DNA of 64,000 nucleotides from contig NZ_CP064295.1 of assembly GCF_015476115.1 (NCBI RefSeq), positions 2,040,001 to 2,104,000 of the forward strand, given 5' to 3'. Below, one piece after another: positions 1 to 64,000 of the stretch. Under the pieces are notes generated by a model. It searched no databases and was not told where the DNA came from. It was given only the letters and a program-made list of their open reading frames with translations. This DNA comes from Aegicerativicinus sediminis. GTDB lineage: Bacteria > Bacteroidota > Bacteroidia > Flavobacteriales > Flavobacteriaceae. Made by a program: the position numbers and the translations under genes. The first letter of the stretch is position 1. Each line of letters starts with the position of its first letter.

Positions 1-302
1 TTTTCACTCCTGAAGAATTGCCAAGCAATAAGTACTACATATTCGGAAAAGATGGTGCAAAGAATTTGGCCGATGATTTAGGGGTTCCTTTATTAGGTGA
101 AGTGCCAATTGTTCAGAGTATTCGTGAAGCTGGAGATGTTGGTCGGCCTGCTGCTTTACAGACTGCTACCATAGTTGAATCAGCATTTGAAGAGCTTACA
201 AAAAATATGGTGGAGCAATTAGTGAAAAGAAATGAAGATTTGCCCCCTACCGAAGCAATACGTATTACCACAATGGCAGGTTGTTCTGCCGTTAAAAAAT
301 AA
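1..302 (+). CDS. Mrp/NBP35-family Fe-S cluster carrier ATPase (C-terminal part)
   Basis: Only the C-terminal end is present. The frame is open from the left edge (first full codon at base 3), so the start lies outside the window. The visible part, IFGKDGAKNLADDLGVPLLGEVPI and then an SIREAGDVGRPA stretch, matches the end of the Mrp/ApbC P-loop ATPases, which bind and hand on Fe-S clusters in the cytosol. The nucleotide-binding loops are upstream and cannot be checked. An Nfu-type scaffold gene follows 4 bases after the stop, which supports a role in Fe-S assembly. A TTG codon at base 18 could be mistaken for a start, but homology clearly continues before it. The family call is secure; the exact subfamily is not. 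Confidence 0.85.
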   Translation, partial: FTPEELPSNKYYIFGKDGAKNLADDLGVPLLGEVPIVQSIREAGDVGRPAALQTATIVESAFEELTKNMVEQLVKRNEDLPPTEAIRITTMAGCSAVKK

Positions 303-306
303 TTAT

Positions 307-546
307 ATGACGCAAGAGGAATTGAAAATGAACGTAGAAAAGGCTCTTGATGAAATTAGACCTTTTCTTCAGAGTGATGGTGGAGACATTTCATTATTGT
401 CTATAGAGGACAATCGATTAGTTAAAGTTCGATTAGAAGGTACATGTATTTCTTGTACTGTGAACCAAATGACCCTAAAATCAGGGGTTGAAATGACCAT
501 TAAAAAATATGCGCCTCAGATTGAAGAAGTTATCAATGTAAATTAA
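307..546 (+). CDS. NifU-like (Nfu) Fe-S scaffold protein
   Basis: A 79-residue protein consisting of one NifU C-terminal domain. The signature is the CISC motif (C47 and C50), which in this family holds a labile [4Fe-4S] cluster at a dimer interface. The sequence PFLQSDGGDISLL near residues 19-31 is also typical. The frame stays open upstream to base 232, but that extension would lie inside the preceding gene. The ATG at 307, just after that gene's stop, gives the normal family length. It is probably co-transcribed with the Mrp-type carrier and serves the many Fe-S enzymes encoded downstream. Confidence 0.9.
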   Translation: MTQEELKMNVEKALDEIRPFLQSDGGDISLLSIEDNRLVKVRLEGTCISCTVNQMTLKSGVEMTIKKYAPQIEEVINVN

Positions 547-590
547 AATTCATTGTTATAATTACTCATTCGCGTTACGTCAATTCTTAA

Positions 591-607
591 AATGAATGTA
601 ATTCATT
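591..607. promoter_or_regulatory. Perfect inverted repeat upstream of the ferredoxin-NADP reductase gene
   Basis: AATGAAT-GTA-ATTCATT is a perfect 7-bp inverted repeat with a 3-base centre, 34 bases before the start codon at 641. There is no T-tract, so it is not a terminator, and the spacing would suit an operator. No matching copy was noticed elsewhere in the window, and the A+T-rich background lowers its significance. Confidence 0.25.
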
Positions 608-640
608 CCATTTATTATTTACAAAACTTGAACCATCCTA

Positions 641-1702
641 ATGATTGAAACAGATATCCTTATTATAGGTGCAGGACCTACTGGGTTATTTACTGTGTTT
701 GAAGCTGGTTTATTGAAACTTAAATGCCATTTAATTGATGCCCTCCCGCAACCAGGAGGTCAATGCTCTGAAATATACCCTAAGAAACCAATTTATGATA
801 TACCTGCTTATCCTGAGATTTTGGCTGGAGACCTTACTGAAAAATTATTAGAGCAAGGAAAGCAATTTAAACCAGGTTTTACCTTGGGAGAAAGGGCGGA
901 AACCATAGAAAAATTGGAAGATGGTTCTTTTATTGTCACAACGGATAAAGGCACTAAGCACCATGCTCCTGTAGTAGCAATAGCAGGAGGTCTTGGAAGT
1001 TTTGAGCCAAGAAAGCCCCCAATTCATAACATTTCCGCATTTGAGGATAAAGGGGTAAATTATATTATAAAGGATCCAGAAGTATATAGAAACAAGCGGG
1101 TTGTTATTGCTGGAGGGGGTGATTCTGCCTTAGATTGGACCATTTATTTGGCAGATTTAGCAAAGGAAGTTACCCTTATACATAGAAGAAATGAGTTTCG
1201 GGGAGCCTTAGATTCAGTTGAAAAAGTCCAAGAATTAAAAAATCAGGGTAGGGTTAAACTTATTACTCCTGCAGAGGTTACTAGTTTGGTTGGAGACCAT
1301 AAATTGGAAGCTGTGGTCGTTACCCAAGCACAACATATCCAGAAAGAGTTTGAAATAGAAACAGATTTCTTTATTCCATTATTTGGACTTTCTCCCAAAC
1401 TCGGTCCTATTGCCAATTGGGGATTGGAAATAGAGAAAAATGCAATTAAAGTAAATAACGCATTAGATTATCAAACCAATATCCCGGGAATTTTTGCGAT
1501 AGGTGATGTAAATACATATCCCGGTAAATTGAAACTTATTCTTTGTGGGTTTCATGAGGCTACATTAATGTGCCAAGCGGCCTACCAAATCATAAATCCA
1601 GGAAAAAAGTATGTGTTGAAATACACTACCGTTAGTGGTATTGATGGATTTGATGGCACTCGTAAAGAAGCTCCTAAGGCCGTTATAAAGTCGATTAATT
1701 AA
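641..1702 (+). CDS. Ferredoxin--NADP(+) reductase, thioredoxin-reductase-like type
   Basis: A 353-residue FAD protein of the thioredoxin-reductase fold. It has an N-terminal FAD loop IIGAGPTG (residues 8-15), the GGQCSEIYP segment near residue 40, an NADPH loop VVIAGGGDSALD near residue 155, and a C-terminal AIGDVNTYPGK FAD-contact motif. The CxxC redox pair of true thioredoxin reductases is missing. That, together with the length and the YPKKPIYDIPAYP segment, points to the YumC-type ferredoxin-NADP reductases, which exchange electrons between ferredoxin and NADP(H). The setting among ferredoxins and ferredoxin-dependent oxidoreductases fits. It would let the cell balance reduced ferredoxin against NADPH. 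It converges on the HEPN-domain gene, with 3 bases between the stops. Confidence 0.88.
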   Translation: MIETDILIIGAGPTGLFTVFEAGLLKLKCHLIDALPQPGGQCSEIYPKKPIYDIPAYPEILAGDLTEKLLEQGKQFKPGFTLGERAETIEKLEDGSFIVTTDKGTKHHAPVVAIAGGLGSFEPRKPPIHNISAFEDKGVNYIIKDPEVYRNKRVVIAGGGDSALDWTIYLADLAKEVTLIHRRNEFRGALDSVEKVQELKNQGRVKLITPAEVTSLVGDHKLEAVVVTQAQHIQKEFEIETDFFIPLFGLSPKLGPIANWGLEIEKNAIKVNNALDYQTNIPGIFAIGDVNTYPGKLKLILCGFHEATLMCQAAYQIINPGKKYVLKYTTVSGIDGFDGTRKEAPKAVIKSIN

Positions 1703-1705
1703 TTG

Positions 1706-2080
1706 TTAAATAACCTTTTCTTCTTTCAGTAAAGTATCTAAACTATTGGCAACGTCGAAGCATTTACTAACTTTAGAGACTTCATAACAGTACTTTTCGG
1801 CAGTTTTACCAGATTTACAATTAATTTCGGATAGGTCGACGTTTCTAAACTTAGGATTAATGTTAATGCACTCTTTATGTAATTCTTCTATTGTGTGAAG
1901 ATTATCAGCATTGAAGCCATTTTTAAATAAATACCCTTTTAAGTAATTTTCAATGGCGAATTGAGCATTTTTACAAATTACATAAGAAACTACATCCTCT
2001 TCTGGCCTCATCAATTCCTTGTTTGCTTCAAATAATTTTGTTGAGGCATTTTTCAATAATTCTTGGGCTTTAGTTTCCAT
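1706..2080 (-). CDS. HEPN-domain protein
   Basis: A 124-residue, mostly helical protein. The middle, AIENYLKGYLFKNGF followed by HTIEELHKEC, matches the HEPN helical domain, where the AxEkxLKalL...g and H-(D/T)-eL patterns recur. Some HEPN proteins are RNases or toxins with an Rx4-6H motif; I do not see a clear one here, so nuclease activity cannot be claimed. No nucleotidyltransferase (MNT) partner is adjacent, so this is not an obvious toxin-antitoxin pair. It lies downstream of nifJ on the same strand, beyond a strong terminator, and probably has its own promoter. Role unknown. Confidence 0.6.
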   Translation of the reverse strand: METKAQELLKNASTKLFEANKELMRPEEDVVSYVICKNAQFAIENYLKGYLFKNGFNADNLHTIEELHKECININPKFRNVDLSEINCKSGKTAEKYCYEVSKVSKCFDVANSLDTLLKEEKVI

Positions 2081-2108
2081 AAAACTATATTTTATTATTA
2101 ATCTTTAG

Positions 2109-2157
2109 AAAAAACCCATATCCAGAATGAGCTATAAAAGGGCCCATTCTGAATATG
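2109..2157 (-). terminator. Rho-independent terminator of nifJ
   Basis: On the minus strand a 13-bp stem (2145-2157 with 2117-2129, one mismatch, core CATTCTG/CAGAATG) is followed by GGG and a run of six T (complement of 2109-2114). It lies just after the nifJ stop and so ends the nifJ transcript before the HEPN gene. Confidence 0.75.
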
Positions 2158-2195
2158 AGTATGGTTATATCAGTGCATAATACCTGATTAATTAG

Positions 2196-5100
2196 TTACA
2201 TATCTCTATAAAGTTCCAATCGTTCCCATTTATCATCCACTTCTGTTTGTGCTTGTTCTAACAACTGCAAACCAAGAGCTTCATTTTCCTTGGCAACTCT
2301 AGAAAATCTTGTTTCATTATACATGAACTCCTTAAGTGGGATTGTTGGTGATTTAGAATCTAACTTAAATTTCTTTCCTTTTTGTTTTGAAGGATCGAAT
2401 CTAAATAATGGCCAATATCCGGACTCAACTGCTTTTTCTTGGTGGATTGCACCGTCTTTTAAGTCGTATCCATGTTCACCGCAATGAGAATAAGCAATGA
2501 TTATAGAAGGTCCTGGATAAGCCTCTGCTTCCTGTATGGCTTTCAATGTTTGCATGTCTTTAGCACCAATTGCTACTTGTGCTACATAAACATTTTGATA
2601 GGAAATAGCCTGTAGAGCCAAACTTTTCTTGCCAGTTCGTTTTCCTGAAACTGAGAATTTAGCACTTGCTGCGAGCGGCGTGGCCTTAGAAGTTTGACCT
2701 CCCGTATTGGAATACACCTCTGTGTCTAATACCATAATATTTACGTCCTCTCCAGATGCTAGTACATGGTCAACTCCGCCATAACCAATATCATAAGCCC
2801 ATCCATCACCTCCTAAAATCCAAACCGATTTTTTGCGTAAGTATTCGGTTAATTGAAGAAGTTTTTTGGCATTATTAGAAGTTTTTGTTTTCAGTATTGC
2901 TTCTAATTGAGCAATTTGCTCAAATTTTAGTGCTTTTTCAGATTCATCAGATTCTGGGTTTGTGATAATAGCATCAACTAATTCCGTTCCAACTTCATCC
3001 TCTAAGGATCTTAGTAAGTTAACAGCAATTTCTTGTTTTTTAGTTAATGCTAACTTCATACCAAGGCCATACTCTGCATTATCTTCAAATAAAGAATTTG
3101 CCCAAGCTGGTCCACGACCAAATTTATTTGTTTTATAAGGTGTGGTAGGCAGGTTACCACCATATATTGAAGAGCAGCCCGTTGCGTTAGCAATCATGAT
3201 GCTGTCTCCAAACAGCTGGGTTAGTAACTTAATGTATGGTGTTTCCCCACAACCTGAACATGCTCCTGAGAATTCAAATAAAGGTTCAAGGAATTGAGAT
3301 CCTTTAATATTTGTTATTTGAAGTTCGGTTCTATTATAGTCAGGTAATTTTACAAAGAAATCCCAATTTTTGTCCTCAACTTCTTCAACCTCCATTTTGC
3401 TATGCATGTTGATGGCTTTAAAGTCTGGGTCTTCTTTGCTTATCGCTGGACAAACAGCTACACAAAGATCACAGCCTGTACAATCTTGTGGAGATACTTG
3501 TAATACATAGGATTCTTTAGCGGAATCGAAAGGTCTTCCTTTTGCAGGTACAGCTTTTAACGAATTAGGTTTGTCTGCCAATTCTTCATTTAAAACAACT
3601 TTGGCCCTAATAGCAGCATGTGGACAAATAGCAACACACTTATTACATTGTGTACATAGGTCTTCGCCATCCCAAACCGGGACGAAGTCAGCTATTCCAC
3701 GTTTCTCAAATTGGGTGGTTCCTGTGGGGAAGGTACCATCTGCAGGGAAAACACTTACAGGAAGTTCATCACCTCTACCTGCTAAAATTTTACCTAAAAC
3801 CTCTTGTACAAATGGATCTTCTGTACCGGTCATTGAAGGTTTTAGTTCAGCATCGTTGGTTATTATTGATTTGTAATCAACTTGTTGTAGATTTTCAAGA
3901 GATTTGTCAACCGCATTGAAATTCTTTTGAACTACTTTTTCTCCTTTATGTGAATACGATTTTACAATGGCAGCTTTTATTTTTGCAATTGCTTCATCTT
4001 TAGGTAGAACTCCTGAAATTGCAAAGAAGCATGTTTGTAAAACGGTATTAGTTCGTTTACCTAAATTTGCCTCATGTGCAACTCTAGTGGCGTCAACTAC
4101 ATAAAATGTTACTTCATTCTTTATAATTTCATCTTGCATTAATTTAGGTAGTTGTTCCCAAATTTCGCTACTGTCGTAAGGGGAGTTTAGCAAGAAGGTA
4201 CCACCTTTTTTAACATGTTTTAAAATGTCATATTTTTCAATAAAGTTAAATTGATGACATGCTACAAAATCTGCCTTATGTATTAGGTAAGTAGAATGGA
4301 TTGGGTCTGGGCCAAAACGCAGATGCGATACTGTTTGGGCGCCGGCTTTTTTAGAGTCATAAACAAAATAACCCTGAACATAATTGTCTGTAGTTTCCCC
4401 AATAATTTTAATCGAGTTTTTATTGGCTCCTACGGTACCGTCAGAACCTAATCCAAAGAACATGCAATTGAAGGTGTTTTTTGCTGTCTTATAAGCTTCT
4501 CCAATTTCTAGGCTAGTATGCGTAACGTCATCGTTAATGCCAACAGTAAAGTGGTTTTTAGGTTGTTCTTTATCAAGTTCATCAAAAACTGCTTTTACCA
4601 TTGCAGGATCGAATTCTTTAGAGCTTAGTCCATAGCGTCCTCCGATTATTTTTGGCATTTTTCTATTGCTTTCATTGAAAGCAGTTACAATATCTAAGTA
4701 AAGAGGTTCACCTAAACTTCCAGGTTCTTTTGTTCGATCTAGTACAGCTATTTTATTAACTGTTTCAGGTATTGCTTTTAAGAAATGAGATATGGAAAGA
4801 GGTCTGAATAATCGGATGATTACTGCTCCCACCTTTTCTCCATTTTTCACCATGGCATCAACTACTTCCATTACAGGTCCTTGGCCGGACCCCATTATTA
4901 CAATTAGTTTTTCTGCCTCTGGGTGTCCTATGTAATCATAAAGTTTATATTGTCGACCTGTATGTTTGTAAAATTCATCCATTGTTTCTTGGACAATTTC
5001 AGGCACTTTTTGATAATAAGTATTACAAGCCTCCCGTGCTTGAAAGAATACATCAGGGTTTTGGGAAGTTCCCCTTATAACTGGATGATCTGGATCTAAA

Positions 5101-5726
5101 GACCTCTTTTTATGCTTAAGAATTTCTTCTTCGGGCATCATTTCAATTATAGTCTCGTCAGAAATGCTATTAATTTTTGAAATTTCATGGGAAGTTCTGA
5201 AACCATCAAAAATGTTAAGGAACGGTACCCTGGATTTTAAAGTTGCTACTTGAGATATTAATGCGAAATCATGTGCTTCTTGTACTGAGCCGCCAAAAAG
5301 CATTGCAAAACCAGTTTGTCTTGCCGCCATAACATCAGAATGGTCCCCAAATATTGAAAGTGCATGGGTTGCAACCGTTCTTGCCGCTACATGTATAACC
5401 GCTGGTAATAATTCACCGGCAATTTTATACATATTTGGAATCATTAGTAACAAACCTTGGGACGCGGTAAAAGTTGTCGTAAGTGCTCCACCCTGTAAAG
5501 CACCATGGACAGCACCGGAGGCGCCACCTTCACTTTGCATTTCTATGATTTTTGGGATGTTGCCCCAAATATTCTTTTGTCCTTTTGCGCTAAAAACGTC
5601 TACATGTTCACCCATTGGAGATGCCGGGGTAATAGGATAAATTGCGCAAACTTCATTGGTTTTATGCGCTACCCTAGCCACAGCTTCATTGGCATCGCAT
5701 ATTAATTTTTTTTGATCTAATTCCAT
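2196..5726 (-). CDS. nifJ: Pyruvate:ferredoxin (flavodoxin) oxidoreductase
   Basis: A single-chain, 1176-residue PFOR that converts pyruvate and CoA to acetyl-CoA and CO2 and reduces ferredoxin or flavodoxin. The order of domains is the standard one: the N-terminal pyrimidine-binding region (YPITPASPMGEHVD near residue 25), the transketolase C-like domain, the gamma domain (FGLGSDGTVGANKNS near 425), the ferredoxin domain with CTQCNKCVAICP and CTGCDLCVAVCP (about 690-760), then the TPP domain with CSGCGETPY, GCSSIYGGN and GDGWAYDIGYGG, and a C-terminal extension. Length is normal for the family. It is monocistronic between a terminator and a CRP/FNR-like palindrome. PFOR in an otherwise aerobic-looking genome may support low-oxygen growth or provide low-potential electrons for complex I. 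Confidence 0.97.
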   Translation of the reverse strand: MELDQKKLICDANEAVARVAHKTNEVCAIYPITPASPMGEHVDVFSAKGQKNIWGNIPKIIEMQSEGGASGAVHGALQGGALTTTFTASQGLLLMIPNMYKIAGELLPAVIHVAARTVATHALSIFGDHSDVMAARQTGFAMLFGGSVQEAHDFALISQVATLKSRVPFLNIFDGFRTSHEISKINSISDETIIEMMPEEEILKHKKRSLDPDHPVIRGTSQNPDVFFQAREACNTYYQKVPEIVQETMDEFYKHTGRQYKLYDYIGHPEAEKLIVIMGSGQGPVMEVVDAMVKNGEKVGAVIIRLFRPLSISHFLKAIPETVNKIAVLDRTKEPGSLGEPLYLDIVTAFNESNRKMPKIIGGRYGLSSKEFDPAMVKAVFDELDKEQPKNHFTVGINDDVTHTSLEIGEAYKTAKNTFNCMFFGLGSDGTVGANKNSIKIIGETTDNYVQGYFVYDSKKAGAQTVSHLRFGPDPIHSTYLIHKADFVACHQFNFIEKYDILKHVKKGGTFLLNSPYDSSEIWEQLPKLMQDEIIKNEVTFYVVDATRVAHEANLGKRTNTVLQTCFFAISGVLPKDEAIAKIKAAIVKSYSHKGEKVVQKNFNAVDKSLENLQQVDYKSIITNDAELKPSMTGTEDPFVQEVLGKILAGRGDELPVSVFPADGTFPTGTTQFEKRGIADFVPVWDGEDLCTQCNKCVAICPHAAIRAKVVLNEELADKPNSLKAVPAKGRPFDSAKESYVLQVSPQDCTGCDLCVAVCPAISKEDPDFKAINMHSKMEVEEVEDKNWDFFVKLPDYNRTELQITNIKGSQFLEPLFEFSGACSGCGETPYIKLLTQLFGDSIMIANATGCSSIYGGNLPTTPYKTNKFGRGPAWANSLFEDNAEYGLGMKLALTKKQEIAVNLLRSLEDEVGTELVDAIITNPESDESEKALKFEQIAQLEAILKTKTSNNAKKLLQLTEYLRKKSVWILGGDGWAYDIGYGGVDHVLASGEDVNIMVLDTEVYSNTGGQTSKATPLAASAKFSVSGKRTGKKSLALQAISYQNVYVAQVAIGAKDMQTLKAIQEAEAYPGPSIIIAYSHCGEHGYDLKDGAIHQEKAVESGYWPLFRFDPSKQKGKKFKLDSKSPTIPLKEFMYNETRFSRVAKENEALGLQLLEQAQTEVDDKWERLELYRDM

Positions 5727-5793
5727 GATTTAATCACTTCGGTTAAAGTTTAAAACTATCCAATGAAATTAAAGATTATGACTCTTTCATTTT

Positions 5794-5807
5794 ATGATTA
5801 AAATCAT
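5794..5807. promoter_or_regulatory. CRP/FNR-type palindrome upstream of nifJ
   Basis: ATGAT-TAAA-ATCAT, a perfect 5-4-5 palindrome, lies 68 bases before the nifJ start. With its flank it reads TTTATGATTAAAATCAT, nearly the same as the site before korA (6384-6397). The layout is that of CRP/FNR-family half-sites. The -7 element between site and gene is not clear: a weak TAATTTCA is present on the minus strand near 5764-5771. Confidence 0.55.
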
Positions 5808-5890
5808 GTAAAAAGGTATGTTTTAGGTAATTAAAATTGCTGACAAGACCAAGGTATTGATTTTTGGGACTATGGAAGAAATAGTGAAAT

Positions 5891-5937
5891 AAAAAAATAG
5901 CACCCCTCTTTTAAATTAAAGAAGAGAAATGCTATTT
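5891..5937 (-). terminator. Rho-independent terminator of the 2[4Fe-4S] ferredoxin gene
   Basis: On the minus strand AAATAGCA (5930-5937) pairs with TGCTATTT (5895-5902), with further CTCTT/AAGAG pairing inside, and the stem runs into seven T. It lies 37 bases after the ferredoxin stop. Confidence 0.75.
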
Positions 5938-5973
5938 ACAGGTTATTTAAATTGAATTGTTTATTCCAAATTG

Positions 5974-6324
5974 CTATTCGCCGTGTAACCAAGCTTTTTT
6001 AGCAAGGAGTTCCTCCTCACTTTCAACATGATTTTCGTCGGGTACGCAACAATCTACTGGGCAAACGGAAGCGCATTGTGGTTCATCGTGAAATCCTTTA
6101 CATTCTGTACACTTATCTGGTACAATAAAATAGAATTCATCTGAAATCGGTTCATTTTCAGAATCAGCGTCAACTTCCACTCCATTAGGAGTAGTTACCA
6201 TGCCACTTAATTCAGTTTCGTCAGAATAAGACCATTCGGTGTCTGGTTCATAAATAGCATTATTTGGACACTCGGAGATGCATGCGTCGCAGTTTATGCA
6301 TTCATCGGTTATAACTATTGCCAT
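5974..6324 (-). CDS. 2[4Fe-4S] ferredoxin (Alvin/YfhL type)
   Basis: A 116-residue small acidic ferredoxin. The first cluster motif is C9-C12-C15-C19P. The second is C72-x2-C75-x8-C84-x3-C88P, whose enlarged spacing is characteristic of Alvin-type (YfhL-like) ferredoxins with a low and split pair of potentials. Two more cysteines follow at 92-93. Between the motifs lies an insertion (about residues 28-65) rich in acidic residues, longer than in the minimal family. It sits between nifJ and korA on the minus strand, so it is a natural electron acceptor for one or both enzymes. It shares the upstream region with the divergent korA, so the palindrome at 6384-6397 could serve both. Confidence 0.93.
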
Positions 6325-6383
6325 AATTTTAAAATTTTAAGCGTATTACCCAACAATATTACTCAATAATGAATCTGTGTTTT

Positions 6384-6397
6384 ATGATAAAAATCAT
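6384..6397. promoter_or_regulatory. CRP/FNR-type palindrome between the ferredoxin gene and korA
   Basis: ATGAT-AAAA-ATCAT is a perfect 5-4-5 palindrome within TTTATGATAAAAATCAT, almost identical to the one before nifJ. Its centre (6390.5) lies about 42 bases before the start point predicted from the korA -7 element at 6420-6427, which is the usual place for a class II CRP/FNR activator. It is about 60 bases from the divergent ferredoxin start. Confidence 0.6.
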
Positions 6398-6419
6398 ATT
6401 TAATGCTGAAATGTGAATA

Positions 6420-6427
6420 TAACTTTG
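6420..6427 (+). promoter_or_regulatory. Predicted korA promoter, -7 element
   Basis: TAACTTTG fits the Bacteroidota -7 consensus TAnnTTTG. No TTG or TTTG -33 element is present at the expected 19-base spacing; the CRP/FNR-like palindrome occupies roughly that place, as expected for an activator-dependent promoter. The start codon is at 6485. Confidence 0.5.
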
Positions 6428-6484
6428 ATCGCAATATCACTAACCTAATTGCATTAAAAAGGTTAGTTAACTAGGTCAGTAATT

Positions 6485-8341
6485 ATGTTAATAGAAAAGA
6501 CAAAAGTTCAACCAGAAGTATTGGAAGCTGTTGTTATACGGTTCGTTGGTGATTCAGGTGATGGTATGCAGCTGACAGGAACCCAATTCTCTGATACTTC
6601 AGCGATGTTTGGAAATGACATAGCAACATTTCCGAATTATCCCTCAGAAATTAGAGCGCCGCAAGGGAGCTTGTATGGGGTTTCAGGATTTCAGGTACAT
6701 ATAGGTAGTGTAGAAGTTAGCACTCCAGGAGATAACCTTGATCTATTGGTAGCCATGAATCCTGCAGGTTTAAAAACCAATCTCTATGCAGTAAAACCTG
6801 GACATACCATTATTGTGGATACCGATTCTTTCACAAAGAAAAATCTTGAAAAAGCGCAATACGACACAAACCCTTTGGAGGATGGTAGTTTAAACAATTA
6901 TCGAGTTATTGAGGTTTCAATGACTTCCTTAACCAAGGAGGCTCTCAAGGATGTACAGGGTTTGGATAACAAAAGTATCACTCGTAGCAAAAACATGTTC
7001 GCGCTTGGCATGGTTTATTGGATGTATGATCGTTCGGCCGATCATACAATAGAGTTCTTCAATAAAAAATTTAAGTCGAAACCGGAGTTAATTGAAGCAA
7101 ATACAAAAGTTCTAAACGCCGGTTATTTTTTTGCAGAAACTTTGGAGCTAATTCCTAATGCTTATACGATCTCTCCGGCTAAAATGCCAGAAGGAACGTA
7201 CAGGATAATAATGGGCAATACTGCCACTGCTTGGGGGTTTTTGGCCGCGGCAGAAAAATCAGGAATGGAATTATTCTTAGGTTCTTATCCGATCACCCCG
7301 GCCACTGATATATTGCACGAATTAGTAAAGCATAAACACTTTGGGGTTAAGGCATTTCAGGCAGAAGATGAAATTGCAGGAATTTCTTCCGCCATCGGAG
7401 CGGCATTTGCAGGAGATTTGGCAATCACCACTACATCTGGGCCAGGTTTGGCTCTCAAGGGTGAGGCCTTAGGTTTGGCAATGATGTTAGAATTGCCATT
7501 AGTAGTTGTTAACGTTCAGAGGGGAGGCCCTTCAACTGGATTGCCAACTAAAACCGAACAATCAGATTTATTGCAAGCATTGTATGGCAGAAATGGTGAG
7601 AGTCCTGTAATTGTAATTGCAGCAAGTACACCTTCCAACTGCTTTAATTTTGCTTATGCTGCTGCTAAATTGGCATTGGAGCATATGACACCTGTGGTAC
7701 TCCTTACTGATGGATATATAGCAAATGGATCAGCTCCTTGGAAAATTCAAACAGTGAATGATATGCCAGATATCAATAACAATGTTGTAAAGGAATATCA
7801 AGAAGGATGGCATCCGTACACTAGGAATGAAGAAACCTTAGCAAGAAATTGGGCTATTCCGGGTACACCTGGTTTAGAACACAGAGTCGGTGGACTTGAA
7901 AAAGACAAGGTAACTGGAGATGTGTCTTATGTTCCAGATAACCATGAGTTTATGGTTAAAATTAGAGCGGAAAAAATTAAAAGAGTTGAAAATAATATAC
8001 CTAAGCTAACTACTGAATTTGCTGACGAAGGCGATCTGCTTGTTGTAGGTTGGGGTGGGACTTATGGAGCTTTGCACACTGCGGTAAAAGAGCTAAATAT
8101 CGCAGGTTATAAAAACATAGGTTATGCTCATTTCAATTATATAAATCCTCTTCCAAGAAATACCGAGGAGGTATTCAAAAGGTTTAAGAAAATTATTGTC
8201 TGTGAGCTTAATAATGGACAGTTTGTTCAAGTTTTACGGATGAAAATTCCAAGCCTTCAGTATTTGCAGTTTAACAAAATCCAAGGCTTGCCATTTGGAA
8301 ATAGTGAACTGATGGATGAATTTAAAAAACAAGTGGATTAA
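6485..8341 (+). CDS. korA: 2-oxoglutarate:ferredoxin oxidoreductase, fused gamma-alpha subunit
   Basis: A 618-residue subunit of the two-subunit 2-oxoacid:acceptor oxidoreductases. The N-terminal gamma domain (about residues 1-195) has VRFVGDSGDGMQLTG and FPNYPSEIRAPQGSLYG. It is followed by the alpha or pyrimidine domain (from about 240) with GNTATAWGFLAA and LGSYPITPATDILHEL, and by the C-terminal transketolase-like part. With KorB it converts 2-oxoglutarate and CoA to succinyl-CoA and CO2 while reducing ferredoxin. The substrate is inferred from this architecture; other 2-oxoacids cannot be excluded. It is the first gene of a long same-strand run, korAB then nuo. Confidence 0.92.
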   Translation: MLIEKTKVQPEVLEAVVIRFVGDSGDGMQLTGTQFSDTSAMFGNDIATFPNYPSEIRAPQGSLYGVSGFQVHIGSVEVSTPGDNLDLLVAMNPAGLKTNLYAVKPGHTIIVDTDSFTKKNLEKAQYDTNPLEDGSLNNYRVIEVSMTSLTKEALKDVQGLDNKSITRSKNMFALGMVYWMYDRSADHTIEFFNKKFKSKPELIEANTKVLNAGYFFAETLELIPNAYTISPAKMPEGTYRIIMGNTATAWGFLAAAEKSGMELFLGSYPITPATDILHELVKHKHFGVKAFQAEDEIAGISSAIGAAFAGDLAITTTSGPGLALKGEALGLAMMLELPLVVVNVQRGGPSTGLPTKTEQSDLLQALYGRNGESPVIVIAASTPSNCFNFAYAAAKLALEHMTPVVLLTDGYIANGSAPWKIQTVNDMPDINNNVVKEYQEGWHPYTRNEETLARNWAIPGTPGLEHRVGGLEKDKVTGDVSYVPDNHEFMVKIRAEKIKRVENNIPKLTTEFADEGDLLVVGWGGTYGALHTAVKELNIAGYKNIGYAHFNYINPLPRNTEEVFKRFKKIIVCELNNGQFVQVLRMKIPSLQYLQFNKIQGLPFGNSELMDEFKKQVD

Positions 8342-8343
8342 TC

Positions 8344-9357
8344 ATGGAAACTACAGTTGAGCCAAAATATACGTTCAAAGATTTTGCCAGCGATCAAGAG
8401 GTCAGATGGTGTCCTGGATGTGACGATTATGTGATTTTACGTGCCATGCAAAAGGCACTCCCAGAAATGGGTGTGAAGAGAGAGGATGTGGTATTTATTT
8501 CAGGAATAGGTTGTTCTTCTCGCTTCCCTTATTATATGAATACATATGGGATGCATTCAATCCACGGAAGGGCCCCTGCAATTGCGACAGGAGTAAAATT
8601 AGCTAATCCCGAATTAAGTGTTTGGGTGATGACGGGTGATGGTGATGCCATGGCAATTGGGGGAAACCATTTCATTCATGTTCTAAGGAGAAATATAGAT
8701 TTAAATATTGTTCTTTTTAATAATGAAATCTATGGTTTAACCAAGGGCCAATTTTCACCAACCTCCTTAGTGGGCCAAAAGACGAAATCGTCTCCATATG
8801 GAAATACCCAACCGCCCTTTAATGCTGGCGAATTGGCTTTAGGTGCGAATGCAAGATTTTTTGCAAGGATTGGTGGAAATGTTCCAAAGGATATAACTCA
8901 AATTTTAATAGAGGCCCATCAGTTTAAAGGAACTTCTCTTTTGGAGGTATTGCAGAACTGTGTCATTTTTAATGATGGATGTTATGCCAACATTACTAAT
9001 AAGGACGACAAAGAAGACAAACAGATTTATTTGGAGCACGGTAAACCAATGATTTTCGGAAAGAATAGAGATAAAGGTTTGGTGTTGAATAAACTCAAAT
9101 TAGAGGTGGTTACTATAGGTGAAAATGGGGTGACTGAGGAGGATATTTTGGTACATGATGCCAAAGAAAAAGATCCCACTTTACACCAGATGTTGGTACG
9201 ATTAGAATATCCTGTTGCAACCGGAGTAATAAGAAGTTATGAGGATGTTACACTTGAAGAACGTGAGGATGCCTTGACGAAAAAGGTAAAAGCCAACTCT
9301 AAATTTAGTGAAACTAGCGATCTATTCTTTTCGGGAGAGGTATACTTTGTTAAATAA
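8344..9357 (+). CDS. korB: 2-oxoglutarate:ferredoxin oxidoreductase, beta (TPP) subunit
   Basis: A 337-residue thiamine-diphosphate subunit. It shows WCPGCDDYVILRA at about residue 22 and GIGCSSRFPYYMNTYG at about 54, which supply ligands to the single [4Fe-4S] cluster. The TPP/Mg motif MTGDGDAMAIGGNH lies near 97-110, followed by NNEIYGLTKGQ. It starts 2 bases after the korA stop, so the two are translated together. The next gene in the same direction is nuoA, 70 bases on, with no terminator seen between them. This places a ferredoxin-reducing enzyme directly in front of complex I. Confidence 0.94.
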   Translation: METTVEPKYTFKDFASDQEVRWCPGCDDYVILRAMQKALPEMGVKREDVVFISGIGCSSRFPYYMNTYGMHSIHGRAPAIATGVKLANPELSVWVMTGDGDAMAIGGNHFIHVLRRNIDLNIVLFNNEIYGLTKGQFSPTSLVGQKTKSSPYGNTQPPFNAGELALGANARFFARIGGNVPKDITQILIEAHQFKGTSLLEVLQNCVIFNDGCYANITNKDDKEDKQIYLEHGKPMIFGKNRDKGLVLNKLKLEVVTIGENGVTEEDILVHDAKEKDPTLHQMLVRLEYPVATGVIRSYEDVTLEEREDALTKKVKANSKFSETSDLFFSGEVYFVK

Positions 9358-9427
9358 TAGATAAGGGTTTTAATTGGATAAAAGTCCATAGTAAATAACT
9401 GATTTTCATTTTAAATAAGACACTACA

Positions 9428-9778
9428 ATGGGGTCTGAAGCGATCATAGTTTTTTTAATAGCGGGAATTGTATTAGTGGCAGGAGCCAATTTTCTTTCCA
9501 ATTTGCTTTCACCAAAATCGGATAACCCACAAAAAAGGGAGCCCTATGAAAGTGGAATGGTAACAAAAGGCCCAACCTGGGTGCAGTTCAAAGTGGGGTA
9601 CTATTTATTTGCCATTCTATTTTTGATTTTTGATGTTGAGGTGGCTTTTTTGGTGCCTTGGGCAGTGGTTTTTAAAGACTTCGGCTTAGTTGGGTTTATA
9701 GAAATTTTCGTGTTCTTATTCATTTTGGGGATGGGTCTATTATATGCATGGAAAAAAGGAGCATTAAAATGGGAATAG
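9428..9778 (+). CDS. nuoA: Complex I subunit A
   Basis: A 116-residue membrane subunit of the quinone-reducing complex I with three predicted helices. The conserved region [30 protein letters not shown] ends in the FDVE motif typical of NuoA/ND3. The final 10 bases overlap nuoB. It opens the eleven-gene cluster; no convincing promoter is seen in the 70-base gap after korB. Confidence 0.96.
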
Positions 9779-10332
9779 ATAATACACCAAAGGTTCCAAA
9801 GGATTTTCCGGGAAAAGTTATTCCCGCTGGAAATGGCGCTAATGTCATAGTAACTTCATTAGACAAAATTATTAATTGGGGAAGATCCAATTCTCTTTGG
9901 TCCCTTTATTTCGGAACAAGTTGTTGCGCTATAGAAATGATGCAGACTGGTGCTGCGAGGCATGACTACTCAAGATTTGGTTTTGAGGTTGCTCGGCCTT
10001 CCCCTAGACAAGCAGATTTAATAATTATTGCTGGTACCATTGTAAATAAAATGGCACCTGTGTTAAGACGATTATATGATCAAATGGCTGAACCTAAGTA
10101 TGTTATTGCTATGGGTGCTTGTGCTATTTCAGGTGGTCCGTTTTTTTACAATAGTTATTCAGTTGTTAAAGGAGCGGATCATGTAATTCCCGTGGACGTT
10201 TATGTACCTGGGTGTCCACCAAGACCAGAAGCATTGTTGGAAGGCATGTTGATGCTTCAAGATAAAATACGTAAGGAGAATATGAAGCTAAAAACAAATC
10301 CGATTGAAGGATTTGATGAAGGCCTAAAATGA
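9769..10332 (+). CDS. nuoB: Complex I subunit B (N2 cluster)
   Basis: 187 residues from the ATG at 9769. The frame is open to 9748, but the shorter start matches the family and the usual overlap with nuoA. Cysteines C52, C53, C118 and C149 ([26 protein letters not shown]) are the four ligands of cluster N2, the last Fe-S centre before quinone. The protein sits at the junction of the peripheral and membrane arms. All catalytic ligands are present, so electron delivery to quinone should be intact although NuoEFG are missing. Confidence 0.97.
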
Positions 10333-10339
10333 TTTTGAA

Positions 10340-10801
10340 ATGACAAACGAAGCGTTACAGAATTTAATCAGTGCATGGAATCTTGATCTAGGTTTCAGTG
10401 AGGAAGGGTCACAGTTTTTAAATGTTTCTGTAAAACCAGAACGGCTTCACTTCTTAATGGAACAATTAAAGATCAATCAAGAAACAAAATTTGATTATCT
10501 GTTTTGTTTAACTGGAGTGGACTGGGGACAAAATTTAGGTGTTGTCTATCATTTGGAGTCTACCATTTTTAGACACCAATTGGTGGTAAAAGTGGAAACA
10601 GATGATAGGGATAATCCAATCATCGATTCTGTTTCTGATTTATGGTCCACGGCTGGATTTCATGAAAGGGAAGTATATGATTTTTTTGGAATCAAATTCA
10701 ATAATCACCCCAACCTAAAACGTCTTTTTTTAACTGAAGAATGGGATGGTTTCCCATTGAGAAAAGATTATGAAGACGATATTAATATGGTCATTAAGTA
10801 A
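10340..10801 (+). CDS. nuoC: Complex I subunit C (30 kDa)
   Basis: A 153-residue peripheral-arm subunit. It carries the 30-kDa subunit signature at its end, WSTAGFHEREVYDFFGIKF-NHP-LKRLFL, followed by EEWDGFPLRKDYE. It is a stand-alone protein rather than a NuoCD fusion. It starts 7 bases after nuoB and is followed 2 bases later by nuoD. Confidence 0.95.
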   Translation: MTNEALQNLISAWNLDLGFSEEGSQFLNVSVKPERLHFLMEQLKINQETKFDYLFCLTGVDWGQNLGVVYHLESTIFRHQLVVKVETDDRDNPIIDSVSDLWSTAGFHEREVYDFFGIKFNNHPNLKRLFLTEEWDGFPLRKDYEDDINMVIK

Positions 10802-10803
10802 TC

Positions 10804-11925
10804 ATGGAAACAGCAGTTGTAAATACCGATTTTAAATCCCAAGAATATTTCATCAATATGGGCCCTCAACACCCTGCAACTCATGGTGTATTGCGTTTGC
10901 TCTTAACTATAGACGGTGAAATTATAAAAAAGGTAGACCCTGATTTGGGCTACATACACCGTTCCATTGAAAAAATGTGTGAGCGTGATAGCTATCAGCA
11001 AATTGTTCATTTAACAGATCGGATGGATTATTTGTCGGCTAACATTAATAATGAGGCGGTGTGTTTGGCGGTGGAAAATGCCTTGGAACTCGAAGTTACG
11101 GACAGAATAAAAGTGATTAGAACCATAGTTGGTGAACTAACTAGAATTTCTTCTCATTGTCTTTGGTGGGGTGTTATGGGAATGGATGTGGGAGCTCTTA
11201 CAACCTATTTTTACGGATTTAGGGACAGGGAAATGATCAATGATATTTTTGAAGAAACCTGTGGGGCAAGATTGACCATGAACTATAATGTTCCTGGAGG
11301 TTTGATGTTCGATATACATCCAAATTTTGTGAAAAGAGTAAAGGAATTTGTCGCTCATTTTAAAACTAAAATTCCTGAATACGATCGCTTGTTAAGTAAT
11401 AATATCATTTTTCAAAAAAGAACAAAGGGTGTAGGTGTTTTAACTAAAGAGGATGCTATTTCTTTTGGGGTATCCGGACCGGTTGGCAGAGCTTCAGGAT
11501 ATTCTTGTGACGTTAGAAAATACCACCCTTACAGTGCCCTTGACAGAGTAACATTTAATGAGGCGTTACGCATAGAAGGTGATACTTATGCTCGTTACCA
11601 AGTACGGATTCAAGAATTATGGGAATCCCTTTCAATTATTGAACAGTTAATTGACAATATTCCGGAAGGCGATTATCGAGTGCCAACCAATGCAGTGATT
11701 AAGCTGCCTAAGGGCGAATACTATCAGAAAGTTGAAACAGCAAGAGGTGAGTTAGGAGTTTATATTATCAGTACGGGCACAAAGAATCCGTACCGTGTAA
11801 AATTCAGATCTCCTGGTTTCTCCAATTTGTCTGTTCTAAATCATATTGCTGTTGGAAGTAAAATAGCAGATTTAGTAGCAATAATGGCAACGTTAGACCT
11901 TGTAATACCTGATATTGATAGATGA
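10804..11925 (+). CDS. nuoD: Complex I subunit D (49 kDa)
   Basis: A 373-residue subunit that forms the quinone site with NuoB. It has the N-terminal NMGPQHPATHGVLRL loop (about residues 18-32), RIGY-like DLGYIHRSIEKMCE, the SSHCLWWGVMGMDVGA region and a C-terminal DIDR end typical of the family. It is a little shorter than many homologues but has the expected motifs. The next gene in order should be nuoE in a 14-subunit enzyme; here it is nuoH, starting one base after the stop. Confidence 0.96.
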   Translation: METAVVNTDFKSQEYFINMGPQHPATHGVLRLLLTIDGEIIKKVDPDLGYIHRSIEKMCERDSYQQIVHLTDRMDYLSANINNEAVCLAVENALELEVTDRIKVIRTIVGELTRISSHCLWWGVMGMDVGALTTYFYGFRDREMINDIFEETCGARLTMNYNVPGGLMFDIHPNFVKRVKEFVAHFKTKIPEYDRLLSNNIIFQKRTKGVGVLTKEDAISFGVSGPVGRASGYSCDVRKYHPYSALDRVTFNEALRIEGDTYARYQVRIQELWESLSIIEQLIDNIPEGDYRVPTNAVIKLPKGEYYQKVETARGELGVYIISTGTKNPYRVKFRSPGFSNLSVLNHIAVGSKIADLVAIMATLDLVIPDIDR

Positions 11926-11926
11926 T

Positions 11927-13000
11927 ATGGACACATTTAAATTAACATGGAATATTACTGAAACTATTCAGGACTGGCTAGTTAGTATAATGTCTGAGAA
12001 TGCTGCCAATATTACGGCTATGGTCTTAGTTGCCATTATTTATTTAACACTTTTTGCAGTTGCAGGATTGTATTTGGTGTTGTTGGAGCGACGTGTAGCG
12101 GCATGGTTTCAACTGCGTCTTGGCCCAAATAGAGTTGGTTTTCAAGGATTGTTGCAAACTATGGCTGATGCTCTTAAGTTGGTGTCTAAAGAATTAACAG
12201 GTACAGTTAAGGCAGATAAATTTCTCTACAATTTGGCTCCATATTTTGTTATTGTTACGTCATTAATGGCCTTGGCTGTATTTCCCTTTACTAAAGGATT
12301 TCAGGCATTCGATATAAATATTGGCGTCTTCTTTCTAATAGCTATATCATCGATCGGTGTCATTGGGATTTTACTAGGTGGGTGGAGTAGTAATAACAAA
12401 TTTGCCCTAATCGGTGCCATGAGAAGTGGTGTGCAGACCATTAGTTACGAATTATCTATAGGATTATCTCTATTGACAATGGTGCTTATGACAGGAACAC
12501 TTCAGTTATCTGAAATAGTTGAAGTTCAAAAAAGTGGATGGTTGATTGTGCAAGGACATATCCCCGCGATTATTGCTTTTATGGTTTATATGATTGCTGG
12601 AACCGCTGAGACCAACAGGGCACCTTTCGATATGGTAGAGGCAGAATCTGAATTAGGCGCTGGCTTCCATACCGAATATTCTGGGATGAAGTTTGCCTAT
12701 TTCTTTTTGGCTGAATTTATCAATATGTTCATAATAGCGTGTATAGCTACAACCGTCTTTTTTGGTGCCTGGCTTTCTCCATTTGGTATAACCGAATCAA
12801 TTCCATGGCTAGGAGTGTTTTGGTTCTTGTTGAAGGCTTTTGTTTTGGTGTTTTTAATGATGTGGTTTAGGTGGACATTCCCAAGGCTAAGAATCGATCA
12901 GCTTTTAACATTGGAATGGAAATATTTGCTTCCAATTAATCTTGTGAACATAATGATCATGGCATTTTTAGTCTGGCAAAATTTAATTATCAAGTTTTAG
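11927..13000 (+). CDS. nuoH: Complex I subunit H
   Basis: A 357-residue membrane subunit with about eight helices that contacts the quinone cavity. Motifs include ERRVAAWFQLRLGPNRVG, and GTAETNRAPFDMVEAESELGAGFHTEYSG, the conserved loop near the quinone tunnel. A TTG at 11915 gives a slightly longer frame that overlaps nuoD; the ATG at 11927, one base after the nuoD stop, is preferred. The direct nuoD-nuoH junction shows that nuoEFG were lost or never present in this cluster. Confidence 0.96.
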   Translation: MDTFKLTWNITETIQDWLVSIMSENAANITAMVLVAIIYLTLFAVAGLYLVLLERRVAAWFQLRLGPNRVGFQGLLQTMADALKLVSKELTGTVKADKFLYNLAPYFVIVTSLMALAVFPFTKGFQAFDINIGVFFLIAISSIGVIGILLGGWSSNNKFALIGAMRSGVQTISYELSIGLSLLTMVLMTGTLQLSEIVEVQKSGWLIVQGHIPAIIAFMVYMIAGTAETNRAPFDMVEAESELGAGFHTEYSGMKFAYFFLAEFINMFIIACIATTVFFGAWLSPFGITESIPWLGVFWFLLKAFVLVFLMMWFRWTFPRLRIDQLLTLEWKYLLPINLVNIMIMAFLVWQNLIIKF

Positions 13001-13003
13001 GTT

Positions 13004-13480
13004 ATGGGCTATTTTTCAAACATATATAAAGGAATTAAATCATTGCTTACAGGTATGGGTGTTACAGGTAAGTACTTCTTGAATTCAAGAAAAGGAGCCA
13101 TTACCCAGCAATATCCAGATAACCTCGACACCCTTAAAATGTTCGACAGGTTTAGGGGAGAGGTAATCATGCCACATGATGAAAATAATGAACATGCTTG
13201 TACAGGTTGTCAAAAATGTGAAATCGCATGCCCGAACGGAACCATTGAAATTATTTGGGATAGGGGTATTGATGAGGCAACTGGTAAAAAGAAAAAGAAA
13301 ATTGATCAGTTTGTGTACCATTTGAGTATGTGTACAATGTGTGGTCTTTGCATAGATGCGTGTCCTACCCAGGCTATTGTGTGGGGTCAGAATTTTGAAA
13401 ATTCTGTATACGATAGAACACAACTTACTAGAGTTCTAAATAAACCTGGTTCTAAAGTTAGAGCGGGTGTTGAAGATTAA
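13004..13480 (+). CDS. nuoI: Complex I subunit I (2[4Fe-4S])
   Basis: A 158-residue ferredoxin-like subunit with two complete [4Fe-4S] motifs: C66-C69-C72-C76P and C110-C113-C116-C120P (clusters N6a and N6b). In complexes without NuoEFG this subunit is the most likely entry point for electrons from soluble ferredoxin. Between the motifs is a basic stretch (GKKKKKID, about residues 94-101) that could bind an acidic ferredoxin; this last point is inference. Confidence 0.96.
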   Translation: MGYFSNIYKGIKSLLTGMGVTGKYFLNSRKGAITQQYPDNLDTLKMFDRFRGEVIMPHDENNEHACTGCQKCEIACPNGTIEIIWDRGIDEATGKKKKKIDQFVYHLSMCTMCGLCIDACPTQAIVWGQNFENSVYDRTQLTRVLNKPGSKVRAGVED

Positions 13481-13485
13481 GAAAG

Positions 13486-14010
13486 ATGGAAAGAATTATA
13501 TTTTACATTTTAGCTTTCGTAATAATTGCCTTTGCAATTGCCTCTGTAAATAGCCGAAAAATGCTTCGCTCGGTAATTTATTTGCTGTTTGTTCTTTGTG
13601 GTATAGCAGGGGTCTATTTTTTAATCGATTATAATTTTTTGGCAGCAATACAACTAACTGTCTATGCTGGTGGTATCATTGTGCTAATAATATTCTCGGT
13701 ATTGTTGGTGCATCATATTGAAATGGAACTTGAGATGGCTAATCCTTTAAAGAAAATTTTTACGGCCTTATTAAGCTTGGCTGGTCTAGCTGTTTTTTTA
13801 TTCACGATTTACCATTATGAATTTAATGTGGTTGAAAATAATATAACCACAACTACTTCAGATATTGGAAGTAAGCTCTTGAGTTATGAGGCAGGTGGTT
13901 TTATACTCCCGTTTGAAGTGATAAGTGTGTTGTTGTTGGTGGCGATGATAGGAGCAATTGTTATTGCTAAAGGAAGAAAATTGTCGGATGAAAATGAGGA
14001 GAAACTATGA
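13486..14010 (+). CDS. nuoJ: Complex I subunit J
   Basis: A 174-residue membrane subunit (ND6 type) with five predicted helices, including the conserved AAIQLTVYAGGIIVLIIFSVLL helix that carries the pi-bulge in this family. The stop overlaps the nuoK start in an ATGA arrangement, so the two are translationally coupled. Confidence 0.95.
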   Translation: MERIIFYILAFVIIAFAIASVNSRKMLRSVIYLLFVLCGIAGVYFLIDYNFLAAIQLTVYAGGIIVLIIFSVLLVHHIEMELEMANPLKKIFTALLSLAGLAVFLFTIYHYEFNVVENNITTTTSDIGSKLLSYEAGGFILPFEVISVLLLVAMIGAIVIAKGRKLSDENEEKL

Positions 14011-14324
14011 TAGCAGGTATTAGCATTTATGAGATTTTAACTGTAACCTCCATATTGTTTTTCATTGGGGTTTACGGATTTATTACACGAAAGAATTTAA
14101 TCTCAATTCTCATTTCAGTGGAATTGATTCTTAATGCTTCGGTGGTAAATTTTGTGGTTATAAACAAGTATTTATACCCCGATATGCTAGAAGGAGTGGT
14201 GTTCTCCATTTTTATCATTGCAGTTGCAGCAGCGGAAACCGCCTTGGCCGTTTCCATTATAATAAATCTTTACAGGCAAATAAGTTCCGTAGAGGTTAAG
14301 GACACAGAAATAATGAAATATTAA
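14007..14324 (+). CDS. nuoK: Complex I subunit K
   Basis: A 105-residue, three-helix ND4L-type subunit. The two buried glutamates of the E-channel are visible in ISVELILNASVVN and in AAAETALAVSIII. Length and motifs are typical. Confidence 0.95.
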   Translation: MIAGISIYEILTVTSILFFIGVYGFITRKNLISILISVELILNASVVNFVVINKYLYPDMLEGVVFSIFIIAVAAAETALAVSIIINLYRQISSVEVKDTEIMKY

Positions 14325-14334
14325 AAGGTGAGCT

Positions 14335-16254
14335 ATGGATATAAGTTACACTTTATGGATTCCTTTAGTACCCCTAGCGGTATTTCTATTGTTAGGAATA
14401 TTTAACCAAAAAATTAAGCCTTTAGTTTCTGGTTATATCGGAGTTTTAGGTTTAGTTATTTCTGCAATTTTATCGCTTTATACAGCCTATCAATACTTTT
14501 TTGTTCATGGAAAGGTAGATGGTGTTTTCCAAACCTTTGTAAGCAAATCAGTTTGGATGAAATTCACCGATACTCTACAAATTGATATGGGAGTTCTTAT
14601 AGATCCTATTTCGGTAATGATGCTTGTCGTGGTTTCTATTGTATCACTTATGGTTCATATCTATAGTAGAGGATATATGAAGGGTGACCCCGGTTACACT
14701 CGATTTTTTGCATACCTATCACTGTTCACTTTCTCCATGTTTGGTTTGGTGCTGGCGACCAACCTATTTCAGATTTATATTTTTTGGGAGTTGGTGGGTG
14801 TTTCCTCATTTTTATTAATAGGCTATTACTATACCAAACCATCAGCTGTTTCTGCGGCGAAAAAAGCCTTTATTGTAACTCGATTTGCAGATCTCGGATT
14901 TTTAATCGGGATTTTGGTGATGGGATATTTCACGGGAACCTTTGATTTTGAAACTTTAAATAATCCTGAAGGCAATGTCATTCTTAATTGGGCGTCTACT
15001 TCCTTTATGGGGCTTTCAGTGATCACTTGGGCTTTATTGTTAATTTTTATTGGTGGTGCTGGTAAATCAGCTATGTTTCCATTACACATTTGGTTGCCAG
15101 ATGCGATGGAGGGCCCAACCCCGGTATCCGCGTTAATACATGCTGCAACTATGGTAGTGGCCGGTGTTTATTTGGTAGCCCGTTTATTCCCCATGTATTA
15201 TTTCGTGGAGGATGGTTATGCTTTGAATGTGGTAGCCTTTGTTGGTGCCTTTTCTGCCCTTTTTGCCGCAATTATTGCCATTACCCAAACCGATATAAAA
15301 AGAGTGCTCGCCTTTTCTACCATGTCTCAAATTGGTTATATGATGTTGGCACTGGGCGTTTCAGGTTACGACGGTCATGATGGAGTTGGTTATATGGCTT
15401 CTATGTTTCATTTGTTTACCCATGCTATGTTTAAGGCATTACTGTTTTTAGGGGCTGGTTCTGTTATTCATGCAGTGCATAGCAATTTCTTAAAGGATAT
15501 GGGTGGATTAAGAAGGTATATGCCAATTACCAATATTACCTTCCTTATTGCCACATTGGCGATTGCAGGTGTTCCCCCGCTAGCCGGATTTTGGAGTAAA
15601 GATGAAATTTTGGTAGCGGCTTATGAGCACAACAAACTAATTTACATTGTAGGCGTCTTTGTTGCTGCATTGACTGCATTTTATATGTTCAGAATTTACT
15701 TTGGGATTTTCTGGGGCAAGGACAAAACCTACGACCATAAACCACATGAATCCCCACTTTCTATGACCGGGCCTTTAGTGTTCTTGGCCATCATGAGTAT
15801 AGTGGCAGGGTTTATACCGTTCAGCGAGTTTATTTCGCCCGACAAAGTCGGCTTTGAGGCGCATTTAAATTATCCCTTAGCAATTATTGCAACAATCGCG
15901 GGATTGCTGGGGATTATTTTGGCTTGGATTTTCTATAAAAAGGATAATACCCTAGCAGATAAATTTGCGAATGCGTTTGGTTCGTTCTATAAATGGACGT
16001 ATAACAAGTTTTACATCGATGAGGTTTATCTTTTTGTAACTAAGAAAATCATCTTTAATGGTATTTCCAAGCCATTTGCTTGGTTCGATCGCCATGTTGT
16101 AGATGGAACTATGAATTTAATTGGTAATTCAACGGTATTAACTTCAATGAAAATTAAAGGTTTGCAATCTGGAAAGGTGCAAGATTATGCCTTTGCATTT
16201 GTAATGGGTGCGGTTGTTATTGCCTTGGTCTTTATATATGTATGGACAATCTAA
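14335..16254 (+). CDS. nuoL: Complex I subunit L, proton-pumping antiporter-like
   Basis: A 639-residue Mrp-antiporter-like subunit with about 16 helices and the C-terminal lateral helix and extension. The motifs FWELVGVSSFLLIGYYYT, AGKSAMFPLHIWLPDAMEGPTPVSALIHAATMV and the FSTMSQIGYMMLALG helix contain the glutamate, lysines and histidines of the proton channel. Length is normal, so the pumping module appears complete. Confidence 0.96.
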   Translation: MDISYTLWIPLVPLAVFLLLGIFNQKIKPLVSGYIGVLGLVISAILSLYTAYQYFFVHGKVDGVFQTFVSKSVWMKFTDTLQIDMGVLIDPISVMMLVVVSIVSLMVHIYSRGYMKGDPGYTRFFAYLSLFTFSMFGLVLATNLFQIYIFWELVGVSSFLLIGYYYTKPSAVSAAKKAFIVTRFADLGFLIGILVMGYFTGTFDFETLNNPEGNVILNWASTSFMGLSVITWALLLIFIGGAGKSAMFPLHIWLPDAMEGPTPVSALIHAATMVVAGVYLVARLFPMYYFVEDGYALNVVAFVGAFSALFAAIIAITQTDIKRVLAFSTMSQIGYMMLALGVSGYDGHDGVGYMASMFHLFTHAMFKALLFLGAGSVIHAVHSNFLKDMGGLRRYMPITNITFLIATLAIAGVPPLAGFWSKDEILVAAYEHNKLIYIVGVFVAALTAFYMFRIYFGIFWGKDKTYDHKPHESPLSMTGPLVFLAIMSIVAGFIPFSEFISPDKVGFEAHLNYPLAIIATIAGLLGIILAWIFYKKDNTLADKFANAFGSFYKWTYNKFYIDEVYLFVTKKIIFNGISKPFAWFDRHVVDGTMNLIGNSTVLTSMKIKGLQSGKVQDYAFAFVMGAVVIALVFIYVWTI

Positions 16255-16260
16255 TTTGAT

Positions 16261-17751
16261 ATGGATATTCTAACACTTTTCATCATTGTCCCGATACTAA
16301 CGGTTATAGTATTAGTTTTTTCAAAAGGTTTGAAAAAGGCAACAATTGTGGCAATGCTCGGCAGTTTGGTTCAATTGGGAATGGCAGTAAATTTGGTATT
16401 TGCCTACTTTAAGGAACGGGAGGTCAATCAAGATATTATGGTTTTCACTAAAGATCTTGTTTGGTTTAAAAGTTTCAATATTCATTATAATATTGGTGTT
16501 GATGGAATTTCGGTAGCCTTAATATTACTCACCGCAATTGTTGTTTTAGCCGGAGTATTTATTTCATGGAAAATGCAGGATTTGCCTAAAGAATTTTTCA
16601 TTTCGTTGATTGTTCTTTCTCTGGGAGTTTATGGCGTTTTTATTTCCGTTGATTTGTTTACGCTATTTGTGTTCTTTGAAATTGCGGTAATTCCAATGTA
16701 TCTTTTGATAGGTATTTGGGGGTCAGGCCCTAGGGAATATTCGGCAATGAAGTTAACCCTAATGTTAATGGGGGCTTCAGCGATTTTATTGGTGGGAATT
16801 TTGGGTATTTATTTCAATTCAAATGCAGATGGAGGCCCATTAACATTCAATATATTAGATATTGCCCAAGTTCAAATTCCATTAGCTGCTCAAAAATTAT
16901 TTTTTCCACTGGTGTTTATTGGATTCGCCGTTATTAGTGCTTTGTTTCCATTTCATACATGGTCGCCAGATGGTCATGCCTCGGCGCCAACAGCGGTTTC
17001 AATGCTGCATGCTGGTGTATTGATGAAATTGGGAGGTTATGGTGTGTTTCGAATAGCCATGTTTCTTCTGCCTGAGGGTGCATTGCATTGGTCCTGGTTC
17101 TTTATCATTCTTGCGGCTATAGGTGTTGTCTATGGTGCTTTCGCAGCCATTAGGCAAACCGATTTAAAATACATCAATGCTTATGCGTCAGTAAGCCATT
17201 TAGGTTTGGTGCTTTTTGCATTGTTAACATTGAATAAAATTGCATGGAATGGTGCCATTATCCAATCGCTTTCACATGGATTGCTTACTGCTCTATTCTT
17301 TGCGTTAATTGGAATGATTTACGGAAGGACACATACTCGAGATGTTACCAAACTAGGAGGTATGATGAAATTATTACCCTTCATAGGAGCCATTTATGTA
17401 ATAACTGGTTTAGCCTATTTAGGATTGCCAGGATTTAGTGGGTTTGTTGCTGAGATGAACATTTTTGTTGGGGCCTTTCAACAGAATTCCGACCCGTTTA
17501 ATAGAATTCTTACCATTCTAGTAGTTTCATCTATAGTAGTAACAGCAGTTTATATTCTTAGGTTGGTAGGGAAAATAATGATGGGTCCCTTGGAAACTAA
17601 TGGGGAGGATAATTTACCAATTGTAACTTGGTACGAGAAAACAGGAATTTTATTGTTAATGCTGCCTGTTATTGGTATAGGTGTAGCGCCATATTGGTTA
17701 AGTGAAATGATCATGAAAAGTTTAGAGCCTTTCATTCAAGGAGTGTTATAA
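16261..17751 (+). CDS. nuoM: Complex I subunit M, proton-pumping antiporter-like
   Basis: A 496-residue ND4-type antiporter-like subunit with about 14 helices. The channel motifs FFEIAVIPMYLLIGIWG and FHTWSPDGHASAPTAVSMLHAGVLMKLGGYG are clear, as is the YASVSHLG helix. It follows nuoL by 6 bases. Confidence 0.96.
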   Translation: MDILTLFIIVPILTVIVLVFSKGLKKATIVAMLGSLVQLGMAVNLVFAYFKEREVNQDIMVFTKDLVWFKSFNIHYNIGVDGISVALILLTAIVVLAGVFISWKMQDLPKEFFISLIVLSLGVYGVFISVDLFTLFVFFEIAVIPMYLLIGIWGSGPREYSAMKLTLMLMGASAILLVGILGIYFNSNADGGPLTFNILDIAQVQIPLAAQKLFFPLVFIGFAVISALFPFHTWSPDGHASAPTAVSMLHAGVLMKLGGYGVFRIAMFLLPEGALHWSWFFIILAAIGVVYGAFAAIRQTDLKYINAYASVSHLGLVLFALLTLNKIAWNGAIIQSLSHGLLTALFFALIGMIYGRTHTRDVTKLGGMMKLLPFIGAIYVITGLAYLGLPGFSGFVAEMNIFVGAFQQNSDPFNRILTILVVSSIVVTAVYILRLVGKIMMGPLETNGEDNLPIVTWYEKTGILLLMLPVIGIGVAPYWLSEMIMKSLEPFIQGVL

Positions 17752-17768
17752 TTTTAAATGAACAGCAA

Positions 17769-19199
17769 ATGAATTCTAGCAGCTTTTTATTGATGAGACA
17801 AGAAATTATATTGCTCACAATTCTATTGATTTTGGTTGCGGCAGAAATAGCAATGCCAAAGGGTAAAAAACAAAGTGTTGTTCATTTGGCAATTTTCTTA
17901 TTCGGAATACATACAATAGTTGGCTTTTTGCCTTATGAGGAAGGTAAACTTTTTGGTGGTATGTTCCGGGTAAATTCGTTGGTGCATTTCTTCAAAAACA
18001 TTCTTAATGTTGGGGTTTTAATACTTCTATTGCAGTCCGCGGATTGGTTGCTTCAGAAAATAGTAAACCAAAATAGAGGGACCGAATTTTTTGTTCTATT
18101 ATTCTCGTCTCTATTAGGAATGTACTTTATGATTTCTGCGGGAGATTTTCTAATGTTTTATTTAGGGTTAGAACTTTCAACATTGCCCGTGGCGGCGATG
18201 GCTTCATTTGAAATTGTAAAAAGGATATCTAGCGAAGCTGGAATCAAATTAATTCTTTCTGCAGCTTTGGCTTCGGGTTTTTCCTTATTTGGAATTTCCT
18301 TGCTCTATGCAACCTCAGGTTCAATTTATTTTGAAAATATAGCAGAAGTTATCTCTTCCACAAACCTTACAATTCTAGGCTTTGTGTTGTTCTTTTCAGG
18401 TTTGGCATTTAAAATCTCATTGGTGCCCTTCCATTTTTGGACAGCTGATGTGTATGAAGGCGCTCCAATAAGTGTTGCCTCATATTTATCGGTAATCTCA
18501 AAGGGTGCGGCAGTTTTTATTTTAATGATATTGCTGTTTACAGTAATGAAGCCACTAATGCATATCTGGGAAAATTTCATTTATGTCATTGCTTTGGCAA
18601 CCATGTTTATTGGTAACCTATTTGCTTTGAGGCAGAAAAACATGAAACGATTTCTAGCATTTTCCTCCATTGCCCAAGCCGGATTTATTCTCCTTGGTTT
18701 AATGAATGGAACTCAATTGGGTACAGCTACCATTATTTATTTCTTAACGATTTATATATTTTCAAATTTGGCTGCCTTTGGTGTGGTGCAAGCAATTTCC
18801 CTTAAAACAGGAAAAGAGAATATAGACGATTATGAAGGGCTTTATCGAACGAATCCTAACTTGAGCCTTGTTATGATGTTGGCCTTATTTTCTTTGGCAG
18901 GTATACCGCCAGTAGCAGGTTTTTTTGGTAAGTTTTTCTTGTTTACTGCAGCTGCAAGTAAGGGTTATTATTTGTTGGTGTTTTTGGCAGTTGTAAATGT
19001 TACTATCTCGCTTTATTATTACCTGTTGGTTGTGAGGGCCATGTTTCTAAGGAAAAGTGCTAACCCTATTCCTTATTTTAGAAGTAAAATTTATATGAGA
19101 CTTGGGCTTTTGGTAACCGTAGTCGGTATATTGATTATTGGATTGTATAGTCCTCTATACGATTTTATCTTTGAATTAAGTAGCAATTTAAATTTTTGA
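17769..19199 (+). CDS. nuoN: Complex I subunit N, proton-pumping antiporter-like
   Basis: A 476-residue ND2-type antiporter-like subunit. It shows YLGLELSTLPVAAMASFE, PFHFWTADVYEGAPISVASYLSVISKGAA and FSSIAQAGFILLG, the NuoN equivalents of the channel motifs. It is the last recognisable complex I gene. A small unknown gene follows 3 bases later and is probably part of the same transcript. Confidence 0.95.
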   Translation: MNSSSFLLMRQEIILLTILLILVAAEIAMPKGKKQSVVHLAIFLFGIHTIVGFLPYEEGKLFGGMFRVNSLVHFFKNILNVGVLILLLQSADWLLQKIVNQNRGTEFFVLLFSSLLGMYFMISAGDFLMFYLGLELSTLPVAAMASFEIVKRISSEAGIKLILSAALASGFSLFGISLLYATSGSIYFENIAEVISSTNLTILGFVLFFSGLAFKISLVPFHFWTADVYEGAPISVASYLSVISKGAAVFILMILLFTVMKPLMHIWENFIYVIALATMFIGNLFALRQKNMKRFLAFSSIAQAGFILLGLMNGTQLGTATIIYFLTIYIFSNLAAFGVVQAISLKTGKENIDDYEGLYRTNPNLSLVMMLALFSLAGIPPVAGFFGKFFLFTAAASKGYYLLVFLAVVNVTISLYYYLLVVRAMFLRKSANPIPYFRSKIYMRLGLLVTVVGILIIGLYSPLYDFIFELSSNLNF

Positions 19200-19202
19200 G
19201 TT

Positions 19203-19532
19203 ATGCCATTAACTGGAAGCCATAATTTTGGAAGTATTGGTGAAACTAGGGTCACTTTTGTTGAAAAAGGCGTCGAGGAGAATAGGAAGGATTTTCTTAA
19301 ACAACTACTAGAGCATAATGGATTTGAGGTGGTTGTTGAGGAAGCAAAAAGAAAATCTGAAGACGACCCACAATTGTATACCATAGGCGTAACTGACATG
19401 GTTTTTAACCCAACAATATGGGTATACCAAAGAAAGTTACGAACCTTTGACGGTAGGGTTGTCAACCAAGATTATTGGGAGCAACGTTCAGAAGACACCA
19501 AACCACAATATTGGAATAATGGCGGTGAATAG
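19203..19532 (+). CDS. Unknown 109-residue protein at the end of the nuo cluster
   Basis: I do not recognise this soluble protein. It has no signal peptide, membrane helix or cysteine motif. An N-terminal segment ETRVTFVEKGVEENRKDFLKQLLEHNGFEV suggests a beta strand and a long helix. A later segment YTIGVTDMVFNPTIWVYQRKLRTFDGRVV suggests beta strands, and the C-terminus is polar with NDYWEQ-like aromatic residues. It starts 3 bases after the nuoN stop with no terminator between, so it is probably co-expressed with complex I. A role in assembly of the NuoEFG-less enzyme, or in docking of an electron donor, is only a guess from position. Confidence 0.7.
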   Translation: MPLTGSHNFGSIGETRVTFVEKGVEENRKDFLKQLLEHNGFEVVVEEAKRKSEDDPQLYTIGVTDMVFNPTIWVYQRKLRTFDGRVVNQDYWEQRSEDTKPQYWNNGGE

Positions 19533-19641
19533 GCCGTGAAGAATCTAGTACCCACTTATTATTTCCCCTATATTATATTAACAGTTATTTACCTGTAAAT
19601 ACATATTATTTGAGGTAATTATTTTGTTCCTAGTCTTTTAT

Positions 19642-19649
19642 TACTTTTG
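19642..19649 (+). promoter_or_regulatory. Predicted -7 element for the [2Fe-2S] ferredoxin gene
   Basis: TACTTTTG matches TAnnTTTG. A TTTG lies upstream at 19623-19626, but the spacing of 15 is shorter than the usual 19, so the -33 assignment is unsure. It would give a leader of about 65 bases. Confidence 0.35.
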
Positions 19650-19720
19650 TCCTTTTGAAATTTTAAGTTTAGTTTTACGGTTTTTTTAGGAAGTAAAACA
19701 GCAATTCCAAGGATAATAAA

Positions 19721-20047
19721 GTGGACATTTCAATAAGAATTACCGATAGAGTAGGAGTAACTCACGATATATCTGCCCCAACCGACATGGCGATGAATTT
19801 AATGGAAGTTGTTAGGGCTTATGAACTTGCGCCGGAAGGAACAATTGGCGTTTGCGGTGGCATGGCAATGTGTGCCTCCTGCCAATGTTATGTATTAAGT
19901 AATCATGAGTTGCCAACTATGCAAGATGATGAAGAAGCTATGCTAGCAGAGGCATTTTTTGTTAAGGATAATAGTAGATTGGGTTGCCAAATACAAATGA
20001 CAACCGATATGGAAGGTCTTGAGGTTGAGTTGGCGCCTGCAGACTAA
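19721..20047 (+). CDS. Adrenodoxin-type [2Fe-2S] ferredoxin
   Basis: A 108-residue ferredoxin with the adrenodoxin cluster motif C45-x5-C51-x2-C54 and a distal C89. It has the surrounding pattern of vertebrate and bacterial adrenodoxins used in Fe-S assembly or P450 electron transfer. It begins with GTG at 19721; no better in-frame start is visible, and this gives the full N-terminal beta strand. It lies 188 bases after the nuo cluster with a probable promoter of its own. It could be the Isc-type assembly ferredoxin or an electron carrier for the nearby redox enzymes; the sequence does not decide between these. Confidence 0.9.
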   Translation: MDISIRITDRVGVTHDISAPTDMAMNLMEVVRAYELAPEGTIGVCGGMAMCASCQCYVLSNHELPTMQDDEEAMLAEAFFVKDNSRLGCQIQMTTDMEGLEVELAPAD

Positions 20048-20112
20048 ATAGGGAGTTTATGTAGATTAAAATAGTACACGGAGCAAGTTTACCTACCCCG
20101 TGTATCTAAAAT

Positions 20113-20688
20113 TTACATTTTTGGTGGAATAGCTGCAGGTACTACATTCTCAATAGGTTTTTGACTTTTTAAATAGGCAAAAATTGCCTTTAAATCGTCG
20201 TCAGTCATTTTGGCAAAATCTTCCCAAGGCATTGGTGGAAGAAGTAATCTGCTGTTTTCTAGCCCTTTATATTTTCCCTTTCGCATTGCCATGAAAAATT
20301 GTTCCTCGCTCCAAGATCCAATTCCGGTATCGTCTGGTGTAAGGTTAGCAGCAAAAGACGTCCCCCACGGTCCAGTGAATGAAGTAAATCCCATTGAGAA
20401 TAAGGCATAGCCTTTTGCGGTTTCTTCATCATAAGGTGGTAGTGCTTCATCAGCCGGATGTCCTGACAATAAACGTTGTGAATCTGGAATAGGACCTTTT
20501 TCAGACAAAACTTTTGGTGAATGGCAGTGGTGACACCCTCCTAAATCTACAAGGTATTCGCCCCTTTCTACCAAATTAATGGGCTCTTCTTCAGGTTTGT
20601 CGATTAATTCGTTATTTTTTTCTTGACCAGAATTGCAGGAGAAGAGAAAAATCCCAAACAGAATGGGCATAAGAATTTTGGTTGACAT
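20113..20688 (-). CDS. Cytochrome c lipoprotein
   Basis: A 191-residue protein with a lipoprotein signal (LFSC, lipidated Cys18). It has one haem c site C52-HH-C55-H56 and a probable distal methionine in LLPPMPWEDFAKM. The C-terminal helix TDDDLKAIFAYLKSQKP is the usual end of a class I cytochrome c domain. A second CxxCH is absent, so it is mono-haem although it resembles one half of di-haem cytochromes. It should be anchored in a membrane on the periplasmic side. Partner unknown; the upstream neighbour is a phosphoesterase, so the context is not informative. Confidence 0.88.
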   Translation of the reverse strand: MSTKILMPILFGIFLFSCNSGQEKNNELIDKPEEEPINLVERGEYLVDLGGCHHCHSPKVLSEKGPIPDSQRLLSGHPADEALPPYDEETAKGYALFSMGFTSFTGPWGTSFAANLTPDDTGIGSWSEEQFFMAMRKGKYKGLENSRLLLPPMPWEDFAKMTDDDLKAIFAYLKSQKPIENVVPAAIPPKM

Positions 20689-20788
20689 GATTAATTGAAT
20701 TTAAAGGTTGGTTGTAGCTAAAAATAGAAAATTTATTAATAAGTAGGATTATTTCACCCCACAACATTTTTCTTTAAAGTCCTGTTTG

Positions 20789-21685
20789 TCAAGAGGTGCA
20801 GTAACTGCTGAGTGTTTGTGGGCCTTCCAATACCATTCTAATAATTTTTAAAACCCCTTCTTCCGTAGTGGCTATTTGCCATTTTACCAATGATATTGCC
20901 CCATCTTCAATTTCAAGGCCAGTAATGCTTCTGGGATGCACGCAACTACCGTCATTAAATAATGGTATTTCTCCTGGATTGGGGAATCTTGGGCGGTGTG
21001 TATGACCAATTATTGTTGGAATATTATTATTTTTAGTAATCCACTTTTTAATCCTTCTTTCAACCTTAATTAATTCCGTGTAATTTTTTGCTGGGCTAGT
21101 AGGGTCGGCAATACCCATTATATTTAAAGGTTTCCATAAAATTCTAACCAAAAATCGGCTCCATCGCCAGAAGGTGTAATTCCACCAATCTGCCTGGTGA
21201 CCATGTAATAAAAACAATTCCTGTTGAGTGTTTTTATGTCTTAAAACAATTCCTTCGTTAAATTTTAAATTTTGAAATAATGGTTCATCCTTGCCTGTTT
21301 TAGCATCAAAATAGGTATAAAGATGCTCCTCAACATATTTCTGATTTTTATAAACCATGTCATGATTCCCCCATATTAGATGCAAACGATCTTGAAAATA
21401 ATATGCCTGCATGAGTTCGAATACATTTTTATGGGCATTGAAAATAGATTTGAAGGTTAGATTTTCCCATAATTCGTCTCCATCACCCAATTCAATATAG
21501 GTAAATCCTTCTAAGAAATAATGTTTTAAGGCATGGTAATAAGTGTTCCGGTTATTGGCAAAATCATCTGCAAAACTGTTGTCGCCACGATGACAATCGC
21601 TAAATAAAATGAATTTTGAATTGTCGTCAAATTCAACAATTTTGGCTTCCTTAAAAGCCCTGTTTAAGCGGTATTGAGATGACAT
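20789..21685 (-). CDS. Calcineurin-like metallophosphoesterase
   Basis: A 298-residue cytosolic protein with the five metallophosphoesterase motifs in order: FSDCH (D30, H32), GDGDELW (D68), GNHDM (N107, H108), LLHGHQADW and IIGHTHRPRFP. The pattern is close to the LpxH/UDP-diacylglucosamine hydrolase relatives, but the substrate cannot be read from the sequence. It follows the SGNH lipoprotein gene by 37 bases on the same strand. Confidence 0.88.
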   Translation of the reverse strand: MSSQYRLNRAFKEAKIVEFDDNSKFILFSDCHRGDNSFADDFANNRNTYYHALKHYFLEGFTYIELGDGDELWENLTFKSIFNAHKNVFELMQAYYFQDRLHLIWGNHDMVYKNQKYVEEHLYTYFDAKTGKDEPLFQNLKFNEGIVLRHKNTQQELFLLHGHQADWWNYTFWRWSRFLVRILWKPLNIMGIADPTSPAKNYTELIKVERRIKKWITKNNNIPTIIGHTHRPRFPNPGEIPLFNDGSCVHPRSITGLEIEDGAISLVKWQIATTEEGVLKIIRMVLEGPQTLSSYCTS

Positions 21686-21722
21686 CTGCCTAAATTAGGT
21701 CAAATTTGCCAACTACAAAAAC

Positions 21723-22460
21723 TTAAAATAATTTCCTTATTACTATAGGTAGTAGCCGGTCTACAAATTTTGAATAAGCAATTTCTGAAGGGTGTAAATT
21801 ATCATTAGCAACCAATTCCGGATTAGAAAGTCCTTGGCGTGTAATGTCGGTTATATTAACAAACGAAACCCCTTTTGAGCTACAGTGCGTATTGGCGAAG
21901 GCATTATACTGATCGATTTCTTGAGTTATTTTTTCAGGATTTCCGCTATTCTGTCCAAAAGGTGTGTAGGCATAATCAGGAATCGATACGACTACAACAT
22001 TATCTGTTCTTCCTCCAGCAAATTTTATAGCCTTTTCTAATAAGCTAGGAAATTCAGATTGGTACAAACTAAACGGTTTACCTTGGTATTGATTATTAAC
22101 TCCAATTAATAATGTCACTAAATCATTATTAGATGAAGGTTGTTCATTTTCAATTGCATTAATTAGGTTGGTAGTTGTCCAACCCGTGGTGGCAATAATT
22201 TTGACCTCTATATCCATATTTGGATATCTAGCAAGTAAACTGTCTTTTAATTGAATTGGAAATTTACACGTGGAACAAACACTTTGCCCAATAGTATAAC
22301 TGTCCCCTAGGGCTAGGTAATTAATAGTGTTGTCTGTTTCCGGAGTTGTTTCAGGTTCATTCATTATTTCCTGTGGTATTTCAGTCTCAGATTTATCTTC
22401 TTGAGCGCAAGAAAACATCAAAATTCCGATAATGAAATAAAGCATTGTTTTAAGATACAT
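21723..22460 (-). CDS. SGNH/GDSL hydrolase lipoprotein
   Basis: A 245-residue lipoprotein (MFSC, Cys18) with an acidic linker and an SGNH esterase domain. The catalytic serine is in LALGDSYTIGQ (S54), the third block in LLIGVNNQYQG, and the Asp-His pair in NDNLHPSEIAY. The substrate is unknown; the family includes lipases and carbohydrate esterases. It starts 3 bases after the acyl-CoA dehydrogenase stop and is probably transcribed with it. Confidence 0.88.
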   Translation of the reverse strand: MYLKTMLYFIIGILMFSCAQEDKSETEIPQEIMNEPETTPETDNTINYLALGDSYTIGQSVCSTCKFPIQLKDSLLARYPNMDIEVKIIATTGWTTTNLINAIENEQPSSNNDLVTLLIGVNNQYQGKPFSLYQSEFPSLLEKAIKFAGGRTDNVVVVSIPDYAYTPFGQNSGNPEKITQEIDQYNAFANTHCSSKGVSFVNITDITRQGLSNPELVANDNLHPSEIAYSKFVDRLLPIVIRKLF

Positions 22461-22463
22461 GTA

Positions 22464-23642
22464 TTATTTAAAAGCATTTAAACCAGTAATGTCTAGACCG
22501 GTAATTAATAAATGAATATCGTGGGTTCCTTCATAAGTAATAACACTTTCTAAATTCATGCTATGACGCATAATGGAATATTCTCCTGTGATTCCCATGC
22601 CGCCTAATATTTGGCGGGCTTCCCTAGCAATATTTATGGCCATTTCCACATTGTTTCTCTTTGCCATTGATATTTGTGCTGAGGTCGCTCTATCTTCATT
22701 TCTCAACACCCCAAGTCGCCAAGTTAATAGTTGGGCTTTGGTAATTTCGGTGATCATTTCAGCCAATTTCTTTTGCTGTAGCTGGAATTGACCAATGGGT
22801 TTACCAAATTGCTGACGCTCTTTGCTATATCTTAAAGCAGTATCATAACAATCCATGGCTGCCCCTATGGCGCCCCAAGCAATTCCATAGCGTGCTGAAT
22901 CTAAACATCCGAGTGGTGCACCAAGACCTGATTTATTTGGAAGCAAATTTTCCTTTGGAACTTTGACATTGTCAAAAATTAATTCACCTGTGGCTGAGGC
23001 CCGTAAAGACCATTTGTTGTGAGTTTCAGGAGTTGTAAAGCCTTCCATGCCTCGTTCTACAATTAATCCATGGATGCGGCCATTTTCATCCTTGGCCCAT
23101 ACTACGGCAACCTGAGCAAATGGCGCATTGGAAATCCACATTTTCGCCCCATTTAATAAATAATGGTCCCCCATATCCTTAAAATTGGTAATCATACCAC
23201 CCGGATTCGATCCGTGATCTGGTTCTGTAAGGCCAAAACATCCCATCCATTCTCCTGTAGCTAACTTTGGAAGGTATTTTTGACGCTGCTCTTCATTTCC
23301 ATATTTATAGATTGGGTACATTACCAAGGAAGATTGTACTGAAGCAGTACTCCGAACTCCAGAATCACCTCGTTCAATTTCTTGCATAATTAACCCATAG
23401 GATATTTGGTCTAGCCCTGCACCTCCATATTCAACGGGAATGTAAGGTCCAAATGCTCCAATTTCAGCAAGACCTGAAATTATTTGATTAGGAAATTCTG
23501 CCCTTTGAGCGTACTCCTCAATAATTGGACTTACATCGCGCTTCACCCAGTCGCGAGTGGCTTGTCGCACCAATTTATGCTCTTCGGATAATAAATCGTC
23601 TAATTGATAATAATCTGGAGCTTCAAAAAGATCTTGTTTCAT
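22464..23642 (-). CDS. gcdH: Glutaryl-CoA dehydrogenase (acyl-CoA dehydrogenase family)
   Basis: A 392-residue FAD enzyme. The C-terminal SVITYEGTHDIHLLITGLDITG contains the catalytic glutamate (about E371) in the YEGTHDIH context specific to glutaryl-CoA dehydrogenases. GCFGLTEPDHGSNPGGM and MWISNAPFAQVAVVWAK are the FAD and substrate motifs of the same branch. It would oxidise and decarboxylate glutaryl-CoA to crotonyl-CoA in lysine and tryptophan breakdown, passing electrons to an ETF. No other genes of that pathway are nearby. It has a good promoter of its own at 23662-23691. Confidence 0.93.
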   Translation of the reverse strand: MKQDLFEAPDYYQLDDLLSEEHKLVRQATRDWVKRDVSPIIEEYAQRAEFPNQIISGLAEIGAFGPYIPVEYGGAGLDQISYGLIMQEIERGDSGVRSTASVQSSLVMYPIYKYGNEEQRQKYLPKLATGEWMGCFGLTEPDHGSNPGGMITNFKDMGDHYLLNGAKMWISNAPFAQVAVVWAKDENGRIHGLIVERGMEGFTTPETHNKWSLRASATGELIFDNVKVPKENLLPNKSGLGAPLGCLDSARYGIAWGAIGAAMDCYDTALRYSKERQQFGKPIGQFQLQQKKLAEMITEITKAQLLTWRLGVLRNEDRATSAQISMAKRNNVEMAINIAREARQILGGMGITGEYSIMRHSMNLESVITYEGTHDIHLLITGLDITGLNAFK

Positions 23643-23661
23643 GTTCGTGAGTTAGTGGATA

Positions 23662-23691
23662 CAAAAATACGAAATCGCTATGCGACAACAA
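23662..23691 (-). promoter_or_regulatory. Predicted gcdH promoter
   Basis: On the minus strand TTG (23689-23691), 19 bases, then TATTTTTG (23662-23669), which matches TAnnTTTG exactly. The start codon is about 20 bases downstream, so the leader is very short. Confidence 0.6.
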
Positions 23692-23696
23692 TAAAC

Positions 23697-24410
23697 TTAG
23701 AACTTTAGATAGAAGTCTTTAGTGAGATTTTTATAGTCTTCAGTATAGTTATGTCGAGTATTCTCGATGGTTAATTCTGAAGTTTCTATGGCCGAATTTT
23801 TTCTTTGAAATTCTAAGAGAATTCTTTTGAAAGGCGTAGACGGGTTACCTTTAACATATAATTTTTTAACTGCGAATAAATTGAAACGTTGTCCTAAAAT
23901 TAAAAGTTCCTCTTCCAATAATATTGGTGCTATAATTACGAATCTGCCTTCCGTGGCCAATAATTTTTGGGCGCCTTCGAACAATTGAGAAAAAGGTAAA
24001 GAGGAATTGAAACGTGCAAGGTCGCGCTGTTCGTCATTGCTAAACGTATCCTCAGTAAAAAATGGAGGATTAGATACGATAAGGTCATAAGATTCATCCC
24101 ATTCTTCCACAAATTGATTAAAAGAACAATGATAGCAGAATAAGCGATTACTCCATTCTGAATTTTCAAAATTCTCTACACACTGCTCATAGGCCAGATC
24201 TTCGATTTCTATGGCTTCAATTTGTGCATCTGTAAAGCGTTGGGCTAACATTAAACTAATCAAACCGGTTCCAGCCCCTACATCTAAAATGGAGTAGGGG
24301 TCGCTATTTTTCCCTGCCCAAGCTCCTAAAAGAACACCATCGGTGCCAACCTTCATTGCGCATTGGTCTTGGGAAACCGAAAATTGTTTAAAATGGAACG
24401 GTTGATTCAT
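23697..24410 (-). CDS. tRNA1(Val) adenine-37 N6-methyltransferase (TrmN6/YfiC-like)
   Basis: 237 residues from the ATG at 24410; a longer open frame reaches 24452 but would overlap rimM. The protein has the SAM-binding DVGAGTGLISLML (residues 43-55) and the catalytic NPPF (114-117) of adenine N6-methyltransferases. The N-terminal FHFKQFSVSQDQCAMKVGTDGVLLGAW block is diagnostic of the YfiC/TrmN6 group. It lies 7 bases after rimM, so it probably belongs to the rpsP-rimM transcript, in line with its role in translation. Confidence 0.88.
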   Translation of the reverse strand: MNQPFHFKQFSVSQDQCAMKVGTDGVLLGAWAGKNSDPYSILDVGAGTGLISLMLAQRFTDAQIEAIEIEDLAYEQCVENFENSEWSNRLFCYHCSFNQFVEEWDESYDLIVSNPPFFTEDTFSNDEQRDLARFNSSLPFSQLFEGAQKLLATEGRFVIIAPILLEEELLILGQRFNLFAVKKLYVKGNPSTPFKRILLEFQRKNSAIETSELTIENTRHNYTEDYKNLTKDFYLKF

Positions 24411-24417
24411 TTTGGTG

Positions 24418-24942
24418 TTATAAATAAAGCTCAATGAGACCTTCAGGAGCATTTACTTCTATAACCTGATTTTTTCGGTCTACTTTTTTAATAATGTCGT
24501 CGTTAATTGGCAACAATATTTCTTTTTCACCTTTTATTATAACAAAAAGTGGTTGGGCAGTCTGGTCGTTAACATTGTTTATGATACCGATATCCCCCAA
24601 ACGTTTGTCGATTACCTTAAATCCTGCAATTTCGTGATAGTAAAATTTATTGCCTTCCAATTTAGGTAACATGGAAAGAGGAAGATACAAGTCTGCTTTA
24701 AGAAGAGCGTCGGCTTCCGCCTCCTTGTTGACATCTTCCAATTTTAAACGAAGCAAATCAGATTTGTGTAATTGCGCATGCTCAATGAAATAGGGGATTA
24801 AAGTGCCGCGATGTTCAATAAAAACACTGTCTAATTCCTCATATATCTCTGGATCATCACTGTCGAGTTTGGCTAATAATTCACCTTTAAAACTGAATTT
24901 TTTTACAATTTTGCCGAGGTAAAAACACTCTTCCTTTTTCAT
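24418..24942 (-). CDS. rimM: 16S rRNA processing protein RimM
   Basis: 174 residues from the ATG at 24942. A longer frame runs back into rpsP, but that extension is an artefact of translating through the intergenic hairpin. The N-terminal CFYLGKIVKKFSFKGELLAK matches the RimM barrel domain. The C-terminal PRC barrel ends with LLPINDDIIKKVDRKNQVIEVNAPEGLIELY, a typical end for this family. It aids 30S head maturation and binds S19. It follows rpsP as in most bacteria. Confidence 0.95.
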   Translation of the reverse strand: MKKEECFYLGKIVKKFSFKGELLAKLDSDDPEIYEELDSVFIEHRGTLIPYFIEHAQLHKSDLLRLKLEDVNKEAEADALLKADLYLPLSMLPKLEGNKFYYHEIAGFKVIDKRLGDIGIINNVNDQTAQPLFVIIKGEKEILLPINDDIIKKVDRKNQVIEVNAPEGLIELYL

Positions 24943-24953
24943 CTTGCGGAAAT

Positions 24954-24981
24954 AAAAAACTCCGATAAAATATCGGAGTTT
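24954..24981 (-). terminator. Hairpin with T-run between rpsP and rimM
   Basis: AAACTCCGATA pairs perfectly with TATCGGAGTTT around a 3-base loop and is followed on the minus strand by a T-run (complement of 24954-24959). It looks like an intrinsic terminator inside the operon, so it probably lowers rimM and trmN6 expression relative to rpsP. Confidence 0.75.
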
Positions 24982-25003
24982 AAAGTTATTAAAAAATAAA
25001 GGT

Positions 25004-25528
25004 TTATTCTTCTTCAGATGAATCAGCAGCAGCTTCAACTTCTGCTTCTTCAACAACTCCTTCTTCAACAACTCCTTCTTCAGGAGCTGCTTCAGCGATT
25101 CTAGCCTCATTTACTGCTTTTTCAGCTTCTAAAGCCTTTGCTTTAGCATCAGCAGCATCTTTGGCTAATTTGTCTTTCTTTGAACCAATTTTCCCTTCTT
25201 TTTCTTCTAACCAAGCTTGGAATTTTTCTTCAGCTTGCTCTTCAGTTAATGCGCCTTTGGTAACACCAACTGCTAAGTGCTTCTTCAACATAGCACCTTT
25301 GTACGCTAAAATTGCTTTTGCAGTGTCAGTTGGCTGAGCACCGTTTTGCATCCATTTTACAGCTCCATCAACATCTAAATCGATAGTTGCAGGATTGGTA
25401 TTAGGATTGTAAGTACCTATTTTTTCTAAATACTTTCCATCTCTTTTAGCGCGGCTATCCGCAGCAACAATCCAATAAAAAGGTTTTCCTTTTTTACCGT
25501 GTCTTTGTAATCTAATTCTAACTGGCAT
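25004..25528 (-). CDS. rpsP: 30S ribosomal protein S16
   Basis: 174 residues. The first ~80 are the S16 core, starting MPVRIRLQRHGKKGKPFYWIVAADSRAKRDGKYLEKIGTYNP in substance. A long C-terminal extension, rich in Lys/Ala/Glu and ending in a strongly acidic tail with two similar EEGVVEE segments, follows from about residue 110. Such tails are usual in Bacteroidota S16. The sequence of the tail is repetitive at DNA level (tcttcaacaactccttc twice near 25048-25080). Confidence 0.96.
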   Translation of the reverse strand: MPVRIRLQRHGKKGKPFYWIVAADSRAKRDGKYLEKIGTYNPNTNPATIDLDVDGAVKWMQNGAQPTDTAKAILAYKGAMLKKHLAVGVTKGALTEEQAEEKFQAWLEEKEGKIGSKKDKLAKDAADAKAKALEAEKAVNEARIAEAAPEEGVVEEGVVEEAEVEAAADSSEEE

Positions 25529-25574
25529 ATAAATTAATTAGTGAGGTTCTCGACCTCTGTTATTAATGAGGGTG

Positions 25575-25605
25575 CAAAGATACTATCTTTTTTTTGATTT
25601 TCAAT
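25575..25605 (-). promoter_or_regulatory. rpsP promoter
   Basis: On the minus strand a TTG (25602-25604), 19 bases, then TATCTTTG (25575-25582), an exact TAnnTTTG followed by CA. This is a textbook Bacteroidota promoter. The roughly 45-base leader can form a small hairpin (GAGGT/ACCTC near 25542-25556). Confidence 0.75.
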
Positions 25606-25660
25606 TCATTAAATTCAACAATTAAAAAGATGTATTTTCGAGATTTAAAATGAATTTTGA

Positions 25661-26740
25661 ATGAACTTGTTTAACCGAATTATTCTACTTTTTCTTGCCA
25701 TATCGATATTTAATTGCGCAAGTAAGCAATTGCCGTTTTATATTGGGACCTATACCGATGGTGACAGTGAGGGAATTTATAAAGCCAAGCTTGATATTTC
25801 TGAAGGAAAAATTTCAGATATTAAACTTGCAATGGCCGCAACAAATCCCTCTTTTTTAGCCCTTTCTCCAAACAATGACTTTTTGTATTCTGTAAATCAA
25901 TTAGATTCAGGTTATGTTTCCTCATATGAGATACGGTCTAATGGAAACCTAAAATTTATTAATAGCATAGGAAGTAATGGTAGCTCTCCGTGCCATATTA
26001 CAGTTGATGATAAAGGAGCCCTAGCAGCTGTTTCTAATTATGGAGGAGGAACAGTTTCAGTTTACAATTTGGGCAAGAATGGAAATTTGCAAAAAACCTT
26101 ACAAGTATTTAATCATAATACAGATGAAATAAAATCCCATGCCCATTCTGCACAATTTTCAGGAGATAGGCTATATGTTTCTGATTTGGGTAGAAATAAT
26201 CTATTTGAATATAGGTGGAGTGAAGAAAATCGGAAATTCAAACTTAATACAGATTCCCTTTTAAAATTTGCTGCTAATTCTGGGCCAAGACATTTTGTTT
26301 TGATGGACCAGGGCAAACAGATTTATAGCATTAGTGAATATGCCAACACCATTACATTCGCCCAGAATCACATGGGTAATTTTGAGGTTATTGGAGTGTA
26401 TAAAACCCTAAGTCCAAATTTTAATGGAGAAAGTTACTGTGCAGATATACATTTTTCAAAAGATGGTGGGTATGTATATGGTTCTAATAGAGGTGAAAAT
26501 TCAATAGCAGTTTTTAAAAGGAATAAATCGGATGGAAGTTTGGAATTGATACAGAATGAAGATGTAAGAGGGGATTGGCCACGCAATTTTGTTATCGACC
26601 CAACAGGATCTTTCTTATTGGTTGCCAACCAACGGAGCAATGGTATTTCAGTTTTTAAAATCGATTCTGAAACAGGTAAACTTTCCTTTAAAAATAAGCT
26701 CGATTTTCCAAGCCCGGTTTGTTTGTTGTTCAAACGTTAA
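25661..26740 (+). CDS. Lactonase-family beta-propeller lipoprotein (6-phosphogluconolactonase-like)
   Basis: A 359-residue protein with a lipoprotein signal (IFNC, Cys19), then the 7-bladed propeller that opens with FYIGTYTDGDSEGIY, the standard start of the YbhE/Pgl lactonase family. Later blades show SNYGGGTVSVY, HAHSAQFSGDRLYVSDLG and GPRHFVL, which hold the conserved His and Arg. The C-terminal SNGISVFKIDSETGKLSF closes the propeller. Relatives hydrolyse 6-phosphogluconolactone, but this one is exported, so its substrate is probably a different lactone or sugar derivative. It stands alone. Confidence 0.85.
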   Translation: MNLFNRIILLFLAISIFNCASKQLPFYIGTYTDGDSEGIYKAKLDISEGKISDIKLAMAATNPSFLALSPNNDFLYSVNQLDSGYVSSYEIRSNGNLKFINSIGSNGSSPCHITVDDKGALAAVSNYGGGTVSVYNLGKNGNLQKTLQVFNHNTDEIKSHAHSAQFSGDRLYVSDLGRNNLFEYRWSEENRKFKLNTDSLLKFAANSGPRHFVLMDQGKQIYSISEYANTITFAQNHMGNFEVIGVYKTLSPNFNGESYCADIHFSKDGGYVYGSNRGENSIAVFKRNKSDGSLELIQNEDVRGDWPRNFVIDPTGSFLLVANQRSNGISVFKIDSETGKLSFKNKLDFPSPVCLLFKR

Positions 26741-26863
26741 ACCTTTATTAAAACTGTTAAACTATTTGAATATCAGTATTTTAAATGTTATGTTATAGGT
26801 GCAGATGTGAAACAATACGCATCTATAAAGAATTTATTGAAATTTAAAAATGAAGATTGAATT

Positions 26864-27313
26864 ATGAAGATTAATGAAAAAATTTCCAATAAGTTAAACG
26901 ATTTACTAATCAAGAATTACGATGCTGAAAAAGGATATAGAGAAGCTATTGAAAATGCAGATAGTAATTGGATGAAGTCCTATTTCTCTGACAGAGTAAC
27001 CGAGCGTAAAAGATTTATTAGCGAGTTAAAAGCTGAAATTATCAACCTCGGAAAAGATCCAAAGGATTCAGGTAGTTTATCAGGCTCTATGCATCGTGGA
27101 TGGATGGATTTCAAAACCATTTTCACCAAAAAAGATGATGAAGCAATAATTGAAGAAGTTCTTAAAGGTGAAAAATCTAGCCTAGAAGAATATAATGACT
27201 TCTTGAAAGAACCAGAAATTCCTTCAGACTTGAAAAAAACTGCTATTAAGCAGAGAGATACTGTTAAGCAGGCCATTCATACTTTGAATGAGCGAGAAGC
27301 AGTAGTATCCTAA
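26864..27313 (+). CDS. PA2169-family four-helix-bundle protein (DUF2383)
   Basis: A 149-residue all-helical, ferritin-like protein. The pattern LNDLLIKNYDAEKGYREAIENA followed by RGWMDFKTIFTKKDDEAIIEEVLKGEKSSLEEYNDFL in outline matches DUF2383, a group often induced by stress. Function unknown. It has a strong terminator right behind and is a single-gene transcript. Confidence 0.82.
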   Translation: MKINEKISNKLNDLLIKNYDAEKGYREAIENADSNWMKSYFSDRVTERKRFISELKAEIINLGKDPKDSGSLSGSMHRGWMDFKTIFTKKDDEAIIEEVLKGEKSSLEEYNDFLKEPEIPSDLKKTAIKQRDTVKQAIHTLNEREAVVS

Positions 27314-27339
27314 TTTCAGAATCGTAATCTAATTTATAT

Positions 27340-27366
27340 AAAGCAGCCTTTATGGCTGCTTTTTTT
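27340..27366 (+). terminator. Rho-independent terminator after the DUF2383 gene
   Basis: AAAGCAGCC-TTTAT-GGCTGCTTT followed by further T (to 27366). It is a perfect stem 27 bases after the stop. Confidence 0.88.
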
Positions 27367-27452
27367 ATTAACAGGGCTTTGAAAACTTTTCATTTTAGAA
27401 CAGGTCAGAAATTGTATTTTTAGGGGTTCAAATTGTAGATCCGTCACATTTT

Positions 27453-30400
27453 ATGTTTTTAATTTTCGATACCGAAACAACCGGACTTCCCAAGCGTTGG
27501 GACGCGCCTATTTCCGACACTGATAACTGGCCAAGATGTGTTCAAATAGCTTGGCAGTTACATGACGAAATGGGTAGTTGTATCGAACACCAGGATTATT
27601 TGGTGCAACCCGATGGATTCAATATTCCCTACGATGCTGAAAAGATTCATGGTATCTCCACGGAATTAGCCCAACAAGAGGGAATTCCTTTATCTGATTT
27701 GTTGGATGAATTTTCAGAAGTGCTTTCTAGGGCTAAATTCATTGTCGGGCAGAATGTAGGATTTGATGTCAACATTATTGGTGCTGAGTTTTTTAGATTA
27801 GGAATTGATAATAATCTGCAGGAACTTCCAGTCTTAGATACCTGTACAGAAAGCACAGCCGAACTCTGTAAAATTCCGGGAGGTAGGGGAGGTAAATTTA
27901 AATTACCAACACTTACTGAGCTTCATGAATTTTTGTTCAACCAGCCTTTTGCGGAAGCTCATAATGCTTCTGCCGATGTCGAGGCAACAGCCCGTTGTTT
28001 CTTGGAATTGGTGAGACGACAAGAATATACTATTGAACAGTTAGATGTTACCCAAGATTATTTCCGAAGGTTTACAGAAGAAAATCCGAAGGAAATTGAC
28101 CTTATTGGTTTAGAGCATATAAATCTTAAGGAGGCTAGTGAACGCATAAGGAAAGAGTTGGCAAAGCACGCGGATGATGGTATTAGTTCACAAGAAATTG
28201 CTGAAAATCTGTCTGAACTTCAAGATATACCCTATGCACATTTACACAATCATTCCCAATTTTCCATACTTCAATCCACTATAAGTATAAAACAATTGGT
28301 GGCTTCTGCCACGAAATTTAATATGCCTGCCGTAGCACTCACGGACCATGCAAATATGATGGGGGCCTTTCACTTTGTGAAAGAAATCAATTTGTACAAC
28401 AAATCCATAGCAGAAGATTCAGATCAAAAACCTATAAAACCAATAATTGGTTGCGAATTCTTCGTCTGTCAAGATCATACTGATAAGACCCGTAAGGATA
28501 ATGGGTATCAAATAGTATTCCTTGCAAAAAATAAAAATGGATATCACAACCTAGCCAAGTTATCGTCTAAGGCCTATACAGATGGATTTTATTATGTACC
28601 AAGAATTGATAAAGATTTGGTTAAACAATACAAGGATGATCTAATTGTACTAACAGGAAATCTGTATGGTGAAGTTCCAAGTTTGTTGCTGAATGTAGGA
28701 GAAAAACAAGGAGAAGAAGCCTTGCTATGGTGGAAGGAAGAATTTGGAGATGACCTTTATGTTGAGGTGATGCGCCATGGGCAGGAGGATGAAAATAGAG
28801 TAAATACTTCCTTGGTGGAGTTGGCTGCAAAACATAACGTTAAAATTGTTGCAACTAATAATACCTATTACGCAAATAAAGAAGATGCCAATGCGCATGA
28901 TATTCTGTTGTGTGTAAAGGATGGTGAAAAGCAGGCGACCCCAATTGGCCGTGGTCGAGGTTATCGCTATGGATTACCAAACCACGAATATTATTTTAAG
29001 TCTCCTGAAGAGATGAAACATCTTTTCAAGGATCTTCCGGAAGCAATAATTACAATTGAGGAGATACTGGAAAAAGTTGAGCCGTTCAATCTTTCTAGAG
29101 AGGTATTACTCCCAAAATTTGATATTCCTGATGAGTTTAAGGATGATCAAGATTTAGTTGATGGGGGAAAAAGAGGTGAGAATGCCTACCTAAGGCATAT
29201 TACTTATGAAGGAGCAAAAAAGAGATATGGGGAACTAACAGATTCTATAAAAGAACGACTCGATTTTGAATTAGATGTCATCGAGAAGACGGGATATCCA
29301 GGATATTTCTTAATTGTTGAGGATTTCATTAGGGAAGCTCGCAACATGGGGGTCTCGGTTGGTCCAGGGCGGGGTTCCGCTGCAGGTTCGGTAGTTGCTT
29401 ACTGTCTTTGGATAACTAATATCGATCCAATTATATATGACTTACTTTTCGAGCGTTTTCTAAATCCGGATAGGGTTAGCATGCCAGATATCGATATTGA
29501 TTTTGATGATGAGGGAAGAGGCAAAGTCATGGAATATGTGATCAATAAATATGGTAGTAATCAAGTGGCTCAGATTATCACCTATGGTACGATGGCGGCT
29601 AAGTCTTCTATTCGAGATACTGCTAGGGTATTAGATTTGCCATTATATGAGGCAGATCGGATAGCAAAATTAATTCCCAATATGTCTAAGTTGGGTAAAA
29701 TATTTGGGGTCGAAGAGTCTAAATTACAGTCTCAATTCCGTTCGGATGATTTACAGAAAATAAATGAGCTTTTAAATATTTCAGATGGTGAAGATTTAGA
29801 AGCAGAAACAGTAAACCAAGCAAGAATTTTAGAGGGATCTGTTAGAAATACTGGAATACATGCTTGTGGTGTAATTATCACTCCCGATGACATTACCAAT
29901 TTTGTGCCAGTTTCAACCGCAAAAGATTCAGATTTATATGTTACCCAATTTGACAACTCTGTTGTTGAGGAAGCTGGTCTACTTAAAATGGACTTCTTGG
30001 GTCTTAAGACTTTAACTCTTATCAAAGACACCGTTAAGATTGTAAAGGCTAAACACAATATTGATTTAGATCCTGAAAACTTTCCCTTAGATGATGAGAA
30101 AACTTATGAACTCTTCCAAAGAGGTGAAACGGTAGGTATATTTCAATATGAATCTCCAGGGATGCAAAAACACATGAAGGACCTAAAGCCAACGGTTTTT
30201 GATGACCTTATTGCAATGAATGCATTGTACCGTCCGGGTCCGATGGAGTATATCCCTAGTTTTATTAGAAGGAAGCATGGGGAGGAGGAGATTATTTATG
30301 ATTTGCCTGCCATGGAGGAGTACCTAAAGGAGACCTATGGCATTACAGTATATCAAGAGCAGGTAATGTTACTATCCCAGAAACTGGCAAGCTTTACGAA

Positions 30401-31808
30401 AGGTGAAGCCGATGTCTTGAGAAAGGCAATGGGTAAAAAGATATTTGCCTTGCTAGAGAAATTAAAACCGAAATTTTTAGATGGGGGTGAGGCAAACGGA
30501 CATCCTCGAGATGTATTAGAGAAAATTTGGAAAGACTGGGAAGCGTTTGCAAGTTATGCTTTCAACAAGTCACATTCCACTTGTTATGCGTGGATTGCAT
30601 ATCAAACAGCATATTTAAAGGCACATTATCCTGCAGAATATATGGCTGCGGTTCTAAGCAATAATATGAATGATATTAAGCAAGTGACATTCTTTATGGA
30701 AGAATGCAAGCGTATGAAATTGAATGTGCTAGGTCCCGATGTCAATGAATCTTATTATAAATTCTCTGTAAATAAGGATAATGCGGTTCGTTTCGGGATG
30801 GGTGCTATAAAGGGAGTTGGCCATGGTGCTGTAAAAACCATAACCGAAAATAGAAAGAAAGACGGACCGTATAGATCCATATTCGATTTAACAAAACGAA
30901 TCGATTTAAGGGCTGCGAACAAAAAGGCATTTGAAAATTTAGCCTTAGCCGGAGGTCTTGATTGTTTCAGCAATACACATAGGGCCCAGTATTTTCAAGA
31001 TGAAGGAGACGGAGTTACTTTTCTTGAAAAGGCCATAAGATTTGGAAGTAAATTTCAGGAGAATGAAAATTCTGCCCAGGTAAGTTTATTTGGTGCAGCA
31101 AGCGATGTTCAAATACCTGAGCCCCAAATTCCTCAATGTGAAGAGTGGGGAACTATGGAGAAATTGGCAAGGGAAAAGGAAGTTGTTGGTATTTATATTT
31201 CTGGTCATCCTTTGGATGATTTCAAAATAGAGTTAAAGTCGTTTTGCAATGCTGATTTAAGTGCTTTTAAGGATCTTACGAAATACATCAATAGAGAATT
31301 GACTTTTGGCGGTGTTGTAACGGATGTACAGCATAGAGTTTCTAAACAAGGAAAGGGTTGGGCTACATTTATAATTGATGATTACGACAATAGTCACGAA
31401 TTCAGAATCTTTGGTGAGGAGTATTTAAAATACCGTCATTTCCTTGTTAAAAATTCCTTTGTTTACATGAGGGTTTTTGTTCGTGAAGGTTGGATGAATA
31501 AGGATACTGGTAAAGTTAGCGATCCAAGAACACAATTTAATAATGTTCAGTTACTACATGATGTAATGGAACAGTACGCCAAAAAATTAACCATTATGGT
31601 TGATATTAAAGAATTACAAGAAAAACGTATCCAAATAATGGAAGATGTTTTTAAGAATCATGAGGGAACCTGCACCTTAAATTTTCTAATTAAAGACACA
31701 AAAGACAAAATTTCGGTACAAATGCCATCACGGAAACAAAAGGTGAAAATTTCCAGTGAATTGTTAAATGTCCTTGGTGAAAATGATTTTCAGTATCGAT
31801 TGAATTAA
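27453..31808 (+). CDS. dnaE: DNA polymerase III alpha subunit with N-terminal proofreading exonuclease
   Basis: A 1451-residue replicative polymerase. Residues 1-190 form a DnaQ-like DEDD exonuclease (IFDTETTGLP at 4-13, GQNVGFDVNI near 108, HNASADVEATARCF near 170). A PHP domain starts at about 263 (HLHNHSQFSILQS; LTDHANMMGA). The family C polymerase core includes GPGRGSAAGS and the catalytic PDIDIDFDDEGRG near 685-697, then YQEQVM and a C-terminal OB fold (LTFGGVVTDVQHRV near 1285). Fusion of the proofreading domain is the normal arrangement in many Bacteroidota DnaE proteins. It is followed by trxA. Confidence 0.97.
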   Translation: MFLIFDTETTGLPKRWDAPISDTDNWPRCVQIAWQLHDEMGSCIEHQDYLVQPDGFNIPYDAEKIHGISTELAQQEGIPLSDLLDEFSEVLSRAKFIVGQNVGFDVNIIGAEFFRLGIDNNLQELPVLDTCTESTAELCKIPGGRGGKFKLPTLTELHEFLFNQPFAEAHNASADVEATARCFLELVRRQEYTIEQLDVTQDYFRRFTEENPKEIDLIGLEHINLKEASERIRKELAKHADDGISSQEIAENLSELQDIPYAHLHNHSQFSILQSTISIKQLVASATKFNMPAVALTDHANMMGAFHFVKEINLYNKSIAEDSDQKPIKPIIGCEFFVCQDHTDKTRKDNGYQIVFLAKNKNGYHNLAKLSSKAYTDGFYYVPRIDKDLVKQYKDDLIVLTGNLYGEVPSLLLNVGEKQGEEALLWWKEEFGDDLYVEVMRHGQEDENRVNTSLVELAAKHNVKIVATNNTYYANKEDANAHDILLCVKDGEKQATPIGRGRGYRYGLPNHEYYFKSPEEMKHLFKDLPEAIITIEEILEKVEPFNLSREVLLPKFDIPDEFKDDQDLVDGGKRGENAYLRHITYEGAKKRYGELTDSIKERLDFELDVIEKTGYPGYFLIVEDFIREARNMGVSVGPGRGSAAGSVVAYCLWITNIDPIIYDLLFERFLNPDRVSMPDIDIDFDDEGRGKVMEYVINKYGSNQVAQIITYGTMAAKSSIRDTARVLDLPLYEADRIAKLIPNMSKLGKIFGVEESKLQSQFRSDDLQKINELLNISDGEDLEAETVNQARILEGSVRNTGIHACGVIITPDDITNFVPVSTAKDSDLYVTQFDNSVVEEAGLLKMDFLGLKTLTLIKDTVKIVKAKHNIDLDPENFPLDDEKTYELFQRGETVGIFQYESPGMQKHMKDLKPTVFDDLIAMNALYRPGPMEYIPSFIRRKHGEEEIIYDLPAMEEYLKETYGITVYQEQVMLLSQKLASFTKGEADVLRKAMGKKIFALLEKLKPKFLDGGEANGHPRDVLEKIWKDWEAFASYAFNKSHSTCYAWIAYQTAYLKAHYPAEYMAAVLSNNMNDIKQVTFFMEECKRMKLNVLGPDVNESYYKFSVNKDNAVRFGMGAIKGVGHGAVKTITENRKKDGPYRSIFDLTKRIDLRAANKKAFENLALAGGLDCFSNTHRAQYFQDEGDGVTFLEKAIRFGSKFQENENSAQVSLFGAASDVQIPEPQIPQCEEWGTMEKLAREKEVVGIYISGHPLDDFKIELKSFCNADLSAFKDLTKYINRELTFGGVVTDVQHRVSKQGKGWATFIIDDYDNSHEFRIFGEEYLKYRHFLVKNSFVYMRVFVREGWMNKDTGKVSDPRTQFNNVQLLHDVMEQYAKKLTIMVDIKELQEKRIQIMEDVFKNHEGTCTLNFLIKDTKDKISVQMPSRKQKVKISSELLNVLGENDFQYRLN

Positions 31809-31915
31809 GTTCATATATATCAGAAAGCTAACCAGAAACAATAACTATAAAACACGCCAATTTGTCAATTCATAAAACAAATGGCAGGAGTGTAAGGTTT
31901 GGCAATGTTTTTGAC

Positions 31916-31923
31916 TAATTTTG
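31916..31923 (+). promoter_or_regulatory. Predicted -7 element for trxA
   Basis: TAATTTTG matches TAnnTTTG and lies 38 bases before the trxA start. A TTTG lies 14 bases further upstream, a shorter spacing than usual, so the -33 element is uncertain. Confidence 0.4.
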
Positions 31924-31960
31924 CTCAGAAATTAAGTAGATACACATTTAAATAAATATT

Positions 31961-32278
31961 ATGGCACTAGAAATAACAGATGCAACTTTTGAAGAAAAAG
32001 TATTAAAAAGTGATAAACCGGTAATGGTGGATTTTTGGGCAGCATGGTGTGGTCCATGTAGAATGGTTGGGCCGATCATTGAAGAAATCAGTAAAGAGTA
32101 TGAAGGTAAGGCTGTGGTTGGAAAAGTCGACGTAGATGCGAACCAAGAATTTGCTGCAAAATTTGGTATTAGAAATATACCTACTGTACTTGTTTTTAAG
32201 GATGGTGAGGTAGTTGGTCGCCAAGTTGGTGTTGCACCAAAAACTGCTTATGCAAATGCTTTAGACCAATTGATTTAA
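31961..32278 (+). CDS. trxA: Thioredoxin
   Basis: A 105-residue cytosolic thioredoxin with the active site W29-C30-GP-C33, the preceding VDFWAAWCGPC strand, cis-proline segment RNIPTVLVF and C-terminal helix. It reduces protein disulfides, including ribonucleotide reductase in most bacteria. Length is exactly that of the family. It has its own terminator. Confidence 0.97.
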   Translation: MALEITDATFEEKVLKSDKPVMVDFWAAWCGPCRMVGPIIEEISKEYEGKAVVGKVDVDANQEFAAKFGIRNIPTVLVFKDGEVVGRQVGVAPKTAYANALDQLI

Positions 32279-32310
32279 TAAATTAATTAAAGTAATATTA
32301 AATTATAGAG

Positions 32311-32339
32311 AGGTTTGTCTTTTTAGGCAAACCTTTTTT
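32311..32339 (+). terminator. Rho-independent terminator after trxA
   Basis: AGGTTTGTCT-TTTT-AGGCAAACCT (one T-G pair) runs into a T-rich tract ending at 32339. It is 33 bases after the stop. Confidence 0.85.
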
Positions 32340-32362
32340 ATTTTTAGTGAAAATTAAAATGT

Positions 32363-32908
32363 ATGAGCAATAAGAACAAGGTGCAAGATGCGATAGATGC
32401 AAAATTGCTTGAAGGAAGAAAGGTTTTCCTTTGGGGTCAAGTCGATGATAAATCAGCTAAACATGTCATAGATAGGTTGTTATACTTAGATGCTTTAAGT
32501 GATGACCTCATTCATTTATATATAAATAGCCCTGGTGGTTATGTAACTTCAGGATTTGCAATGTATGATTGCATTAAGTCCTTAAACAGTAAGGTTTCTA
32601 CGATTTGTACTGGCCTTGCCGCTTCAATGGGCTCTATTTTGCTTTCAGCAGGAGAAAAAGGCCATCGTTTTATTCAACCCCATGCTAAGGTTATGATTCA
32701 CCAGCCTAGCGGTGGAGCAAGAGGACCTGCTAGTGATATTGAAATTACCGCTCAAGAGATTTTGAAAACAAAAGAGCTAAGTGCAAAAATCCTTGCCGAA
32801 AATTGTGGGCAGACGTTTGAGAAAGTCATGAAGGATTTTAACCGTGACCATTGGATGGATGCACAAGAATCATTAGAATATGGTATCGTAGATAAATTAT
32901 TGTCTTAG
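32363..32908 (+). CDS. clpP: ATP-dependent Clp protease proteolytic subunit
   Basis: A 181-residue ClpP-family serine protease. The nucleophile is S88 in GLAASMGSILLSAG, the histidine is H113 in VMIHQPSGG, and the aspartate is probably D162 in NRDHWMDAQES. YINSPGGYVTSGFAMYD is the conserved handle region. The N-terminus is shorter than in E. coli ClpP and lacks an evident propeptide, so this may be a second, shorter paralogue rather than the main ClpP; clpX is not adjacent. It overlaps in transcription with the DUF58 gene 10 bases downstream. Confidence 0.88.
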   Translation: MSNKNKVQDAIDAKLLEGRKVFLWGQVDDKSAKHVIDRLLYLDALSDDLIHLYINSPGGYVTSGFAMYDCIKSLNSKVSTICTGLAASMGSILLSAGEKGHRFIQPHAKVMIHQPSGGARGPASDIEITAQEILKTKELSAKILAENCGQTFEKVMKDFNRDHWMDAQESLEYGIVDKLLS

Positions 32909-32918
32909 AGGGTTGCCT

Positions 32919-33848
32919 ATGGATCTCCAGGAGCAACTACAGCATCTGTCTGGTTTTAAGAATCTAGAATTACTGGCCAAACAGGTTGTTGAAGGTTTTA
33001 TTGCTGGTATGCATAAGAGTCCATTTCATGGATTTTCAGCCGAATTTGCCGAGCATAAAATTTATAACCAAGGAGAAAGTACCCGGCATATAGACTGGAA
33101 ATTATATGCCAAAACGGATAAGTTATTTACTAAACGGTATGACGAGGAAACGAATCTACGTTGTCATCTAATAATTGACAACAGTTCTTCGATGCATTAT
33201 CCCAGATATAAAAAATTCAATTTAGGGCAGCTTAATAAAATAGCATTTTCAGCATTGGGTTCGGCTAGTTTGATGCATATACTCAAAAAACAAAGGGATG
33301 CCGTAGGCTTAAGTCTGTATAGTGATTCATACGATTATTATGCTCCCGAAAAAGGAAGTGAGAAACATCACCGAATGTTGTTGGCCCAGTTGGAACAAAT
33401 GGTGGTGAACGTCCCAGAGCAGAGAAATACCGAAAGCTATAAATTCTTGCATTTGATTGCAGAGAATATTCATAGACGATCCTTAATCTTTTTGTTTTCC
33501 GATATGTTTCAAACGGAGGTGTCTAACAATAAGATGTTTGAAGCCTTGAGACATTTAAAATATAATAAGCATGAGGTGGTTCTTTTTCATGTGGTTGATA
33601 AAAAGCATGAATTCGACTTCGATTTTGATAATACCCCTAAAAAATTCGTGGACGTAGAGACCGGTGAGACCATTAATTTATACCCTGAAAACATCCGCGA
33701 GGATTATCATAAACAGGTGGAGGATTATTTTAATGAAATAAAATTGCGTTGCGGCCAATACCAGATAAAGTATGTGCTAGCAGATGTTAATCAGGATTTT
33801 AATCAAGTACTGTCAACCTTTATGATAGAGCGTCACAGGTTCGTGTAA
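32919..33848 (+). CDS. DUF58-domain protein
   Basis: 309 residues from the ATG at 32919; a TTG two codons earlier is possible but less likely. The sequence HKSPFHGFSAEFAEHKIYNQGE-TRHIDWKLYAKTDKLFTKRYDEE is the DUF58 signature. It is followed by a von Willebrand A-like domain with the MIDAS motif DNSSSM (about residues 87-92) and LFSDMF. In Bacteroidota such genes usually sit with a MoxR AAA+ ATPase and von Willebrand A membrane proteins; none is next to this one. No membrane helix is seen. It probably acts as a protein-binding or chaperone-like factor. Confidence 0.85.
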   Translation: MDLQEQLQHLSGFKNLELLAKQVVEGFIAGMHKSPFHGFSAEFAEHKIYNQGESTRHIDWKLYAKTDKLFTKRYDEETNLRCHLIIDNSSSMHYPRYKKFNLGQLNKIAFSALGSASLMHILKKQRDAVGLSLYSDSYDYYAPEKGSEKHHRMLLAQLEQMVVNVPEQRNTESYKFLHLIAENIHRRSLIFLFSDMFQTEVSNNKMFEALRHLKYNKHEVVLFHVVDKKHEFDFDFDNTPKKFVDVETGETINLYPENIREDYHKQVEDYFNEIKLRCGQYQIKYVLADVNQDFNQVLSTFMIERHRFV

Positions 33849-33876
33849 AATTTATTTTTAAAATTTTAAAGTATTT

Positions 33877-33907
33877 TTTGCGATATTAAAAATGGGGTGT
33901 ATATTTG
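33877..33907 (+). promoter_or_regulatory. tRNA-Asp promoter
   Basis: TTTG (33877-33880), 19 bases, TATATTTG (33900-33907): both elements match the Bacteroidota consensus exactly. It is followed by a leader with a TTCCGC-TGTT-GCGGAA hairpin (33943-33958) and a T-run, ahead of the tRNA at 33984. Confidence 0.8.
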
Positions 33908-33983
33908 CATCCGCTTTACTGAATGTGTAGCAAGGTTTTTAATTCCGCTGTTGCGGAAGTCTTTTTTAAAAGGCAAAACCATT

Positions 33984-34057
33984 GGTCTGGTAGTTCAGCT
34001 GGTTAGAATACCTGCCTGTCACGCAGGGGGTCGCGGGTTCGAGTCCCGTCCAGACCG
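33984..34057 (+). tRNA. tRNA-Asp (anticodon GTC)
   Basis: A complete cloverleaf of 74 bases. The acceptor stem GGTCTGG/CCAGACC has discriminator G. The D arm contains AGCTGGTTAGA, the anticodon stem is CCTGC/GCAGG with loop CTGTCAC, and the T arm has GGTTCGAGTCC. The anticodon GTC specifies aspartate. The 3' CCA is not encoded. Confidence 0.97.
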
Positions 34058-34065
34058 CATACAAG

Positions 34066-34091
34066 GCCTCAACTAAAGTTGGGGCTTTTTT
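34066..34091 (+). terminator. Rho-independent terminator after tRNA-Asp
   Basis: GCCTCAAC-TAAA-GTTGGGGC (one T-G pair) followed by six T, 8 bases after the tRNA end. Confidence 0.85.
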
Positions 34092-34104
34092 GTAAAGACG
34101 TTGT

Positions 34105-34188
34105 GTTGTTTTCATTTCATTAGAAATGAAACGTAGTAGTATCCGAAAGAGGTTTCGGGTATTCCAATGGAAAGCTTTCCTTTTTTTG
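34105..34188 (+). ncRNA. Candidate structured RNA downstream of tRNA-Asp
   Basis: No coding frame is apparent in the gap between the tRNA terminator and the sigma-54 regulator gene. It holds three successive hairpins: TTTCATTTC/GAAATGAAA (34110-34131), TATCCGAAA/TTTCGGGTA (34140-34161) and the palindrome GGAAAGCTTTCC followed by seven T (34169-34187). The last looks like an intrinsic terminator. Together they could be a small RNA of about 80 bases. No promoter of its own was identified, so read-through from the tRNA is possible. The remainder of the gap, to 34373, shows nothing recognisable. Confidence 0.3.
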
Positions 34189-34373
34189 AGTTATCAAAAA
34201 TTGGGATGCTTTTTTGTTTTATAACAATTGTATTACCTGAAGTTTCTTTTTTTCAAATCCTATTTGACCTTATTTGGAAAACGTTCTTTAATATAAAAGA
34301 TAGGGCCCTTTTGTTTTAGGTAATTAAATAATTTGAGTTAATTGGTTGTTCACATCTGACGTCAATATTGATT

Positions 34374-36275
34374 TTAACCAATAGCCACGCGTTTAATTCC
34401 GAACTTATTAATTTTAGAGGTCAAGGTTGTTCTTGGAAGGTTAAGTAACTCTGAGGCTCCACCTTCGCCCGAAATTTTCCAATTAGTAAGATTTAATGCC
34501 TTTATTATGTTATTCTTTTCCAATTCTAATATTTCATCAGATGTAAGAATAGTTGGCATTTCAATGTTTGAGGTATTTGTATTTTTTGAACCGGATAGAA
34601 TTGAATCCATATTGAAATTACCATCATGAGATGTTATAATACCTCGCTCAATTATATTTTGAAGTTCCCTTATATTTCCTGGCCAACTATAAGAAGCTAA
34701 AACATTTAAATCATGATTAGTTAATGGCTTTACTTGTAGGGCTGTATTTTTTGTGATTTTTTCAAAAAATGCTTTTGCAACAAGTGCTATATCTTTTCCT
34801 CGCTCTCTCAATGGAGGAATATTAATTGGGAAAACATTCAGTCTATAAAAAAGATCTTCCCTGAATTTACCGTCAGCAATTTGCTTATCTAGGTTTTGGT
34901 GTGTGGCCGCAATGATTCTAACGTCCACATATTTGGTTTCTGAACTTCCAACAGGTTCAAAGGTTCCTTCTTGAATAACCCTTAATAGTTTTGCTTGCAA
35001 TGGAAGAGGAAGTTCAGCTATTTCATCAAGGAACAAGGTGCTTTTATCTGCCAAACTAAACCTTCCTTCTCTTGAAGTTAACGCTCCTGTAAATGCACCT
35101 TTAACATGGCCAAAAAGTTCACTTTCTATCAATTCTGAAGGGAGTGCTGCACAATTCAATGTAACCATCGATTTGCTATTGCGAGTACTTGATTCATGTA
35201 TCGCCCTAGCAAATAATTCCTTTCCAGTTCCAGTTTCCCCTAGTATTAAAACATTTGCATCTGTTGATGCAACGAGGTTTACAAGATTAAGACATTTTTT
35301 TATTGGTTCAGAATTTCCGATAATGTAGTCAAATTGCTGAGCATCCACCCTTTCCCTTAGGATAATGGCTTCAGTGCTTAATTCCTTAATTTTTAAAGTG
35401 TTGGAAACGACATCATTGATGTTTTTGATATAAAGGGCGTAATATATATTGTTTTCAAAACTATAACAAGATAGGTTGATTTCAGTAGGAAAGGGTTCTC
35501 CTTTGCTAGTAAGGCAAATTGAGGGTTGGGGAATTTGGAAATAGGTGTTAGTTAAAGTATCCCGTTGGGAAAGTATGGTGTTTAATTTATTATACGTCTT
35601 GGGATCGAATAACTCTTTTATGGTAACATTGTTAAATCGATCTTTTGTCTGTTGGAACATTTGTTCAGCAGCATCATTGGATTGGGTTATTTTTAATTCC
35701 GAATTAAATTCAATGATAGCTTCGGAAGTCCCATTTACTAGGCGATTTAACTTCGATTCGCTATCTATCAATTTTCTTTGAATTATTTCACGTCTTAATT
35801 CCGCAGCAGCTCTTGATGCAAAGATTTTAAATATGGCGTATTCTTCTGGTAGTTCAGGCATCACTTTGTTGTCCAATAAAGCTAAATGTCCTAAAACTCT
35901 GCCATCTGTATTTCTCAAAGAAATTCCCATATAACTTACGGCGCCTAATGGTTTAAGATCTGGGTCTTTTGGGTAAAGGTCAATCACTTTTTCAGGGATA
36001 TGACAAATTTCGTTCGTTTTTAAAACAGGTTCACAAGGGGTGTTTGAAACCGCATATTCATATTTTTCTACATAATTTCCATTGAGCCAAAATGCTAATG
36101 AATTAAGTTTATTTTGCTCTGGTAAATACTCTGTTACCCAAACACCATGAACATCCAAAATTTCTGCCAAATGTTTAACAAGGGCCTTAAAAAATTCTTT
36201 GCCTGTAAATTGAGATGTGGTTTCAACAATCTGTTTTAGTGCTATAATGGCAGGTGTTCTTTTTCTAGGCTCCAT
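34374..36275 (-). CDS. Sigma-54-dependent activator with GAF and PAS domains
   Basis: 633 residues from the ATG at 36275; a TTG at 36311 would add 12 residues. The N-terminal half has a GAF sensor (about 10-180) and a PAS-like region (about 180-300). The AAA+ domain shows Walker A GETGTGKE, the sigma-54 contact loop GAFTGA (in ELFGHVKGAFTGAL), Walker B LFLDEIAELP and RLNVFPINIPPLRERGKDI. The C-terminus is a Fis-type HTH (SELLNLPRTTLTSKINKFG). There is no receiver domain, so the GAF domain should sense a ligand or redox state. It is divergent from the OsmC-like gene, which has a sigma-54 promoter, so that gene is the obvious target. Confidence 0.92.
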   Translation of the reverse strand: MEPRKRTPAIIALKQIVETTSQFTGKEFFKALVKHLAEILDVHGVWVTEYLPEQNKLNSLAFWLNGNYVEKYEYAVSNTPCEPVLKTNEICHIPEKVIDLYPKDPDLKPLGAVSYMGISLRNTDGRVLGHLALLDNKVMPELPEEYAIFKIFASRAAAELRREIIQRKLIDSESKLNRLVNGTSEAIIEFNSELKITQSNDAAEQMFQQTKDRFNNVTIKELFDPKTYNKLNTILSQRDTLTNTYFQIPQPSICLTSKGEPFPTEINLSCYSFENNIYYALYIKNINDVVSNTLKIKELSTEAIILRERVDAQQFDYIIGNSEPIKKCLNLVNLVASTDANVLILGETGTGKELFARAIHESSTRNSKSMVTLNCAALPSELIESELFGHVKGAFTGALTSREGRFSLADKSTLFLDEIAELPLPLQAKLLRVIQEGTFEPVGSSETKYVDVRIIAATHQNLDKQIADGKFREDLFYRLNVFPINIPPLRERGKDIALVAKAFFEKITKNTALQVKPLTNHDLNVLASYSWPGNIRELQNIIERGIITSHDGNFNMDSILSGSKNTNTSNIEMPTILTSDEILELEKNNIIKALNLTNWKISGEGGASELLNLPRTTLTSKINKFGIKRVAIG

Positions 36276-36391
36276 TTCCAATAAGTGTTTTGACGAAAAC
36301 AAGTTACCCAAAAATTTAATTTTGACGAAATATCGGCAATTACAAAACAGGATATAAATGTTAAAATATTGATAATAAGTTTGTTATGATT

Positions 36392-36407
36392 TTGGAACAG
36401 GTTGTGC
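36392..36407 (+). promoter_or_regulatory. Sigma-54 promoter of the OsmC-like gene
   Basis: TTGGAACAGGTTGTGC has the -24 GG (36394-36395) and -12 GC (36406-36407) exactly 10 bases apart and fits TTGGCAC-N5-TTGC with few mismatches. The start point would be near 36419 and the start codon is at 36447. A sigma-54 activator is encoded divergently. Confidence 0.65.
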
Positions 36408-36446
36408 CACTAATAAAGTATTATAAATCAATAAAATATTTTAATT

Positions 36447-37007
36447 ATGGAAACCTTACAAAAAGAAGTGAACGGATTCAAATCTAAAGACATAATGGAT
36501 ACCGTTGGTGCAATTCAATCAAATCCTGAAATTGCAAAATTTAAATTTAGAGCTAGAAACAAATGGATTTCCGGAGGGCACAATAGAAGCACCATCCAAG
36601 ATTTTTATGGTGGTTGTGTTGAAGATACATCCCGTACTACCCCCTTTGTTTTTGATAACAGTGAACCGCCTATTCTATTGGGTAACAATGAAGGTGCTAA
36701 TCCTGTTGAGTTTATTCTTCACGGTTTAGCAGGTTGTATGACCACAACCATGATGTTACATGCTGCTGCAAACGGAATTAATGTTGATTGTGTAGAATCC
36801 TGTTTGGAAGGCGATTTGGATGTTCAAGGATTTTTAGGTTTGGATGATTCTGTTAGAAATGGATACCAAAACATTAAAGTTGTCTTTAATATTCAGGGAG
36901 ATCTAACTGAAGAACAAAAGAATCAATTAATATCTTACGCATATAAATCTCCAGTTTTTGATATTGTTACTAACAAAGTACCTGTTACTTTATCAATCCA
37001 ATCTTAA
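36447..37007 (+). CDS. OsmC-family protein
   Basis: A 186-residue OsmC/Ohr-fold protein. The conserved cysteine is C97 in FILHGLAGCMTTTMMLHA; other cysteines at 115 and 119 may take the second-cysteine role. PPILLGNNEGANPVE is the usual loop before the active site. Members reduce organic hydroperoxides or act in sulfur and redox metabolism. The N-terminal 45 residues are longer than in minimal OsmC. Expression is probably driven by the sigma-54 promoter just upstream together with the divergent activator, which is unusual control for this family. Confidence 0.9.
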   Translation: METLQKEVNGFKSKDIMDTVGAIQSNPEIAKFKFRARNKWISGGHNRSTIQDFYGGCVEDTSRTTPFVFDNSEPPILLGNNEGANPVEFILHGLAGCMTTTMMLHAAANGINVDCVESCLEGDLDVQGFLGLDDSVRNGYQNIKVVFNIQGDLTEEQKNQLISYAYKSPVFDIVTNKVPVTLSIQS

Positions 37008-37108
37008 TCTTTTAAACAGAACAATGGGCATTTACATTTAAGAGGTAGAGGTTTACTCTGCCTCTTAAATTTAGCCTTTAAATTACTATAGTTATACTGA
37101 AATAATTA

Positions 37109-37128
37109 TCGAGTCCCGCCTAGAAGGC
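37109..37128 (+). other. Possible tRNA 3' fragment
   Basis: TCGAGTCCCGCCTAGAAGGC resembles the T-loop and 3' half of a tRNA (compare TTCGAGTCCCGTCCAGACC in tRNA-Asp at 34039-34056). There is no 5' half upstream. It could be the relic of an integration at a tRNA end, or chance. Confidence 0.25.
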
Positions 37129-37132
37129 ATTA

Positions 37133-37162
37133 AAAAAGCTTCAATTTACATTGAAGCTTTTT
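37133..37162. terminator. Bidirectional terminator between the OsmC-like gene and the surface-protein gene
   Basis: A 13-bp perfect stem, AAAAAGCTTCAAT-TTAC-ATTGAAGCTTTTT, with A-runs and T-runs on both sides, lies between two convergent genes and can serve both strands. Confidence 0.8.
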
Positions 37163-37226
37163 ATTCAGTTGTTTTAACTCTCTTTTATCCAAAAATTAAT
37201 AATAGCCCTAATCAATTGTTTCGAAG

Positions 37227-39470
37227 TTAATTTTTAATAAACTTTTTATATGCTCTGCCATTCTCTGTTGCAATCTCCAATATGTATAGGCCCTGGGTTA
37301 GTTCGTTTACATTAACTTGATTATTCTTCACAACCCCTTTCTTTTTAATTACCCCAAAGAGATCATAAATAATGTATGATGAATTATTAGTCATTTCTAA
37401 TCCCTTAATGTTTACAACATCGTCCGCTCCGTTAGGATACAAGATGAATTTATCTTCATTCTCTTTATATAAAACGACTTCATTTGATAATAGTCGATTA
37501 TCATGAGGTACAATAACATTAATCTGCCGTTCCGTGTAGTTCCATGAATCGTCGAAGATCCTTATAACAATGTAATATTCTCTTCCATTTCCATTGCCAG
37601 AGCGTTCGGCTCTTAAAAGAATGTTGTGCTCATCTATAATTTCCCAATCGGGAGATTTATCACCATCTCCAAGACCATTTTCAGGTTCATTACTAGAAAT
37701 CAAAAGTTCGGTAAAAGCAATGTTGCAATTGTCGGAAGTAACATATTCTATATATATGGGAACCATCTTGTGGTTTGCAGGCCAAATTGGTTCATACGTT
37801 TCGTTCAACTCTAAAATGACCGGAGGTTCTGAGTCAAAAACTGTAACATTAAAACTGCAGGTCGCTGTTTCACCCATTGAATTGGTTAACACAAAGGTGT
37901 TTGTTGTTGTCCCTACCGGAAAAAATGAATGGCTCGGCAGACCGTTGACCTGTTCCAATGATATTTCACCTCCACAATTTGCTGCGGGAACTATTTCGGG
38001 ATAAGTTACATAGGCACCGCATAAACCAGGTGAATTTTCAACATAGATGTCCCAAGGACACTCAATATTAGGAATTGGGCACGTAGTTGCCGTAAAATTA
38101 TATGCTCCAGTTAACCTATTAAAAGTGACAATATAAGTTCCTTCGAGAACCGGAATATTTGGACCATTTAAAAAAGCAAATCCATTTGGAAAATCATAAC
38201 CTCCCCAATTAGTAATCCAACTATCATTTGTCCTGAATTTTACTCCACCTGAGTTGAAATAATAGTCGTTAAGAGTATATAGTATTCCATCTTCAGTTTC
38301 CATGTTTACATCCTCCTCCCAACCTATTAAGGAAGAACCAATAATTCCAACATGTGGAGGTTCAAATTTATATTCACCTGTTTCAATATTGAATGTAACA
38401 TTGTAGGTTCCTTCTGGCACAGGAATATTTGGGCCATTAAGCACTGCAATACCCGTTGGGAATGCGTCGCCTCCCCAATTAATGTCCCAATTATTGTCTT
38501 GTCTAAATTTTGCTTCCCCATTACTGAAATAAAAATCATTAAGGGAATAAATTATCCCATCCGTTGTCAACATATCTACATCTGTGGTCCAACTATTTAA
38601 AGCAGAGCCAATCATGCCAATGTCTGGAAGACAATCTACACATATAAAGGAAAATTCTCCAGTTAATCTATTAAAACCGATATTGTAATTAGTAGCCTTC
38701 AATATCGGAATATTTGGTCCGTTTAGCCATGCTACACCTATTGGAAAGGTGGTTGAGCCCCAATTAACAATCCAATCATTGTCTTGTCTAAATTTTAATT
38801 CTCCAACCTTCAATGGGTAATTATTTAAGAAATAATTAATTCCGTCGGTTGTTTCCATTTGAACTTCTTCATACCATCCATTTGCTGCAGTTCCTATAAT
38901 TCCTATAGAATGCTGCATGACTCCTAAATCGGTTAAAACAACATTGTCAAAATAAATCGTTGTAATGTCAGTCCCTAATTCAAAACTGAGCTTGTGCAGT
39001 TGAAAATTACTCGTGGCATTAAACTCTAGACTTATAGTTTGCCATTCAGTGGTAGCAAATTGTAAATATCGGTCGTAACCGATAAGATTTGTCCAATTGC
39101 CACCAAACTCCCCCAAAAAGACACCAAAAGATCTTACTACATTTGCTTTAACATCAAATACCAATCTATATGAATGTTCTGGGATTAATTCAAAACCATA
39201 TTGTTCTAATTGAATATCCCAGGTATTAATTCCGGGATTTATTATTTGAAAAGTACAAGCTTCATCCTCAACAATTGGATTCGCTTCTGCTCTGGCGCCA
39301 AAAGTGTTTGTCCAAAAGGTCCAGATGTTAAGCGGAGGTGTTGAAGTGTCTGGAATGATTTCAGTGGTTTGACTAAAACTTCCATCGTACAAAAGGTTTT
39401 GGGATTGGCCAAAACTGAAGGTTAAGCCTACAATCACCAAAATCATAAGTTTTAAGTAATTTTTTTTCAT
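37227..39470 (-). CDS. T9SS-sorted surface protein with CBM-like and SusE/F-like repeats
   Basis: A 747-residue exported protein. It has a signal peptide (residues 1-23), then a CBM4/9-like jelly-roll domain (about 24-182; LYDGSFSQ ... YFDNVVLTD). Three tandem SusE/SusF-like domains of about 87 residues follow (188-276, 284-369, 374-460). Next is a HYR-like region (about 465-560) and a type IX secretion C-terminal domain (about 665-747; ILYPNGADDVVNIKG ... YILEIATENGRAYKKFIKN). The SusE/F-like domains bind starch or similar glucans in relatives, so glycan binding at the cell surface is likely. No Sus transporter genes are near. Confidence 0.85.
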   Translation of the reverse strand: MKKNYLKLMILVIVGLTFSFGQSQNLLYDGSFSQTTEIIPDTSTPPLNIWTFWTNTFGARAEANPIVEDEACTFQIINPGINTWDIQLEQYGFELIPEHSYRLVFDVKANVVRSFGVFLGEFGGNWTNLIGYDRYLQFATTEWQTISLEFNATSNFQLHKLSFELGTDITTIYFDNVVLTDLGVMQHSIGIIGTAANGWYEEVQMETTDGINYFLNNYPLKVGELKFRQDNDWIVNWGSTTFPIGVAWLNGPNIPILKATNYNIGFNRLTGEFSFICVDCLPDIGMIGSALNSWTTDVDMLTTDGIIYSLNDFYFSNGEAKFRQDNNWDINWGGDAFPTGIAVLNGPNIPVPEGTYNVTFNIETGEYKFEPPHVGIIGSSLIGWEEDVNMETEDGILYTLNDYYFNSGGVKFRTNDSWITNWGGYDFPNGFAFLNGPNIPVLEGTYIVTFNRLTGAYNFTATTCPIPNIECPWDIYVENSPGLCGAYVTYPEIVPAANCGGEISLEQVNGLPSHSFFPVGTTTNTFVLTNSMGETATCSFNVTVFDSEPPVILELNETYEPIWPANHKMVPIYIEYVTSDNCNIAFTELLISSNEPENGLGDGDKSPDWEIIDEHNILLRAERSGNGNGREYYIVIRIFDDSWNYTERQINVIVPHDNRLLSNEVVLYKENEDKFILYPNGADDVVNIKGLEMTNNSSYIIYDLFGVIKKKGVVKNNQVNVNELTQGLYILEIATENGRAYKKFIKN
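38091..38909 (-). repeat. Three tandem domain repeats inside the surface-protein gene
   Basis: Three units of about 260 bases encode residues 188-276, 284-369 and 374-460. Each contains an IGxxG...W start, a (M/L)xTxDGIxYxLN block, a KFRxxxxWxxNWG block, and a xLNGPNIPxxxxTYxxxFNxxTGxYxF end. Repeats 2 and 3 are the closest pair. Confidence 0.85.
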
Positions 39471-39843
39471 GATTACTTAGTTTAAAATTTATTTAATGCA
39501 ATTACTCTAGGGGAAGGTATTTTGTTGGATTATGAACTTACTTAATTAAGGTCAACTGTTCAATGATCAATATCAGAAATCATTGTATATCAGATTATCA
39601 AATTATATGAAGGGTAATTTTAATGGGTAAATGAACTTATGGTGACTTGTCTAACCCAATATTATTGTTTTCTAAGAGTGAATGTCATTTTTTGCAAGGG
39701 TTTGTTGTTTTTCCTGCCAAGGGAATAAGAGCTGTTATTTTCCTAAATGTTGTAGCAAAAATTAGCGGAGATTGATCAATATCATTTCATTAACGACTAC
39801 TAATACATATTTTCTTCGACTGTTTTTATTAAAGTTTCGTATT
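39471..39843. other. Divergent intergenic region without a gene
   Basis: A 373-base A+T-rich gap between the divergent surface-protein and lipoprotein genes. It contains one inverted repeat, CAATGAT-N11-ATCATTG (39561-39585). I found no promoter matching TTTG-N19-TAnnTTTG on either strand and no coding frame. Confidence 0.5.
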
Positions 39844-40425
39844 ATGAAAAAGCATATTTTATTATTGGTAGGTTTATTTATTTTAAACTATGGTTGCAGT
39901 ACTGGCGATATCATAGAAGAAAATAATGAAATAACCGGATTAGAAGAAAAAGCACTATTAACACATTTGGCTATTGATATGTCAAATGGAGATTTGAATG
40001 TTTTTAAAAAGTCATCAAGTGCAAATGCTGTTACAAGGACTATTAAATTTCAAAGATCATCTGGGTATTTTGATTTTGTTTACCCTTCAACGGATTGTTC
40101 GCCATACCTACAGGTTTTGATTGTTGGAAATGGTAATGCCACTTTTTTGGGAAATTTTGAAGTGATCAATAAATATTGTTTTGATGGGGAAAATCCTGTA
40201 GGGCCTATTTATGGTTTCCTAAAAGCAGCTAATGGGGACGAAATTTTTACACAAATGATTGGCGCCACAGAACTACCAGCCCCGGAAATATCAAATTTTG
40301 AATATATCATTCTTGGGGGAACAGGAAGGTTTGAAGGAGCAACCGGTTCAGTTCATATGTATGGTATCATCGATAGGATTAATTTTCTGTTCAACCTAGA
40401 GGGTGAAGGTGAAATTACTTTTTAA
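39844..40425 (+). CDS. Lipoprotein with GGTGRF motif (AOC/dirigent-barrel-like)
   Basis: 193 residues from the ATG at 39844; the frame is open further upstream but the signal peptide begins here. A lipoprotein signal ends in NYGC (about Cys18). The C-terminal half contains YIILGGTGRFEGATGSVHMYG, a pattern seen in bacterial allene-oxide-cyclase/dirigent-like beta-barrel proteins. The gene at 40605-41240 on the other strand encodes a related protein with the same motif. The function is unknown; the family assignment rests on one motif. Confidence 0.55.
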   Translation: MKKHILLLVGLFILNYGCSTGDIIEENNEITGLEEKALLTHLAIDMSNGDLNVFKKSSSANAVTRTIKFQRSSGYFDFVYPSTDCSPYLQVLIVGNGNATFLGNFEVINKYCFDGENPVGPIYGFLKAANGDEIFTQMIGATELPAPEISNFEYIILGGTGRFEGATGSVHMYGIIDRINFLFNLEGEGEITF

Positions 40426-40485
40426 ATATAGTGTTTAACAAAATAGAGAGGAATTTAAAGTAGTCGATGAGTTCGAAAAATTAGA

Positions 40486-40511
40486 GGGAAGCGGATAGCT
40501 TCCCTTTTTTT
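40486..40511 (+). terminator. Rho-independent terminator of the first GGTGRF lipoprotein gene
   Basis: GGGAAGC-GGATA-GCTTCCC followed by seven T, 60 bases after the stop. Confidence 0.85.
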
Positions 40512-40553
40512 ATTTTCAAAAATTGATAAGTTTTGAGGTCTTGATGTTTAAAG

Positions 40554-40581
40554 GAAAAAGGAGCTAATAATTTAGCTCCTT
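40554..40581 (-). terminator. Rho-independent terminator of the second GGTGRF lipoprotein gene
   Basis: AAGGAGCTAA/TTAGCTCCTT stem (40558-40567 with 40572-40581) with a T-rich tract beyond it on the minus strand, 23 bases after the stop of the minus-strand gene. Confidence 0.7.
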
Positions 40582-40604
40582 GAATACTTATTATCTAAAG
40601 GGGA

Positions 40605-41240
40605 TTATCTCCCTGCTTTGTTTGATCTACTGCCGGGATAAAACGTGATTTCACCAGTAAAAATATGATCCGTTTGATGTTCTGCTATAAAACCATCAGG
40701 GAAATTGGCCCAACCACCTTCTAGCAGGTTTACCCAACTGTCCGTAACTCCGCTACCGGTAGCGCCCATAAAACGTCCTGTTCCACCAGTAATTTCAAAT
40801 GCATCTCCAAACCAAAGTTCATAATATGGATCGTCAAAAACTTGATAAATTATACCAATTTCTCCAGTAGGAGGAATGTTAAAATATAATTCATCTCCAT
40901 TATCCGCTACAAAAGTTCCTTCTCCACCTACGTATTTAAACTCACCAGGAGGCCCACAGAAGGAAATGGTAACTGTAAAGTCGCCCAAATGGGTTCCATC
41001 CCCACTGCCCACCTGATAATTAGGAGAGCTATAATCTCCATATGCAGAGCAATCTGGAGTATAGGAGTAATCCCTTTTTGTAAAAAACTCTGCTTTGAAT
41101 GGAACGGTTACGGCCTTTTTAGAGGCTTGTTCCAGAGAGGTCATTTCCATAATAGTAATTTCGTCCAATGGTTCATTAGAACAGGAAAATGTAATTAATA
41201 AGGAGATTAGGGCAACCCAAATAAAACTTTGAATTTTCAT
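40605..41240 (-). CDS. Lipoprotein with GGTGRF motif, relative of the preceding gene
   Basis: 211 residues from the ATG at 41240. A lipoprotein signal ends in TFSC (about Cys19). ITGGTGRFMGATGSGVTDSW near residue 150 parallels the motif of the protein at 39844-40425, and both share a DGxxLG(D/N)F segment about 70 residues earlier. The two genes converge with their own terminators between them, so they look like separately controlled paralogues. An AOC/dirigent-like barrel is suspected; the role is unknown. Confidence 0.6.
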   Translation of the reverse strand: MKIQSFIWVALISLLITFSCSNEPLDEITIMEMTSLEQASKKAVTVPFKAEFFTKRDYSYTPDCSAYGDYSSPNYQVGSGDGTHLGDFTVTISFCGPPGEFKYVGGEGTFVADNGDELYFNIPPTGEIGIIYQVFDDPYYELWFGDAFEITGGTGRFMGATGSGVTDSWVNLLEGGWANFPDGFIAEHQTDHIFTGEITFYPGSRSNKAGR

Positions 41241-41549
41241 TTTAAAAGAATTAAAGATTAGAATAAGTTGCATTGAAGGGAGGGCACTGAATTTGGAGCA
41301 AATTTTTTCAATGCGTCATAGCTGGTTTAATAACTTTTGAAAGTTATAGGCTTGTGCTTAAAGCCTCAATAAGTTAGTAAAAAAATTTTCAATTATAAAA
41401 TGATAAAAGTCATAATGTATTTCTTGATTATATCATACATTATAAGGTTGATTTAAAGTCTTAGGGGATAATTATCAGTGATTATTAGTAGGCTTATTTT
41501 AATTACCCATTGATATGTTTAAATAGTTTATTAATTCAGTATTATAGGT
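41241..41549. other. Divergent intergenic region with a CRP/FNR-like site
   Basis: A 309-base A+T-rich gap. It holds an imperfect palindrome, ATGAT-AAAA-GTCAT (41400-41413), one mismatch from the sites before nifJ and korA. A weak -7 candidate, TAAGGTTG (41443-41450), points towards the gene at 41550. No coding frame is seen. Confidence 0.4.
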
Positions 41550-42791
41550 ATGAAAACAATCTTATACATATCGGTGCTGTTAACTCTTAGTGTCAACTTT
41601 TACTCATTGTCTCAAGTCGTAACGGTAAAAAGTCCAATTAAAAGTGTAGAAATATTTATCTACAAGGCTGAGAGGGAAAATGGTGAAATCGTAAAAGGTG
41701 AACCATACAAGGCCTCTTTTTTTCAAGATTATTATCCAATTTCATTTGAATCCCCTAGCATGGAGGAATATGATGAACTTGGACAATTAAAAAAGGTATG
41801 TAATTTCGATGTTAATAGGGAAATTGTAACTGTCGAAAAATACCATTATAACCAAGGGAAGAAACTCATAAAATTTGTGGGTTTTGTTCCAAAATTTCAA
41901 GATAGTTTGGTCATGGATTGGACGTATGATCATAAAGGGAATTTCGAAACCTTAAGGGTCAGTAAACAAGAATTAACCGGGGATACATGGTTTAGTTCGA
42001 TATTTGGAAAGTTTTACTATTCAAAATATAGAGATAGCGATTGTCATAATTTTTATTTAAGTACAAATGATAGTTTAAATAATATTAAAAGGATTGAATT
42101 TGACAGTCTAAAGCTAATAAAGGATCACCTATATAAACTGTATGACACTGCAAATAATTTGGTGTCGGAGAGAGAATTAATTGTAAAAAATGCCTTTGAG
42201 GGAACGTTGCATCCTAAAAGATGGGATACCACATTGGTAAGAAAGGAATACAAATTCAATAATGATAGTAAAATTAAGGAAATGATTGCTACTTATATGA
42301 GGAGTAGAGAAAATGACGGTGGTCTTAAAAAGCAAAAATTAGTATACATTTATACAGCTGACAATAAACTAAGTGAAGTAATAGATAGTCTAGAGTATTA
42401 TCCATTAAAAGCGGGTTTTACCAAGGTTAAGGCGAGATGGTTAACTAAAAAAGAAGTCCATGAGTATTTAGACAATGGCACAAAACACATTGTTAGTTTT
42501 TTTGATGAAAAGGATGAATTAGAGGAAAGAGATACGGAGATTTTCTATTCCAATGATGAATTAAAAGAAATGATAAGAGAGCAGAGAAATAGAAAAGAGA
42601 TCTTAACCTATGATGTTGGTGGAAATTTGATTTCTTATATCAGATTGAATATTAAAAAGAACAAAAAGTTATATGACTTTGTTTTAGATCGGGAATATAA
42701 CGAAATGGGCGATTGGGTTAAATGTGTTCATATCGACAATTTAAAAGGTAGGGCCTTATTGATAGAAGAGAGGGTCATAGAATATTATTAA
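41550..42791 (+). CDS. Secreted protein with YD-like repeats, function unknown
   Basis: A 413-residue protein with a signal peptide (about 1-22, ending in YSLSQ). From about residue 120 to the end it has irregular repeats of the form Y(n)xxGxxxxxx: YDHKGNFETLRV, YKFNNDSKIKEMIATY, YTADNKLSEVID, YDVGGNLISYIR, YNEMGDWVKCVHI. These resemble YD/RHS-type or related beta-strand repeats of Bacteroidota secreted proteins, but there is no RHS core or toxin end. There is no T9SS sorting domain. Function unknown. Confidence 0.65.
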   Translation: MKTILYISVLLTLSVNFYSLSQVVTVKSPIKSVEIFIYKAERENGEIVKGEPYKASFFQDYYPISFESPSMEEYDELGQLKKVCNFDVNREIVTVEKYHYNQGKKLIKFVGFVPKFQDSLVMDWTYDHKGNFETLRVSKQELTGDTWFSSIFGKFYYSKYRDSDCHNFYLSTNDSLNNIKRIEFDSLKLIKDHLYKLYDTANNLVSERELIVKNAFEGTLHPKRWDTTLVRKEYKFNNDSKIKEMIATYMRSRENDGGLKKQKLVYIYTADNKLSEVIDSLEYYPLKAGFTKVKARWLTKKEVHEYLDNGTKHIVSFFDEKDELEERDTEIFYSNDELKEMIREQRNRKEILTYDVGGNLISYIRLNIKKNKKLYDFVLDREYNEMGDWVKCVHIDNLKGRALLIEERVIEYY

Positions 42792-43081
42792 TAATACCTA
42801 GGTAATCCTTCATAAGCTTAAAATCTTCCTGTTGACAATTAATATACTGGTGCAAGTTTTTTTTCAGGCATAAACCTTTGTTTTAAGATCATAGGCTAAA
42901 GTATTTCAAAATAAAAAATGGAAAAATTACAATTTTTTACTACTTTAATAGAGTCAAAGGGAACTCTCTCCGCTTTTCCCTGATTTTTATAAGTCCTCAT
43001 TTCATTGTTATTCGAATTCTCTATGCTGCCAAGCATAAAGGGCATATTGTTATTATTTTTTAACTAACTAAACCAATTAAA

Positions 43082-43843
43082 ATGAGAACACTAATTTTTT
43101 TATCAGCTGTACTTTTAATAAGTACTTCAACCTATTCCCAAAGAAACGACAATGCCGAGTATTGGAATTCTTGGGAGTATACCGCTAAAGAGGGGAAAAC
43201 CTCGGAATTCGAAGCCGCTGCAGCAAAAAAAACTGCCATGTACAACAAAACAGCTACGACGGCCATTTTAACTTACAGAATAACAACAGGATCGGGCAGT
43301 GGTACTTATGTAAGGGTTGAAACCCAAAAATCGCCTTCGGATTATGATATAGACAGGTCTGCAGAAGGTGCCTATTGGAGAGATAATGTTGCAAAATTTG
43401 TTGCTCGTAATAGTGGTCAGGTAAGATGGCAATTATTGAGGGATGGAACTATGAACTATACTCCAGGTTCCACTCCAAATAAACATATCGTTAGAACCAC
43501 CTTTAATGTTAAAGCGGATAAGGTGGGTCATTTTAGGAGATATATGAGCAGGGTTGCCGAAGTGGCTAAGAAGAGAGGTTGGAAGGGTACTAGGTTGTTA
43601 TTCAGGTTGGTGAGTGGTGGAAATCGAAACCAATTTGTAGTAGTGACTGGGTTTGACACCTTTAAAAGAACTGAGGAGCCTGTAGAACATGAGAACACCT
43701 TCAGGGAAGATTATAATGAAATGTTTGGATGGGGTACCTATGAAGAAGATAATACCAATTTTGATGCTGCTTTAGAATATTGGGGTGAAGAAGTTGAAAA
43801 CCTTGAATTGGTGCCTGAAATGTCGACAGGGATGATGAATTAA
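43082..43843 (+). CDS. Secreted protein with two similar halves, function unknown
   Basis: A 253-residue protein with a signal peptide (1-19, TSTYSQ). The mature part looks like two ferredoxin-like alpha/beta halves: WEYTAKEGKTSEFEAAAAKKTAMYN followed by AILTYRITTGSGSGTYVRVE, and RTTFNVKADKVGHFRRYMSRVAEVAKK followed by LLFRLVSGGNRNQFVVVTGFD. This is the layout of proteins with tandem dimeric alpha-beta barrel (ABM-like) domains, but I cannot name a family. It is a single gene with its own terminator. Expected location: periplasm or outside. Confidence 0.6.
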   Translation: MRTLIFLSAVLLISTSTYSQRNDNAEYWNSWEYTAKEGKTSEFEAAAAKKTAMYNKTATTAILTYRITTGSGSGTYVRVETQKSPSDYDIDRSAEGAYWRDNVAKFVARNSGQVRWQLLRDGTMNYTPGSTPNKHIVRTTFNVKADKVGHFRRYMSRVAEVAKKRGWKGTRLLFRLVSGGNRNQFVVVTGFDTFKRTEEPVEHENTFREDYNEMFGWGTYEEDNTNFDAALEYWGEEVENLELVPEMSTGMMN

Positions 43844-43861
43844 TCTAACAGGAAGAACTTA

Positions 43862-43890
43862 AAAAGCCCCAGAATGGGGCTTTTGTTTTT
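43862..43890 (+). terminator. Rho-independent terminator after the two-half secreted protein gene
   Basis: AAAAGCCCC-AGAAT-GGGGCTTTT followed by GTTTTT, 18 bases after the stop. Confidence 0.88.
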
Positions 43891-43990
43891 TATGACTTTA
43901 TGTTCTTTTTGTATTTAAAATTATTTTAAAAAGAATTTTAATTATTCTATACTTTGAAGCGTAAAAAACCCGCTAGAAGCGGGTTTCAAT

Positions 43991-44209
43991 TTACTTATTG
44001 TAATCTCTTAATTTTTTGTATCCATAAAGCCCACCAGCTGCGAGCAGAACAAATAAGCCTTGGATAGGTACACCTGGTGGTGGTCCAGGACCGCCCACTG
44101 CTCTTGGACTACGTGCACGTTCTCCTCTAGGCGCATCATCACTTCTTCCTTGTGCCATAATTGCAAAGGGTAAGATAAGGATGATTAGTAATAGGGCTAA
44201 TTTTTTCAT
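43991..44209 (-). CDS. Small protein with exosortase-type (PID-CTERM-like) sorting signal
   Basis: A 72-residue protein with three parts that leave almost no mature domain: a signal peptide (1-20, ending MAQ), an Arg/Pro/Gly-rich linker (21-42), and a C-terminal tripartite signal. The signal consists of PPPGVPIQG (43-51), a short hydrophobic helix (52-63, LFVLLAAGGLYG) and a basic tail (KKLRDYNK). It closely resembles the PID-CTERM sorting domain of Bacteroidota, here with Gln in place of Asp. Its ATG overlaps the TAA of the upstream surface-protein gene by one base, so translation is coupled. An exosortase is encoded at 48177-48710. Confidence 0.75.
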   Translation of the reverse strand: MKKLALLLIILILPFAIMAQGRSDDAPRGERARSPRAVGGPGPPPGVPIQGLFVLLAAGGLYGYKKLRDYNK

Positions 44210-47200
44210 TATTCTTTAATTATAATCTTTTTGATATAACTCTTATTTCCAGATTCCAATTTTAGGATATAAGAAGAATAAGGGTCAAATTTATGACTAA
44301 TTTCTACGGTATTAAAACTGTTAACAACATTTTTGCTAATCACGGTTTTTCCTAACATATCATACACAGTGATGTTTGCGTTAGGTAAGGTGGTATCATT
44401 GAACAATTTTAGTTCTATACCATTATTGGTCGTATACACTTTAATCCCATCTTTAGCCAACACCTCTTCTTCCACACTTAGCAGATTATTTACAAAGACT
44501 ACACTGAATCGGGCAGAATCGAAATTGGCCTCACTAGTAAATTTTTTTGGTGAATCCATTGTAATAGGGGTCAATGAATTGTCATTAGAATCTAGGATAT
44601 ACATATCTATACTAGAATCTAGGTTTTTCATTTCCATAACAGAAATTTCATAGGTACCTGAGTATCCTAAGGACATTCCCAATGGGATTACGGTTTCATT
44701 AGTTACAAATGGAATACCTTGTATTAAATAAGGTTGATTATCTATGTAAGAATAAAACTCAAGGTTTGGGTTACCTCCAATCATTCGACCATCATAAATA
44801 TTGTCAATCCCCATAGTTGCTTCATCGGCAAAACCGACAATAATATCTTTTTCATATTTATTGCCAACGGCCGTTAATTTAAACCGGATTGATGAAAGTT
44901 CTTCAGTATCGACACTTTTAGAAGTTCTGAAAAAAGAAGCATCTTCATTACTTCCGGTAACCCTCATATCGTTATTGAATTCTAAAACCCCATTTTCCAC
45001 ATTTGCCTTTACGAAGAACCCTTGCGCTGTACCTACATGATCATTATACTTACCAGGATTATTTCCACCAGCGGCTCCAAAAATATTGATCGTTACATAG
45101 TCTGCATTAGTTCCTTGTGTGCCAACCGGATTGTCATCATCCCAAATCCATAATTCTCCTGTTATAACATCAGTATTCGGAATAATGAAATTGGCATAAG
45201 AAATAGCACTGGGATAAGGATTGGATACTAAATTATACCCTGCTTCCGTTCCATCTTGATCTAAATTATAAACTAAATTTCGAGTGTAAGTACCATTATT
45301 AGGGTTGCCGACGAAAGTAACGGTACCAGTATATGCACTAAATAAAGCATCGGCAACTGGCATTACAAAATTATCTCCAACCCAAGCATAACGTCCACTG
45401 CCATCTACTCCATATGGTCTAGTTTCTACATATTCATATTTAACGCTTCCAAGTACAGATGCAGTTTCTCCACTAACAGGAGGTCCAACAACACTATACT
45501 GACCCCCAGTAAAGGTGGTATTTCTTATAATGGTATGTTGATCACCTGTTATGATACCTTCAGTAAGCAAAGAGCCTCCAGATTGCACCGTTATAAATCC
45601 TGGATCTCCAATTACATCACCGTTAGCAACTAAGCTACTGCCAGGATTAATTGTTAATCCACCCCTTAATCTAATGTTATTAATAAACTCTACAACATTT
45701 CCATCTATAATAGGGAGATTAGGAACATTGTTAATGGCAACATTGTTAGCCCCTGTTGGAACACTGAACGAGCTCCAATTAGCTGGTTCGTTCCAATCGG
45801 TATTCACAGTCCCCGTCCAAACAATCATATAGGAGCCAATTGGAAAAGGATTCACTGCGGTTGCATTTGTAGTTTCATTCGCCAAGGCGTCAATTCCTAT
45901 TATATTCCAATTGTTAATATTAAAGTCATAACCATCAGGTCCGGTTCCAGGAATGCGATATGCCCAAGCCTGGGTATATTCCCATGCAGTTCCAGTGCCA
46001 TCCACATCAGGATCACCATAGATGTCTATTATATCACCAAATTGATAAAGTTCAACAGCATCATCACCTCCCGGTTTAAGTGAATTGTCTACATAATCTG
46101 GTGCAAAACCGAAAAACTCTGTGAATCTGTTTGCATTGCCGGTTAAGTAGATATAAGTTCCTTCAGCAACAGAAATTGCCGGAAATGTAAATTCTTGGTT
46201 ATCGCTACCGCCACCATTATCTGCAACACCAACTCCAAATTCACTTAAATCTGCAATATCCTCCAAGACATACAATTCAATAACTTTAGGAGTATCGCTT
46301 GGAAGTGGACCGCTCATTACACCAGAAATTAATATGGGTGGACGAGGAATTACAAGTCCTTCCAAATTTATGATTTCTTCTAATCCAGAAGAACCAATGT
46401 TTATTGTAGACTGATACACTTGGTAGGTGCTACCATTTGCCATTAATCCTGCAGCAAGGCGTACATATATAGTGGTAGGTTGTATACGGCCATTAGATGG
46501 GGTTAATGATATTGATGTTGAATAATTTGAATCATCTGTTGATATTTCAAAATAGTCTTGAGCGATAATTGTTAGGTCCTCTGTAAGGTTAATGCCTGAA
46601 ACGATAAACGTATCACTGGCAGAAGGTCCATTTTCCTGATAATATTGGAAACCTAATAGAGTCTGAGGGACTACTCCTATTTCTGGGTCTGTTGAAAGTG
46701 TAAAAAGAGTTTCGTCTATAGGCGAAATACTTGAAGCTGTAACATTCCAATTAGCAGGATTAAAAGGTGTGGTACCGCTTAATTGATTTATAACTTCAAA
46801 AAAACCGATTGAAGAGAGACCTGTTCTGGTTCCAGTATACTGGCCATTATTAGTTGAGATTCTAAGGATAAAATTGAAACCATCAGGGAAAGTTCCAACT
46901 AACCCAGTTTTGCCAATGGCATGTAAAAATGTAGTAGCCGTTGTTGGAGAACCAATGTATGCAGTAATATTATCCCCTTGAGGAGAAAATTTAAATGCTG
47001 AAGGTCCTCCACCAGCTACTTTATCGAAATCCACCTGATGGGCTTTATATCGTATGACCGATCCCGCGCTTATCCCCCCAGAAGGCACAGTATAACTGAA
47101 AACAGTTTCATTGCCATTGATAATATAATCTCCATCCATTAAATTATCAGTGAAATAAATAGTGGTGCCGGCTTCTAAATCAATAAAGGTGACAAATGCA

Positions 47201-47322
47201 AAATCTTCTGTAGGTACGTCTAATGCTATTATTGCAATATCACCAGTAGAAACGGTGGTTTGGGAGAATGAATAGGCATAACTGAAAAGAAATGCCAAAG
47301 CAATGAGTAATTTTTTCTTCAT
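44209..47322 (-). CDS. Large T9SS-sorted surface protein
   Basis: 1037 residues from the ATG at 47322; an earlier start at 47346 is possible but the signal peptide (MKKKLLIALAFLFSYAYSFSQ-like) begins here. The N-terminal part (GDIAIIALDVPTEDFAFVTFIDLE) and a lamin-tail-like region (about 325-495; VIELYVLEDIADLSEFGVGV, IYLTGNANRF) are typical of large flavobacterial surface proteins. A central beta-helix-like stretch and a T9SS type A C-terminal domain (last ~80 residues, ANITVYDMLGKTVISKNV ... SYIKKIIIKE) follow. Function unknown; probably adhesive or binding. It shares an operon with the small PID-CTERM-like gene. Confidence 0.82.
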   Translation of the reverse strand: MKKKLLIALAFLFSYAYSFSQTTVSTGDIAIIALDVPTEDFAFVTFIDLEAGTTIYFTDNLMDGDYIINGNETVFSYTVPSGGISAGSVIRYKAHQVDFDKVAGGGPSAFKFSPQGDNITAYIGSPTTATTFLHAIGKTGLVGTFPDGFNFILRISTNNGQYTGTRTGLSSIGFFEVINQLSGTTPFNPANWNVTASSISPIDETLFTLSTDPEIGVVPQTLLGFQYYQENGPSASDTFIVSGINLTEDLTIIAQDYFEISTDDSNYSTSISLTPSNGRIQPTTIYVRLAAGLMANGSTYQVYQSTINIGSSGLEEIINLEGLVIPRPPILISGVMSGPLPSDTPKVIELYVLEDIADLSEFGVGVADNGGGSDNQEFTFPAISVAEGTYIYLTGNANRFTEFFGFAPDYVDNSLKPGGDDAVELYQFGDIIDIYGDPDVDGTGTAWEYTQAWAYRIPGTGPDGYDFNINNWNIIGIDALANETTNATAVNPFPIGSYMIVWTGTVNTDWNEPANWSSFSVPTGANNVAINNVPNLPIIDGNVVEFINNIRLRGGLTINPGSSLVANGDVIGDPGFITVQSGGSLLTEGIITGDQHTIIRNTTFTGGQYSVVGPPVSGETASVLGSVKYEYVETRPYGVDGSGRYAWVGDNFVMPVADALFSAYTGTVTFVGNPNNGTYTRNLVYNLDQDGTEAGYNLVSNPYPSAISYANFIIPNTDVITGELWIWDDDNPVGTQGTNADYVTINIFGAAGGNNPGKYNDHVGTAQGFFVKANVENGVLEFNNDMRVTGSNEDASFFRTSKSVDTEELSSIRFKLTAVGNKYEKDIIVGFADEATMGIDNIYDGRMIGGNPNLEFYSYIDNQPYLIQGIPFVTNETVIPLGMSLGYSGTYEISVMEMKNLDSSIDMYILDSNDNSLTPITMDSPKKFTSEANFDSARFSVVFVNNLLSVEEEVLAKDGIKVYTTNNGIELKLFNDTTLPNANITVYDMLGKTVISKNVVNSFNTVEISHKFDPYSSYILKLESGNKSYIKKIIIKE

Positions 47323-47529
47323 AACATGGTTTTGAGGCCTAGACAATTACGTCTGGTTAAAGGAACAAAGATAGGTAAATCAATAAAATGGAGATGTTCC
47401 TAACGCTTAAAATCTTAATTCTATTGGCATTTCTTGAGGGATTACTAATTTAAGGGGTATTAAATTATCATTTGTTCAAATGAGTTCTAATTTGCAGGGA
47501 TTAAGTTTTAGATACTTAAAAAAATAAAA

Positions 47530-47550
47530 TACATTTGTGAATTAAATTTG
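47530..47550 (+). promoter_or_regulatory. Two candidate -7 elements before the barrel-protein gene
   Basis: TACATTTG (47530-47537) and TAAATTTG (47543-47550) both match TAnnTTTG. For the first, a TTTT at 47506-47509 lies in the -33 position with 20-base spacing. The start codon is at 47571. Confidence 0.45.
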
Positions 47551-47570
47551 TCTCTAAATCTCTTGATTAC

Positions 47571-48149
47571 ATGAAATTTTTTAAAATAATTGTTGCCGTA
47601 CTATTCTTATTTACAGGTGTTAAAGGTATGGCGCAGTTTCAAGATGTAAAGCCATGGAGCGTTGGACTTTCCTATAATATTGTAGATGATTCCTCTTTAA
47701 GATTTGAAGAGTTTTTCGATATAGGTGAACATTGGAATACTACTATAATACCTGCGACTTTTCACCTTGAATACGTTTTCGCTCGGCAATTTTCAGGTGA
47801 GGCAGCCTTAAGTTTTAATCGTTTTATCCCTCAATATGAAACATTCTATGATCCACCTGAGGACCGAAAATTTTATGTGGGATTTGATTTAAATTCTAAA
47901 TTTTATTTTCTAAAAGAAGATGATTTTCGCAGAGATGATTGGCAGCCTTATGTTATTGCTGGTTTTGGTTTTTCAACCGTTGATACTCTTAATTGGTTCC
48001 ATTTTAATTTCGGTGTAGGATTAACCTATTGGATAGACAATGTTTGGGGAGTAACTGCCCAAACTACTGGTAAATGGACCTTCGATTTGTCGGATTCTAC
48101 CAATTACAAGCATCATATGATTGGTGTGCGCTATATTTTTGCAGATTAA
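47571..48149 (+). CDS. Outer-membrane beta-barrel protein
   Basis: A 192-residue protein with a signal peptide (about 1-21, GMAQ). The rest alternates aromatic and polar residues in short strands (WSVGLSYNIVDD, FHLEYVFARQFSGEAALSFNRF, FYVGFDLNSKFYFL, PYVIAGFGFS, FNFGVGLTYWIDNVWGVTAQTTGKW, HMIGVRYIFAD). This is the OmpA/OmpX-like eight-stranded barrel pattern, ending in a C-terminal aromatic strand. There is no peptidoglycan-binding domain. It lies 27 bases before the exosortase gene on the same strand, so it may be co-expressed. Confidence 0.75.
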   Translation: MKFFKIIVAVLFLFTGVKGMAQFQDVKPWSVGLSYNIVDDSSLRFEEFFDIGEHWNTTIIPATFHLEYVFARQFSGEAALSFNRFIPQYETFYDPPEDRKFYVGFDLNSKFYFLKEDDFRRDDWQPYVIAGFGFSTVDTLNWFHFNFGVGLTYWIDNVWGVTAQTTGKWTFDLSDSTNYKHHMIGVRYIFAD

Positions 48150-48176
48150 TCTACAATTTCAACTTAAAGGCTAAAA

Positions 48177-48710
48177 ATGGCCGAACTTTCTAAACAAGCT
48201 AAAAATCAACTTGTTAAACGGTTTTTAATCTCTGCTTTACTGCTTTTTATAGTTTGGCAATTAGCTTACAATTTAGTTTTAAAACCAAATGGTTCTTTAG
48301 ATGAGGCTCTAACCTCTATTGTTGTGAAGGGAACTGAATTGGGTATGAAAATCTTTAATAGTAATTCTGAAGCAAGAGGTAATATCATTTATATTAATGG
48401 AAATGCTGCAATTAGGGTGGAACATGTGTGCAATGGGCTAGAACTCATGGTGTTATATGTGTGTTTTTTCCTGTGTATTCCTGGTCGCATAAGGCCGAAG
48501 ATGAGCTACATTATTCTTGGATTGTTTATTGTTTTTGTTTTAAATACAATTAGGCAAATGTTATTGGCCTATAACTATTTATATTTTAATTCAACTTTTG
48601 AATTCAATCATAAGTATACGTATATAGCAGTAATCTATTTTGCCGTTTTTCTTCTTTGGAGACATTGGCTCATACGTTACTCGATAATAGCTGAGAACCG
48701 GAATAAATGA
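48177..48710 (+). CDS. Exosortase/archaeosortase-family protein
   Basis: A 177-residue polytopic membrane protein. The catalytic triad of exosortases is present: C85 in EHVCNGLELMVLY, R126 in VLNTIRQMLLAYN and H145 in EFNHKYTYIAVIYF. These are transpeptidases that cut and anchor proteins bearing PEP-CTERM-like signals. The length is that of the short Bacteroidota types (XrtX/XrtF-like); I cannot fix the subtype with certainty. The stop overlaps the next gene's start (ATGA). The probable substrate is the 72-residue protein at 43991-44209, or others elsewhere in the genome. It precedes the polysaccharide export genes, as exosortases often do. Confidence 0.85.
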   Translation: MAELSKQAKNQLVKRFLISALLLFIVWQLAYNLVLKPNGSLDEALTSIVVKGTELGMKIFNSNSEARGNIIYINGNAAIRVEHVCNGLELMVLYVCFFLCIPGRIRPKMSYIILGLFIVFVLNTIRQMLLAYNYLYFNSTFEFNHKYTYIAVIYFAVFLLWRHWLIRYSIIAENRNK

Positions 48711-49183
48711 TTGGTAAAAAATCACTCAAATCGTTTTTTATTGTTGCATTAATTGTTCTTTTAGGTTCATTTGAATTCCAAATTATAGAAGGGATAAGTG
48801 ATTTTATGGCAGCTTTTATCCACGAGGGCCAAAACTCTTTTATAAATCAATTAATAAGTAGTTATGGCTCTTCGAAATCGATCAATGAATGGATCGCCAA
48901 TTACCTTGTTTTTTACCCGATTTATTTATCATGCCATTTTTTGTTGATTCATTTTTTATTTATCAACGAACCCAACATAGGTGGAATTTTGAAATTAGCA
49001 TTATTGGTGCTTTTATTAACCTTAATAGTCGGAAAGCTTCTGTTCGGCTATTTACAGATGCCTATATTGGCAGAATATGTTAGTTTTGCATTCCATAAAT
49101 TAATTGGGCTTCCTTTTTTGCTTCTGGCAATAGAAGGAGGTAGGCAATTTTATAAATATATCTTTATTGAGGACAGAGGCTAA
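48707..49183 (+). CDS. Exosortase-associated membrane protein
   Basis: A 158-residue protein with about four membrane helices and no recognisable catalytic motif. The start overlaps the exosortase stop (ATGA), so the two are translated together. Small partner membrane proteins of this kind accompany Bacteroidota exosortases (for example the XrtX-associated membrane protein), which is the basis for the call. It ends inside the first codons of the next gene. Confidence 0.65.
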   Translation: MIGKKSLKSFFIVALIVLLGSFEFQIIEGISDFMAAFIHEGQNSFINQLISSYGSSKSINEWIANYLVFYPIYLSCHFLLIHFLFINEPNIGGILKLALLVLLLTLIVGKLLFGYLQMPILAEYVSFAFHKLIGLPFLLLAIEGGRQFYKYIFIEDRG

Positions 49184-50039
49184 TTTTTCCGAGCGCTCAG
49201 ACATAACTCTGGTAATTGAGCCGAAATCGCGATTGTTTGACCTTAAACTAAGGGAAGTTTGGCGATATAGAGATCTCTTGTTATTATTTGTGAGGCGAAA
49301 TTTTGTAGCGGTCTATAAACAGACGGTGTTGGGGCCATTGTGGTTTTTTATCCAGCCGATCCTAACCACAATTATGTTTATGGTGGTGTTTGGAGGTATT
49401 GCCAAGATGAGTACAGATGGGATGCCTCAGGCTGTTTTTTATTTGGCTGGCATCGTTACTTGGAATTACTTTGCGGAATCGCTAAAGGGTACTTCCAATA
49501 CGTTTACAGCCAACGCGAGTATTTTTGGAAAGGTTTATTTTCCTAGGGTGGTGCTTCCATTGAGCATGGTAATTACAAAATTGTTAACCTTTGGAGTGCA
49601 ATTTTTTCTTTTTTTAGTTGTTTTTAGCTATTATTATTTTTTTCAGCAAACAACGATACAGCCGAACGCTGCCCTAGCACTGTTACCGATATTAATCTTT
49701 ATTACAGCGGGTTTAGGGTTGGGTTTCGGTTTAATAATCTCAGCTTTAACAACTAAGTATCGAGATTTTCAATATTTGTTAAGTTTTGCGGTGCAATTAG
49801 GGATGTATGCAACGCCCATAATTTTTCCGTTAAGTTCTATTGATAATCCATTGATTCGGAAAATTATTATGGCAAATCCTATGAGCCCAATCATTGAGAC
49901 ATTTAAATATGGGTTTCTAGGTGCAGGGTATTTTGATCCCCTTTGGTTATTATATAGCTTTGGATTTATGGTAATCTTATTGTTCTTAGGTCTTGTAGTG
50001 TTTAACTCGGTGGAAAAATCCTTTATGGATACGGTTTGA
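49167..50039 (+). CDS. Polysaccharide ABC exporter, permease (Wzm-like)
   Basis: A 290-residue ABC-2 permease with six predicted helices. Motifs are RRNFVAVYKQTVLGPLWFFIQPILTTIMFMVVFG and SALTTKYRDFQYLLSFAVQLGMYATPIIFP, the hallmark of O-antigen and teichoic-acid exporters. The start is TTG at 49167, overlapping the upstream gene by 17 bases; no ATG in a sensible place is seen. With the following ATPase it exports a finished, lipid-linked glycan across the inner membrane. Confidence 0.92.
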   Translation: MRTEANFSERSDITLVIEPKSRLFDLKLREVWRYRDLLLLFVRRNFVAVYKQTVLGPLWFFIQPILTTIMFMVVFGGIAKMSTDGMPQAVFYLAGIVTWNYFAESLKGTSNTFTANASIFGKVYFPRVVLPLSMVITKLLTFGVQFFLFLVVFSYYYFFQQTTIQPNAALALLPILIFITAGLGLGFGLIISALTTKYRDFQYLLSFAVQLGMYATPIIFPLSSIDNPLIRKIIMANPMSPIIETFKYGFLGAGYFDPLWLLYSFGFMVILLFLGLVVFNSVEKSFMDTV

Positions 50040-50048
50040 TTTAAGTGT

Positions 50049-51335
50049 ATGGAACCCATTTTAAAAGTAGAAAATATTAGTAAGCAATATCGACTTGGTA
50101 ATGTTGGCACGGGCACACTTAGCCATGATCTTAATAGGTGGTGGCACAAGGTTAGAGGTAAAGAAGACCCCTATTTAAAAATTGGGGATACCAATGATAG
50201 GACGGTAAAAGGTTCGTCAGATTATGTTTGGGCTTTAAGGGATATTAATTTTGAAGTTCAACCAGGTGAGGTTCTTGGAATCATTGGTAAGAATGGTGCC
50301 GGGAAATCTACCCTTTTAAAGTTATTGAGTAGAGTAACTGCACCAACAACAGGTATAATTACGGCACATGGAAGGATTGCTTCCCTTTTGGAGGTAGGGA
50401 CAGGCTTTCATCCAGAGCTTACCGGAAGAGAAAATATCTTTCTTAATGGGGCAATATTGGGAATGACCAAGGCTGAAATTCGTTCTAAATTTGATGAAAT
50501 TGTTGATTTCGCAGGGTGTGAACGCTATATAGACACACCGGTAAAGCGCTATTCCTCGGGTATGTATGTGCGCCTGGCTTTTGCTGTAGCAGCACATTTA
50601 GAACCAGAAATATTGGTTGTTGACGAAGTTTTGGCTGTTGGAGATGCCGAGTTCCAGAAGAAAGCTATTGGAAAGATGAAGGATGTTAGTCAAGGGCAAG
50701 GTAGGACTGTATTGTTTGTAAGCCATAATATGGCGTCCATTCAAAGTTTGTGCACAAGATCCATCCTATTGAATAATGGAAAAGTTGAAATGATTGGGGA
50801 TACTGAAAGTGTTATTTCTCATTACTTAAAGGTTTTTAAATCAAGCAGTACAATTGAACCTTTAAATACTAGAAAAGATAGGGAAGGTAACCAAACTATT
50901 GTTTTTGAAGATTATTGGTTGGAGGACGAGTTTGGTGAAAAAATTGAATTTTTTCAATCAGGTCGGAACTGTAAATTCGTTTTAAGAATTCGTAATAATT
51001 CAGAAAATCAATTAGATAAAATAAGAATATCTGTTGGTGTGGACAATAAATATGGGGATAGGATTACCATTTTTGACAGTTCACTGGTTGGAGACGAATT
51101 AATTCTTGCTGGCCACCAAACCGCCATTGTTAAAATAAATATTGATAAATTTCCTTTAAGTCAGGGCCTGTATTACTTTACAGTATACTCTAGCGTCAGG
51201 GAAATTGTATCAGACTGGGTCAAAAATGCAGGTAGTTTTGATGTTGAGGCGGGTGATTTTTTTGACACGGGCAGGGTCATAGATAATAATCAGGGTAATT
51301 TTTTGGTGAAGCACAAATTCAATTTAAGTGATTAG
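50049..51335 (+). CDS. Polysaccharide ABC exporter, ATPase with C-terminal glycan-binding domain (Wzt-like)
   Basis: A 428-residue ATPase. Walker A is GKNGAGKST (residues 80-88), the ABC signature is YSSGMYVRLAF and Walker B is ILVVDEVLAVGD. Residues from about 270 form a Wzt C-terminal beta-sandwich, which in O9a-type systems recognises the modified, non-reducing end of the polymer before export. The last 46 codons lie inside the 1.22 kb repeat and have a second copy at 53637-53783. A methyltransferase-like gene follows 5 bases later, which would suit chain-end methylation read by this domain (inference). Confidence 0.93.
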   Translation: MEPILKVENISKQYRLGNVGTGTLSHDLNRWWHKVRGKEDPYLKIGDTNDRTVKGSSDYVWALRDINFEVQPGEVLGIIGKNGAGKSTLLKLLSRVTAPTTGIITAHGRIASLLEVGTGFHPELTGRENIFLNGAILGMTKAEIRSKFDEIVDFAGCERYIDTPVKRYSSGMYVRLAFAVAAHLEPEILVVDEVLAVGDAEFQKKAIGKMKDVSQGQGRTVLFVSHNMASIQSLCTRSILLNNGKVEMIGDTESVISHYLKVFKSSSTIEPLNTRKDREGNQTIVFEDYWLEDEFGEKIEFFQSGRNCKFVLRIRNNSENQLDKIRISVGVDNKYGDRITIFDSSLVGDELILAGHQTAIVKINIDKFPLSQGLYYFTVYSSVREIVSDWVKNAGSFDVEAGDFFDTGRVIDNNQGNFLVKHKFNLSD

Positions 51336-52410
51336 GTTAAATGTTAAGTAAGATTAAAGACAGGGTACGTGCCAACCTATTGGAGCTCGGCCTAAGATAT
51401 AATAACAAGAGCGAGGTACTTAAGCAATTGATGGGCCAGGACGAGCGGGAGGCCTACAGTCATTTGAGGCAGGGCTATCTAAATGAAATTGGTTGGTGGA
51501 ATGCCTGGAGGAGCAAATCCCCTCTTGGGCCGGAGGACAATCCCATTCCATGGGTGACCTATAGTTTTATCGATTTTGTTGAGGAGAGGCTTACAGATGA
51601 CCTAGGCATGTTCGAATTCGGTTCCGGAAACTCCACACTCTATTATAGCCGTTATATTAAGGAAATCCATACGGTGGAACACGACAAGGAATGGTTTGAA
51701 AAGATCAGGAAGGGTATGCCTTCAAATGTATTCCCGATATTCAGGGAATTGGAGTACGGCGGTAAATACTCGAAAACCGCTGTCGATACGGGAAGGAAAT
51801 TTGATATGATTATAGTGGATGGAAGAGACCGTGTTAATTGTATGATAAATTCTTTTCCTGCTTTGACGGAAAAAGGGGTCATGGTATTGGATGACTCTGA
51901 GCGCGAGCAGTATGCTAAGGGGGTGAACCATGCAATGGACAATGGTTTTAGGAGGATAGATTTTTGGGGAATATCCCCGGGATTGTTTTATAAAAAGTGT
52001 ACTTCCATATTCTACAGGGATAAGAATATTTTGGGAATTTAATAGCTGAGACTAAGGTTTTACGGAATTATTATGGAATTAGCTCCTATTGTTTTATTCG
52101 TTTATAATAGACCCGAACATACGTTAAAAACGTTGAGGGCCCTCTCTGAGAACGATTTGGCTGATAAGAGTGAGCTTTACATTTTTGCTGACGGCCCAAA
52201 GCCGGGAGCAGATTCACAAACCTTAGAGGATATATCGAGGACAAGGGAAGTTCTGGGGCAGGCACAATGGTGTAAGGAGGTGCATATCTTGGAACGGGAG
52301 ACCAATATCGGGTTGGCAAATTCGGTTATAGATGGGGTTACCCAAATCGTGAACAAGTACGGGAAGGTCATTGTGTTGGAGGATGACATCGTAACTTCTA
52401 CGGGGTTTCT
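51189..52410 (+). repeat. Direct repeat, copy 1 (1.22 kb)
   Basis: Bases 51189-52410 recur at 53637-54858 with a constant offset of 2448. By eye I count six differences, all in the first ~190 bases, and see none after that. The unit spans the last 46 wzt codons, the whole 233-codon methyltransferase-like gene and the first ~113 codons of the glycosyltransferase at 52073. After 52410 the sequence changes abruptly and becomes much more A+T-rich. No transposase, terminal inverted repeat or target duplication is seen, so homologous recombination or a duplication is likelier than an insertion element. Confidence 0.95.
51341..52042 (+). CDS. Class I SAM methyltransferase-like protein, copy 1
   Basis: A 233-residue soluble protein. 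MFEFGSGNSTLYYSRYI (about residues 88-104) is a methyltransferase motif I; VEHDKEW follows as the acidic loop, FDMIIVDGRDRV resembles motif IV, and EKGVMVLDDSER lies further on. It is similar to the class I SAM methyltransferases of capsule loci, although enzymatic activity is not proven. The G+C content is much higher than in the flanking glycosyltransferase genes. An identical protein is encoded at 53789-54490. It might methylate the chain end recognised by the preceding Wzt (inference). Confidence 0.7.
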   Translation: MLSKIKDRVRANLLELGLRYNNKSEVLKQLMGQDEREAYSHLRQGYLNEIGWWNAWRSKSPLGPEDNPIPWVTYSFIDFVEERLTDDLGMFEFGSGNSTLYYSRYIKEIHTVEHDKEWFEKIRKGMPSNVFPIFRELEYGGKYSKTAVDTGRKFDMIIVDGRDRVNCMINSFPALTEKGVMVLDDSEREQYAKGVNHAMDNGFRRIDFWGISPGLFYKKCTSIFYRDKNILGI

Positions 52411-53626
52411 AACATATATGAATAGTATATTAACGGAATTCCAAAATAACGATAAGATTTATAGTGTTAGTGGGTATATGTATCCTCATAATGTTGACAT
52501 AAATGGGATTTATTTTTATAATATACCCTTATGTTGGGGATGGGGTACATGGAAGAGGGCTTGGGAATGTTTTATTATTGATTCAAAATATTTATATGAA
52601 GCTATTGACCGAAGGAATTTATGGAAAGACCTAAATAAATTTGGAAATAATGATTTAAGAGAACAATTGGTTAATAATGTTTTAGGTTCCTTAAATACAT
52701 GGTTTATTAAGTGGCATGCAAGTATTTTATTGAAAAATGGTTATTGCATTTTTCCATCTAAATCTTTCGTTAATAATATAGGTTTTGATTCAACTGGTGA
52801 ACACTGTACAACGACCGATATATTTTTTAATTCTAAACTGGAAACGAGGGTTCCGTTAAAAATTACAGAATTCAAGGAATCTGAAGTCCTAAGGGATATA
52901 ATAACGGAACATTACTCTAGAGCTTCGGGAATTAGAAAAAATCCTTCTCAACCTTTTAGAATTAAAAGATTTTTTGTTCGTATAATGAGAAGAATTTTGG
53001 AAAAAATTTATCCAGATTTATTAAAGCTGAAAGAATTAAAAAGGGATTCTATTTCAGAAGACTTGTTATTTATGGATTCTATAAGAGGTGAATATGTCAA
53101 AATTTATCCTCCTTTTAATTTAAGGCTATCTAAAATTGATGACTATACCTATATAGCTGAAAATTCTAATATTTCATATACAACCATTGGTAAATTTTGT
53201 TCAATTGGTCCTAACTTAATGTGTGGTTATGGGATTCATCCAATTGATAAAATTAGTACACATCCAATGTTTTATTCTACATTAAAACAAAATACTATTA
53301 GTTTAACTAAAGAGGATAAAATTGAGGAAAGAAAATTTATTACAATTGGGAATGATGTTTTTATTGGTGCCAATGTGACGATATTAGATGGTGTAACAAT
53401 TGGAGATGGAGCAGTTGTTGGAGCAGGATCGGTTGTAAGTAAAGATATTCCTCCTTTTGCTGTAGCTTATGGTTCACCAATACAAGTGAGAAAATATAGA
53501 TTTGATTCAGAAACTATTTCAAAATTGCAAAGTATTAAATGGTGGAAATTTGAAGAATCTGATTTACTGTTAGTTGAGAAATATTTTGACAAGGTAGATG
53601 AATTCATCAATTTATTTCCTAAGTAA
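52073..53626 (+). CDS. Glycosyltransferase with C-terminal hexapeptide acyltransferase domain
   Basis: A 517-residue fusion. The N-terminal GT-A domain (about 1-290) opens with APIVLFVYNRPEHTLKTLRAL and has the metal-binding LEDD (102-105) and PLCWGWGTWKRAW. The C-terminal part (about 355-517) is a left-handed beta-helix acyltransferase with repeated hexapeptides (FCSIGPNLMCGYGIHP, FITIGNDVFIGANVTILDGVTIGDGAVVGAGSVVSKDIPPFAVAYG). One polypeptide would thus add a sugar and acetylate it or its neighbour. Residues 1-117 are identical to those of the gene at 54521; thereafter the two only resemble each other and then carry unrelated ends. Confidence 0.85.
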   Translation: MELAPIVLFVYNRPEHTLKTLRALSENDLADKSELYIFADGPKPGADSQTLEDISRTREVLGQAQWCKEVHILERETNIGLANSVIDGVTQIVNKYGKVIVLEDDIVTSTGFLTYMNSILTEFQNNDKIYSVSGYMYPHNVDINGIYFYNIPLCWGWGTWKRAWECFIIDSKYLYEAIDRRNLWKDLNKFGNNDLREQLVNNVLGSLNTWFIKWHASILLKNGYCIFPSKSFVNNIGFDSTGEHCTTTDIFFNSKLETRVPLKITEFKESEVLRDIITEHYSRASGIRKNPSQPFRIKRFFVRIMRRILEKIYPDLLKLKELKRDSISEDLLFMDSIRGEYVKIYPPFNLRLSKIDDYTYIAENSNISYTTIGKFCSIGPNLMCGYGIHPIDKISTHPMFYSTLKQNTISLTKEDKIEERKFITIGNDVFIGANVTILDGVTIGDGAVVGAGSVVSKDIPPFAVAYGSPIQVRKYRFDSETISKLQSIKWWKFEESDLLLVEKYFDKVDEFINLFPK

Positions 53627-53636
53627 TATTCTGTGT

Positions 53637-53783
53637 TCTAACGTCAGGGAAATTGTATCAGACTGGGTCAAAAATGCAGGTAGTTTTGATGTTGAGGCGG
53701 GTGATTTTTTCGATTCGGGTAGGGTCATAGATAATAATCAGGGTAATTTTTTGGTGAAGCACAATTTCAATTTAAGTGATTAG
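53637..53783 (+). pseudogene. Remnant of the wzt 3' end
   Basis: These bases encode the last 46 residues of Wzt (VREIVSDWVKNAGSFDVEAG onward) with two substitutions (Thr to Ser, Lys to Asn) and the original stop. There is no promoter, ATPase domain or proper start: an open frame from 53598 starts within the preceding gene in another frame. It is a by-product of the duplication. Confidence 0.85.
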
Positions 53784-53788
53784 GTTAA

Positions 53789-54490
53789 ATGTTAAGTAAG
53801 ATTAAAGACAGGGTACGTGCCAATCTATTGGAGCTCGGCCTAAGATATAATAACAAGAGCGAGGTACTTAAGCAATTGATGGGCCAGGACGAGCGGGAGG
53901 CCTACAGTCATTTGAGGCAGGGCTATCTAAATGAAATTGGTTGGTGGAATGCCTGGAGGAGCAAATCCCCTCTTGGGCCGGAGGACAATCCCATTCCATG
54001 GGTGACCTATAGTTTTATCGATTTTGTTGAGGAGAGGCTTACAGATGACCTAGGCATGTTCGAATTCGGTTCCGGAAACTCCACACTCTATTATAGCCGT
54101 TATATTAAGGAAATCCATACGGTGGAACACGACAAGGAATGGTTTGAAAAGATCAGGAAGGGTATGCCTTCAAATGTATTCCCGATATTCAGGGAATTGG
54201 AGTACGGCGGTAAATACTCGAAAACCGCTGTCGATACGGGAAGGAAATTTGATATGATTATAGTGGATGGAAGAGACCGTGTTAATTGTATGATAAATTC
54301 TTTTCCTGCTTTGACGGAAAAAGGGGTCATGGTATTGGATGACTCTGAGCGCGAGCAGTATGCTAAGGGGGTGAACCATGCAATGGACAATGGTTTTAGG
54401 AGGATAGATTTTTGGGGAATATCCCCGGGATTGTTTTATAAAAAGTGTACTTCCATATTCTACAGGGATAAGAATATTTTGGGAATTTAA
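53789..54490 (+). CDS. Class I SAM methyltransferase-like protein, copy 2
   Basis: The encoded 233 residues are identical to those at 51341-52042 and the DNA differs at one site that I noticed (near the tenth codon, silent). The same motifs apply: FEFGSGNST, VEHDKEW, FDMIIVDGRD. The near-perfect identity means that the duplication is recent or that the copies are kept alike by gene conversion. Both copies have intact frames. Confidence 0.7.
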   Translation: MLSKIKDRVRANLLELGLRYNNKSEVLKQLMGQDEREAYSHLRQGYLNEIGWWNAWRSKSPLGPEDNPIPWVTYSFIDFVEERLTDDLGMFEFGSGNSTLYYSRYIKEIHTVEHDKEWFEKIRKGMPSNVFPIFRELEYGGKYSKTAVDTGRKFDMIIVDGRDRVNCMINSFPALTEKGVMVLDDSEREQYAKGVNHAMDNGFRRIDFWGISPGLFYKKCTSIFYRDKNILGI

Positions 54491-54520
54491 TAGCTGAGAC
54501 TAAGGTTTTACGGAATTATT

Positions 54521-56233
54521 ATGGAATTAGCTCCTATTGTTTTATTCGTTTATAATAGACCCGAACATACGTTAAAAACGTTGAGGGCCCTCTCTGAGAA
54601 CGATTTGGCTGATAAGAGTGAGCTTTACATTTTTGCTGACGGCCCAAAGCCGGGAGCAGATTCACAAACCTTAGAGGATATATCGAGGACAAGGGAAGTT
54701 CTGGGGCAGGCACAATGGTGTAAGGAGGTGCATATCTTGGAACGGGAGACCAATATCGGGTTGGCAAATTCGGTTATAGATGGGGTTACCCAAATCGTGA
54801 ACAAGTACGGGAAGGTCATTGTGTTGGAGGATGACATCGTAACTTCTACGGGGTTTCTCACCTATATGAATATTGGTTTAAATATGTATACCTCAGAAAC
54901 ACGTGTTTATGGAATAAGTGGCTATAAGTTTCCTTCTTTTAAGCCCATTTTGGACGATACATTCTTTTTACCTATAATGAGTTCTTGGGGTTATGGCACT
55001 TGGAAAGATCGCTGGAACAGAATAAATTTTGATGCAAAAGATTTATTTGAAAAAGTTAAAATTAAGGGAGTGCTTAATAAATTAAATTTTGGAAATTTAA
55101 ATTTTAAGCAAATGTTAATCCAACAGATTGAAGGTGAAATAGATTCTTGGGCAATCAGGTTTTATGTATCTATGTTTTTAGACAAAGGGTTATTTCTTTA
55201 CCCGAGAGAATCATTATTAATAAATATAGGTTTTGATGGCTCTGGTGTCCATTGCAATGATGACCCAATAAAAAATGAAGAAGAATTAACTTCTAACGTA
55301 ATTATCAATTGCGCAAAACTTAAGGTCAACTTAAAAAAAAGTATTCTTAAGAAGTATATACCAAACAATTATAATATTATCAAAGTAATTAAACGGAACA
55401 AAAGGCATATTAGAGTGGTATTATCGGGGTTTAAATCCAAATTGCAAAATAAGTTTTTTGGCCCAAAATTAGGCGGTGATAAGTTAATCCTCGAAAAGAT
55501 TAGAGAAAGCCCCCGCTTTACACGAATGGATTTTCAAATTAATAATATGAATTTGACCATTCCGGATTCGGCTTCCTTTTATTTTATGTATAAAGAAATT
55601 TTCCATCAACATATTTATAAGTTCATTACAGATGTTAAGGAACCTTATATTATTGATGGTGGGGCAAACATAGGATTATCTTCTATTTATTTAAAGCGAC
55701 TATTCCCTAACAGTAAAATAATAGCCTTCGAGCCTGATCCGAACATTTTTAATTATTTGGTGAAAAATATAACCCAAAATAATATTAATGGTGTTGAATT
55801 AATAAATAAGGGTTTATGGAATCGTGAAGATAGCTTAAAGTTTAAGTCGGAGGGGGCAGATGGAGGCGTTTTGCAAGCTATAAATCCTGATTCAGATTTT
55901 ACTGAGGTTTCTGTCGATCTTATATCACTACGTCCTTATTTAAATGAAAAAATCGATTTTTTGAAGTTAGACATTGAAGGTGCTGAAACGGTTGTATTGA
56001 ATGATATTTTTGATGTATTAGATAACGTCGACAGGATATTTGTAGAATACCATTCTATGGTTGGTCAACCACAAACTCTTAATGAAGTTATTGATAGGTT
56101 GACGAAATCTAATTTTAGATTATTTATTTCCTCTCCTGGATTTTCAAATAAGTCCCCTCTTTTGGAACGGTTTACATATAATAATATGGATATGCAACTG
56201 AACATTTTTGGGATTAAAAATAATCTGTTATGA
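54521..56233 (+). CDS. Glycosyltransferase with C-terminal FkbM methyltransferase domain
   Basis: A 570-residue fusion. Residues 1-117 are identical to the gene at 52073. The rest of the GT-A domain (to about 290) is only similar, with SSWGYGTWKDRW in the same place as GWGTWKRAW. The C-terminal domain (about 340-565) is an FkbM-type SAM methyltransferase: YIIDGGANIGLSSIYLKRLFPNSKIIAFEPDPN, then DFLKLDIEGAE. It would add a sugar and O-methylate the glycan. The stop overlaps the next start (ATGA). Compared with its sibling, the shared glycosyltransferase head carries a different modification module. Confidence 0.87.
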   Translation: MELAPIVLFVYNRPEHTLKTLRALSENDLADKSELYIFADGPKPGADSQTLEDISRTREVLGQAQWCKEVHILERETNIGLANSVIDGVTQIVNKYGKVIVLEDDIVTSTGFLTYMNIGLNMYTSETRVYGISGYKFPSFKPILDDTFFLPIMSSWGYGTWKDRWNRINFDAKDLFEKVKIKGVLNKLNFGNLNFKQMLIQQIEGEIDSWAIRFYVSMFLDKGLFLYPRESLLINIGFDGSGVHCNDDPIKNEEELTSNVIINCAKLKVNLKKSILKKYIPNNYNIIKVIKRNKRHIRVVLSGFKSKLQNKFFGPKLGGDKLILEKIRESPRFTRMDFQINNMNLTIPDSASFYFMYKEIFHQHIYKFITDVKEPYIIDGGANIGLSSIYLKRLFPNSKIIAFEPDPNIFNYLVKNITQNNINGVELINKGLWNREDSLKFKSEGADGGVLQAINPDSDFTEVSVDLISLRPYLNEKIDFLKLDIEGAETVVLNDIFDVLDNVDRIFVEYHSMVGQPQTLNEVIDRLTKSNFRLFISSPGFSNKSPLLERFTYNNMDMQLNIFGIKNNLL

Positions 56234-57501
56234 AGGTTTTGCACATCTCTACTTCAGATTCTGGTGGTGCAGGTAAAGCTTGTTTACGTTTACACAAAGG
56301 ATTGCGGAATATTGGTGTAGAGTCTAATGTTTTGGTGAGGTGGAAGAGAAACAATGATGATTTAAAGGTATTTCCATATAGAATAACGCATAAAAATTTT
56401 TTTTCTAGACTATTTCATGAAATTAAACATGCTATCCTTAGAAAATTAAATATTAGTTCAAAATTTGACAAATTTAAATCCAATAGGTCGTCAAGTCTCG
56501 AATTGTTTAGTTTGCCTTACTCAAAACACAAAATTGAAAAATCAGCTTTCTATAACAACACTAATTTAATAAATCTTCATTGGGTTGCAGATTTTTTAGA
56601 TTATTCGAGTTTTTTCAAATATTGTGATAAGCCAATTGTTTGGACCCTGCATGATATGAATCCTTTTACTGGAGGTGAACATTATAGTGAGAAGTATAAT
56701 GGGATAGATGAAAAAGGTTATCCCATTAAACGAGTAATAACAGAGGGTGAAAAGAAATTATTCAAGAATTATTTAATGATTAAAAAAACAGCAATGGAAA
56801 ATTGTGAAAATTTAACCATTGTAACTCCATCTAAATGGCTTTTCGATGAGGCTAAAAATAGTGAGATTTTTATGGGAAGGCCCATTCGTCATATTCCATA
56901 TGGATTGGATGAAACTATTTTTAGACCTAGGGAAAAAAGGTTTTGTAAAGAAGTTTTTGAGATTCCAGAAGATAAAATTGTGATTCTCTTTGTAGCGGAT
57001 GATATTAATAATAACCGCAAAGGATTAAAATATTTATTATCTGCTCTAGAAGGTTTGAATTGCAAGGATTTCATTCTATGTTCGGTCGGTAATAACTCAA
57101 GTGCTATAGATTTAGAAATAAATTATAAGCATCTAGGAGCCATTAATGATGAAAGGTTAATGTCCATGGTTTATTCAGCGGCAGATGTATTTGTTATCCC
57201 ATCCTTGATGGATAATTTGCCTAATACTGTACTGGAATCTTTGATGTGTGGCACACCGGCGATTGGATTTCCTATTGGAGGTATTGTTGATATGATAGTT
57301 CCTGAAATTACGGGGTACCTTGCTGAAAAGATAAGTGTTGAATCTCTTAGAATTACAATTCTAAAATTTCTAAATGATCCTAGTTTTTTTGATAGAAAGG
57401 CAATTAGAAATTTTGCTTTAGAAAACTATTCTTTAAATAAACAAGCGGAAGCATATAAGGAATTATATGAACACATATTTAATGAAAGGGAAAGGAACTA
57501 A
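56230..57501 (+). CDS. GT4-family glycosyltransferase
   Basis: A 423-residue GT-B enzyme. It opens with VLHISTSDSGGAGKACLRLHKGL, the glycine-rich acceptor loop of GT4 enzymes. The C-terminal nucleotide-sugar part has VFVIPSLMDNLPNTVLESLMCGTPAIGFPIGG, the usual E-x7-E region. TLHDMNPFTGGEHY in the middle is a recurrent element in this subgroup. Sugar specificity is unknown. The start overlaps the upstream stop in ATGA and the end overlaps the next gene by about 20 bases. Confidence 0.88.
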   Translation: MKVLHISTSDSGGAGKACLRLHKGLRNIGVESNVLVRWKRNNDDLKVFPYRITHKNFFSRLFHEIKHAILRKLNISSKFDKFKSNRSSSLELFSLPYSKHKIEKSAFYNNTNLINLHWVADFLDYSSFFKYCDKPIVWTLHDMNPFTGGEHYSEKYNGIDEKGYPIKRVITEGEKKLFKNYLMIKKTAMENCENLTIVTPSKWLFDEAKNSEIFMGRPIRHIPYGLDETIFRPREKRFCKEVFEIPEDKIVILFVADDINNNRKGLKYLLSALEGLNCKDFILCSVGNNSSAIDLEINYKHLGAINDERLMSMVYSAADVFVIPSLMDNLPNTVLESLMCGTPAIGFPIGGIVDMIVPEITGYLAEKISVESLRITILKFLNDPSFFDRKAIRNFALENYSLNKQAEAYKELYEHIFNERERN

Positions 57502-58279
57502 ACTGTCAATAATCACCATTAATTTTAATAACATTAATGGTCTAAAAAAAACAATACAATCGGTATTGAAACAATCATTTCATAATTACGAATATATAAT
57601 AATTGATGGTGGGTCTAATGATGGAAGTGCACAGCTCATTGAAGAATATGCAGCAGAATTATCATATTGGATTAGTGAACCCGACAATGGGATTTATGAT
57701 GCTATGAATAAAGGCATCAAAAAAGCAATTGGAGAATACTGTCTTTTTTTAAATTCAGGTGATTATTTATTAGGATCAACTACCCTTGAAAAGATTTTTC
57801 AAAAACCGCATAAAGAAGATATTCTCTATGGAGACCTAAAATCTGATTTTAGAGACTATCTTTATCCTGAAACGATTACGTTAAACACCTTTGTTAAAGC
57901 CACTATTCCCCATCAAGCTTCTTTTATAAAAAAGTCATTGTTTAATACCTATGGATTTTATGATGAGTCTTACCCTATAATAGCAGACTGGGTGTTTTTT
58001 TTAAAGGCTGTTTTTAAATACAATGCTACAACAAAGCATGTTGGCCAGTTTGTTAGTTTTTTTGAACATGGGGGTATTAGTACATCTCGAGAATTACACG
58101 AACAATTGATGCAACAACGGTCTTGTCTGTTATTAGAGCTTTTTCCCAATATTTATCCTGATTATATAAGTCTTCATAACCAACTTCTAGAACAAGAAAA
58201 AGAACTCAATTCTTATCGTAATTCTAGGCTAATTCAAATGCTTAGAAAATTTCAAAAGCAAATTTTAAAGTCAAGATAA
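57482..58279 (+). CDS. GT2-family glycosyltransferase
   Basis: 265 residues from the ATG at 57482 (an ATG at 57467 is also in frame). It has the GT-A start LSIITINFNNINGLKKTIQSVL, IDGGSNDGSAQLIEE, and SEPDNGIYDAMNKGIKKA with the DxD-like LNSGDYLL. This is the WcaA-like subgroup that carries SGD instead of DxD. It has no membrane helix at the end. The final ~50 residues are basic and may contact the membrane. The acceptor is unknown. Confidence 0.88.
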   Translation: MKGKGTKLSIITINFNNINGLKKTIQSVLKQSFHNYEYIIIDGGSNDGSAQLIEEYAAELSYWISEPDNGIYDAMNKGIKKAIGEYCLFLNSGDYLLGSTTLEKIFQKPHKEDILYGDLKSDFRDYLYPETITLNTFVKATIPHQASFIKKSLFNTYGFYDESYPIIADWVFFLKAVFKYNATTKHVGQFVSFFEHGGISTSRELHEQLMQQRSCLLLELFPNIYPDYISLHNQLLEQEKELNSYRNSRLIQMLRKFQKQILKSR

Positions 58280-58288
58280 CACCTAAGG

Positions 58289-59338
58289 ATGGAAAGCCCA
58301 AAAATTTCAGTTATAATGGCGGTTTATAATGGTGAGCCATATATTAGCGATACAATAAAATCAGTGCTTAACCAGACATTTGAAGATTTCGAGTTTATTA
58401 TTGTGAATGATTGTTCTACGGATACAACCAAACAAACAATTGAGGGTTTTAGTGATGAAAGGATAATACTTATAAATAATGATAACAATTTAGGTTCATC
58501 TAGAGCGGGTAATAAAGGAATTGAAGCAGCAAAGGGAGAATTTATTGCGCGCATTGATGCGGATGATTTGATATCTGAGAATAGGTTGGAAATACAATAT
58601 CAATTTTTAAAATCATATCCCGAAATAGGAATATTGGGGTCTAGATATAAAATATTAGGAACAGAAATCTGCAAAGACTTAGTAACTTGCCCTGATGAAA
58701 TCGCTGTCAAATTATTTTTAGGTCAAAATTGTATTGCCCACTCCACTGTAATGATGCGTTCTGAACTTTTTTGGAAGCATGGTTTGAATTATAATCCAGA
58801 TAATCCAGTTAGCCAAGATTATGAACTTTGGGTTAATTCTTCCAAGGTTGTCAAAATTTCGAATTTACCGGATTATCTTATGGAATATAGAATTCATGAT
58901 AATCAAATTTCAACCAAACGATTTAAAGAACAGCAGGAGCATGCCAAACGAATTGTCACTGATACACTCAGAACTTATTATCCTCAAGTTTCATCTAGTG
59001 AAATTATGGATCATTATAAATTGTTAGGATTTGAAAAGGTAGAAATATCCGATTTGGAAAATCTTATTTCCTGGGCCAATTTTTTGATAGAAATCAATGA
59101 TAAGGTAAATAGATTCGACAAGGTTATTTTTGAAGAATATGTGATTGGATTAAAAGATCACAGCATAACACAGGTGTTCAATACAAGCTTTATTTTGGCT
59201 CCCCATTATTCGCCAAAATTGTATGTTCATTTTTTAAAAGCTAAAAAACGCTTTGCTCCTAATTTAGATTCAAAAATTATTTTAAAGTTTATGCTAAAGT
59301 GTTTCCTTTTTCAAACCAGAAAAAAGAATTTGTCTTGA
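58289..59338 (+). CDS. GT2-family glycosyltransferase
   Basis: A 349-residue GT-A enzyme. ISVIMAVYNGEPYISDTIKSVLNQTFEDFEFIIVND, then NDNNLGSSRAGNKGIEAAKGEFIARIDADD with the metal-binding DADD. The C-terminal half holds VSQDYELW, the usual acceptor-side motif. The family is clear but the sugar is not. The next gene starts within its stop codon. Confidence 0.9.
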   Translation: MESPKISVIMAVYNGEPYISDTIKSVLNQTFEDFEFIIVNDCSTDTTKQTIEGFSDERIILINNDNNLGSSRAGNKGIEAAKGEFIARIDADDLISENRLEIQYQFLKSYPEIGILGSRYKILGTEICKDLVTCPDEIAVKLFLGQNCIAHSTVMMRSELFWKHGLNYNPDNPVSQDYELWVNSSKVVKISNLPDYLMEYRIHDNQISTKRFKEQQEHAKRIVTDTLRTYYPQVSSSEIMDHYKLLGFEKVEISDLENLISWANFLIEINDKVNRFDKVIFEEYVIGLKDHSITQVFNTSFILAPHYSPKLYVHFLKAKKRFAPNLDSKIILKFMLKCFLFQTRKKNLS

Positions 59339-60357
59339 GTAAATCCTTAATTTCCATATTGATGCCAGTGTATAATGGAGAGCTCTATCTTCGAGAAGCA
59401 ATAGATTCTGTCCTAGCGCAAACGTTTACAGATTATGAATTTATCATCATTAATGATGGTTCTACGGACAATTCAAAACAGATTATAGAATCATATGATG
59501 ACAGTCGTATCCTGTTGGTTAATCAAGAAAATATGGGTGTTGCTAAATCTTTAAATAAAGGTATCAACATCGCAGTTGGGGAATATATTTGGAGGCATGA
59601 TGCAGATGATATTTGTTTACCTGACCAATTAGAAAAACAGCTACAATTTCTAAAATCTAATCCTGAATTTTCGTTAGTATCTGCCCAAATCGCTTTTATG
59701 ACAGACCGAGGAAAAATTGCATGGGATTATAGACAACCTAAAAATGCATTTTTTGAAGACAAGCCATTTGTTAAAGTGTTGAGAAATCAATTTAACCCTT
59801 ATTCTCCAATTACCCATGCCACAGTATTGATGAAAAGAGAAGAATTGCTAGAATTGGGTGGGTATCGCACTGAATTTAAAACCTCAGAAGACACAGATCT
59901 TTGGTTGCGTTGGATTGAGAAGTATGATGCCGCGGTTTTAAATTATTGCTCCTATTTTGTGCGACTGAATGCAACATCTGCAACCCAAAAATTCAAAAAT
60001 ACTACAAATTTTTATAGAGATACTGCATTCAATTTTGCTGACGAAAGGAAAAGGGTTGGTTCTGATCCCTCACAACGTGGAGAATCTTTCCCCCTTCCAG
60101 AATCAAATTTTGCATTGAACCTAGAGGATGAACAAATCAAAAAAAAGAAGGCTGGCTATGTGTTTCGAAAAGATCTTTTATCTTTTAAATATAAGGTAAT
60201 GGTAAATGCCAAAGATTATAAAAACATATTTAAAATTGTCAGGTTTTCTTTAAAAGATGGATGGAAACTATCTAAAACATGGAGGGCTATCCTATTCCCA
60301 CTTTTAGGTAACAAAGTTGTGAAAAAAGGGGTTGAATTAAAAAAGAAATTGCAGTGA
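59335..60357 (+). CDS. GT2-family glycosyltransferase
   Basis: 340 residues from a TTG at 59335 that overlaps the upstream TGA (TTGA); a GTG at 59299 would add 12 residues inside the preceding gene. Motifs: ISILMPVYNGELYLREAIDSVLAQTFTDYEFIIINDGSTDNS, NKGINIAVGEYIWRHDADD, and TSEDTDLWLRW. It is closely related in layout to the preceding gene, probably an old duplication. The stop overlaps the next start as GTGA. Confidence 0.88.
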   Translation: MSKSLISILMPVYNGELYLREAIDSVLAQTFTDYEFIIINDGSTDNSKQIIESYDDSRILLVNQENMGVAKSLNKGINIAVGEYIWRHDADDICLPDQLEKQLQFLKSNPEFSLVSAQIAFMTDRGKIAWDYRQPKNAFFEDKPFVKVLRNQFNPYSPITHATVLMKREELLELGGYRTEFKTSEDTDLWLRWIEKYDAAVLNYCSYFVRLNATSATQKFKNTTNFYRDTAFNFADERKRVGSDPSQRGESFPLPESNFALNLEDEQIKKKKAGYVFRKDLLSFKYKVMVNAKDYKNIFKIVRFSLKDGWKLSKTWRAILFPLLGNKVVKKGVELKKKLQ

Positions 60358-61457
60358 TAATAATGTATTATGGTGCAGATAGGTCGCTGAAAGAACATGA
60401 TACCGCTGTTACTATAAACCGCAGAAACATGGCAGTGCTTTATAGTTTAACCAAATTGGAGCAAGTTGAGTTGGTTATTAATTGTATACGAACAACCAGA
60501 AAGTCTGCCCTAACCAAAGCTTTTAAAAAGCCGGTCAGAGGTTATAATGAGTTGTATTTTGCACCCATAATTCCCGAAAGAGGCATACTATATAAAATTA
60601 CAAGACCCTTGAATCGGCTCATCCTAAGGTTCTTGAATAAGGATATGATTCAGCGAATCGAATCATCAAACATAATCAACTGGTGTTATTGGCCTAAAGG
60701 CTTCCATGATTGGGAATACTTACAATTCAATGGACGTATTGTGTTTGATGCGGATCATAATATTATTGATAACCCGAATATTTCAAAAGAATATAAGGAA
60801 GGTCGTAAAAATGAACTCCTTGCTATTGGTAAGTTGGCTGATTTGATTATAAGTAGTTCAAGGTCTATGTTAAACTGGTATCATTCTAGAGGATTTCACA
60901 AAACAGCCCTTATGTTAAATGGAATTTTTAAGGAGCGCATAAATTTAAAATCTCAACATAGAAAGGAAGATTTTTATACAGTTACATATTGCGGTACCTT
61001 ATCAAAATGGATCAATTTAGAATGGCTGCTGCATTTAATTCATAAGAATCCAGATTGGACCTTTAACATTATAGGCCAAGATTATAAGACCTCTATTTCT
61101 CAAGATTTAAAGAAATTTAATAATGTTAGGCTTCATGGTTTTTTAGAGCCTAAAAAAGTTGATGCCATATTAAAACAGACAGATGTTGCCATTGGTCTTT
61201 ATAATGATGATCCGGCATTAGACGTTAATAGCATGAAATTATATGATTATTTGTGTCAAAATGTTCCTGTAGTTGTAAATAATTATCACGATAATTTGGT
61301 GGAGGATTATCATAATTTGTTAAGCACTGCCCAAACTTTGGAAGAATTCCTGTATTTGGTTGAGAATCCTAAACTCTTGGATACTCAAGAGCTAGAAGAC
61401 TTTTTGATATCTTGTCAATGGCAAAAAAGGATTGGAATGATTTTGCAAACAATTTAA
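60354..61457 (+). CDS. GT-B-fold glycosyltransferase
   Basis: 367 residues from GTG at 60354, overlapping the upstream TGA; an ATG at 60363 is the alternative. The fold is inferred from NGRIVFDADHNIID, LADLIISSSRSMLNWYHSRGF and the C-terminal YTVTYCGTLSKWINLEWLLHLI followed by ... FNIIGQDYK and LKQTDVAIGLYNDDPALDVNSMKLYDYL, which is the nucleotide-sugar domain of GT1/GT4-like enzymes. The E-x7-E pattern is weak, so the family assignment is less sure than for the neighbours. Confidence 0.78.
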   Translation: MIIMYYGADRSLKEHDTAVTINRRNMAVLYSLTKLEQVELVINCIRTTRKSALTKAFKKPVRGYNELYFAPIIPERGILYKITRPLNRLILRFLNKDMIQRIESSNIINWCYWPKGFHDWEYLQFNGRIVFDADHNIIDNPNISKEYKEGRKNELLAIGKLADLIISSSRSMLNWYHSRGFHKTALMLNGIFKERINLKSQHRKEDFYTVTYCGTLSKWINLEWLLHLIHKNPDWTFNIIGQDYKTSISQDLKKFNNVRLHGFLEPKKVDAILKQTDVAIGLYNDDPALDVNSMKLYDYLCQNVPVVVNNYHDNLVEDYHNLLSTAQTLEEFLYLVENPKLLDTQELEDFLISCQWQKRIGMILQTI

Positions 61458-61460
61458 AAT

Positions 61461-62399
61461 ATGGATTATCCTTTAATTTCTATAGTAGTGCCTGTAAAAA
61501 ATGGAATTGATACTCTCCCAAATTTATTTGAGGGACTAGAAAAGCAAACCATTTATAATCAAACAGAAATAATTATTATTGATAGTGGCAGCAATGATGG
61601 TAGCGTTGAATTTGTGAAAAACAAAAATGCTATACTTATACAAATCGATCCAAAATCATTCAATCACGGTGCCACAAGAAACATTGGGGTGTCAGAATCT
61701 AGTGGAGAATATTTATTTTTTACGGTTCAGGATGCCTGGACGGAAGATGATTTTCTTTTGGAGCGAATGCTATCACATTTTAAGGATGAAGAGGTTGTTG
61801 GTGTTTGTGGACAACAAATTGTACCACACCACAATGATAAAAACCCGCATGAGTGGTTTAGGCCACAGTCTAATCCTGTTCCAAAATTTGTAAATTTTAA
61901 GGGTGATGAAGATTTTGAACGGCTAACCCCCAAAGAAAAGAAAAATGCCTGTGGTTGGGATAATGTTGTTGCTATGTACCGTAAATCCATTTTAGTTCAA
62001 AACCCCTTTCCATCAGTTATTTTTGGTGAAGATATGCTTTGGGCAAAAAATGTACTAACGTTAGGATTTACTTTAGTGTATGACTACTCGTGCCGAGTTA
62101 ATCATTACCATCATCATAATCCAAAATTTACTTATAAAAGAACTTTGATTGTGTGGTATTTTTTATACCAGAATTTTAATTATAGAAGACCAGATCCTTT
62201 TAATTTCAAGGAGTTTTTACATATTGCATATAGAAATTTAAAATGGGGTGCCTCCTTAAAGTGGATTCCTTTTAATTGGAATAGAATTAGTGTTCAAAAA
62301 AAAGCGATTAGGGATTTTAATAAGGCATTAAAAGAAGATAAATTGCAAGAATTATTTGAATCTTTAAAAATTAAAATTCCTCAAGGAAATACTAATTAA
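61461..62399 (+). CDS. GT2-family glycosyltransferase (rhamnosyltransferase-like)
   Basis: A 312-residue GT-A enzyme. ISIVVPVKNGIDTLPNLFEGLEKQ, IIDSGSNDGSVEF, then FNHGATRNIGVSESSGEYLFFTVQDAWTEDD. The FNHG-TRN motif and the QDAW in place of DxD are usual in rhamnosyltransferase-like GT2 proteins of capsule clusters. Later: NVVAMYRKSIL and EDMLWAKNVL. Rhamnose specificity is only a suggestion. Confidence 0.85.
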   Translation: MDYPLISIVVPVKNGIDTLPNLFEGLEKQTIYNQTEIIIIDSGSNDGSVEFVKNKNAILIQIDPKSFNHGATRNIGVSESSGEYLFFTVQDAWTEDDFLLERMLSHFKDEEVVGVCGQQIVPHHNDKNPHEWFRPQSNPVPKFVNFKGDEDFERLTPKEKKNACGWDNVVAMYRKSILVQNPFPSVIFGEDMLWAKNVLTLGFTLVYDYSCRVNHYHHHNPKFTYKRTLIVWYFLYQNFNYRRPDPFNFKEFLHIAYRNLKWGASLKWIPFNWNRISVQKKAIRDFNKALKEDKLQELFESLKIKIPQGNTN

Positions 62400-62402
62400 A
62401 CT

Positions 62403-63284
62403 ATGAATTCAATTTCACAACCTCTAGTTTCTGTGTTAATGCCTGTTTACAATAGTGAGAAATATCTGGCAGAGGCTATTGATTCGGTAGTTGCTTCAAC
62501 GTATCAAAATTGGGAATTGATTATTGTAGATGACCGCTCAAATGATCGTTCCCATGAGATAGCTAAAACTTTTCAAGAAAAAGATAAGAGAATTAAAGTT
62601 TATGTCAATAAGATTAATTTAGGAGATTATCCTAATCGTAATCAAGCGGTTAGCTATGCCAAGGGAAAATATTTGAAGTTCGTGGATCATGACGATTATA
62701 TATATCCCTATGGCCTTGAACAACTTGTTTATTATATGGAACAATTTCCTGAAGCGGGTTATGGACTTTGTTCTTTACCCCAAGATAAGGCTAGAATTTT
62801 TCCGTTTCAATTAAATCCGAAAGAAGCCTATACTCGGCATTATTTTGAACAGCCATTATTTCACAAAGCTCCTTTATCAGCCATAATGAAAAAAGATTGT
62901 TTTGAGAGGGCAGGTAAATTTAGTGGTAAGCCTTTACTTGGAGACTTTGAAATGTGGCATATTATGTCCCAAAAATACCCCGTGGTATTAATGCCCCAAG
63001 GGATTGTATGGTACCGTCAACATGATGAACAAGAATCCGCAAAAAATAGGAATGACCCGATGGAACCATTTAAATATATTTTATTGAGCAAAAAATTATT
63101 AATTGATGACCGTTGTCCTTTAAACGAAAAAGCACGGACTCAAGCTTTGGAGAAAATGGAGAAAATTGAAGCTAGAGCAATTTTGTCAGCCGCAAAACAT
63201 TATTCCTTTAAAAAATCTTATGAAATGAGTAAGACAAGTAATATGAGTCTGATAAAAATAATTCAGAAAGGCTTGAGGAGATGA
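62403..63284 (+). CDS. GT2-family glycosyltransferase
   Basis: A 293-residue GT-A enzyme. VSVLMPVYNSEKYLAEAIDSVVASTYQNWELIIVDDRSND, and RNQAVSYAKGKYLKFVDHDDYIYP with VDHDD in the metal-binding place, then GDFEMWHIM near the acceptor side. Its stop overlaps the next start (ATGA), so it is coupled with the acyltransferase gene. Sugar unknown. Confidence 0.88.
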   Translation: MNSISQPLVSVLMPVYNSEKYLAEAIDSVVASTYQNWELIIVDDRSNDRSHEIAKTFQEKDKRIKVYVNKINLGDYPNRNQAVSYAKGKYLKFVDHDDYIYPYGLEQLVYYMEQFPEAGYGLCSLPQDKARIFPFQLNPKEAYTRHYFEQPLFHKAPLSAIMKKDCFERAGKFSGKPLLGDFEMWHIMSQKYPVVLMPQGIVWYRQHDEQESAKNRNDPMEPFKYILLSKKLLIDDRCPLNEKARTQALEKMEKIEARAILSAAKHYSFKKSYEMSKTSNMSLIKIIQKGLRR

Positions 63285-64000
63285 TAATATTTAAGTTTAT
63301 TAAATATTATCTCCGATTATTAACCAGGAATTTATATTGGTTATACAATTGTGCAAGAATTAAGGGTGTTTCCCAACTAAAATTTGAATTTCCCTTAATT
63401 ATTGAAGGAAAAGGAAGAATCAACATAGGTCAAAACTCAAAATTAAGTAAGTTAGTTAATTTAGGTCCTGGTGAAGGGGCAAACATATCTTTTGGTAAGA
63501 ACTCTAAACTTCAACCAAAAGCCCTTATAAAAGTAATGAAAAATTGTTCATTTACTGCCGGTATTGAATGTCTAATTGGTGAAAATTCTAGATTATATGT
63601 CCAAAGTAATTGGCGATTTGGTGACAGGGTTGAAATTCAAACCAATTGTAGTTTAGCTGCGCGTGAACCGAATTACTTTGGCAAACTTTTGATTGGAGAT
63701 AATACACATATAGGGGATTTTACCATAATTGATTTGGTAGATGATATTGTAATAGGTAATGATGTTGCAATTGGACCAAACTGCACCTTATATACCCACG
63801 ATCATGATTATTCTAATAAACAATTACCTGCTTGGAAAGGAGGGATTAAGTCTGCACCAATAATAATAGAAAATGGCGCTTGGATTGGTTCTGGGGTAAC
63901 AATCTTACCTGGAGTGAAAATAGGTGAAAGATGTGTTGTCGCGGCCGGTTCTGTAGTCACCAAAAGTTTACATGGAGAGTCTATTTATGGAGGAACTCCT
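63281..64000 (+). CDS. Hexapeptide acyltransferase (left-handed beta helix), truncated by the window
   Basis: A frame open from the ATG at 63281 to the window edge, 240 codons so far. After an N-terminal basic segment, residues from about 40 on consist of left-handed beta-helix coils with I-G-N/D and V-G patterns. The end is DIVIGNDVAIGPNCTLYTHDHDYSN, WIGSGVTILPGVKIGERCVVAAGSVVTKSLHGESIYGGTP, the standard finish of maltose/galactoside O-acetyltransferase-like enzymes with the catalytic His in the THDHD loop. It would acetylate the surface polysaccharide. Only a few residues appear to be missing. Confidence 0.88.
   Translation, partial: MIIFKFIKYYLRLLTRNLYWLYNCARIKGVSQLKFEFPLIIEGKGRINIGQNSKLSKLVNLGPGEGANISFGKNSKLQPKALIKVMKNCSFTAGIECLIGENSRLYVQSNWRFGDRVEIQTNCSLAAREPNYFGKLLIGDNTHIGDFTIIDLVDDIVIGNDVAIGPNCTLYTHDHDYSNKQLPAWKGGIKSAPIIIENGAWIGSGVTILPGVKIGERCVVAAGSVVTKSLHGESIYGGTP

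Follow-up and report, generated by a model that had tools for sequence, protein, structure and literature searches.

A PID-CTERM-like minimal protein encoded behind a RemA/RemZ-type T9SS protein, near an XrtX-like exosortase, in Aegicerativicinus sediminis

Results

A minimal putative exosortase substrate overlaps the gene of a large T9SS-sorted protein

We analysed a 64,000-nt stretch of the Aegicerativicinus sediminis genome (contig NZ_CP064295.1), hereafter the window. The locus of interest comprises the following features.

43965..43987, minus strand: terminator-like hairpin directly 3' of the small gene (fold energy)
43991..44209, minus strand: divergent PID-CTERM protein of 72 aa, a predicted minimal exosortase substrate (NF046080 score, sequence)
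43994..44068, minus strand: its sorting signal PIQG-helix-KKLRDYNK, residues 48-72 (sequence; NF046080 positions 6-24)
44153..44209, minus strand: its putative signal peptide, residues 1-19, cleavage AMA/Q (by eye from the sequence)
44207..44211, minus strand: TAATG stop/start overlap (sequence)
44209..47322, minus strand: T9SS type A surface protein of 1037 aa (TIGR04183; homologue in a sibling species)
44215..44415, minus strand: its T9SS type A sorting domain, residues 970-1036 (TIGR04183; fold comparison)
44449..45525, minus strand: its RemA/RemZ-type region ahead of the sorting tail, residues 600-958 (phmmer to RemZ)
47571..48149, plus strand: outer-membrane beta-barrel-like protein of 192 aa (PF13505, sub-threshold at 28.1 versus 28.7)
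48177..48710, plus strand: XrtX-like exosortase of 177 aa, catalytic C85, R126 and H145 (NF046081, TIGR04178, alignment)
48707..49183, plus strand: divergent XrtX-associated membrane protein (NF046082 26.6 bits, E 4e-6, cut-off 75)
49167..50039, plus strand: polysaccharide export ABC permease, Wzm-like (PF01061, 62.4 bits)
50049..51335, plus strand: polysaccharide export ATPase with a Wzt C-terminal domain (PF00005, PF14524)

According to the initial annotation, the 72-aa protein is almost entirely signal peptide, Arg/Pro linker and sorting signal, and the sequence agrees: the linker leads into a PIQG-helix-KKLR tail, whose hydrophobic helix and basic end (LFVLLAAGGLYGYKKLRDYNK) can be read directly. 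Against a cut-off of 26 bits, the PID-CTERM model NF046080 scored it at 24 bits as a protein and at 25.3 bits in a six-frame search (26 with neighbours in frame), while the orthologue in a sibling species reached 42.7 bits. Over 22 residues the two sorting signals are 77% identical; the sibling carries a consensus PLDGG signal, whereas PIQG departs from the PID-type motif, which reads PIDG, PLDG or PVDG in 118 of 123 proteins with a pattern-found motif. We provisionally class the 72-aa protein as a divergent member of PID-CTERM (NCBIfam NF046080), scoring at or below the cut-off. The genome-wide search for further such proteins proposed in the initial annotation returned it as the sole match in its genome.

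The ATG of the small gene shares one base with the TAA of the large gene (TAATG, 44211-44207), bearing out the overlap described earlier and possibly coupling their translation. The 3' arm of the hairpin behind the small gene enters six T on the minus strand (51-nt fold, -15.6 kcal/mol, z -3.71). A consensus terminator scan placed this inverted repeat on the plus strand alone and, overall, called no more terminator-like sites than in shuffled sequences.

The large ORF encodes 1037 aa if translation begins at the ATG (1045 aa with a TTG further upstream) and is 44% identical to a 1036-aa protein of the sibling. TIGR04183 matched its C-terminus at 29.5 bits (cut-off 23), upholding its annotation as T9SS-sorted; Pfam PF18962 stayed under its cut-off (25.2 versus 27). 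When the tail's predicted fold was compared with known structures, DUF3244 Ig-like proteins ranked first (Z 10.7, 10.5 and 10.0), ahead of the CTDs of RemA (Z 9.8, rmsd 2.1 over 75 residues) and mirolase (Z 9.5, rmsd 1.9 over 75 residues). Region and tail together matched RemZ by phmmer at E 2.7e-19. By TIGR04183, then, the protein is a T9SS type A cargo, with a RemA/RemZ-type region before the CTD; a RemA-like role in adhesion or motility is putative.

The structure predicted for its own region and tail had a weak first portion (mean pLDDT 67.7); the region of a Hymenobacter member was also modelled (pLDDT 88.5). A Foldseek search of that model against the PDB returned nothing at E ≤ 1e-3, and a second-look fold search gave no clear match (best Z 5.2, 117 residues, rmsd 4.0). 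We do not conclude a new fold from the missing PDB match.

The neighbouring exosortase is XrtX-like and divergently transcribed

On the opposite strand, the exosortase was matched best by far by the XrtX model NF046081, at 155 bits against a cut-off of 170 (sibling 152.7), with the XrtF model at 64.7 against 90 and the broad exosortase model TIGR04178 at 42.4 against 23. C85, R126 and H145, noted earlier as the three catalytic residues, are unchanged across 13 aligned XrtX-type sequences. We therefore call the enzyme XrtX-like, though it scores under the curated XrtX cut-off. A single-protein contig scan with the window's exosortase as query found no relative; an alignment-based scan did recover relatives.

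The gene directly 3', sharing four bases with it (48707-48710), had been read as the second half of an "exosortase pair". Its product, like that of the sibling (24.3), lies well under the NF046082 cut-off; it can at most be called an XrtX-associated membrane protein and is no second exosortase. The genome's second exosortase is XrtF (223.5 versus a cut-off of 90). Behind the window's exosortase lie genes for a Wzm/Wzt-type exporter, in keeping with the export genes annotated there, and in the sibling an ORF resembling the permease by eye lies 3' of the XrtX locus. A similar-looking 205-aa ORF occupies the position of the barrel-like ORF in the sibling.

The distance of about 4 kb given initially holds from the small gene; from the start of the large gene the exosortase is only 855 nt away. 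Since it is divergently transcribed, with the barrel-like ORF between, the exosortase lies outside the small/large operon in the window, and the earlier notion of "one operon" stands for the two paired genes but not for the exosortase.

PID-CTERM genes recurrently follow T9SS genes

The PID-CTERM/XrtX families are known already as curated NCBIfam entries (NF046080, NF046081 and NF046082). What is new is the pairing with T9SS genes, which is absent from the descriptions of these models; our literature search found no paper on PID-CTERM, nor on XrtX as an exosortase. We sampled 80 PID-CTERM loci in 41 genomes; they were drawn from the highest-scoring matches, and one family, taken to be Balneolaceae, is over-represented among them. 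Among these, 64 stood behind a co-directional T9SS type A gene, and 16 had no recognised T9SS gene ahead. The gap was at most 100 nt in 57 of the 64 pairs. At least one pair was present in 33 of the 41 genomes (30 when one locus per genome was counted), and PID genes occur at several scattered loci per genome. T9SS genes form a minority (18-122 per genome in ten genomes), and our own T9SS profile detected 45 among 623 ORFs of at least 200 aa in XrtX loci, pairs included. At an assumed T9SS rate of 2.5%, the binomial probability of at least 64 in 80 is about 5e-87.

Starting from the exosortase, a PID gene lay directly before XrtX in 37 of 80 XrtX loci. In 20 of these 37, a gene with the region described below directly preceded the PID gene, and our own profile recognised a T9SS tail in 19 of these 20; the remaining 17 had no partner directly ahead, and two of the 37 have less than 600 nt of sequence there. 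Across 395 genomes of the phylum, 50 had both XrtX and PID-CTERM, seven XrtX only, eight PID-CTERM only and 330 neither (p 5e-47). Neither of the two tests set beforehand in the initial annotation went against its interpretation: small and large genes occurred together in the sibling and at both sets of loci, and the signal was present in 50 of the 57 XrtX genomes.

The arrangement of the window's locus is kept in the sibling species, with the orthologous pair intact. Within the window's own family, inspection by eye (own genome included) placed two of 31 PID loci behind a T9SS gene and 25 beside ribE; in one of the two T9SS-paired genomes XrtF was found and XrtX was not. As the sibling has the same locus and the pairing recurs, the locus reflects more than chance, and recurrence in many distant relatives suggests that two protein-sorting pathways are connected in a way not recognised so far.

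The large partners share a RemA/RemZ-type region

The large partners vary in their N-terminal domains, while one RemA/RemZ-type region before the tail is constant. Forty-six proteins, namely 45 of the 64 partners plus the sibling's, aligned to the window's region, and the shared-region profile matched RemZ at 5.7e-36 and RemA at 1.7e-35. A profile built from window and sibling alone detected the region in just 24 of 64 partners; a held-out test with a profile of other partners found it in 35 of 36, though these often came from the same genomes as profile members. The region also turns up in many T9SS proteins whose genes have no PID neighbour, as well as in RemA/RemZ, so that by itself it does not need a PID peptide, and specificity to PID-paired proteins is ruled out. 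An analysis that set 18 paired proteins against the full complement of T9SS genes in six genomes, with per-genome counts made by hand, was put aside in favour of the held-out test because the profile was built partly from those proteins, making the paired side circular.

A ribE-linked gene tracks XrtF

In the window's family, a PID-like gene beside ribE tracks XrtF. A pattern wider than that of the first pass found it in 66 of 70 XrtF genomes, with three more called by eye, and in three of 40 genomes without XrtF; the rating of weak matches was not blind, three in XrtF genomes being called PID-like and six without XrtF not, and a strict test took all nine as negative. The ribE-linked gene is a candidate for the XrtF substrate. 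XrtF targets are stated as not yet known in PMC12188702. For F. johnsoniae, PMC10936215 defers the question of exosortase substrates to later work; it reports a colonisation and biofilm phenotype of xrtF mutants. We set XrtF aside as the enzyme for the 72-aa protein, for it tracks the ribE-linked gene instead; it might still act on the 72-aa protein.

Discussion

The reading we favour, with a probability of roughly 0.45, is that a short peptide, once processed by XrtX, partners or tethers a RemA-like T9SS protein at the surface. The pairing is compatible with the initial proposal, in which the small protein may anchor or partner the large one, and that interpretation as a whole is partly supported. 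The 72-aa protein would be exported via its signal peptide, with its C-terminal helix retained in the inner membrane, and the XrtX-like exosortase would cut it near PIQG, yielding a peptide of about 28 residues that may be joined to a (glyco)lipid or polysaccharide precursor. Its co-encoded large neighbour would leave via the T9SS, with processing at its own C-terminal tail. At the surface, the peptide could act as a dedicated partner or tether of the RemA/RemZ-like protein, in association with polysaccharide from the adjacent Wzm/Wzt system. The pairing and its recurrence, the region common to the large partners, the co-occurrence with XrtX and the intact catalytic residues speak for this reading. 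Against it count the off-motif, borderline small protein, the PID loci that lack a T9SS partner, the ribE-linked majority in the window's own family, the paired genome in which XrtF but no XrtX was found, and the T9SS proteins that carry the region with no PID gene nearby. More tentatively, exosortase and T9SS may form one two-part anchoring pathway, in which a peptide, exported on its own and conjugated by XrtX to a glycan or lipid of the surface, captures the RemA/RemZ-type region of the co-encoded protein; minimal PID-CTERM proteins would then be anchors in trans rather than cargo. The repeated association of a tiny putative exosortase substrate with a putative T9SS adhesin provides a testable gene-level hypothesis on exosortase role.

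Shared regulation alone is a serious, if somewhat unlikely, alternative: the peptide would decorate or retain exopolysaccharide, and the T9SS adhesin would reside in the same matrix, co-expressed without mutual action. The polysaccharide export genes adjoining XrtX here, the permease-like ORF in the sibling, the 17 XrtX-adjacent PID genes without a T9SS partner and those others that adjoin ribE would all suit it. However, the partner is not just any matrix protein, given the same region in nearly all held-out partners; the PID and T9SS genes are tightly spaced, and plain co-regulation would not require the two genes to be neighbours at several separate places in a genome.

We consider it improbable that the small protein is an inner-membrane or periplasmic assembly factor, helping to fold T9SS cargo or deliver it to the translocon, rather than a sorting substrate. 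Pairing with cargo and the stop/start overlap in the window would agree with such a role, but the extramembrane segment is tiny (heuristic median of 13 residues, approximate as cleavage sites came from a rough pattern and some lie too far right) and often proline-rich, unlike a chaperone; moreover, XrtX and the C-terminal motif tend to occur in the same genomes, and similar proteins go with XrtF. Still less probable is that XrtX frees a short extracellular signalling peptide co-encoded with an adhesin by happenstance: although the predicted product is peptide-sized, among the sequences inspected a few peptide types recur between genomes (e.g. PGLPxAPxQAPIDGG), unlike species-specific pheromones. 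Least plausible are chance neighbours or a degenerate, functionless small ORF, which the off-motif PIQG and sub-threshold score might suggest but the intact pair in the sibling and the binomial probability for 64 of 80 loci disfavour.

Several described systems come close to this locus. RemA and RemZ, T9SS type A substrates of Flavobacterium johnsoniae (8gl6, 8gl8), resemble the large protein in the pre-CTD region and CTD type. They differ from it in that the available portion of PMC10994853, where RemZ is a trapped substrate with the CTD alone well resolved, mentions no exosortase partner.

The XrtF system (TIGR04128, TIGR04127), also present in this genome, likewise has an exosortase with a small membrane-protein partner, and co-occurrence links it to one small PID-like protein; its small gene, however, adjoins ribE and does not stand behind a T9SS gene. 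With PID-CTERM/XrtX the locus shares a short protein of motif, helix and basic end, exosortase X, an adjacent membrane protein and genome co-occurrence; it differs in that curated cut-offs exceed the scores of the window's exosortase and its partner, while the small protein scores borderline. PEP-CTERM/exosortase systems have mostly normal-sized proteins as substrates. They share with the locus a motif-helix-basic tail, an inner-membrane exosortase and polysaccharide genes nearby; Haft reportedly described them in 2006 and 2012, and PMC7468200 describes them too. The substrate in the window differs from theirs in comprising little beyond a signal peptide and a sorting signal.

A T9SS gene and a PID-CTERM gene in one apparent unit

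The initial annotation's description of the locus, with respect to the build of the 72-aa ORF and its overlap with the large gene, was confirmed by the sequence. The features concerned are (window coordinates):

43991-44209 (-), 72-aa ORF, read from sequence
44209-47322 (-), 1037-aa T9SS ORF
44449-45525 (-), region ahead of its T9SS tail shared with other proteins
48177-48710 (+), exosortase
48707-49183 (+), exosortase partner

The 72-aa protein comprises a signal peptide, ~28 Arg/Gly/Pro-rich residues, PIQG, a hydrophobic helix and KKLRDYNK, and its ATG overlaps the stop of the preceding 1037-aa ORF by one base. Folding predicted a same-strand hairpin (z -3.71) 3′ of the small gene, its 3′ arm running into six T; the large and small genes thus look like one unit with the hairpin at its end. 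A terminator scan listed the hairpin's repeat on the plus strand only, and such terminator-like sites showed no excess in that scan. The exosortase, which retains all three catalytic residues in the alignment (C85, R126, H145) as had been annotated, lies divergently, following a barrel-like ORF and followed by its partner and Wzm/Wzt-type export genes. The interpretation of a single operon therefore held in part, namely for the large and small genes but not for the divergently transcribed exosortase and partner.

Elsewhere in the window, a 1229-base direct repeat in the glycan cluster (51189-52417 and 53637-54865, 99.3% identical) duplicates a 233-aa ORF along with the end of the Wzt gene and the beginning of a glycosyltransferase-like ORF, yielding two ORFs with identical N-termini and different remainders. 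Adjacent small secreted proteins (39772-40425 and 40605-41273) have a GGTGRFxGATGS stretch in common and look like paralogues.

A divergent member of the PID-CTERM family, the small protein scores 24 bits with NF046080 (25.3, or 26 with neighbours; cut-off 26) and is the sole match to this model in its own genome, a single contig of 4.09 Mb. The exosortase is closer to XrtX (155, cut-off 170) than to XrtF (64.7, cut-off 90), and its partner resembles the XrtX-associated protein (26.6, cut-off 75). The large protein carries a T9SS type A tail (TIGR04183, 29.5, cut-off 23; Pfam PF18962, 25.2, cut-off 27), whose best matches in a fold comparison were DUF3244 Ig-like proteins (Z 10.0-10.7), with the CTDs of RemA (Z 9.8) and mirolase (Z 9.5) ranking after them. 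Since the PID-CTERM and XrtX models were named by NCBI, proteins of this kind are already known to curators; the new part is their T9SS pairing and its spread. A full-text search of open-licence PMC papers returned nothing on PID-CTERM or on exosortases in combination with Hymenobacter, and only unrelated papers for XrtX.

The pairing recurs across the phylum

In a phylum sample of 395 genomes, XrtX (E ≤ 1e-35) was found in 57 genomes, 45 of which exceeded the cut-off. PID-CTERM matches (E ≤ 1e-4) came from 58. The two co-occurred in 50 genomes; seven carried XrtX only, eight PID-CTERM only and 330 neither. Among 80 PID loci from the high-scoring end of the list, drawn from 41 genomes, a co-directional ORF of at least 80 aa ended no more than 600 nt upstream of the PID gene in 75 cases and was absent in five. 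Of these upstream ORFs, 64 of 75 matched TIGR04183 (65 of 76 counting the window), so that small and large genes co-occur in relatives at 64 of these 80 loci; the remaining 11 included metK, fumarase-like, prenyl synthase and PorV-like genes. The two genes were no more than 100 nt apart in 57 of the 64 pairs, and 33 of the 41 genomes held at least one pair (30 when only the first locus counts). For reference, ten genomes contained 18-122 T9SS genes each, and our own profile detected a T9SS tail in 45 of 623 ORFs of at least 200 aa in XrtX loci, partners included. At one locus (G279:C1:2167132-2167203), the PID-CTERM match fell inside a 995-aa open frame, indicating that not every member is tiny.

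An alignment scan for XrtX confirmed 130 relatives, of which 80 loci were kept, spanning Hymenobacter, Pontibacter, Adhaeribacter, Balneolaceae, Flavobacteriales and Neomarinimicrobiota MAGs, among others, with some genomes apparently also present in the phylum sample. A PID gene directly preceded XrtX in 37 of the 80, and a gene with the shared region directly preceded that PID gene in 20 of the 37 (19 with a T9SS tail by our own profile), two of the 37 having less than 600 nt of sequence ahead of the PID gene. Three such XrtX loci hold five extra, non-adjacent PID genes, four of them behind a shared-region gene, and in L209 a similar small ORF was seen by eye and missed by the profile. No XrtX-adjacent PID gene was found in loci named Balneolaceae, Balneola, Gracilimonas or Rhodohalobacter.

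The cassette is rare in the window's own family

Co-occurrence also extended to a same-genus sibling (G510), whose gene order is identical: a 1036-aa T9SS protein (44% identity to the window's), a 65-aa PID-CTERM protein with ATPLDGGL (42.7 bits), a barrel-resembling ORF, an XrtX-like exosortase (152.7, cut-off 170), its partner (24.3, cut-off 75) and further ORFs. Among 60 relatives, the XrtX model at E 1e-35 retrieved the own genome and the sibling, plus two genomes from outside the family. None of the 120 genomes of the family sample had XrtX above the cut-off, and 41 had PID-CTERM matches. Of 31 family PID loci read by eye (L001-L031), 25 lay beside ribE, three directly before an exosortase, two behind a T9SS gene (own genome and G087) and one elsewhere; together, these counts mark the cassette as rare in this family, presumably Flavobacteriaceae. 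At loci L005, L008 and L010 (genomes G049, G084 and G019) and L254, open frames of 112-163 aa ending in IPLDGG or VPLDGG directly precede an exosortase (126.7 bits to XrtX in the one tested, below the cut-off), with no T9SS gene in front.

A ribE-linked gene is a candidate XrtF substrate

The own genome also encodes XrtF (223.5, cut-off 90) and its partner (135.7, cut-off 35), and XrtF exceeded the cut-off in 75 of the 120 family genomes, the same 75 in both scans. The ribE loci covered 110 of 117 ribE-bearing genomes (L264-L373), with G000 (the own genome), G003, G026, G059, G069, G081 and G105 outside the count. By pattern, 66 of 70 XrtF genomes had a small proline-rich PID-like ORF tail-to-tail with ribE. 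Of the 40 genomes lacking XrtF, three had it too, all of them 84-88% complete, and one was not resolved. Weak matches inspected by eye looked PID-like in XrtF genomes (three) and did not in XrtF-less ones (six), and one XrtF genome had no ribE-linked match at all. Scoring weak matches as negative, the association gave p 3e-21. The gene is also present in G059, and the own genome has a degenerate copy, for which no NCBIfam match was found.

Own-genome sites listed with the XrtF/PID-like association
L248:4568-4795 (-), degenerate copy of the ribE-linked gene
L249:5441-6420 (+)

The ribE-linked gene thus tracks XrtF and is a candidate dedicated substrate of this enzyme, whose targets are not yet known according to a passage in PMC12188702; a passage in PMC10936215 leaves exosortase substrates to future work.

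In G087, XrtF was the sole exosortase found despite a T9SS/PID pair, implying that enzymes besides XrtX may act on paired substrates. The pair (L247:6962-9662) consists of an 827-aa T9SS protein and, 10 nt on, a 68-aa PID protein, followed by ORFs that read as sugar-transferase- and aminotransferase-like.

Partner architecture and a possible surface meeting

The large partners differ in their N-terminal parts (lamin-tail, laminin-G, FG-GAP, RCC1, Kelch, ice-binding), and an alignment of 47 proteins (window, sibling and 45 of the 64 partners) is conserved from window residue ~600 to the end. This shared region of ~360 residues had no Pfam or NCBIfam match in the window protein and no Pfam match in two other members. 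A 30-member profile recovered it in 35 of 36 held-out partners, many from the same genomes as the profile members. T9SS proteins that have no PID gene beside them carry the region as well, and RemZ and RemA have a homologous one ahead of the CTD (window protein to RemZ, E 2.7e-19); by cryo-EM, RemZ is well resolved in the CTD only, according to a passage of PMC10994853. A Hymenobacter member was modelled confidently (pLDDT 88.5), with no clear fold match to this model in the PDB.

In the small partners, the stretch between signal peptide and motif is minimal, about a dozen residues (e.g. PGLPxAPxQA) before PIDGG in many of 40 sequences; PIDG, PLDG or PVDG occurs in 118 of 123, and the sole PIQG is the window's. 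Exosortase cleavage of so small a partner would yield a peptide. A matrix-only explanation of the pairing is a serious rival. Taken with a cited mechanism passage, the pairing suggests a meeting at the surface, where the peptide may help to hold its T9SS partner, in line with the anchor or partner role initially proposed. According to the authors of that passage, VimA, a T9SS sugar-pathway protein, resembles an exosortase-associated family.
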